In this document: piece after piece, positions 1-27,214 of the stretch
Numbering within the stretch: the first letter of the stretch is position 1
How the letters are laid out: each line of letters begins with the position of its first letter
DNA from: an uncultured Azospirillum sp.
GTDB taxonomy: Bacteria; Pseudomonadota; Alphaproteobacteria; RF32; CAG-239
Direction of reading: 5' to 3'
Length of the DNA stretch: 27,214 bases
Assembly: GCA_947383875.1 (NCBI GenBank)
Contig: CANDEX010000015.1
Span: forward strand, 1 to 27,214
The notes under the pieces: model-generated
Database searches by the model: none
What the model was told of the DNA's origin: nothing
The model's input: only the letters and a program-made list of their open reading frames with translations
Position numbers and translations under genes: made by a program

Positions 1-1018
1 GCCACCAAATGAAACACCAATTATCAAACAACAACTTATGTTTATGATATTTGGCCAACAATGCCCATTTTCCGGCTTTAGCGGCATGCTCCCAAATATA
101 TTCAGCGGCATGCTCCCAAATATATTCATTGGAACATAAACCATTCTCGACAAAATCTTCCCAATCGATGACGTCATAAGCTTCTTTAGCCGCTAGAACT
201 GACCACTTCTTATCAGCCACATAATAATCATAATACTTGTTATTCATCAAAAAATTCTGAAAATCAAGACGATGCTTAGCCCTCCAGTCCAAAGAAACCT
301 TATAAAAATATTCTTCGCCACCGGCCTCATAAACCAACTGCAAAACGTCATCCAATGTTCTCTTTCCAAACACTTCGGGTCGATCATAAGGAAGATATTT
401 CCATTTTTTGAGTTCCAACAGTTTGAAAACGCCTTCGCTAAAATACGACAAAGGCTCAAACACCTCAAGTTCAACGAAAATATTGATAACATGATTGACA
501 ACATCGTCACCGCCAGATGAATCAGTACGACTGTCATCCACGGTTTTCAACAAGGCTTCGCTGATTTCTTGCCGACAGGAAACATCCTGAAGATAAAGAT
601 CTTTGATAATCTGAAGTTTTCCCGCCTTTATTAAAGCGACATACTCTTTTCTGCCAACAAGAACATCCCAAAACTGATACTTCACCAGACTGGCTACGGA
701 AAATTTCTTCTTGATGATATTCTTGAAATCTTTTTCTACCAGAAAATCTTCCGCCATTTCTTTTCCCCAATAGATGCAGAGAAAATCATAGACATCAGAA
801 CCAACAAAATTGCAGACCTCCAAAGCCTTGACCAGATTTTTTTCATAACCGAAATCAATCATCACATTAAGGATAAAAGCTGACAACCCATACCCTTGCT
901 TCAACAAAAAGAAAAATTTGGTCAAATCCTTGTCATGCAAAGCATCATACAAAACCAAAGCATGCTCATCAGCACTCAACAGTTTAAACCTGTCCAGTCG
1001 TTTGTTTTCATTTTTCAT
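1..1018 (-). CDS. Large hypothetical protein, 3' end outside window
   Basis: An open frame starts at the ATG at 1018-1016 on the minus strand and stays open to the left edge, giving at least 339 residues. The start reads MKNENKRLDRFKLLSADEH. It is rich in Leu, Lys, Phe, Tyr and Trp, has no signal peptide or obvious membrane segment, and looks largely helical; short amphipathic stretches such as DLTKFFFLLKQGYG suggest a helical-repeat fold. An acidic, low-complexity stretch (DDSRTDSSGGDD) lies mid-protein. Near the left edge an eight-residue unit, EYIWEHAA, occurs twice in tandem, encoded by a perfect 24-bp direct repeat. No family was recognised. No clear ribosome-binding site precedes the ATG, but a TTGACA/TATGAT promoter lies upstream, divergent from ssrA. 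The frame is convincing; the function is unknown. Confidence 0.75.
   Translation of the reverse strand, partial: MKNENKRLDRFKLLSADEHALVLYDALHDKDLTKFFFLLKQGYGLSAFILNVMIDFGYEKNLVKALEVCNFVGSDVYDFLCIYWGKEMAEDFLVEKDFKNIIKKKFSVASLVKYQFWDVLVGRKEYVALIKAGKLQIIKDLYLQDVSCRQEISEALLKTVDDSRTDSSGGDDVVNHVINIFVELEVFEPLSYFSEGVFKLLELKKWKYLPYDRPEVFGKRTLDDVLQLVYEAGGEEYFYKVSLDWRAKHRLDFQNFLMNNKYYDYYVADKKWSVLAAKEAYDVIDWEDFVENGLCSNEYIWEHAAEYIWEHAAKAGKWALLAKYHKHKLLFDNWCFIWW
81..128. repeat. Perfect 24-bp tandem repeat, two copies, inside the coding frame
   Basis: Positions 81-104 and 105-128 are identical 24-mers beginning gcggcatgctccc. The repeat length is a multiple of three, so the minus-strand gene keeps its frame and gains one extra EYIWEHAA unit. 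Exact identity suggests recent duplication by slippage. Confidence 0.9.
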
Positions 1019-1063
1019 AATGATAAAATTTAATGATTTGAATAAAAATAATTTAATGTCTTA

Positions 1064-1091
1064 ATCATACATCCCCGACATTATCTGTCAA
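1064..1091 (-). promoter_or_regulatory. Sigma70-type promoter for the leftward hypothetical gene
   Basis: On the minus strand TTGACA (1091-1086) is separated by 16 bp from TATGAT (1069-1064). It sits about 45 bp upstream of the ATG at 1018. A second TTGACA at 1103-1098 is a less well-placed alternative. Confidence 0.5.
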
Positions 1092-1124
1092 CCTTTTTGT
1101 CAAATATCATTTATATATCAGCTC

Positions 1125-1153
1125 TTGAAATATAAAAAAATTATCACTATAAT
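1125..1153 (+). promoter_or_regulatory. Promoter of ssrA (tmRNA)
   Basis: TTGAAA (1125-1130), a 17-bp spacer, and a perfect TATAAT (1148-1153) give a strong sigma70-type promoter. The predicted start near 1160 falls just at the acceptor piece of the two-piece tmRNA. Confidence 0.7.
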
Positions 1154-1159
1154 TAGTGT

Positions 1160-1240
1160 TGCCGAGTAATCGGCTATGACACTAGAGGCAATATGAAATA
1201 GGCTTTTAGGACCCGGGGGCAGTACCCGGCACCTCCACCA
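1160..1240 (+). ncRNA. tmRNA acceptor piece
   Basis: This is the alanine-accepting RNA. It starts near a GCCGA-GTAA-TCGGC hairpin (1161-1174) and ends with the T-arm, CACCTCC and ACCA at 1237-1240. The 3' end is firm; the 5' end is estimated from the promoter. Confidence 0.8.
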
Positions 1241-1392
1241 GCCGCACGGCGGCAGCGAGTAGTCATTCCTAAATTGGGATATGTGAGACTTATAATAAGT
1301 TTCTTTTAATTTTATGATGTGGAGTGTACTCCCCGTACACGACCGAATAAAAATAAAAAAACTGTATTAGAAGGCCACAGAGCACAATTTAC

Positions 1393-1605
1393 GGGGGTGA
1401 AACAGGATTGACTGGGAGCAGTAAAGATACGTAGCTGTGTTCGGTGAGATACCACCGTTATCGGTTCAAATTAAAACGAATGCTAACGATAATAACGTAG
1501 CACCGGTTGCTTTGGCTGCTTAGTCTAAAGCGACAAACATGAATTCTTGCCGCCTTGGTTGGCAGTAAGTGGGGAATGGGTCACCTAGCAACAGAACGAC
1601 CCGCT
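1393..1605 (+). ncRNA. tmRNA coding piece with tag frame
   Basis: The piece begins GGGGGTGAAACAGGATT, the conserved 5' end of tmRNA. The tag frame starts at the resume codon GCT at 1482 and ends at TAG 1521-1523, encoding ANDNNVAPVALAA. The ANDN start and the VALAA end are typical of alphaproteobacterial tags, and the final LAA is the ClpX recognition signal. A hairpin at 1578-1602 probably marks the 3' region; the exact end cannot be read from sequence. Confidence 0.85.
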
Positions 1606-1632
1606 TTTATGTTTATAAAGGGATGATTGAAG

Positions 1633-2115
1633 ATGAATGGTTATGTAAGCGAAATAAACTATGACAAACTGATTGAAAAATCTTTGAAACACGTCGTTGT
1701 TGAAGCTTTAAAAATTGCCGAACGCCAAGGATTACCTGGCGAAAACCATTTTTATATCACATTCAAAACCACTCATCCGCAGATTGGAATGTCTGACGGG
1801 CTAAAAGCCCAATATCCTAACGAAATGACCATTGTCATTCAGCACCAATATTCCAATTTGGTGGTAGCAAACAACTATTTTTCGATTGATTTAAGTTTTA
1901 ACGGCATACCGCAAACCTTAACTATTCCCTATGAAGCCATCACCTATTTCGGCGACCCTTTCGCTAAGTTTGGCTTAAGCTTCAATACGATGGAAGAAGC
2001 CGAAGACACTGTCGGCAGCCTCTTCGCCGAAGAAGAGGAAGAAGAACCTCGCAAAACATCCGGAGGCATCGCCACTGTGGTATCTATTGATGCTTTCCGC
2101 AAGAAAAACTCATGA
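1633..2115 (+). CDS. sspB: ClpXP adaptor SspB, alphaproteobacterial type
   Basis: SspB binds ssrA-tagged proteins and hands them to ClpXP for degradation. The 160-residue product has the conserved SspB core: an N-terminal helix (YDKLIEKSLKHVVVEAL), then GLPGENHFYITFKT, YPNEMTIVIQHQYSNL and FSIDLSFNGIPQTLTIPYEA. A very acidic linker (EEEEEEP) leads to a short C-terminal VVSIDAFRKK segment, the likely ClpX-docking tail. I chose the ATG at 1633 over the in-frame TTG at 1627 because the AAAGGG-type site at 1617-1622 is better spaced from it. The gene lies directly after ssrA, so tag and tag adaptor are neighbours, and it overlaps the next gene by four bases. Confidence 0.93.
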   Translation: MNGYVSEINYDKLIEKSLKHVVVEALKIAERQGLPGENHFYITFKTTHPQIGMSDGLKAQYPNEMTIVIQHQYSNLVVANNYFSIDLSFNGIPQTLTIPYEAITYFGDPFAKFGLSFNTMEEAEDTVGSLFAEEEEEEPRKTSGGIATVVSIDAFRKKNS

Positions 2116-2330
2116 TAAAAAAATCCGTCGTTATTGCTAACCGCCACTCCACCAGTATATCGCTGGAAAAAGAATTCATGGATGAGCTGAAAATCATCGC
2201 CGAACAAAAAGAGATGAGTATCAATCAGTTAGTGACGGAAATAGACTCAAAGCGTGAACAAGATAACCTCTCCAGTGCCATCCGCATTTACATTCTGAAT
2301 CATTTAAAAAAAACAAATCCCGAAGAGTAA
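2112..2330 (+). CDS. Ribbon-helix-helix domain protein
   Basis: This 72-residue protein has the look of the alphaproteobacterial ribbon-helix-helix family: a short beta segment (STSISLEKEFMDELKIIA), then helices EMSINQLVTEID and NLSSAIRIYILNHL. Such proteins bind DNA as dimers through the N-terminal strand. Its start overlaps the sspB stop (ATGA), so the two are translationally coupled. This pairing is common in Alphaproteobacteria, but the target is not known to me. A regulatory role is inferred from the fold. Confidence 0.8.
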   Translation: MIKKSVVIANRHSTSISLEKEFMDELKIIAEQKEMSINQLVTEIDSKREQDNLSSAIRIYILNHLKKTNPEE

Positions 2331-2346
2331 TCTCCGGAATTTTGTT
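2311..2346. terminator. Possible bidirectional terminator between convergent genes
   Basis: AACAAATCCCG near 2311 can pair, with a bulge and a mismatch, with CGGAATTTTGTT near 2334-2346. It lies exactly between the stops of two convergent genes. The stem is imperfect, so this is weak. Confidence 0.3.
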
Positions 2347-2757
2347 TTACCAATTTTGCAGAGAAAGATAATATTTTATCTCCTCTAATGAAAGCCGCAC
2401 ATCAATAATAAAATTCGGCACATCCTTGGATGATTGACACAAAGAAAGGGGTTTGTCATAATTCAACATCTCCTTATCAAGCCTCTTACCGCTCAAAACG
2501 CCATCTAAATAAAGCTTAACCGGAAATGACCTAAGCGAATGAACATCCAAAACAGAACGACCGCCGAAAAAAGACTTTTTCAGCATAGAACCAATATCCT
2601 GCTCACAACCATAAATTCTGATTGATTTTGAACCGTTTGCACACTTGGGTGAAATGAAAACTTCCTGATACCCCGCAGTTTTCCGTAAAGCAACAATAAA
2701 AAAAGAGAGGATTTTCATCCCCTCTTCATCAATCAGCAAAAATCTATTCTTCCTCAT
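2347..2757 (-). CDS. Hypothetical protein overlapping the hydrolase gene
   Basis: No family was recognised. From the ATG at 2757 the product is 136 residues (MRKNRFLLIDEEGMKILSFF...), with mixed helix and strand and no membrane segment. It contains the stretches GYQEVFISPKCANGSKS and SFPVKLYLDGVLSGKRLD. The open frame extends to 2817, deep into the hydrolase gene, but an overlap of only 14 bases (start at 2757) is more plausible. A start at 2718 after the hydrolase stop is also possible, though the AGAGGGG before it is too close. It is co-oriented with and probably translationally coupled to the hydrolase. Confidence 0.6.
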   Translation of the reverse strand: MRKNRFLLIDEEGMKILSFFIVALRKTAGYQEVFISPKCANGSKSIRIYGCEQDIGSMLKKSFFGGRSVLDVHSLRSFPVKLYLDGVLSGKRLDKEMLNYDKPLSLCQSSKDVPNFIIDVRLSLEEIKYYLSLQNW

Positions 2758-3532
2758 CATCTTCAAAATCGTCAACTTCGCCTTCATATCCGATATCATC
2801 ATCTTCCATGTCATCACTGTGACCGATTAAGAGATTATCTTGTTCCATTTCAATTTTTTTGCGACGACCGCGGCGTTTTTTCATCGGTGTCTTCTTCTGC
2901 ATAGCACCAATAATATAATTACCGGCAATTTTATACAAATCCACCAAATGATTATTATACATATGGTCACCTTCTTCAATCAGGGCAAAATCTACCTGAA
3001 CATTGCGCTGCGCATTCAAGCGTTTGGCTAACGCAGCCACACTGGCCGGATTGACAATTTCATCAATTCCACCCTGCAAAACAAGACCGGAAGTCGGGCA
3101 CGGTGCCAAGAAAGTAAAATCTTTTTCATTCGCCGGCGGAGAAACCGCAATAAAATTGTTAATATCCGGACGACGCATCAACAGCTGCAAACCAATCCAT
3201 GCACCAAATGAATAGCCGGCAATCCAACATTGACGAGCTTCAGGATTAACAGACTGCAGCCAATCTAATGCAACCGTTGCATCTGATAATTCACCGGGAC
3301 CGTCTTCAAATTCCCCCTGTGATCGCCCAACACTTCGAAAGTTAAAACGCAGAACGGAAAACCCCAAATTCTGAAAACAGCTGAACAAGGAATACACCAC
3401 CTTATTGTTCATTGTACCGCCATATTGCGGATGCGGATGCAAAATCAACGCAATAGGCGCGCCCGGTTTATCGCTCTGATGATAACGGCCTTCCAAACGC
3501 CCTGCGTGTCCGTTAAATAAAACTTCAGTCAT
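2744..3532 (-). CDS. Alpha/beta hydrolase with charged C-terminal tail
   Basis: A 262-residue serine hydrolase of the small dienelactone-hydrolase-like type. The oxyanion region HPHPQYGG lies at about 32-39. The nucleophile elbow is GYSFG with Ser108, followed by a likely acid Asp157 (GGIDEIVN) and His190 (EEGDHMYNN), completing a catalytic triad. The substrate is unknown; the family includes esterases and peptidases. After the core, about residues 212-262 form an unusual tail: a basic patch (KKRRGRRKK) followed by a strongly acidic end (DDFEDDEEE). The tail looks disordered and may bind a partner or nucleic acid. The gene is divergent from cysE. Confidence 0.85.
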   Translation of the reverse strand: MTEVLFNGHAGRLEGRYHQSDKPGAPIALILHPHPQYGGTMNNKVVYSLFSCFQNLGFSVLRFNFRSVGRSQGEFEDGPGELSDATVALDWLQSVNPEARQCWIAGYSFGAWIGLQLLMRRPDINNFIAVSPPANEKDFTFLAPCPTSGLVLQGGIDEIVNPASVAALAKRLNAQRNVQVDFALIEEGDHMYNNHLVDLYKIAGNYIIGAMQKKTPMKKRRGRRKKIEMEQDNLLIGHSDDMEDDDIGYEGEVDDFEDDEEE

Positions 3533-3628
3533 ATTTGTCTCTTTTTTAACTTAAAATTTAAGAACAACTAAGTATATTACATTAATGCTATATAAATTAT
3601 TAACATTTTCAAAGGAATGTATCACAAA

Positions 3629-4321
3629 ATGGAATCAAAATACAAGCTTATTTTGCAAGACGTTGATGCGGTCATCGCGAGAGATCCCGCCACCAAAAAC
3701 CGCACTGAAGCCGTTTTATTGTCTTCTGGATTGCACGCCATACTCATTTACCGACTGTCTCATTATCTTTGGAAACGTGATTTCCACCTCACCTCCCGCA
3801 TTATTTCTCAAATCGGACGCTTTCTGACCGGTGTTGAAATTCACCCCGGAGCCCAGATCGGACGCGGCTTTTTTATAGATCACGGCATGGGAGTTGTTAT
3901 TGGCGAAACCACCGAAATCGGTGACAATGTCACTTTATATCACGATGTCACCCTCGGCGGAACAACGGTTTTTGACAAAAACGGCAAAGTCACAACCAAA
4001 CGCCACCCAACTATCGGCAACAACGTCATCATCGGTTCAGGCTCACAAGTTTTAGGTCCGATAAAAGTCGGCAACAACGCCAAAATCGGCTCTAACGCCA
4101 TTGTCACCAAAGATGTCCCGGCCAACACAACCGTTATGGGCTTAGCGGCTCATAAGGTCGAAGATTTAAAAAAGAACAGCAAAAAACAATTCTGCGCATA
4201 TGGAATAAATGGAGAAACTGAAGAATGCATTAATGCTGAAGACCTCTACAAAGAAATCAAAGCTCTGCGCAAAGAACTGGAAGAAGTTAAAGAAACTGCA
4301 GCCAAATTAAGCAAAAACTAA
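3629..4321 (+). CDS. cysE: Serine O-acetyltransferase
   Basis: CysE acetylates L-serine with acetyl-CoA to O-acetylserine, the carbon backbone for cysteine. The product has the short N-terminal helical part typical of the EpsC/CysE class, then a left-handed beta-helix built from hexapeptide repeats, with the conserved [16 protein letters not shown] and [16 protein letters not shown] segments and the loop TLGGTT. The C-terminal part (about 185-230) is a charged helix, likely coiled coil. I prefer the ATG at 3629; an upstream in-frame ATG at 3617 touches the AAAGGA site at 3611-3616 and leaves no spacer. No other cysteine gene is adjacent. Confidence 0.92.
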
Positions 4322-4421
4322 CCTTTCAGGTTTAAATTAGTGAGATGTAACCTAAATGTAACTATTATTTTTATTTATTTTATAGTATGATAAATAAAGA
4401 TGGAGATTTATGGAGGCGGCC

Positions 4422-5021
4422 ATGAAAAACTATTTCTCACTAATTGCGGTTATCGGATGTCTGACTTTGGCATCTGCGACCTATGCTCAATTACCGGCAA
4501 ATCCATGGTCTCCCAAGCCCAATGATGGTTACTTTGCTAACGTTGCAAATAAAACTGATGGTACGGAAGCCCCTGTCATTCCAGAATACGGCAACGGTCA
4601 AACCGCCGGACAGGTTCTCCCCGTTGACCCTTGGGCAAAGTCTCGTGACCGCAGCGGTGTCAAAACTTGGCGCGGTTCCGCACAGCACGGAAAATTAAAC
4701 TACATTGGTGAAGCAACAACATTTGGCGATGACTACGGACAAGAACGCCTGGCTCCGGAAGTAAACCGCCACAATATGCTGGTGCTAACGGACTATTTGC
4801 GTAAAATGGGCTATAAAATCCCCGAAAGCTATGATTCTAATATCAAAAATATGCCGCAGAATTACAAAAAGATATTAAGAGAAAGCTACGAAGATGTTTA
4901 TAGTTCAAGCAATCCGCTGAGCAGCACTTTCAGTTGGATGATGGATGGTTTTGAACAAGAAACCGGTCTTGATTTAGAAAACATCCTGTTTAACACCATG
5001 GATATTCTGGCCACGGACTAA
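4422..5021 (+). CDS. Exported hypothetical protein
   Basis: The 199-residue product begins with a clear Sec signal peptide (MKNYFSLIAVIGCLTLASA, cleavage likely after TYA) and continues with a Pro-, Asn- and Gly-rich section (QLPANPWSPKPNDGYF). The second half is helical and includes NMLVLTDYLRKMGYKIPESYDSN. No family was recognised. I chose the ATG at 4422 because GGAGG at 4413-4417 is well placed and the signal peptide then starts cleanly; an in-frame ATG at 4410 is the alternative. It is followed after 11 bases by another exported small protein, so the two probably work together in the envelope. Confidence 0.75.
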   Translation: MKNYFSLIAVIGCLTLASATYAQLPANPWSPKPNDGYFANVANKTDGTEAPVIPEYGNGQTAGQVLPVDPWAKSRDRSGVKTWRGSAQHGKLNYIGEATTFGDDYGQERLAPEVNRHNMLVLTDYLRKMGYKIPESYDSNIKNMPQNYKKILRESYEDVYSSSNPLSSTFSWMMDGFEQETGLDLENILFNTMDILATD

Positions 5022-5032
5022 GGAGCAGCCGA

Positions 5033-5374
5033 ATGCAAAAACTCTTTCTCCTTGCACTCTTTGCATTAATCCTGTCTTCTCCGGTTCATGCCGAAGAAGA
5101 CGCGGTTGCAGCCTTGGAAGCAGAGGCAGACAACATCAACGACACCCCCCCGGAAAGACGCTCCAAAATTCTCGATAACGCTAATAAAAAAGTCTTTTAT
5201 CGTGTCAATAATTATTCCGAAAAGAAAAAGAAAAATATTGTTAAATTCTCCAATCAGCTTGACAAACGCTACAAGCGGATTAATAAGAAAGAATATCAAG
5301 AACCGGAAGCCGTTGATGCCAAAGACAACATCGATATGAAATACTTCTTCAAAAGACACATTAATATCGACTAA
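5033..5374 (+). CDS. Small exported, highly charged protein
   Basis: 113 residues. An N-terminal signal peptide (MQKLFLLALFALILSSPVHA) precedes an acidic stretch (EEDAVAALEAEADN) and then a lysine-rich helical region (SEKKKKNIVKFSNQLDKRYKRINKK). An AAGGAG site lies about 6 bases before the ATG. It follows the preceding exported protein closely, so they form an operon. No family was recognised; the function is unknown. Confidence 0.7.
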   Translation: MQKLFLLALFALILSSPVHAEEDAVAALEAEADNINDTPPERRSKILDNANKKVFYRVNNYSEKKKKNIVKFSNQLDKRYKRINKKEYQEPEAVDAKDNIDMKYFFKRHINID

Positions 5375-5415
5375 GTTTCCTGCATCCGCGGTTATTAAGC
5401 AACTTAGGAAATTTA
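5372..5415 (+). promoter_or_regulatory. Hairpin that can mask the trmJ ribosome-binding site
   Basis: TAAGTTTCCT (5372-5381) pairs with AGGAAATTTA (5406-5415) with one G-U pair. The right arm contains the AGGA ribosome-binding site and abuts the ATG at 5416. Folding would hide the site, so translation could depend on coupling or on an unfolding signal. This is inference from sequence only. Confidence 0.35.
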
Positions 5416-6141
5416 ATGTTCTCCAATCAACCTGTTATCATTCTTATCCGACCGCAACTTGCTGAAAATATCGGAATGACGGCTCGCGCCATGATGAATT
5501 GCGGACTTTATCACTTACGACTTGTATCCCCTCGAGAAGACCATCTGTCCCCTAAAGCCGTCTCTGCATCTTCCGGCGCAGATAAAATCCTCGAAAATGC
5601 ACAGATTTATGCATCGACGGAAGAAGCTATCGCCGACTTGCATAAAATATATGCCACTACGGCCAGACGCCGCGACATGATAAAAGAAGTCATGACGGCA
5701 GACTTTGCTGCAGACCAAATTACAACAGCCGAAAATTCAGGAATCCGCTGCGGGATACTATTCGGCCCGGAACGTACCGGCCTACACAATGACGATGTTT
5801 GCCTCGCCGATTCGATTATTGAAATACCGCTAAACCCTGAACATTGTTCTCTTAATCTGTCTCAAGCGGTTCTGCTTGTCGGTTACGAATGGTATAAACG
5901 GCAAATTCAAACCCCAGCCGCCCAAATGATAACCAACAAAACAACTCTTGCGGATAAACAAAAAGTTTTACAGTTTCTTAAGCACTTTGAAGATAAATTA
6001 GATAACTGTGGAAATTTTCGCATCTGCGAAAAACGTGAAAGAATGGTCATCAACCTTCGCAACATTTTCACACGCAACGAATTAACCGAACAGGAGTTAA
6101 ATACGCTGTACGGTATAATTAATTATTTAGATAACAAATAA
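5416..6141 (+). CDS. trmJ: tRNA (cytidine/uridine-2'-O-)-methyltransferase, TrmJ family
   Basis: A SPOUT-fold RNA 2'-O-methyltransferase of 241 residues. The three family motifs are present: RPQLAENIGMTARAM (about 12-26, with the conserved Asn and Arg), GILFGPERTGL (about 117-127) and IPLNPEHCSLNLSQAV (about 139-154), which form the trefoil knot that binds S-adenosylmethionine. TrmJ methylates the ribose of position 32 in several tRNAs. The C-terminal extension (about 180-241) is helical, as in TrmJ. The TrmH family as a whole is certain; TrmJ is the best match from motif wording and length. Confidence 0.85.
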   Translation: MFSNQPVIILIRPQLAENIGMTARAMMNCGLYHLRLVSPREDHLSPKAVSASSGADKILENAQIYASTEEAIADLHKIYATTARRRDMIKEVMTADFAADQITTAENSGIRCGILFGPERTGLHNDDVCLADSIIEIPLNPEHCSLNLSQAVLLVGYEWYKRQIQTPAAQMITNKTTLADKQKVLQFLKHFEDKLDNCGNFRICEKRERMVINLRNIFTRNELTEQELNTLYGIINYLDNK

Positions 6142-6193
6142 ATTCAGCGCAAAATGCTGCCTTTATTTTCAACAACCCCTCTGGAGATAAATA

Positions 6194-7543
6194 ATGCCTC
6201 TTGAAGACTTAACACACGCCTCCGCGGTTATTTTTAATTGGGATGCAAAATTAGTGGCTTCGACCATCTTGATTATCAGCTACCTGATACTCTTCACCGA
6301 AAAACTAAACCGCGCAGTCGTTGCCCTGTTGGGTGCCTGCTTTATGATTTTTGCTGGCGTTCTTACACAGGAAGCAGCTATCGGCGGAATAGATTTTAAC
6401 ACACTGGCTCTGTTGACCGGAATGATGATTATTGTAGGCATCGCCGAAAAATCGGGAATGTTTCAATATGTTGCCATCTGGGCAGTCCATCGCACCCGTG
6501 CCAACCCTCGCAGTCTGCTGTTCACTCTGGGATTGATTACCGCGGTATTTTCTGCGCTTTTAGACAATGTTACCACTGTTTTGCTGATTGTTCCCGTAAC
6601 TTTTCAAATTACAGAAAAACTTAAAGTCAACCCCTACCCTTACCTGATTATGGAAATCTTTGCCTCAAACATCGGCGGTACAGCAACCCTCATCGGTGAT
6701 CCTCCGAACATTCTCATCGGTTCTGCATTAAACCTGTCATTTATGGATTTTGTAAATGAATTAACACCTGTTGTTGCCGTAACCATGCTGGTTTTGATTC
6801 TGGCCTTTGACTTTGTATACGGCCGCAAATTGAAAACCAATCTCCGTAACCAGGCATTAGTTATGAAAGTAAAAGCTGTTGATGCCATTACTGATTGGAC
6901 GCTTTTAAAAAAAGCCTTATTTGTATTGGTTGCTGTCATCGGCGGCTTTGTTGCCGCAGAACACCTGCACGTTGCCAATGGAACGATTGCCATGTTCGGT
7001 GCTGCCGTTATGATGCTGCTTTATACTTTCGGTAACTCACACTCTGATCGCGATCATAAAATTGAATCTGCTTTTAATTTGGTAGATTGGACAACCATTT
7101 TCTTCTTTGCCGGTCTGTTTGCTATTGTCTACGGCCTGGAAGAAGCCGGCGTTCTGGAATTATTAGGACACAAATTCACTGAATTGACAGAAGGCAGCAT
7201 TGAAAAAACCACAATGTTGATTGTCTGGGTATCAGCCTTTGTTTCTACGGCTATTGATAACATTCCGTTTGTTGCCACCATGATTCCGCTGGTAAAAACC
7301 ATTGAAGCAGACATGGGCGGACGTGAAGCCATGATGCCTGTCTGGTGGGCTTTGTCTTTAGGTGCCTGCTATGGCGGAAACGGCTCATTAATTGCCGCAT
7401 CGGCAAATGTCATTGTTGCCGGTATGTCTCAACGCCATGGTGAACCTATTCACTTTGTTCGTTTTCTGATTTGGTCGTTGCCGGTAATGCTGGTCAGCGT
7501 AGGTATTGCAGCCCTCTATCTGCACATCCGCCACTTTATGTAA
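6194..7543 (+). CDS. ArsB/NhaD-like ion transporter, copy 1
   Basis: A 449-residue polytopic inner-membrane protein of the ion transporter superfamily (ArsB, NhaD, citrate transporters, mammalian P protein). Conserved signatures are LLDNVTTVLLIVPVTF, NIGGTATLIGDPPNILIG and, in the second half, STAIDNIPFVATMIPL and LGACYGGNGSLI; these are the two inverted-repeat helical hairpins that form the ion site. Substrate could be Na+/H+, an oxyanion or a dicarboxylate and cannot be told from sequence. GGAG lies 8 bases before the ATG. A close paralogue follows at 7654. A terminator separates the two. Confidence 0.85.
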   Translation: MPLEDLTHASAVIFNWDAKLVASTILIISYLILFTEKLNRAVVALLGACFMIFAGVLTQEAAIGGIDFNTLALLTGMMIIVGIAEKSGMFQYVAIWAVHRTRANPRSLLFTLGLITAVFSALLDNVTTVLLIVPVTFQITEKLKVNPYPYLIMEIFASNIGGTATLIGDPPNILIGSALNLSFMDFVNELTPVVAVTMLVLILAFDFVYGRKLKTNLRNQALVMKVKAVDAITDWTLLKKALFVLVAVIGGFVAAEHLHVANGTIAMFGAAVMMLLYTFGNSHSDRDHKIESAFNLVDWTTIFFFAGLFAIVYGLEEAGVLELLGHKFTELTEGSIEKTTMLIVWVSAFVSTAIDNIPFVATMIPLVKTIEADMGGREAMMPVWWALSLGACYGGNGSLIAASANVIVAGMSQRHGEPIHFVRFLIWSLPVMLVSVGIAALYLHIRHFM

Positions 7544-7566
7544 AACGGCAATTTGCCACATAACCG

Positions 7567-7603
7567 AAGCTCCTGATTTTAACACAAAATTAGGAGCTTT
7601 TAT
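7567..7603 (+). terminator. Rho-independent terminator after transporter copy 1
   Basis: AAGCTCCTGATTTT (7567-7580) and AAAATTAGGAGCTT (7586-7599) form a 14-bp stem with one G-U pair and a five-base loop, followed by a T-rich stretch. The second copy therefore probably has its own promoter in 7600-7650. Confidence 0.8.
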
Positions 7604-7653
7604 TATATAAAAAGCCTGTAATATATATTAATTTTAACGAAGGAATAAGAACT

Positions 7654-9000
7654 ATGCAGGCTGAAAACCTGGCTCAAGCCGCCAATTTAATTTGGGGCTT
7701 TGATCCTAAAGTAATAGCCACTGCCATTGTGGTAGTCTGTTACATTATCTTATTCACTGAAAAGCTGAACCGTGCCGTTGTTGCTTTACTCGGTGCCTGC
7801 GTGATGATTTTCAGTGGCATTTTAACTCAAGCAACCGCCTTGCAGGGAATTGATTTTAATACCATCTCCCTTTTGGTTGGAATGATGACAATTGTCGGCA
7901 TTTCCGAAAAATCGGGAATGTTTCAATATGTTGCCATCTGGGGTGTTCAACGCGTAAAAGCTAATCCGCGTGGACTGTTGGTTGTCTTAGCCGTAGTAAC
8001 AGCGGTTTTCTCCGCTTTTCTGGACAATGTCACCACCGTTTTGCTGATTGCACCGGTCACATTTAAAATCACTCAGAAACTGGATATCAATCCGTACCCC
8101 TATTTGCTTCTGGAAATCTTTTCCTCTAATATCGGCGGCACGGCTACCCTTATCGGCGATCCTCCGAACATCCTTATCGGTTCCTCTTTAAACTTGTCAT
8201 TCATGGACTTCCTGAAAGAGTTGACACCGATTGTTCTGGTAACCATGGCTGTTTTGATTTTGGCTTTCGACATCGTTTATCATAAACGTATCAAAACCAC
8301 GCTCCGTCACCAAGTTCAGGTTATGAAAATCAAACCGGCAGAATCAATCACGGATAAATCTCTGCTGATAAAATCTCTGTTTGTTCTGTTTATGGTTATT
8401 GCCGGCTTTATCTCAGCAGAACATTTGCATATTGCCAACGGAACCATTGCTATTTTCGGTGCTGCCGTACTTCTTTTGCTCTACACATTGGGCAACGAAC
8501 ACGGTGAACGCGACCATAAAATTGAATCCGTTTTCGGTGTCGTAGACTGGACAACCATCTTCTTCTTCTCCGGATTGTTCGTTATTGTTTACGGATTGGA
8601 AGAAACAGGCGTTCTCAAAATGCTGGGACAGATGTTCGTTAATCTGACCGATGGCAGCATTGAAAAAGCAACTATTCTGATTGTTTGGTCTTCTGCCATT
8701 CTCTCCAGCGCAATTGATAATATTCCGTTTGTTGCAACTATGATTCCCATGATTAAATCCATGGAAATTGAAATGGGCGGACGTGAAGCCATGATGCCTG
8801 TCTGGTGGGCATTGTCTTTAGGTGCCTGCTTCGGCGGAAACGGAACTCTTATCGGAGCCTCAGCAAACGTTATCGTCGCCGGCATGGCCCAGCGCGAAGG
8901 TCATCCGATTCACTTCATGCGCTTCCTGCTCTGGTCAATACCGGTTATGCTGGTCAGCGTAGGTTTGGCAACAGCTTTCTTATATATTCAATATTTTTAA
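7654..9000 (+). CDS. ArsB/NhaD-like ion transporter, copy 2
   Basis: A 448-residue paralogue of the preceding transporter, alike over the full length with the same signatures: FLDNVTTVLLIAPVTF, NIGGTATLIGDPPNILIG, SSAIDNIPFVATMIPM and LGACFGGNGTLI. Differences concentrate in the first 20 residues, the central cytoplasmic loop (HKRIKTTLRHQVQVMKI) and scattered helix positions. Long DNA tracts are identical between copies while the flanks differ, so gene conversion may be acting. AAGGAATAAG precedes the ATG. Specialised substrates or separate regulation would explain keeping both. Confidence 0.85.
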   Translation: MQAENLAQAANLIWGFDPKVIATAIVVVCYIILFTEKLNRAVVALLGACVMIFSGILTQATALQGIDFNTISLLVGMMTIVGISEKSGMFQYVAIWGVQRVKANPRGLLVVLAVVTAVFSAFLDNVTTVLLIAPVTFKITQKLDINPYPYLLLEIFSSNIGGTATLIGDPPNILIGSSLNLSFMDFLKELTPIVLVTMAVLILAFDIVYHKRIKTTLRHQVQVMKIKPAESITDKSLLIKSLFVLFMVIAGFISAEHLHIANGTIAIFGAAVLLLLYTLGNEHGERDHKIESVFGVVDWTTIFFFSGLFVIVYGLEETGVLKMLGQMFVNLTDGSIEKATILIVWSSAILSSAIDNIPFVATMIPMIKSMEIEMGGREAMMPVWWALSLGACFGGNGTLIGASANVIVAGMAQREGHPIHFMRFLLWSIPVMLVSVGLATAFLYIQYF

Positions 9001-9012
9001 GCTTTGTACACA

Positions 9013-9046
9013 AATAGAAAACCGCGGAGTACCGCGGTTTTCTATT
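9013..9046. terminator. Strong bidirectional terminator
   Basis: AATAGAAAACCGCGG (9013-9027) and its exact complement at 9032-9046 form a 15-bp perfect stem with a four-base AGTA loop. Both arms end in A/T runs, so it can serve the transporter gene and the convergent mrp gene. Confidence 0.85.
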
Positions 9047-9130
9047 TTAAATTTTCACTCAGATTAGACTAAGAAAAAAATCTCTCAGAAAATAAACTTA
9101 GCCCCTTTTACCGGAAACTAAAGAACAAAT

Positions 9131-10132
9131 CTATAATCCGAGTTTTTCTTTCACCTGTTCGGCAATCACCTCATAAGCTCGAGCATAAGCACTGCCCGGC
9201 AAAGCATAAACAACCGGCGTACCGTTATCAGAATTTTCACGAATGGCTATATGCAACGGAATTTCACCCAAAAACGGTTCATTCAGAGCCTCTGCTGTCT
9301 TACGAGCTCCTTCATGCCCAAAAATATCAGCTCGCGTTCCGCAATGTTCGCAAACATAATAACTCATATTTTCAATAATTCCCAAAATCGGCACATCCAC
9401 TTTTTTAAACATATTCACGCCTTTAACAGCATCAATCAAAGCAATATCCTGCGGCGTGGAAACAATCACCGCACCGGCCAACGCCAATTTCTGCGACAAG
9501 GTAATCTGAATATCACCTGTTCCCGGAGGCATATCAATGACCATCACATCAATTTCGCCCCAATTAACCTCGGTCAAAAGCTGTTGAATAGCTCCGCAAG
9601 CTTTGGCTCCGCGCCAAATAAGCGGCGTATCTTTATCAATCATCGTTCCGATAGACATCGACTTAATCCCCAGATACTGAAAAGGCTCAAACAGTTTACC
9701 ATCATAAGAAACTGGAGCAACCCCTTCATATCCCAGCATTGTCGGTACGGACGGCCCATAAATATCTGCATCAAATAAAGCAACATTCAAATTTTGTTTA
9801 GCCAAGGCCAAGGCCAAATTAACTGCAGTCGTTGACTTACCGACACCGCCTTTACCGGATGCAACAGCAATAATTTTTTTCACCCCCGACACATGCCATT
9901 TATCTTCTTGAGGTTGCAAAGCGGCTGCCGCTTTCTCCCCTGTACGAATAACCGAAACTTTTTTTCCGGAAAGTACCGTGCTGGCCTTTTCAATAAAAGC
10001 TCTTTCCTTTTCCGGATTCTCCGCCGCATTCAACAATGTCACAATCACGCGTTTATCCGTTACTTTAACACTTTCAATTTCTTCGGATGAAAAATATTCC
10101 TCCGCCAGAGTTCTGATTTCATTTTCCGTCAC
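9131..10132 (-). CDS. mrp: Iron-sulfur cluster carrier ATPase, Mrp/ApbC family
   Basis: Mrp (ApbC) carries [4Fe-4S] clusters to apoproteins, with ATP hydrolysis. The 333-residue product has an N-terminal MIP18-like (DUF59) domain to about residue 70, then a P-loop ATPase with the deviant Walker A SGKGGVGKST (92-101), DADIYGPS (121-128), Walker-B-like VMVIDMPPGTGD (196-207) and the CEHC cluster-binding pair (Cys261, Cys264). The start is GTG at 10132, with an AGGGAG site upstream. It is divergent from hflK, a common arrangement in Alphaproteobacteria. This window contains several Fe-S proteins that would be natural clients, but that link is inference. Confidence 0.93.
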   Translation of the reverse strand: MTENEIRTLAEEYFSSEEIESVKVTDKRVIVTLLNAAENPEKERAFIEKASTVLSGKKVSVIRTGEKAAAALQPQEDKWHVSGVKKIIAVASGKGGVGKSTTAVNLALALAKQNLNVALFDADIYGPSVPTMLGYEGVAPVSYDGKLFEPFQYLGIKSMSIGTMIDKDTPLIWRGAKACGAIQQLLTEVNWGEIDVMVIDMPPGTGDIQITLSQKLALAGAVIVSTPQDIALIDAVKGVNMFKKVDVPILGIIENMSYYVCEHCGTRADIFGHEGARKTAEALNEPFLGEIPLHIAIRENSDNGTPVVYALPGSAYARAYEVIAEQVKEKLGL

Positions 10133-10167
10133 GATTGCCTGCTCCCTGTTGATAGATTTATCATGAA

Positions 10168-10196
10168 TTGTTTTTAACTGATATTTATATTATATA
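10168..10196 (+). promoter_or_regulatory. Probable promoter of the hflK operon
   Basis: TTGTTT (10168-10173), a 17-bp spacer and TATATA (10191-10196) lie about 40 bp before the hflK start in the mrp-hflK divergent region. Confidence 0.4.
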
Positions 10197-10237
10197 TAAA
10201 GGCAAAGCAATTAATAAATACATCAGAGGTGCAAATT

Positions 10238-11296
10238 ATGGCAAAAAATCAAGGACCATGGGGCAATAACGACAATTTGGGTCCCTGGAATGATACTGAA
10301 AAAACCATGAACAACCCCAAAGTTGTTGATTTCAGCGTACTTGAAAGATTAAAAAACGATGACGGCTTTGACTTCAAAATCAGCTGGGCCATATTGGCTT
10401 TGCTGGTTATTTGGCTGTTATCCGGTTTTTATCAAATTCAACCGAGCGAACAAGGTGTTGTCCTGCGCTTTGGTGCTTACGCTTATACGACCGATGCCGG
10501 CTTGCACTATCACCTTCCTTACCCGATAGAAAGCGTAGAAAAAGTCAACATCACTCAGGAACGCAGTATCACTATCGGCGAAACAGCCTACAGCAGCCAT
10601 GCCAATTCTTTCACCGAAAGTCATATGCTGACCGGCGATGAAAACATTGTCGACATCAATCTCACTGTTGTTTGGCGCATAAAAAATGCTAAAGACTACC
10701 TCTTCAATATGCGCAGCCCAGACGTAACGGTTCAGGTTGCCGCCCAATCTGTCCTGCGTGAAATTGTCGGACAATCCGAAATGCAGCCGATTATCACCGG
10801 CGACCGCGGAAAAGTTGAAGACGAAACCAAAACCGAACTGCAAAAAGTGCTTGACGAATTTGGTTCCGGCATTGAAATTGTCCGTGTCAAATTACAAAAA
10901 GCAGATCCTCCCAAACAGGTCGTTGATGCATTTAATGAAGTTCAGCGCGCCAAAGCTGACATGGAACGTTTTAAAAACGAAGCCGAAGCCTATCGTAACG
11001 AAATTCTTCCCAAAGCTCGCGGTGAAGCAGCTCAACGTTTGCAAAATGCCCAAGCTTATAAAGAAGCGGTAGTCAACAAGGCTCAAGGTGATGCCGAACG
11101 TTTCATCTCCGTATATAATGCCTATAAACAGGGCAAAGCCGTCACATCCAAACGCCTTTATCTTGAAACAATGGAAAATGTTCTGACCAAATCAGATAAA
11201 ATTATCCTTGATCCATCAGCCAAAGGCGGAAATATTCTGCCGATTCTTCCGCTGAATACCCCAATAAAGACACAGCCTGCAGAAAGCAATAATTAG
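10238..11296 (+). CDS. hflK: FtsH protease modulator HflK
   Basis: HflK and HflC form a large inner-membrane SPFH complex that controls the FtsH protease. The 352-residue product has a Gly/Asn/Trp-rich cytosolic start, one membrane helix (about 48-65, ISWAILALLVIWLLSGFY), then the SPFH/band-7 domain beginning QIQPSEQGVVLRFG, and a long helical, coiled-coil-like C-terminal half rich in Ala, Glu and Lys (RAKADMERFKNEAEAYRNE). I chose the ATG at 10238, eight bases after AGAGG, over an in-frame GTG at 10229. hflC follows after nine bases. Confidence 0.93.
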   Translation: MAKNQGPWGNNDNLGPWNDTEKTMNNPKVVDFSVLERLKNDDGFDFKISWAILALLVIWLLSGFYQIQPSEQGVVLRFGAYAYTTDAGLHYHLPYPIESVEKVNITQERSITIGETAYSSHANSFTESHMLTGDENIVDINLTVVWRIKNAKDYLFNMRSPDVTVQVAAQSVLREIVGQSEMQPIITGDRGKVEDETKTELQKVLDEFGSGIEIVRVKLQKADPPKQVVDAFNEVQRAKADMERFKNEAEAYRNEILPKARGEAAQRLQNAQAYKEAVVNKAQGDAERFISVYNAYKQGKAVTSKRLYLETMENVLTKSDKIILDPSAKGGNILPILPLNTPIKTQPAESNN

Positions 11297-11305
11297 GAGA
11301 TACCC

Positions 11306-12181
11306 ATGATTCGCAAATACAAATTTTACATTTTGGCAGCTCTGGCAATCATCCTCTTTATTGCCGCCAACTCCGTTTATATCGTTGCCCAACCGGAACA
11401 AGCCATTGTTTTGCAGTTTGGTGAACCAATTCGATTGGTTAAAGAACCGGGATTAAAATTCAAAGTCCCCTTTATTCAAAACGTGGTTATTTACGATACT
11501 CGACTGCTAAACCTAGACCCTCCGGCGCAGGAAGTTGTTTTAAACGACAAAAAACGTCTTGATGTCGACAGTTTCACCCGTTATAAAATCGTAGATCCGC
11601 TGCGTTTTTATAAAACTGTCCGTTCGGAAGAAATGGCACGCAGCAAATTGGCTGAAATCGTTAATTCTTCAGTACGAAAAATTCTCGGTCGCATCACCCT
11701 GCCCGAATTGCTTTCTCAACAGCGCACTAAAATAATGGCTGACATCAGTCAAGCCGTTAAAGCCGATGCCGCCCAAATCGGCGTCAGCGTCGCTGATGTT
11801 CGTATCCGTCGCGCAGATCTTCCTTTGCAGGTATTGCAGGCCATTAATGCCCGGATGAAAACAGAACGTGAACGTGATGCCAAGGAATTTCGCGCCCAAG
11901 GCCAACAACAGGCTCAACAAATTCGTGCTAAAGCAGAAAAAGAACGTACAATCATCATTGCCGAAGCAGAAAAACAAGCGCAGATAACGCGAGGCCAAGG
12001 TGATGAACTCGCCATCAAAATATGGAATGATGCCGCCGGCACTGATCCGCAGTTTTATGCTTTTTATCGTTCTTTAGAAGCATATAAAAACTCTCTGGCC
12101 GACGGAAACGCCTCTCTGGTCCTCTCTCCGGATTCCGAATTCTTCCGTTATTTCGGTTCTTCTGTTCTGAGAGGAAAATAG
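11306..12181 (+). CDS. hflC: FtsH protease modulator HflC
   Basis: The partner of HflK, 291 residues, with an N-terminal membrane anchor (YILAALAIILFIAANSVY) and an SPFH domain starting VAQPEQAIVLQFGEP. Family wording such as KEPGLKFKVPFIQNV, KRLDVDSFTRYKIVDP and the C-terminal helical region (AKEFRAQGQQQAQQIRAKAE) is intact. The end, YAFYRSLEAYKNSL followed by VLSPDSEFFRYF, is diagnostic of HflC. TAGGAGA spans the hflK stop and acts as the ribosome-binding site. Confidence 0.95.
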   Translation: MIRKYKFYILAALAIILFIAANSVYIVAQPEQAIVLQFGEPIRLVKEPGLKFKVPFIQNVVIYDTRLLNLDPPAQEVVLNDKKRLDVDSFTRYKIVDPLRFYKTVRSEEMARSKLAEIVNSSVRKILGRITLPELLSQQRTKIMADISQAVKADAAQIGVSVADVRIRRADLPLQVLQAINARMKTERERDAKEFRAQGQQQAQQIRAKAEKERTIIIAEAEKQAQITRGQGDELAIKIWNDAAGTDPQFYAFYRSLEAYKNSLADGNASLVLSPDSEFFRYFGSSVLRGK

Positions 12182-12186
12182 TTCAG

Positions 12187-13536
12187 ATGCGTCTGCTTCC
12201 GACTCTGCTGTTTATCTTTAGTGTGTCTTTGAGTCTCATAAAAGAGACTCAGGCACAATTTCCGTCTTTTGCTGATTTAACAGAAAAACTGACGCCGGGA
12301 GTCGTTAATATTTCCGGTTTTAGCAACGCCTCGACAGAAGAAGGAGACTCTCCTTCTGAGGCTTTAGGCTCCGGGTTTATTATTGACACCGCGGGACATA
12401 TCGTCACCAACAATCATGTGATAGACAAAGCAGACAGTATCAGCGTAACACTTCACGACAATACCAAACTTGAGGCTGAAGTTATCGGCACTGATTCTAA
12501 AACCGATTTAGCCTTAATTAAAATTAACGCTCCCCAACCCTTATTTCCGGTAAAAATCGGAGATTCAGACAAAATCCGCGTAGGAGATTGGATTCTGGCT
12601 ATAGGCAACCCTTTCGGATTGGGCAGCAGTGTCACAGCCGGAATTATTTCAGCCAAATCCCGCGATATTGAATCAGGTCCGTATGACAGCTTTATCCAAA
12701 CGGACGCCGCAATTAATCAGGGGAATTCCGGTGGGCCGATGTTTAACATGAATGGTGAAGTTATCGGCATCAGCAGCGCAATATTTTCCACCACCGGAGC
12801 CAATCAGGGCATCGGATTTGCAATTCCCGTCAATCTGGCCGAATGGGTAATATCCCAACTTAAACAACACGGAACAGTCAAACGTGGCTGGATTGGCATA
12901 AAAATTCAACCCAACACAGCTGAAATTTCAGCCAACATGGGAATTAACACTAATCAAGGTGTTGTTGTTTCGGGAACCTCGGAAAAAAGCCCGGCACAAC
13001 AAGCTGGACTACTAGCAGGCGACATTATCTTAAGCTTCAACAACCAGCCGATTGATAACACCAAAAACCTTTCCCGTCTGATTGCTGAAACAGCTATCGG
13101 CACCCAAGCACCTATGGAAATTTGGCGTAATCAGAAAAAAATGTCTTTAACAATCCCCATTGAGGAAATGCCTCAAGAGAAAAAGCCCTTGCCGCCGGCA
13201 ACAGAAGATTCAGACACCGCACTTGCACCTCAGGAAATTCCGTCAGGCATCCTTGTCCGCGATATCACACCTGAAATTATCAGTCAATATGCGCTTAAAC
13301 CTGACACTTCCGGAGTTATTGTAAGCGATGTCTTGCCTAATTCTGATGCTTCCCATAAAGGAATAAAGCTTGGCGATATTATTGTTAAACTGGATAAACG
13401 AGATATCCCTAATGCTGCGGCTTTCAACGACTATATTAATGAAGCCCGGCGTGAAAACAACCGGCCGGTTCTGCTGGCTATTCAAGGCAGTGATGCTCTC
13501 CACTTTGTCGCCGTAAAGTTAATGCCCCATGACTAG
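12187..13536 (+). CDS. htrA: Periplasmic serine protease Do/HtrA
   Basis: An envelope quality-control protease of 449 residues. A signal peptide (MRLLPTLLFIFSVSLSLI, cleavage near TQA) is followed by a trypsin-like domain with the full triad: His77 (TNNHVID), Asp107 (SKTDLALI) and Ser181 (GNSGGPMF). Two PDZ domains follow, at about 232-325 (GWIGIKIQPN..., QQAGLLAGDIILSFN) and about 350-440 (GVIVSDVLPNSDA, GIKLGDIIVKLD). The gene follows hflC by five bases, the usual hflKC-degP arrangement, which couples membrane and periplasmic protein quality control. It overlaps holC by eight bases. Confidence 0.93.
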   Translation: MRLLPTLLFIFSVSLSLIKETQAQFPSFADLTEKLTPGVVNISGFSNASTEEGDSPSEALGSGFIIDTAGHIVTNNHVIDKADSISVTLHDNTKLEAEVIGTDSKTDLALIKINAPQPLFPVKIGDSDKIRVGDWILAIGNPFGLGSSVTAGIISAKSRDIESGPYDSFIQTDAAINQGNSGGPMFNMNGEVIGISSAIFSTTGANQGIGFAIPVNLAEWVISQLKQHGTVKRGWIGIKIQPNTAEISANMGINTNQGVVVSGTSEKSPAQQAGLLAGDIILSFNNQPIDNTKNLSRLIAETAIGTQAPMEIWRNQKKMSLTIPIEEMPQEKKPLPPATEDSDTALAPQEIPSGILVRDITPEIISQYALKPDTSGVIVSDVLPNSDASHKGIKLGDIIVKLDKRDIPNAAAFNDYINEARRENNRPVLLAIQGSDALHFVAVKLMPHD

Positions 13537-13984
13537 AGTAGACTTTTATCATTTACAAAAACAAAACTTAGAACAAGTCTTGCCCAAGCTGTTGGAAAAA
13601 GCTTATGCCACCGGCAAACACATCAAAGTCAAAGTTGGTAACGAAATGCGTGTCGAATTTCTCAATTCTCATCTTTGGACATTTGACGACACATCTTTCA
13701 TCCCTCACGGCAGCAAAAAAGATGGTTTTGCTGAACTTCAACCAATTTGGTTCAGTCCGGATGATGACAATCCCAATCATGCCGAACTTTTATTTTTGGT
13801 AGACAGCGCAACAACAGATATTGATACCGCCACAAAATTTGAACGTATTTTCAACGTATTTGACGGCAATCTAGACACTGCGGTTGAACAATCACGGGCT
13901 TTGTGGAAACAATTCAAAGCAGCCGGCATGGAAACTTTTTACTGGCAACAGGATGATAATGGTCGATGGACTCAGAAAGCATAA
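13529..13984 (+). CDS. holC: DNA polymerase III chi subunit
   Basis: Chi links the clamp loader to single-strand-binding protein. The 151-residue product shows the family pattern: VDFYHL at the start, LPKLLEKAYATGKHIKVKV, then LWTFDDTSFIPHG and the PIWFSPDDDNPNHAELLFLV segment. The C-terminal GNLDTAVEQSRALWKQFKAAG and FYWQQDDNGRW are typical. It starts inside the end of htrA and its own end overlaps the next gene by 19 bases, so it is translationally coupled on both sides. Confidence 0.9.
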   Translation: MTRVDFYHLQKQNLEQVLPKLLEKAYATGKHIKVKVGNEMRVEFLNSHLWTFDDTSFIPHGSKKDGFAELQPIWFSPDDDNPNHAELLFLVDSATTDIDTATKFERIFNVFDGNLDTAVEQSRALWKQFKAAGMETFYWQQDDNGRWTQKA

Positions 13985-14592
13985 AATGTAAATTGGAAGC
14001 CCGCGGCTTAGTCGAAATAGCCGATTCTCATTTCATCATTGATATGATGTATGCCCGCAGCAATAACATTACCGGCCATCCTGTTTATCAACAAATCGGT
14101 TTGGGTAATCGGGCTTTTGCACACCCCAAAGTATTGCAAAATTTGCAAAGCCTTATCCCTGAATTAGAAAAACATCACCTTAAACTACGCATTTGCGATG
14201 CTTACCGCCCACCGTTAGCTCATACATTGTTAATGCAACAAGTCCCCGTTCCCGGACTATTTGCCGAAAATTATCAGCTATCCAATCATTGTCATGGCAC
14301 AGCTATTGATGTCTGCTTCACCGACTTGTCCGGAAACAACCTCGTTTTTCCGACTGAAGTTGATGCATATACCCCCGAAATTGCACAAGCCTTACATCAA
14401 GGTAACCCTCTCCCTTTAAAAGAAAATTTACTTCGGGCCCGTCACGATTATTCCGAAACGACACCTCAGGCTATAGCTAACCGCCATTTATTAAAAAATT
14501 TAATGACCAGGCATGGCTTTGAAACCATTCCTCATGAATGGTGGCATTATAATCTGCAAAATTTTGAAAACTACCCGGTTATAGACCTATAA
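13966..14592 (+). CDS. D-alanyl-D-alanine dipeptidase, VanX/DdpX-like
   Basis: A zinc dipeptidase of the M15 family, 208 residues. The key residues are in place: Arg81 in the conserved LRICDAYRPP, zinc ligands His108 and Asp115 in SNHCHGTAIDV, catalytic Glu191 and ligand His194 in HEWWHY. VanX-type enzymes hydrolyse D-Ala-D-Ala. In chromosomal settings without vanA or vanH they are thought to recycle peptidoglycan dipeptide rather than give vancomycin resistance, and no van genes are seen here. No signal peptide is visible, so it should act in the cytoplasm. It overlaps holC by 19 bases. Confidence 0.85.
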   Translation: MDSESIKCKLEARGLVEIADSHFIIDMMYARSNNITGHPVYQQIGLGNRAFAHPKVLQNLQSLIPELEKHHLKLRICDAYRPPLAHTLLMQQVPVPGLFAENYQLSNHCHGTAIDVCFTDLSGNNLVFPTEVDAYTPEIAQALHQGNPLPLKENLLRARHDYSETTPQAIANRHLLKNLMTRHGFETIPHEWWHYNLQNFENYPVIDL

Positions 14593-14607
14593 AACAAACG
14601 CTTCTTC

Positions 14608-15408
14608 TTACCTGTCTCGACTGTTACCATCATTGCTATATTCCAGCAAGCGGGTAATATTTTGCTCCACTTGGCGGTCTATCTGGTTCCCTGATAATTG
14701 TTTAGAGGCATACCTGCCGTCAGAAGCAAACAACATATCAATTAATTCCATTGGATTTTTTCCTGCCAACATTTGCTGCTTAGTCATTTCCACAGCCACT
14801 TGCTGCACCATAGCATTACGAAAAGCATCCTGCGCAGCCAAACGACTTTGCTCCTGCTGTCGATGCTCCTTTTCCGTAAATTTACGATGAAAACGGGCAA
14901 ATTCATAAATCGGATCACCGCCTCGATTAAAATCAGGCAACCCGACCAAATTGGTCTTGGCATCAATTAACGTCTTAATCCCCATACCATTATGGTCACG
15001 ATAAATCATCCAATCATTAACTATTTCAGGATAAACCGCACTCTGCGCATGAATGGCCGTAATTTCACCGAAATCTATCTGATCCCAATCACGATCCGCT
15101 GTCAAAACCTGAATATTATTAACAAAATACTCCTTATTTTCAGTCTGCCGTCTTGCCGGATTAACCAAAGCCTGAGCCAAACAAATCGCAACCAATGAAT
15201 ATTTCAGCTCTTGCGCCGTTTTATACCGCAATTTCCGCGGATCACGCCTCACTTCGGAGTCATCTAAAGCTTGATTCAAACAATGAGCTCGCAGAACCTG
15301 CAAAGCTTCCAACTGCTCCTGCATCAGCTCAACATTGGCAATAACCCGCACCGAAGCTACTTTATTAACCAAAGCTTCCAATTTAAGCTGTAAATCCTGT
15401 CCCGCCAT
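14608..15408 (-). CDS. Hypothetical helical protein
   Basis: 266 residues from the ATG at 15408, which has AGGAG six bases upstream (the open frame reaches back to 15549, but those residues look non-coding). The product is soluble and mainly helical, rich in Gln, Glu and Ala. It has a long charged helix, probably coiled coil, at RFHRKFTEKEHRQQEQSRLAAQDAF and a C-terminal GNQIDRQVEQNITRLLEYSNDG. A segment with VNDWMIYRDHNGMGIKTLID may be a small folded domain. No family was recognised. It converges with the VanX-like gene. Confidence 0.7.
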   Translation of the reverse strand: MAGQDLQLKLEALVNKVASVRVIANVELMQEQLEALQVLRAHCLNQALDDSEVRRDPRKLRYKTAQELKYSLVAICLAQALVNPARRQTENKEYFVNNIQVLTADRDWDQIDFGEITAIHAQSAVYPEIVNDWMIYRDHNGMGIKTLIDAKTNLVGLPDFNRGGDPIYEFARFHRKFTEKEHRQQEQSRLAAQDAFRNAMVQQVAVEMTKQQMLAGKNPMELIDMLFASDGRYASKQLSGNQIDRQVEQNITRLLEYSNDGNSRDR

Positions 15409-15499
15409 TTTTTCTCCTGTATTCATAATGAAACAATATATCATAAAATCAACCGCCGAACAATACAGGGAAAAAACTTTTTTAACAAATATTTCACAT

Positions 15500-15537
15500 T
15501 TTTGTCTATTGCATATTTGGACAAAATATGATATTGT
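15500..15537 (+). promoter_or_regulatory. Promoter with inverted repeat before the 15569 gene
   Basis: TTGCAT (15509-15514), a 17-bp spacer and TATTGT (15532-15537) form a plausible promoter. An inverted repeat TTTTGTC (15500-15506) / GACAAAA (15520-15526) straddles the -35 box and could be an operator. Confidence 0.35.
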
Positions 15538-15568
15538 GTTTTCATACAACCAATTAATAACATTTATT

Positions 15569-16075
15569 ATGAAGAATTTAACTTTGCCGTCTGAACTGAT
15601 GGCCTACATGACAGAAAGCGGAAAATTTGTTTTTATCGACGATTTTTCCGGCTGGGGTGAAGAAACTCAAGTAGCTCACTTTGAATTCGCCCCCGTAATT
15701 GAAGGAAATTCGCTTATCGCCGAAAACGGTGATCGTTTTAACCTCCAATACGTATCCATGCGCAGGGGCAATCATCTTACCGTTCAGCTCCGCGACAATA
15801 ATGAGGATACCTGCCAAGAGCTAAAACTCGCTGACCTCCCGCTGTTTCAAGACTTCAACGTCATTATCTGGACAAGCAACGAAGCACTCCGCGGTTTTGC
15901 CCCTCTTTGCAACAGCAAACTTGAACTCGCTCTCTTCTTGCAAAACCTTGCAGACTACGGCGACCCCAAGGACTATGCTCTCGACAGAATCAAAAGTGAC
16001 ATGGCCGCTCTCGCGATATTCCTCTACAGGAACAATCCGGAAAAGACCACGTCAATCCTTGACGAATTGGAATAA
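15569..16075 (+). CDS. Hypothetical protein
   Basis: 168 residues starting MKNLTLPSELMAYMTESGKF. The open frame continues upstream to 15335, across the neighbouring gene's start and the promoter, so the later ATG is much more likely. The protein is acidic, with mixed strands in the first half (KFVFIDDFSGWGEE, EGNSLIAENGDRFNLQYVSM) and helices at the end. No signal peptide or membrane helix is visible and no family was recognised. No Shine-Dalgarno sequence precedes the ATG; the predicted leader is only about 25 bases. A good terminator follows. Confidence 0.65.
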   Translation: MKNLTLPSELMAYMTESGKFVFIDDFSGWGEETQVAHFEFAPVIEGNSLIAENGDRFNLQYVSMRRGNHLTVQLRDNNEDTCQELKLADLPLFQDFNVIIWTSNEALRGFAPLCNSKLELALFLQNLADYGDPKDYALDRIKSDMAALAIFLYRNNPEKTTSILDELE

Positions 16076-16087
16076 AATATTCCAACT

Positions 16088-16121
16088 AAAAAACCTCTGG
16101 CTCTGCTGCCGGAGGTTTTTT
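16088..16121 (+). terminator. Rho-independent terminator
   Basis: AAAAAACCTC-T-GG (16088-16100) pairs with CC-G-GAGGTTTTTT (16109-16121), giving a stem with one mismatch and a T run directly after the hypothetical gene. Confidence 0.8.
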
Positions 16122-16199
16122 AGCATTTCGGAATAGACAGAATTGACAATTTATCTTGAATAAAACTTAATAACATGATACAGTAACGACAATTCTCAA

Positions 16200-16223
16200 A
16201 TTATTAACTATATTATTAACTAT
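16200..16223. repeat. 12-bp tandem direct repeat upstream of a start codon
   Basis: attattaactat occurs twice head to tail (16200-16211, 16212-16223), ending 15 bp before the ATG at 16239, in the leader or promoter region of the lysozyme-like gene. Confidence 0.8.
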
Positions 16224-16238
16224 AAAAAACATAAGATT

Positions 16239-16988
16239 ATGGAAAATCGTACTATCACCCTCAAAGACAAAGTGTTCTACATCACTCTGACACTCTCTCT
16301 GGTTCTGCTGACGTCTCTCCTGCTCTACAAAAGCTGCTCTAAAAACGAAACGGAAAATGAGACATGGCTGCCTCCTATCGAAGCTTACGATAATTCTTTT
16401 GACAAGGTTATCATTGCCAGAGCTTACCTTGATGGCGTTCAGAAAAACATTTCATCGGAATGCCCTCGCGCTCTGGTAGGTTTCAAATTCATCAACGGAC
16501 GCGATGTCAAAGACTTCAACTTTGATGGACTGACCTATGAACAATCTGTTCGTATTGTTGCTGAAGATTGGAAACCGCTGATTGTCAACCATCTGTCCGC
16601 AGACCTATCTTTATCTGAACAACAAATGGCCGTAATTACACTCACCGCCATGCGCATGGGAAAAACCGGTTTCTTACGTTCCACTTTTTTACAAAAAGTA
16701 AATGAAGGACAATTTGAAGAAGCATCAAACTGGTTGCTTTTGCAAAAAGAAGATGGTTCTGTCCGCCAATTGGGAGAAGAAGCAACTCAATACTTTTATA
16801 TGCTAAAACTCCTCTGGAACAATGAATTAGAGATTGCACAGCTTCAAAATCTGCCAATGTTCTCTTATCGGGCTTTACCGTTAGATAAACTTTATAATGC
16901 CGACAGTACCTATGTTTTTAATAAAGACATACGCCAACAGTTATCCAAAGGCTACTACCAAACGCCACTCAAAGCCCTAGAACTTTGA
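16239..16988 (+). CDS. Membrane-anchored protein with degenerate lysozyme-like (GH24) domain
   Basis: 249 residues. A single membrane helix (about 13-30, FYITLTLSLVLLTSLLLY) is followed by a polar linker and a domain resembling phage-type GH24 lysozymes. The best match is the second half: LSLSEQQMAVITLTAMRMG and KTGFLRSTFLQKVNEGQFEE at about 123-161 follow the lysozyme pattern in which an N-x-G-ST-L-x-K-N-G block follows a helix. ARAYLDG (60-66) resembles the AYxD of the catalytic arm, but the position of the catalytic Glu nine residues earlier is Lys56, and the Thr six residues after the Asp is Ile71 or its neighbour. It may therefore bind peptidoglycan without cutting it. The homology call is mine from pattern reading and is moderate. 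Confidence 0.5.
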   Translation: MENRTITLKDKVFYITLTLSLVLLTSLLLYKSCSKNETENETWLPPIEAYDNSFDKVIIARAYLDGVQKNISSECPRALVGFKFINGRDVKDFNFDGLTYEQSVRIVAEDWKPLIVNHLSADLSLSEQQMAVITLTAMRMGKTGFLRSTFLQKVNEGQFEEASNWLLLQKEDGSVRQLGEEATQYFYMLKLLWNNELEIAQLQNLPMFSYRALPLDKLYNADSTYVFNKDIRQQLSKGYYQTPLKALEL

Positions 16989-17002
16989 TTCTCTGTTTTT
17001 TA

Positions 17003-17036
17003 TCCTCTCGCAAATATTGCCGAGAGGATTTTTTTT
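17003..17036 (+). terminator. Rho-independent terminator
   Basis: TCCTCTCG (17003-17010) and CGAGAGGA (17021-17028) form a perfect 8-bp stem followed by eight T residues. Confidence 0.85.
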
Positions 17037-17079
17037 GACATTAATTCACAAAAGCTATTTTTATAATTGCAATTTAATT

Positions 17080-17122
17080 TTGACAAGACTAGCATATCCC
17101 CACATTGTGATTCACCACAATG
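17080..17122 (+). promoter_or_regulatory. Promoter and palindrome before the small lipoprotein gene
   Basis: TTGACA (17080-17085) is followed 17 bp later by CATTGT (17103-17108) as a weak -10. A perfect inverted repeat CATTGTG (17103-17109) / CACAATG (17116-17122) with a six-base gap covers the -10 and the expected start, so a repressor bound here would block transcription; a 5' hairpin is the alternative. Confidence 0.4.
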
Positions 17123-17149
17123 CAGATTAATTATCGAAAGGACTATAAA

Positions 17150-17299
17150 ATGAAAAAATTAGCTATTCTTGCTGTATTATTTGCTTTATCTGCCTGCACC
17201 GGTGCTCGTGGCACTATCGGTGGTCAGAAAGTCTGCACCAATGATTATCTGTTGGGTGTACTCTCTCTGTCTGAAATCGTTGCTCCTTGCGGCAAGTAA
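17150..17299 (+). CDS. Small lipoprotein of 49 residues
   Basis: MKKLAILAVLFALSAC gives a compact signal peptide ending in a lipobox (LSAC, Cys16), so the mature protein is a lipid-anchored peptide of 34 residues: CTGARGTIGGQKVCTNDYLL and on to APCGK. Two further cysteines in the mature part (before TNDYLL and near the end) could form a disulfide. AAAGGA lies about seven bases before the ATG, and a strong terminator follows, so it is a monocistronic gene with its own promoter. No family was recognised with confidence. Confidence 0.7.
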   Translation: MKKLAILAVLFALSACTGARGTIGGQKVCTNDYLLGVLSLSEIVAPCGK

Positions 17300-17314
17300 G
17301 CTCATGCTTTTCAG

Positions 17315-17345
17315 AAAGCCCCTGCTCCGTCAGGGGCTTTTTTAC
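17315..17345 (+). terminator. Rho-independent terminator after the lipoprotein gene
   Basis: AAAGCCCCTG (17315-17324) and CAGGGGCTTT (17331-17340) form a 10-bp perfect stem with a six-base loop and six T residues. It may also stop transcription arriving from tatC. Confidence 0.9.
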
Positions 17346-17432
17346 TGCCCAAACCACAATTGGCACAGCTCTCACTCTTTTTAACACATCCGTGCCATGG
17401 ATTCCAAATATCATGCATTGTCTTGACAATTC

Positions 17433-18155
17433 TTAATCAGCACGATTTCTTTTGGGTCTTGCAAAAAATAAACCTGCTTCAAATAATAAATATGTCGGGA
17501 TGGATAGCAGCAACTGGCTGACAATATCCGGCGGCGTTAGCAAAGCTGCAGTAATCAGTATCCCCACCAATACATATGGCCTCTTATGTCTAACCGCCTC
17601 ATATGAAACCAAACGAGAACGAATCAACGAATATGTAATCAGCGGAAATTGAAACATCAGCCCGAAAACCACAGACAACCACAAAGCCATGGAAACAACA
17701 TTAGATATGCCAAACACAGCCTTTATATCCGACGTAACAAAACTTAATCCGAAATTTATCAGCAACGGTAAAATGAAAAAGATACAAAACAAAACCCCAC
17801 AAACAAACAGAAAACTGGAACTGACAACAATCGACTTAATAAATCTCCGTTCATTATCATATAAAGCCGGCAAAACAAAGTTCCATATCTGACGCGCCAT
17901 ATAAGGAAAACAGACAAGCAAATCCAAAACAACGGCTGTTTTTATTTGCAGAATAAAAACCTCCATTGGCGAAAAATAATTCAGCGCAACCTCGTGCTGT
18001 CCTATCATGATTTTTATCAATGCAGACATACAATAAGGTGCGGCCCAAAACATCGGTAATAATCCGATTCCCAGTGCCATAAAGCACCTAATCAGCATGG
18101 CTCTCAAAGCTTCCAAATGAGCCGTCAAACCCTCATCGTTGCCGCTCATACTCAT
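17433..18155 (-). CDS. tatC: Sec-independent translocase TatC
   Basis: TatC is the receptor for twin-arginine signals in the Tat pathway, which exports folded proteins. The 240-residue product keeps the family pattern: [15 protein letters not shown] at the N terminus, [33 protein letters not shown] and six hydrophobic segments, with PLITYSL and [20 protein letters not shown] near the end. It is shorter and less canonical than housekeeping TatC. Its ATG overlaps the tatA stop by four bases. It is the last gene of the redox operon that starts with a Tat-signal enzyme, which suggests a dedicated translocase; no tatB is seen in the window. Confidence 0.9.
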
Positions 18156-18361
18156 TTTCCGGATTTTGTTTCTTCGTCCTCTACAGCTTTATCTACCGTT
18201 TCTTTCAACTCTTTCGCTTCATTCTGCAGCATCTCTTTAGCTTTTTTATATTCATATTGAGCTTTACCGAGTGCTTTGGCTAATTCCGGAATACGTTTGC
18301 CTCCAAACAACACCAACACTACTACCAAAATCAAGGTTATTTCAGTTAAACCTAATGACAT
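18152..18361 (-). CDS. tatA: Sec-independent translocase TatA
   Basis: 69 residues: a short N-terminal membrane helix ([17 protein letters not shown]), the hinge [16 protein letters not shown] and an amphipathic helix, then a charged tail ([19 protein letters not shown]). This is the classic TatA/E shape that forms the translocation pore with TatC. GAGGAG precedes the ATG. It lies ten bases after the polyferredoxin gene and overlaps tatC by four bases. TatB, which is longer and has a Glu-rich tail, is absent here; TatA may serve both roles as in minimal TatAC systems. Confidence 0.92.
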
Positions 18362-18371
18362 TATTTTCTCC

Positions 18372-19640
18372 TCATAAAATTCTTTGTTTATCGACAGCCA
18401 GGATTGTCACAGCCTTAACCGGACATACAACTTGACAAGTTCCGCACCCGATACACTCGTCTGCATTAATCTGCGGAAATTCCCCCTCTTCTTTACGAAT
18501 AGCTTCACGCGGGCATTTCATAACACATAATCCGCATTTGACACAAACAGCATCATCAATAACAGCCAAACCTATTTGTGTTTCTCGCTTTTCATCAAGA
18601 GACAGTCTTTCAATAGCCCCGGAAGGACACACTTGAGAACATTTATGACAATCATAGTCACAGAAAGCATCCTTATAGTCAAGATGAACGGCGGGATAAT
18701 CCCCATCCGCTTTTTTTATAATCTTCATCGGACAACTGACCACACAGAGATTACAATTCAAACAGCGATTGGCAAAAACTTCTGCATTTTTAGCTCCCGG
18801 AGGCAAAATAACCTGTTTTATTTTTGCGCCCACAGCTTTCCCTAAACTTATCCCGCCTTTAACTGATAAAAGAAAAAGAGCAGCTGCTCCGCCGACCAAA
18901 AATTTTCTTCTTCCGGGACAAAAAACAACGTCCTCCGCTTTCTTAGCCCCATATTGCAACGCACTTTTATGACAAGAAGCAAAACATCTAAAACACTTAA
19001 TACAAGTCTCGTTATTAACTGTCCCGTTTTTATAATCAATACTCCCGGTCGGACATTTTGAAGCACACGCTCCACAAGAAACACAACTATTTCGTTCAAT
19101 ATAAATGCGATTAACGGCATATCTGGAAAGAAGCCCCAATACGACCCCGACCGGACAAATATCAGAACAAAACAACCGTCCTCTAAACCAAACCAAAACA
19201 ACAAGCAAAGCCAAAATCAATAATCCGAAGACAGCTCCGCCGGCTGCTGAACCAAATAAAGAATAAGGATCAATCAACCTCATCAACCACACAGTTCCGC
19301 CCACGAGGGATCCCCAAACAATTGCCGCAATAAAATACTTATACGGCTTATCTGCGTGATAAGAGCCTCTGCGGCGGAAGAGCATCATCAGCCCTTCCTG
19401 CAGCAGCCCCAGCGGACAAAGCGTTGAACAGTATATTCGCCCCAAAAACAATGTCAGCAGTAATAAACCGCACAACAAAATAACCGCTGTCAAAGAAAAA
19501 TCCGTCACCACCCGCTGCACTAAAGCGACCAATTGCAAATCAAAAATCTTCAAAGGATAAAACTGTCCGGAAAAGGCCAAAACAAAGAGTATCCCGGCCA
19601 ACAAAGCAATACTGCCGCGAATATAACGTATTTTTTTCAT
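18372..19640 (-). CDS. NapH-like membrane polyferredoxin with internal Tat-type segment
   Basis: 422 residues. Four membrane helices in the first 165 residues carry two CxxxCP motifs (Cys71/75 after GRIY; Cys158/162 after GRLF), as in NapH/MauN quinol-linked proteins. Two [4Fe-4S] motifs follow (Cys186-196 and Cys213-223). Then comes [17 protein letters not shown] (242-258), a twin-arginine-type segment with a hydrophobic stretch, and four more cluster motifs (Cys293-303, 327-338, 366-376, 396-406). I infer that the last domain is moved across the membrane by Tat, making a wire of six clusters from inside to outside. It lies between the flavodoxin gene and tatA. It resembles a fusion of NapH with a NapG-like protein. 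Confidence 0.88.
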
Positions 19641-19659
19641 TAATCACCCTTTTCCGGCT

Positions 19660-20235
19660 TTAGAATTTGAACCCTAAATCTTTCAACCACCCGGAAATAC
19701 CCAAAGTACGGCTGCTATAACCAACCCAAGGTTCTGAAACAACGTTACAACCTTTGCACTGCGCTGTCAAATCCGAAACGGTATTTTGAACACCGCCACC
19801 GCCGTGCGTAATAAAAGGAATAACCTTTTTACCCGACAAATCATAACTCTCCAAAAAGCTGCTGACTTGCGGTGTAATTGTTCCCCACCAGTTAGGAGAA
19901 CCGATAAAGACCACATCATACTGGGCTATATCCGCGACTGAAGTTGTCAACTTAGGACGATAACCATCAGCAATTTCTTGCTTTGCCTGAACAGTCATCG
20001 GACGATATTCTTCAGGATAACTTCCTTCCGTTTTAATTTCAAAAATATCTCCGCCGATTTTCTCTTGTATAGCTTCAGCCACTTCTTTAGTGTTTCCGCT
20101 GTAGGAATAATAAGCAACCAAAACCTTAGAGCCGGACATTTCTGCCGCGGTGTTACCCTCTTCGGCCGAAACATTTACAGCCGAACCAAATAATGCTGAA
20201 AACATAACCGTTGCAGCTGATACTATTTTTTTCAT
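19660..20235 (-). CDS. Exported flavodoxin
   Basis: 191 residues. A signal peptide (MKKIVSAATVMFSALFGSA, cleavage near VSA) precedes a flavodoxin domain with the FMN phosphate loop YYSYSGNTKE (about 42-51), IGSPNWWGT (aromatic side of the flavin) and PFITHGGGG. This is the class of flavodoxins found in gut bacteria beside aldo/keto reductases. Most flavodoxins are cytoplasmic; an exported one should accept or deliver electrons in the envelope. The signal lacks twin arginines, so it is Sec-like, which is odd because FMN must then be added outside. AAAGGAG precedes the ATG. It lies 19 bases before the polyferredoxin gene. Confidence 0.88.
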   Translation of the reverse strand: MKKIVSAATVMFSALFGSAVNVSAEEGNTAAEMSGSKVLVAYYSYSGNTKEVAEAIQEKIGGDIFEIKTEGSYPEEYRPMTVQAKQEIADGYRPKLTTSVADIAQYDVVFIGSPNWWGTITPQVSSFLESYDLSGKKVIPFITHGGGGVQNTVSDLTAQCKGCNVVSEPWVGYSSRTLGISGWLKDLGFKF

Positions 20236-20258
20236 ATTTTTCTCCTTTATGTTAGAGG

Positions 20259-21497
20259 TTAAACTTCAAAAGTCTTAGCGACTTCTTTCATCCATTTACT
20301 AATTTCAATATGTTGCGGACAATGCTTCTCACACAAACGACATCCGATACAACTTGACGCTTTGCCATGAGATTTTGCCAAATTGGCATAATAAACCCTT
20401 TGCGCATTAAACGGCTTATCAGAACGTTCCTGTTTTTCAGCATTATACAAAGCAAAATAATCCGGGATAGCAATTTTCATTGGGCAGAATTCAACACAAT
20501 ACCGGCAGGCCGTACAAGGAACCGACACCAAAGAATGAAGCGTTTTAACAGCATTTTCAACAACTTCAAGCTCTTCTTTATTCAAAGGCTTAAAGTTCTG
20601 CATATATGAGGTATTATCTTCCAGCTGCGCCATATTGGACATTCCGCTTAAAACCATCATGACCCCCTCCAAACTGGCGGCATAACGTACCGCCCAGGAA
20701 GCAACGGACATTTGAGGTTCAGCATCCTTGAAAATCTTTTCTACCTCAGGAGGAACCATAGCCAGACTTCCTCCCTTAACCGGTTCCATCACAATAACCG
20801 GTTTTCCGTATTTTTGAGCAATCTCATAACACCTGCGGCTCTGAATACTGGCATTGTCCCAATCAATATAATTAATTTGAAGCTGCACGAATTCAACTTC
20901 CGGATGCTCTCGCAATACCTCTTCCAACAACTCCGGAGTATCATGAAAAGAAAAGCCGATATGTTTAATCTTTCCTTCTTTTTTCTTGTCTTGAATAAAC
21001 TTAAAACTATCATATTGACGCGCCTTGCCGATTGTATTGGCATTAACATTATGAATCAAATAATAGTCAAAATATGAAAGTCCTGTTTTTTCCAGCTGTT
21101 TATTGAAAATATCTTCCTGTTGTTCCTTACTCGATAAATATCCGACAGGCAGTTTACTGGCAACGGTAAATTTATCTCGGGGATGCCTTTTAACCAACGC
21201 CTCTCGCAAAGCAACTTCACTTTCATACCCCATATACATCCAAGCCGTATCAAAATAACTGAAACCGCGCTCCAAAAACATATCCACCATTTTATTCAGA
21301 GTCGCGTAATCTATTGAAGTTTGATCTTTGGGATCTTTCAACGGCAGACGCATAAAACCAAAACCGAGTTTGTTATTAGGATTAATCCGCGCTCTTACCG
21401 CATCAGTCACGGCAACAGTCTCCGCCAAAGTCAGCTTTGGCAAAGCTGACAACGCAAACGCGGCCAATGTACTCATCAAAAATTCACGTCTGTTCAT
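20259..21497 (-). CDS. Tat-exported aldo/keto reductase with ferredoxin domain
   Basis: 412 residues from the ATG at 21497, which has AAAGGAG upstream (the open frame reaches back to 21527). MNRREFLMSTLAAFALSALP is a Tat signal with the RRxFLM core. The aldo/keto reductase barrel shows the catalytic tetrad Asp83 (FDTAW), Tyr88, Lys115 (VASKLP) and His149 (YLIHN). The C-terminal part has two [4Fe-4S] motifs, CTACRYCVEFCP and CIGCRLCEKHCP, as in the ferredoxin-linked class of the family. With iron-sulfur electrons the enzyme may not need NAD(P)H, which is scarce in the periplasm. It is the first gene of the redox operon. The substrate is unknown. Confidence 0.88.
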   Translation of the reverse strand: MNRREFLMSTLAAFALSALPKLTLAETVAVTDAVRARINPNNKLGFGFMRLPLKDPKDQTSIDYATLNKMVDMFLERGFSYFDTAWMYMGYESEVALREALVKRHPRDKFTVASKLPVGYLSSKEQQEDIFNKQLEKTGLSYFDYYLIHNVNANTIGKARQYDSFKFIQDKKKEGKIKHIGFSFHDTPELLEEVLREHPEVEFVQLQINYIDWDNASIQSRRCYEIAQKYGKPVIVMEPVKGGSLAMVPPEVEKIFKDAEPQMSVASWAVRYAASLEGVMMVLSGMSNMAQLEDNTSYMQNFKPLNKEELEVVENAVKTLHSLVSVPCTACRYCVEFCPMKIAIPDYFALYNAEKQERSDKPFNAQRVYYANLAKSHGKASSCIGCRLCEKHCPQHIEISKWMKEVAKTFEV

Positions 21498-21525
21498 AAG
21501 CAGCTCCTTTACCTGTACACAACCC

Positions 21526-21556
21526 ACTATAATTTTTAGAGCTTACTCTAAGTCAA
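21526..21556 (-). promoter_or_regulatory. MerR-type promoter/operator of the Tat redox operon
   Basis: On the minus strand TTGACT (21556-21551) and TATAGT (21531-21526) are 19 bp apart, the long spacer that MerR-family activators correct by bending DNA. Inside it lies a perfect dyad TTAGAG-CTTA-CTCTAA (21536-21551). The sequence resembles operators of the aldehyde- or thiol-sensing MerR regulators. No merR-type gene is present in the window. Predicted start is about 20 bp before the ribosome-binding site region. Confidence 0.7.
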
Positions 21557-21635
21557 GAGTTTTTTTTGCAATGATAACAATTTAAAACCATGCAGCACAA
21601 AACAGATAGTCTGCTCATTTTGTTAGACAAAAAAC

Positions 21636-21664
21636 TTGACAAGTATAGTGAGCGAGAGTATGCT
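21636..21664 (+). promoter_or_regulatory. Promoter of the ATP-grasp operon
   Basis: TTGACA (21636-21641), a 17-bp spacer and TATGCT (21659-21664). The leader to the ATG at 21794 is about 120 bases and contains a GCTCC-ATA-GGAGC hairpin (21715-21727) and a long T/G-rich run. The region 21498-21793 holds only this promoter, the divergent MerR-type site and no convincing gene. Confidence 0.6.
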
Positions 21665-21793
21665 AACAAACATGATGAATACGAAACACATAATATATGC
21701 ACTTTCTCTCCGACGCTCCATAGGAGCTGCTATTGTATTTTAAATAAAAGTATTTGTTTTTTTGTGTGTTTGTTTTTTGAATAAGAGAGAATA

Positions 21794-23488
21794 ATGTTTC
21801 CCAAATTAAGTAATGAAGTCAAAGCTGTTTTTGACAAGACAGTAAAAAAATTATCGGCCCAAAACACCTTGTTTGTTATGACGGCGTTTTATCCGCAACG
21901 CGGCGGCATTCTCCAGGATGTTGTTAATGCAGGCGGTCAAGCCGTTATTGCCGGCGGCGCACCGAATCAACAACTGTTCAAAGGTATTCCCCAATACAGC
22001 CCGGGATATGATACGACAGGTATCAGCGAAACCCCGAAAGAAATTTATGAAATTGTCAAAGCTCTTCCTGAAGAACTTGTCAGCGGACACCCGGTTGCCT
22101 TATTTGTAGAAGCTCCGGTCGGCAACCTCTGGTCAAACAATTTGAGAGTGAAAAAAAAGGCAAACATTATCTCTTCTAACGAGCAAAACCTGCGTCTCTT
22201 TTTTGAAGAAAAAACCAACTTGCAAAAAATTCTTACAGAAGCAGGTCTTGAAGACTGTTTCATTCCTTCTGAAGTGGTCAAAGTCGAACAGTTAGATGCA
22301 GAGAAAATATCTTCTCTTTACACTCAATACCAAGGCAACAACGGCAAAGTCGTTATCCAATCTTGCGGTTCTGAAAACTTTGAAAGCGGTGGCGGCAAAG
22401 GCACCAGTATTGTATCCTCCGCCGAAGAATTCGCTCAAAACATCGTCCAACATAAGGGTGATGTCAAAGTCGCACGTTTTATTGACGGTTTCTGCAGCAA
22501 TATGTCAATGTTCGTCGGCAATACAATTGCCGATAAAGAGCACGGCGGAGTCAAAAAAGGGCATTTATCCCCTGAAGACAACGCTTTTTCGGAAGACACA
22601 ATTTACGCGCTGTTACAGCGGGGAAAAGAAATAGGTATCAGCAAAGACAAAACCATTGTGCTGACGGCCAGAGCTTCCTTAAAAGCCTTGGGCGACAAAA
22701 ACCTGACTAAAAGTTCCTCTAACGGTGTCGGCAACTCTCTGGGATATGAGTTTCCTGACGAAATCAATGCCAAAGTTTATGAAATCAGCCAAAAGCTCGG
22801 AACATTAATGGCACAATGCGGCAAAGTAGGCCTTTGCGGTGCTGATTTAATTATCGATTCTGATAACCATATCTGGATTAATGAGGTCAATGACCGGCAG
22901 CAAGGCCCGACCGAACAGCTGAGCCTTGATGCTGAAAATGCCGGCTTAATCGGCATCCACCGCTTGGCATTTATCAGCAACTATGCCGACTGTTCAGCAC
23001 CGGAAACACAAAAACTGTTGTATCGGCTTCAACAAAATGCCGAAAACCTTTATCGGAAATCATTGGAAAGCGACGGTAGTTTTTACATCAAAATGATGGG
23101 AAAACAAGCAGGAACAGCCACCTCAATCATTGACCTGAAACCGGGTATCTACGCTATCGACAAACAAGCAGACGGCAGCTGGAAATGGGATTTTTCTCAA
23201 AGCTACGGCAAGAGTGACAATATTGACCTCAACCAAAATCGGATTTACGCCGGTTTATCCGGAGTCAGCCTCAAAAAAGGACAACAAGTGCCTTCCGGCG
23301 CACAAATTCTGCGGATTGTCGGCAAAGCTAAAAACGGCTCATCGCCTTTTAGCATTCAAGGGAATAAAGTTGCGTTGAATAAAAAATGGCTGCCGATTGT
23401 AAATAGTTTATATTCTGATATCTTTGGAAAAGAATACAATCATCAACAAACCATATTGATGAATAAACACAAGTCATCCCAAAGGTAA
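21794..23488 (+). CDS. ATP-grasp family ligase-like protein
   Basis: 564 residues. The N-terminal part to about 120 has a Rossmann-like fold. The ATP-grasp core follows: KVVIQSCGSEN with Lys185, the glycine-rich loop SGGGKGTSI (198-206), VARFIDGFC (226-234) and the metal site LCGADLIID plus WINEVNDR (Asp351, Glu364, Asn366). Such enzymes form amide or peptide bonds through an acyl phosphate. The C-terminal region (about 390-564) is not standard; it has DLKPGIYAIDKQADGSWKW and GVSLKKGQQVPSGAQILRIV, perhaps a substrate-recognition barrel. The next gene starts four bases after this stop. Substrates cannot be told from sequence. Confidence 0.8.
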   Translation: MFPKLSNEVKAVFDKTVKKLSAQNTLFVMTAFYPQRGGILQDVVNAGGQAVIAGGAPNQQLFKGIPQYSPGYDTTGISETPKEIYEIVKALPEELVSGHPVALFVEAPVGNLWSNNLRVKKKANIISSNEQNLRLFFEEKTNLQKILTEAGLEDCFIPSEVVKVEQLDAEKISSLYTQYQGNNGKVVIQSCGSENFESGGGKGTSIVSSAEEFAQNIVQHKGDVKVARFIDGFCSNMSMFVGNTIADKEHGGVKKGHLSPEDNAFSEDTIYALLQRGKEIGISKDKTIVLTARASLKALGDKNLTKSSSNGVGNSLGYEFPDEINAKVYEISQKLGTLMAQCGKVGLCGADLIIDSDNHIWINEVNDRQQGPTEQLSLDAENAGLIGIHRLAFISNYADCSAPETQKLLYRLQQNAENLYRKSLESDGSFYIKMMGKQAGTATSIIDLKPGIYAIDKQADGSWKWDFSQSYGKSDNIDLNQNRIYAGLSGVSLKKGQQVPSGAQILRIVGKAKNGSSPFSIQGNKVALNKKWLPIVNSLYSDIFGKEYNHQQTILMNKHKSSQR

Positions 23489-23492
23489 TAAT

Positions 23493-24437
23493 ATGACAAC
23501 AGACTTCTCTATTGAAAAATTGCCGATATTAACCGCTGGCGGCGGAACGGAAATAAACCTTTATATTCACCGCTATCGTGCAACCGCTTCCGGAAAAAAA
23601 ATCTATATCCAGGCGGGGCTTCACGGCGGAGAAACTGCACAATGGAGCTTAAAACGACTACATGATGACCTGCTGAACAACCTGCAAAGCGGTGAAGTCT
23701 GCATTGTTCCTTACGCTAATCCTCTGGGCTGGCTGCAGCGAACATACTATTCCACTGCCGGAAAATTTTCAGCAATGGACGGAAGAGACATCAACCGCCT
23801 ATTTCCGGGTAAAACCGATGGTGAAATGCAAGAACGCATTTGCGCTGCTTTAATGTCTTTGGCACAAAAAAGCGATTTGGTTGTTGATTTACACACCTCT
23901 AAAATGAGCACCCCTTTTGCCATTTACACCAAACCAGAATATGAAAAATATATCAAACTTTGCGGTTTCCCTTATAATCAATATTCTGATGACGCCTCAA
24001 TCCCTTCCCTCCATGGCACATTTAACGCAGCATTAGATCGCGCAGGAATTGATAATATAACAATCGAATGCGGCGGCCATGATGAATATGATAACAATAA
24101 AATAACAGCAGTATTTTCAGCCCTTAAATCCCTGCTTTCCGGATTGGAAATAATTTCACAAACAGAAACACCGAACACAAATATATATGCCTTTGAAAAA
24201 CGCCTGAAAATATTTGCACCAACTGCCGGATTATTGAAATTGAACAAAAAACCCGGAGATAAAGTCTCCACTGGAGAATTTATCGGAGAGGTACTCTGCG
24301 CACAAAATCTGACAGAGACACAACCTATCACATCTCCCGTTACCGGCATTATTCACACAATTATTCCCAGCCATATCTGCTGGGAAGGAGACATCGCCTG
24401 CGAAATCATCCCTTTGGATAATCTCCACCATTTTTAA
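23493..24437 (+). CDS. AstE/AspA-type zinc amidohydrolase
   Basis: 314 residues of the succinylglutamate desuccinylase/aspartoacylase (M14-like) family. The zinc site is intact: His44 and Glu47 in AGLHGGE and His134 in VDLHTS. The substrate motif GRDINRLFPG (97-106) and the catalytic Glu192 in ECGGHDEYD are present. A C-terminal barrel-sandwich domain (FAPTAGLLKLNKKPGDKVS...) is typical. These enzymes remove an acyl group from an amino-acid amine or cut a carboxyl-terminal residue. The gene lies four bases after the ATP-grasp gene, so ligase and hydrolase should act on one pathway. No signal peptide is seen. Confidence 0.85.
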   Translation: MTTDFSIEKLPILTAGGGTEINLYIHRYRATASGKKIYIQAGLHGGETAQWSLKRLHDDLLNNLQSGEVCIVPYANPLGWLQRTYYSTAGKFSAMDGRDINRLFPGKTDGEMQERICAALMSLAQKSDLVVDLHTSKMSTPFAIYTKPEYEKYIKLCGFPYNQYSDDASIPSLHGTFNAALDRAGIDNITIECGGHDEYDNNKITAVFSALKSLLSGLEIISQTETPNTNIYAFEKRLKIFAPTAGLLKLNKKPGDKVSTGEFIGEVLCAQNLTETQPITSPVTGIIHTIIPSHICWEGDIACEIIPLDNLHHF

Positions 24438-24454
24438 TCTCTCTTTCTCACAAA

Positions 24455-24482
24455 AAAGCCATCCGTTTCCAGATGGCTTTCA
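24455..24482 (+). terminator. Rho-independent terminator after the ATP-grasp operon
   Basis: AAAGCCATC (24455-24463) and GATGGCTTT (24472-24480) form a perfect 9-bp stem. The trailing T run is short. The rest of the 24483-24586 gap holds nothing recognisable. Confidence 0.7.
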
Positions 24483-24586
24483 TACACTGACCTAATGATA
24501 CAACATATGCTTGGAGAAACCTCAACAATCTGCCCGCTCCTCCCCTTATCTCTCATTTGCATATAAAGATAACAGCCATTCACTAA

Positions 24587-25012
24587 TTAAACTTCTTCCA
24601 TAACAACTAATGACTTCTGCAACCACAATTTTTTCTCCAATATCAAATCATTAATGGCCGAAACTTTTTCTTCTTCAACCTCCAATGCCGCTGCAACTTT
24701 TCTTATCAAACCAATTTCTTTATCTTCCAATTCGTCATCAATATTAGCCATCATCAACAATTCACGCAGTAAAAATAAGGATTTCTGCCTATCATTAATA
24801 TTATCTTTTATTTCAGATAAAATAATCTCCTCAGACATCGGAGCACTAATCAGTTTAATATCCTTTTGAATTCCGTAAATATCTACAATTTCATGCATAC
24901 AATCACGTTCCCGTTCATCAACGCGCCCGTCGATTTTAACCAAAAACAGTAAAGCCCGCACAAAAGTGACTTTTTCCTCATTCGTTAAATATTGTATAAA
25001 ATCATCAGTCAT
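24587..25012 (-). CDS. TerB-like (tellurite resistance B) domain protein
   Basis: 141 residues made of a helical TerB domain: KVTFVRALLFLVKIDGRVDERERD and, repeated in the second half, LLMMANIDDELEDKEIGLIRKVAAALEVEE. The two halves each carry an acidic D-G-x-x-D or D-D-x-x-x-D loop, the metal-binding site described for TerB. No tellurite genes (terC, terD) are near, so this is a stand-alone domain of unknown role; relatives occur in DjlA and other stress proteins. Confidence 0.75.
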   Translation of the reverse strand: MTDDFIQYLTNEEKVTFVRALLFLVKIDGRVDERERDCMHEIVDIYGIQKDIKLISAPMSEEIILSEIKDNINDRQKSLFLLRELLMMANIDDELEDKEIGLIRKVAAALEVEEEKVSAINDLILEKKLWLQKSLVVMEEV

Positions 25013-25199
25013 CTTCTAAATCTCTATCTTTTTTAGTATACGCCATTATATTATCTTTTGAACAGTTAATATTCTGTTACATACTCTTGCAATTAATACT
25101 TACATCAAAATCAAACTAAAATCCTTGCATTTTCAAATAAAAACAACTATACTTGACGAGAAATTAAGTATAATTATGTCTAAATAAAATATTACAATT

Positions 25200-25763
25200 A
25201 TGGAAAAAATTTTAGCTTTCAGCGCAATCATTTGCGCATTTGTATTCGGTCTCTGCTACGTATGGCTGGATAAGAGAAAATTTTCACAGAAGCCTTGGAA
25301 CATTGTCTTTAAACTCTTCATGCAGATTATAGGCATCGCTTCATACGTTTGCTGTTTTCTTTCTCTATCACTAGGGGCACTAGATACTCCTTGGTGGGCG
25401 ACAGCTATCATAAGCATACTACCGGTTGCCATACTCACCGTATGCGGTTGTATAACTCTTGCCTGGCGTGACGAATTCATGCAAATTGCCCAAAATGGTT
25501 TCAAAAGCGAAAATAAAAGCTTTCTTAGAGAATGTATTATCTTTGCTGCAATACTTATAGCGGGAAGTGTATTTATATCATATTTTTCAATACCAGCTCC
25601 AATAGTGTTATATCCGGCATTAATTTTAATAATGGGCGGCATTTCCTGCATAATAATCGGCATCGTTCTATTGGCATGTTTCAGTATTCTCAAACTGATA
25701 CTTTATGTTCTGAAAAACTTTAAAAATATTGGTAAAAAATACTGGAAATGGCTGACAAATTAA
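25200..25763 (+). CDS. Membrane protein of unknown function
   Basis: 187 residues with about five hydrophobic segments: LAFSAIICAFVFGLCYVWL, IIGIASYVCCFLSLSLGAL, ATAIISILPVAILTVCG, FAAILIAGSVFISYF and GGISCIIIGIVLLACFSIL. The C terminus is basic (KNFKNIGKKYWKWLTN), so it likely faces the cytoplasm. Many cysteines lie in the membrane segments. No family was recognised. There is no Shine-Dalgarno site; the ATG follows an AT-rich leader. The last codons form one arm of a long hairpin. Confidence 0.65.
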   Translation: MEKILAFSAIICAFVFGLCYVWLDKRKFSQKPWNIVFKLFMQIIGIASYVCCFLSLSLGALDTPWWATAIISILPVAILTVCGCITLAWRDEFMQIAQNGFKSENKSFLRECIIFAAILIAGSVFISYFSIPAPIVLYPALILIMGGISCIIIGIVLLACFSILKLILYVLKNFKNIGKKYWKWLTN

Positions 25764-25808
25764 TCATAATCCCTCTCTATACTTTTATAGAGAGGGATTA
25801 TGATTAAT
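25759..25808. terminator. Perfect 23-bp hairpin overlapping a stop codon
   Basis: Positions 25759-25781 are exactly complementary to 25786-25808, with a four-base CTTT loop. The left arm includes the TAA stop of the membrane protein gene (25761-25763). There is no T run after the stem, so it may act as an RNA stability element or a bidirectional terminator. Confidence 0.75.
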
Positions 25809-26056
25809 ATATAATAGAAAACCGCGATTATCGCAGACTGAATGTAAAGGTGCTGTTAAACGCCGCTTCCAACCTAAAACCATAGCTAAACATTAGTTTA
25901 CGGTTCAGTTTATCTTCTTCCCAACAATTTACCTCTCCTGATTTTGACAATATTTATCTAAGTACTGAACAAACAGGATTATGTAAGTTCGGTTTGTAAC
26001 GCTCGCTTTGCTTCGTTGCCTCTCACTCGCGACCTAACAAACCATCACCTTTCGTT

Positions 26057-26088
26057 AAAATAACCGCCATTCAAGGCAGTTATTTTTT
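26057..26088 (+). terminator. Terminator-like hairpin with T run
   Basis: AAAATAACCGCC (26057-26068) pairs with GGCAGTTATTTT (26075-26086), with one mismatch, and ends in six T residues. No gene lies directly upstream, so it may end a small RNA or be a remnant. Confidence 0.5.
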
Positions 26089-26132
26089 CCTCAAGCCCTC
26101 TCGGGTTCAAATTCCGGTATAGAACATTCGGA

Positions 26133-26176
26133 CACTAAACAAAACCCCTCCAAACATGAAGGGGGTTTGTTTAGTG
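26133..26176. repeat. 17-bp inverted repeat with one mismatch
   Basis: CACTAAACAAA-A-CCCCT (26133-26149) and AGGGG-G-TTTGTTTAGTG (26160-26176) form a long hairpin with a ten-base loop, just beyond the tRNA-like T-arm. It could be a terminator or the remains of a small mobile element. Confidence 0.55.
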
Positions 26177-26283
26177 GTGATGCGTAACTCACAATTTTCG
26201 AACTGGTTTTATCAATTTCAGCAGATAATTCACAATCTGACCAAGTGCTGCTGTTTTTACGGATTAAGTGAATAACAGCTTTC

Positions 26284-26811
26284 TCAAAGCTGTTGCGGAA
26301 TCAAAGTGGTAACATATTTACATAACTTACCATCCACTCTTCCGAAGATAATGATATTATTCTTACCACCGCCGGTCCTGTCATCATAACATAAAGCATA
26401 AGCTATACCCTTAAGTGCTTTACAAGGCTCAAAAGTCACAGGGATATATTCGTAAGCTTTACGAGGATCGTTAATAACATTTTTTAATTTGACCTCTTTC
26501 TTAACAATGAGTTTGGCATTTGTCAAATCATAGCTTTCTATTTCAAGCCATGCCTTAAACTCCAGAACATAATACCTTTCGCAATGTACGCGATAAAATG
26601 TCAAAGTTTGGGTTGCCTCATGTTTAAGAACACAATACTCCGGCGGCAAAAGGACAATACCGTCTTTGCGTAATCCATAAAAAGTTTCAGACCAGTCTGT
26701 CTTTGTGATAAGCTCTAAACCGTTTCCCAACGGTGTGTAGGATACATCGGCAGCCATCATCTGCACAGATACTGCTAATACAGTAACCAAGATCAAAATA
26801 ATTTTTTTCAT
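26284..26811 (-). CDS. Exported hypothetical protein
   Basis: 175 residues. A Sec signal peptide (MKKIILILVTVLAVSVQMMAA) is followed by a beta-rich domain: VSYTPLGNGLELITKTDW, YGLRKDGIVLLPPEY and TLTFYRVHCERYYVLEF. The sequence alternates charged and hydrophobic residues. A Gly-rich loop, CYDDRTGGGKNNIIIFGRVDG, lies near the end. Four cysteines sit in the mature part, so disulfides are possible. No family was recognised. No Shine-Dalgarno sequence precedes the start. Confidence 0.7.
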   Translation of the reverse strand: MKKIILILVTVLAVSVQMMAADVSYTPLGNGLELITKTDWSETFYGLRKDGIVLLPPEYCVLKHEATQTLTFYRVHCERYYVLEFKAWLEIESYDLTNAKLIVKKEVKLKNVINDPRKAYEYIPVTFEPCKALKGIAYALCYDDRTGGGKNNIIIFGRVDGKLCKYVTTLIPQQL

Positions 26812-26883
26812 AATAAAACCGGAATATTTAATGAGGCTTTATTTGACCGGATCCTCTAATTTAGAATAATAAAATTTCATCTA

Positions 26884-26912
26884 AGAGTACAAAAACCAAC
26901 TTGTTTTGTCAA
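26884..26912 (-). promoter_or_regulatory. Promoter of the exported hypothetical protein
   Basis: On the minus strand TTGACA (26912-26907), a 17-bp spacer and TACTCT (26889-26884). The leader would be about 65 bases. Confidence 0.45.
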
Positions 26913-26955
26913 CTTTTTTTATTGCATTTTATTTTCTCACCACTTACAATATGAC

Positions 26956-27099
26956 ATGGAGAAAAACATATATAATTCTCAGCAATATTTAGGCGAAATT
27001 GTTAATGTCAAAATTGATCGCCCTTTAGGTTCAACTCACCCCAAACATAAATTTATTTATCCTGTAAATTATGGCTATATCTTCTTCATCAAAAAATAA
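26956..27099 (+). pseudogene. Truncated inorganic pyrophosphatase-like remnant
   Basis: A 47-residue frame reads YLGEIVNVKIDRPLGSTHPK and then YPVNYGYI before stopping. KIDRPLGSxHPKH followed by IYPVNYGY is the start of bacterial inorganic diphosphatase-like proteins (seen mainly in Firmicutes-type members), which normally continue for more than 100 further residues with the acidic metal-binding motifs. Those are missing here, and the other frames to the window end do not restore them. It is therefore a 5' fragment, or a small protein derived from one. It has no clear ribosome-binding site. Confidence 0.6.
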
Positions 27100-27142
27100 A
27101 CCGTTGTCAACGTCAAAACTTTTTTCATATCCGAATCATAAC

Positions 27143-27172
27143 AAAAAAGCAATCCCGAGACCTAACGAGATT
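27143..27172 (-). terminator. Terminator for a leftward gene beyond the window
   Basis: On the minus strand AATCTCG (27172-27166) pairs with CGGGATT (27157-27151), followed by GC and six T residues. It probably ends a gene whose coding region enters from the right edge. Confidence 0.45.
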
Positions 27173-27214
27173 CTAACTCATTCAAAACATTGAAAAACAA
27201 AGATTTTTGCATAA

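Follow-up and report, generated by a model that had tools for sequence, protein, structure and literature searches.

Why should a short run of redox genes carry a Tat translocase of its own? The question is raised by a five-gene cluster (Table 1) in the window, the whole 27,214-nt stretch of DNA analysed here. The cluster encodes an aldo/keto reductase (AKR) with ferredoxin motifs, a flavodoxin, a membrane polyferredoxin (PFD), TatA and TatC. ORF coordinates bear out the arrangement described in an earlier note on this DNA, with five minus-strand genes separated by gaps of 23, 19 and 10 bases and a 4-base overlap, and Pfam bears out the gene identities (Aldo_ket_red, 171 bits, plus 4Fe-4S domains; Flavodoxin_4, 100 bits; Fer4_5 with many Fer4; TatA_B_E; TatC). 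The most plausible start of the AKR is the ATG at 21497, preceded by AAAGGAG. The single promoter proposed in that note has fared less well, as the region contains 17 hexamer matches of the same quality (9/12) against 11.0 +/- 4.0 in shuffled sequences. A single transcript across the five genes is plausible. The hairpin 3' of tatC reads, by eye, GCCCCTG-acggag-CAGGGGC and is flanked by A and T runs; in a scan, a portion of it was picked up as a plus-strand feature (17324-17337). A search of viral contigs matched 21 stretches, none of which was confirmed.

Table 1. Features of the redox cluster and its flanks, by position in the window
Feature	Coordinates	Strand	Basis or remark
AKR; twin-arginine signal MNRREFLMS at the N-terminus, two 4Fe-4S motifs at the C-terminus	20259..21497	-	Pfam
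Flavodoxin_4 protein, Sec-like signal	19660..20235	-	Pfam; signal read from sequence
Polyferredoxin (PFD), NapH-like membrane half and C-terminal part with four 4Fe-4S motifs	18372..19640	-	
tatA	18152..18361	-	Pfam TatA_B_E 59 bits
tatC	17433..18155	-	Pfam TatC 180 bits; NCBIfam tatC 156.8 bits
Promoter-like hexamers (weak)	21529..21556	-	9/12 matches; not clearly above chance
Terminator-like hairpin, ~90 bases past tatC	17319..17340	-	by eye

A conserved module of polyferredoxin, TatA and TatC

The five-gene cluster represents one version of a conserved module built around PFD-TatA-TatC, which occurs in gut Alphaproteobacteria and Gastranaerophilales, that is, in two phyla. In a cross-locus search, 71 of 80 related loci had the three core genes side by side, and the exact tight five-gene order of the window recurs in 5 of the 80; this recurrence rules out a gene order peculiar to this contig, the finding that the earlier note had said would weaken its case. 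Nine of the 80 loci show no TatA plus TatC behind PFD: three break off within 900 bases (after TatA in L013 and L042, after a flavodoxin frame in L050), L078 has TatA alone, and L036, L044, L047, L054 and L061 have neither. The AKR is absent from 18 of 73 PFD genomes, so the end of the chain is not fixed. AKRs with a twin-arginine (RR) signal occur in both phyla, at 38-40% identity. Among open-licence papers we found none that unites Tat, polyferredoxin, aldo-keto reductase and flavodoxin, and a search on Gastranaerophilales and TatC returned nothing on topic, as judged by title.

The predicted layout of PFD resembles NapH fused to NapG, and a twin-arginine motif lies inside it. The two arginines are residues 244-245, ahead of a fifth hydrophobic stretch (248-266), and stand in this position in 79 of 81 aligned rows; the exceptions are L058, which has a gap, and L061, which has a KRR offset by one. 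The earlier note's reading did not include this motif. Dual Sec-Tat polyferredoxins are marked by weak hydrophobicity of the Tat-dependent stretch; with a peak hydropathy of 1.74, the fifth stretch is here the second least hydrophobic, not the least (1.93, 2.64, 1.67 and 2.78 for the other four). Sixteen cysteines, from C293 to C406, form the four outer 4Fe-4S motifs, and each of these cysteines is conserved in all, or all but one, of the 79 near-full-length rows. Scores against the NapH equivalog (85.4 bits, cut-off 234) and the NapH/MauN subfamily (85 bits, cut-off 213) fall far below their cut-offs, so that quinol use by PFD is a guess by likeness; the fold model (pLDDT 63) is too poor for structural comparison.

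Dual Sec-Tat membrane proteins are already known, and a polyferredoxin of this kind has been shown to require both Sec and Tat (PMC5449189). The delta proteobacterium MLMS-1 polyferredoxin described there (Q1NSB0) shares with PFD a NapH-like membrane half, a conserved RR immediately ahead of the fifth helix and a NapG-like outer half with four 4Fe-4S clusters. It differs in that three inner clusters are predicted for it, whereas PFD has two four-cysteine motifs and two CxxxCP pairs; the passages of PMC5449189 on this protein do not mention adjoining tat genes, nor did the terms aldo or flavodoxin come up in the paper. The layout of inner and outer ferredoxins is also that of the NapGH quinol dehydrogenase, but PFD is a single fused protein and its cluster has no nitrate reductase gene.

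The Tat translocase and its probable clients

The window TatC scores above the NCBIfam cut-off (132.7), while the window TatA exceeds the Pfam cut-off (58.8 bits against 21) and falls short of the NCBIfam tatAE one (50.4 against 53.9). In 39 related genomes, a set that does not include the window's own, TatC is single copy in 36, and one TatA/B/E family gene is found in 32 and two in 7. Is this, then, a general housekeeping Tat system that merely sits beside one of its substrates, with redox genes that are otherwise ordinary? Its status as the sole TatC in most relatives would fit such a system, as would the occurrence in some genomes of other Tat-signal proteins (FMN reductases, ferredoxin-less AKRs and DUF362 proteins) and the precedents in Bacilli, as far as covered in PMC3827258, for tat genes adjoining their substrates. 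However, a count over 125 genomes from one alphaproteobacterial order, uncorrected for kinship, gives 70 with both TatC and PFD and 51 with neither; the other 4 are discordant, 1 of them having TatC without PFD. In 66 of the 70 genomes with both, the two genes are no more than 1 kb apart. A housekeeping exporter would not be expected to track one client so closely. Moreover, a single clade in our tree (support 100/99) unites the operon TatCs from the two phyla and excludes the stand-alone TatCs found in G040 and G027; the latter group with those of other Alphaproteobacteria. We regard this purely housekeeping reading as rather unlikely.

These data bear on two further points of the earlier note. 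It had raised the possibility that the tat genes are the only ones of the genome and sit here by chance; the first part agrees with the relatives, in which TatC is mostly single, while the co-occurrence with PFD makes chance placement unlikely. Its suggestion that the operon supplies the translocase its own products need stands in so far as the redox genes are conserved together with tatAC, and fails for the flavodoxin, which by sequence is not a Tat substrate because it has a Sec-like signal without twin arginine. A "dedicated" export machine is not supported as stated, since the sole Tat has other likely clients in some genomes; exclusive service to the module is at most something that we infer. 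The TAT_signal profile is too weak for counting all Tat substrates. TatAC likely serves PFD itself as well as the AKR, given that PFD has an internal twin-arginine motif in a NapH-NapG-like frame, like the published dual Sec-Tat polyferredoxins. That the exporter is usually the sole Tat and is nearly confined to PFD-bearing relatives suggests that chain and exporter work as one unit. The closest parallels are the Bacillus subtilis phoD-tatAd-tatCd and ywbN-tatAy-tatCy loci (described in PMC3827258), where TatA and TatC are encoded next to a substrate without TatB, an arrangement that the present cluster appears to share. In contrast to these, the pair studied here belongs to Gram-negative lineages, is usually the sole Tat and would have redox clients, one of which is a membrane protein; the Alphaproteobacteria in the survey table of the same paper mostly possess TatB.

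A proposed electron chain and the cofactor of the reductase

Together, PFD-TatA-TatC, the iron-sulfur AKR and the flavodoxin likely form a chain from the membrane quinone pool to an extracytoplasmic carbonyl compound, with its Tat-dependent parts probably exported by its own TatAC. Sec would insert the first four PFD helices and pass the RR-marked fifth to TatC, which would bring the NapG-like half across with its four clusters. The same TatAC would export the folded, cofactor-loaded AKR by its N-terminal RR signal, and the flavodoxin would leave by Sec and bind FMN outside. Electrons from quinol could then pass the NapH-like half and next the outer clusters on their way to the flavodoxin and the two AKR clusters. 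Because no free NAD(P)H should be available outside the cytoplasm, the AKR would hold on to a nicotinamide-type cofactor and have it re-reduced in place. The flow of electrons, its direction and the carbonyl substrate are what we infer from these parts.

In 36 aligned rows the AKR residues D83, Y88, K115 and H149, which we take to be the AKR catalytic tetrad, are invariant, as are the cluster cysteines C328, C331, C334, C338, C383, C386, C389 and C393. The barrel is modelled with a pLDDT of 83 and its best PDB matches (Foldseek) are AKRs; compared with AKR11C1, the NAD(P)-binding stretch of other AKRs is retained. The flavodoxin, and in some related loci FMN_red proteins, recall the extracytosolic Flavodoxin_4 and FMN_red electron carriers that in the account of PMC11334425 bear an ApbE-attached flavin in an insertion located between the first strand and the first helix. 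At this site, however, the flavodoxin of the window reads straight through, as KVLVAYYSYSGNTKEVAEAI, and by eye has no insertion with a flavinylation motif.

Which cofactor the AKR would hold is complicated by the genes for the nickel-pincer nucleotide (NPN), a tie that the earlier note's reading did not contain. There is no lar gene within the window, but in linked loci larB-larC-larE and a likely nickel permease accompany the AKR; LarB, LarC and LarE all score above the NCBIfam cut-offs in the alphaproteobacterial loci L001 and L029, and L067 has LarC1 without LarC2. In the 125 order genomes, again uncorrected for kinship, larC occurs in 32, all of them with the AKR (0/68 of those without it), and lies within 3 kb of the AKR in 29 of the 32. 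In the G026 phylum sample the close AKR type is found in 40 genomes, the matching kind of larC in 41 and both in 39; a second AKR type, in 9 genomes, has no larC above cut-off in any. LarA is the known NPN enzyme family, for which PMC11796402 reports a mass shift near 451 Da, and none scored above cut-off in the 39 related genomes or in 73 larC-positive genomes, 29 of which have sub-cut-off matches (E up to 1). The set shares LarB, LarC, LarE and the likely permease with the LarABCE system, but lacks a LarA above cut-off, and its constant companion is the putatively exported AKR. Three genomes (G006, G007 and G016) have larC away from the AKR, in a larB-larC-larE-permease island among unrelated neighbours, apart from a gene that follows the island in G007 and is, by eye, metallo-beta-lactamase-like and similar to gene cluster 12; a search for an alternative NPN user beside larBCE in these three genomes gave no lead.

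Three readings of this linkage can be weighed. The AKR itself might be NPN-dependent, LarB, LarC and LarE making the nickel cofactor, which would be loaded in the cytoplasm, exported by Tat and recharged by PFD. The confinement of larC to AKR-positive order genomes, its proximity, the joint occurrence in the G026 sample and the lack of LarA above cut-off all point this way. Against them, 25 of the 57 AKR-positive order genomes have no larC and no residue convincingly marks their AKRs (4 mild positions); the NAD(P)-binding stretch is kept whereas NPN is a mononucleotide; LarC2 is absent in 9/9 Gastranaerophilales loci; and the Gastranaerophilales phylum has 146 other genomes with larC above cut-off, of which G150 alone shows an AKR match at 1e-60. 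We consider this dependence improbable, and with it the prospect that the exported iron-sulfur protein would be the first NPN enzyme outside the LarA family, with NPN replacing NADPH and PFD recharging it from the quinone pool. The same retained stretch and larC-free genomes would fit an exported AKR with tightly bound NADP, in the manner of the Zymomonas glucose-fructose oxidoreductase (a 1999 work in the reference list of PMC7317946), the lar genes serving another enzyme of the same pathway. We hold this to be somewhat less likely than not, and it would leave the close larC-AKR linkage and the NPN user unexplained.

Finally, the NPN user could be a DUF362 protein, a distant relative of LarA. 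In some loci the module has DUF362 proteins nearby, several of which bear Tat signals; one matches Lar_N weakly (15.0 bits at E 0.014, against a cut-off of 23.3), and sub-cut-off Lar_N matches fall repeatedly at positions 143-186. However, DUF362 proteins are found in 18 of 32 larC-positive and 28 of 93 larC-negative order genomes (p 0.011, uncorrected for kinship), an association that disappears within AKR-positive order genomes (p 0.60), and 14 larC-positive order genomes have no DUF362. On these last two results we reject the idea that DUF362 drives the larC pattern in the order, and a DUF362 NPN user appears very improbable.

Implications for Tat and nickel-pincer biology

The module offers a probable two-component Tat of a Gram-negative lineage. 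Lineages that have either both PFD and the translocase expected to complete it, or neither, make dependence of one on the other testable by simple genetics. According to PMC11796402, larB, larE and larC occur without larA in about 15% of genomes, and the NPN user there is an open question in print. The lar linkage described here bears on that question, giving the hunt in these gut lineages a few linked genes to start from. If an NPN-dependent AKR were true, it would mean a nickel-organometallic anaerobic respiration on carbonyl compounds of the gut.

The gene cluster and its relatives

Sequence and Pfam placed all five genes as the earlier note had described them (Table). As to the single promoter it proposed, promoter-like matches in the region were not clearly above chance; a single transcript for the five genes is plausible. 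The neighbouring genes divergent to the operon (window 21794-24437) are a 564 aa frame that matches no Pfam family and, after it, an AstE/AspA-like protein, and at 6194-9000 lie two adjoining CitMHS-family transporters (292 and 301 bits), likely a tandem pair.

Table. Genes of the redox cluster in the window
Gene	Positions	Strand	Features
AKR (iron-sulfur aldo/keto reductase)	20259-21497	minus	start ATG, N-terminus MNRREFLMS
FLD (flavodoxin)	19660-20235	minus	Sec-like signal
PFD (polyferredoxin)	18372-19640	minus	
tatA	18152-18361	minus	
tatC	17433-18155	minus	

Patterns from a 17-PFD alignment, searched against GTDB species genomes, found 181 relatives, and the best 80 loci were kept. By title, these come from uncultured Alphaproteobacteria or proteobacteria (one being Azospirillum sp. 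CAG:239), from Gastranaerophilales, from one Candidatus Scatousia and from a few unplaced bacteria. PFD is followed by TatA and TatC in 71 of these best 80; in L013 and L042 the contig stops shortly behind TatA and in L050 behind a flavodoxin frame, TatA alone is seen in L078, and neither is seen in L036, L044, L047, L054 and L061. An AKR scoring >250 bits to that of the window occurs in 47/80 loci and a flavodoxin >110 bits in 52/80. The five-gene order is not unique to this contig: the tight window order is found in 5/80 loci (L014, L017, L023, L035, L048). Orders vary, with AKR-FLD upstream of PFD, behind TatC, or with other genes interposed. In loci that carry the Gastranaerophilales label or cluster with such loci, the order is (FLD-)AKR-PFD-TatA-TatC, and eight of the AKRs there, 38-40% identical to the window AKR, carry RR plus a lipoprotein-like cysteine.

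Tat genes, their probable clients and the polyferredoxin

Among 125 genomes of one alphaproteobacterial order, TatC over cut-off was found in 71, PFD at 1e-40 in 73 (G050 and G057 carry fragments of it and G111 a split gene), both in 70 and neither in 51; weak TatC matches below cut-off in G047, G049 and G095 were scored absent. Only G040 has TatC without PFD, and PFD occurs without TatC in G050 (fragment), G089 and G114 (L013, a 3450-base contig ending after TatA). The two genes are at most 1 kb apart in 66/70 genomes and on separate contigs in G057, G077, G103 and G113. The Fisher value of 3e-30 takes no account of kinship among the genomes and should not be read as the probability of independent events.

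The earlier note had asked after a second full Tat set and supposed a translocase dedicated to the operon. In the 39 genomes reached from the loci there is usually one TatC (36/39 at E 0.001, 37/39 by cut-off) and one TatA-family gene (32/39). The module is likely not the exclusive client. Searching 12 genomes with Pfam TAT_signal (E up to 10) returned 22 matches, with none in one genome. Twelve had E <0.12: six are the module AKR or PFD by coordinates (G006, G007, G017 twice, G023 twice), five resemble FMN reductases or ferredoxin-less AKRs in sequence (G001, G006, G014), one of them confirmed as FMN_red, and the last is a 123 aa frame in G032 without assignment. DUF362 proteins with Tat signals are also present. 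Upstream of the AKR of L001, at 3504-3728, a second strong TatA gene lies beside a Tat-signal FMN reductase; that genome has a single TatC.

A tree of 45 TatCs compared 35 operon TatCs (of 71 at hand) with ten others, from Escherichia, Vibrio, Priestia, four named Alphaproteobacteria and the stand-alone genes of G027, G040 and G030. The operon TatCs of both phyla form one clade against these ten outgroup rows (support 100/99), though long branches in the tree, Priestia above all, may join falsely; the stand-alone TatCs of G027 and G040 group with the named Alphaproteobacteria (98/89). We take the clade to be a TatC lineage carried by the operon and common to both phyla, which would stand in place of the missing ordinary alphaproteobacterial TatC.

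The first part of PFD is NapH-like (85 bits, under the equivalog cut-off of 234) with four hydrophobic stretches, followed by RRKF (244-247), a fifth stretch (248-266; hydropathy peak 1.74 vs 1.93, 2.64, 1.67 and 2.78 in the other four) and a region bearing four 4Fe-4S motifs. RR fills its alignment columns in 79/81 rows (80 loci plus window), the exceptions being L058 (gap) and L061 (KRR, shifted by one). This NapH-NapG-type layout is shared with the MLMS-1 fusion protein, whose assembly is reported to need both Sec and Tat (Tooke et al., 2017, PMC5449189). By likeness of layout PFD would be of the same dual Sec-Tat kind, in which case two of the three redox proteins (PFD and AKR) would need Tat. 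G018 has two polyferredoxins (L036 and L074), one with tatAC behind it and one without, which makes it a natural setting in which to ask if both are served by a single Tat.

Nickel-cofactor genes and the reductase

The larE, larC and larB genes for synthesis of the nickel-pincer nucleotide (NPN) occur in 30/80, 29/80 and 28/80 loci, respectively. A putative NicO-like permease, recognized by eye and matching no Pfam or NCBIfam family, occurs in 20/80, and L067 has a CbiM-type permease between larC and larE. The window holds no lar genes; its AKR's nearest relative, that of L001 (88%), adjoins larBCE. In the alphaproteobacterial order larC is present in 32/125 genomes, all AKR-positive, and in 0/68 AKR-negative ones; among PFD-positive genomes it accompanies 31/55 with AKR vs 0/18 without (p 1e-5). 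Since larC is within 3 kb of AKR in 29/32 but within 8 kb of PFD in 23/31, it follows AKR.

The phylum of G026 was represented by 292 genomes, with types defined after E-values were seen. The close AKR type (E <1e-180) occurs in 40, the Gastranaerophilales kind of larC (E from 1e-67 to 1e-87, in genomes of at most 2.5 Mb) in 41 and both in 39; eight genomes with AKR fragments or distant matches were excluded from both AKR types. A second, related type (E 1e-143 to 1e-153) occurs in nine (G380, G278, G401, G386, G332, G307, G388, G286, G191), 0/9 with larC over cut-off (in G307 the match falls short of it), and these nine could serve for comparison on the NPN question.

Despite this association, it is improbable that AKR is itself an NPN-dependent enzyme. 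larC is absent from 25 AKR-positive genomes of the order. In the AKR tree, larC-less rows nest within the larC-positive range, as a group of 11 (88/75; five known to lack larC, six without determined status) plus L030, L035 and L048; this fits loss of larC, and L021 in that group retains a larB frame, but it equally shows AKR persisting without larC. No residue distinguishes the AKRs of larC-less genomes, and AKR keeps the stretch that binds the nucleotide in NAD(P) enzymes; to judge by the title of Halbig et al. (glucose-fructose oxidoreductase, Zymomonas; 1999, cited in PMC7317946), bound NADP has precedent. Among 146 other genomes of the phylum with larC over cut-off, a match to AKR at 1e-60 was seen in G150 alone, so AKR cannot be the general NPN user. 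Furthermore, LarC is its first part alone (241-269 aa), beside LarB and LarE, in L055, L062, L065, L066, L067, L069, L073, L075 and L079; LarC2 was not found in the stretch of any of these nine Gastranaerophilales-type loci, whose product may differ from NPN.

LarA, the known NPN enzyme family, was over cut-off in 0/39 and 0/73 genomes (overlapping sets), with matches below cut-off (E up to 1) in 29 of the 73 (best 3.6e-4); the same search exceeded cut-off in Thermotoga maritima and Methanosarcina acetivorans. About 15% of genomes are reported to have larB, larE and larC without larA, their NPN user unidentified (PMC11796402). DUF362 proteins, several with a twin-arginine signal, lie near the module at L029:3628-4581 and in nine more loci; in one of them a weak Lar_N match under the cut-off (E 0.014) hints that DUF362 and LarA are distantly akin. 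An exported metallo-beta-lactamase-like protein (by eye) recurs beside lar genes or AKR in 12 loci and at L082:10798-11889, its gene lying between larE and the permease in, for example, L038, L071 and L074; it is a possible further nickel-cofactor partner.

A proposed electron path

By family likeness, electrons would most likely pass from quinol to the inner part of PFD, on to its outer clusters, then to the flavodoxin and the AKR clusters, and finally to a carbonyl acceptor outside. We found no description of this combination of Tat, polyferredoxin, AKR and flavodoxin in open-licence papers, and know of no earlier one. Two of its elements are already known separately, TatAC encoded beside a substrate in Bacilli (PMC3827258) and the dual-targeted polyferredoxin. 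Known electron carriers include extracytosolic proteins of the Flavodoxin_4 and FMN_red families to which ApbE attaches the flavin (PMC11334425); in contrast to such Flavodoxin_4 proteins, the window flavodoxin is without the insertion, and therefore would bind FMN non-covalently. We conclude that these genes make up a conserved redox module that encodes an exporter of its own.
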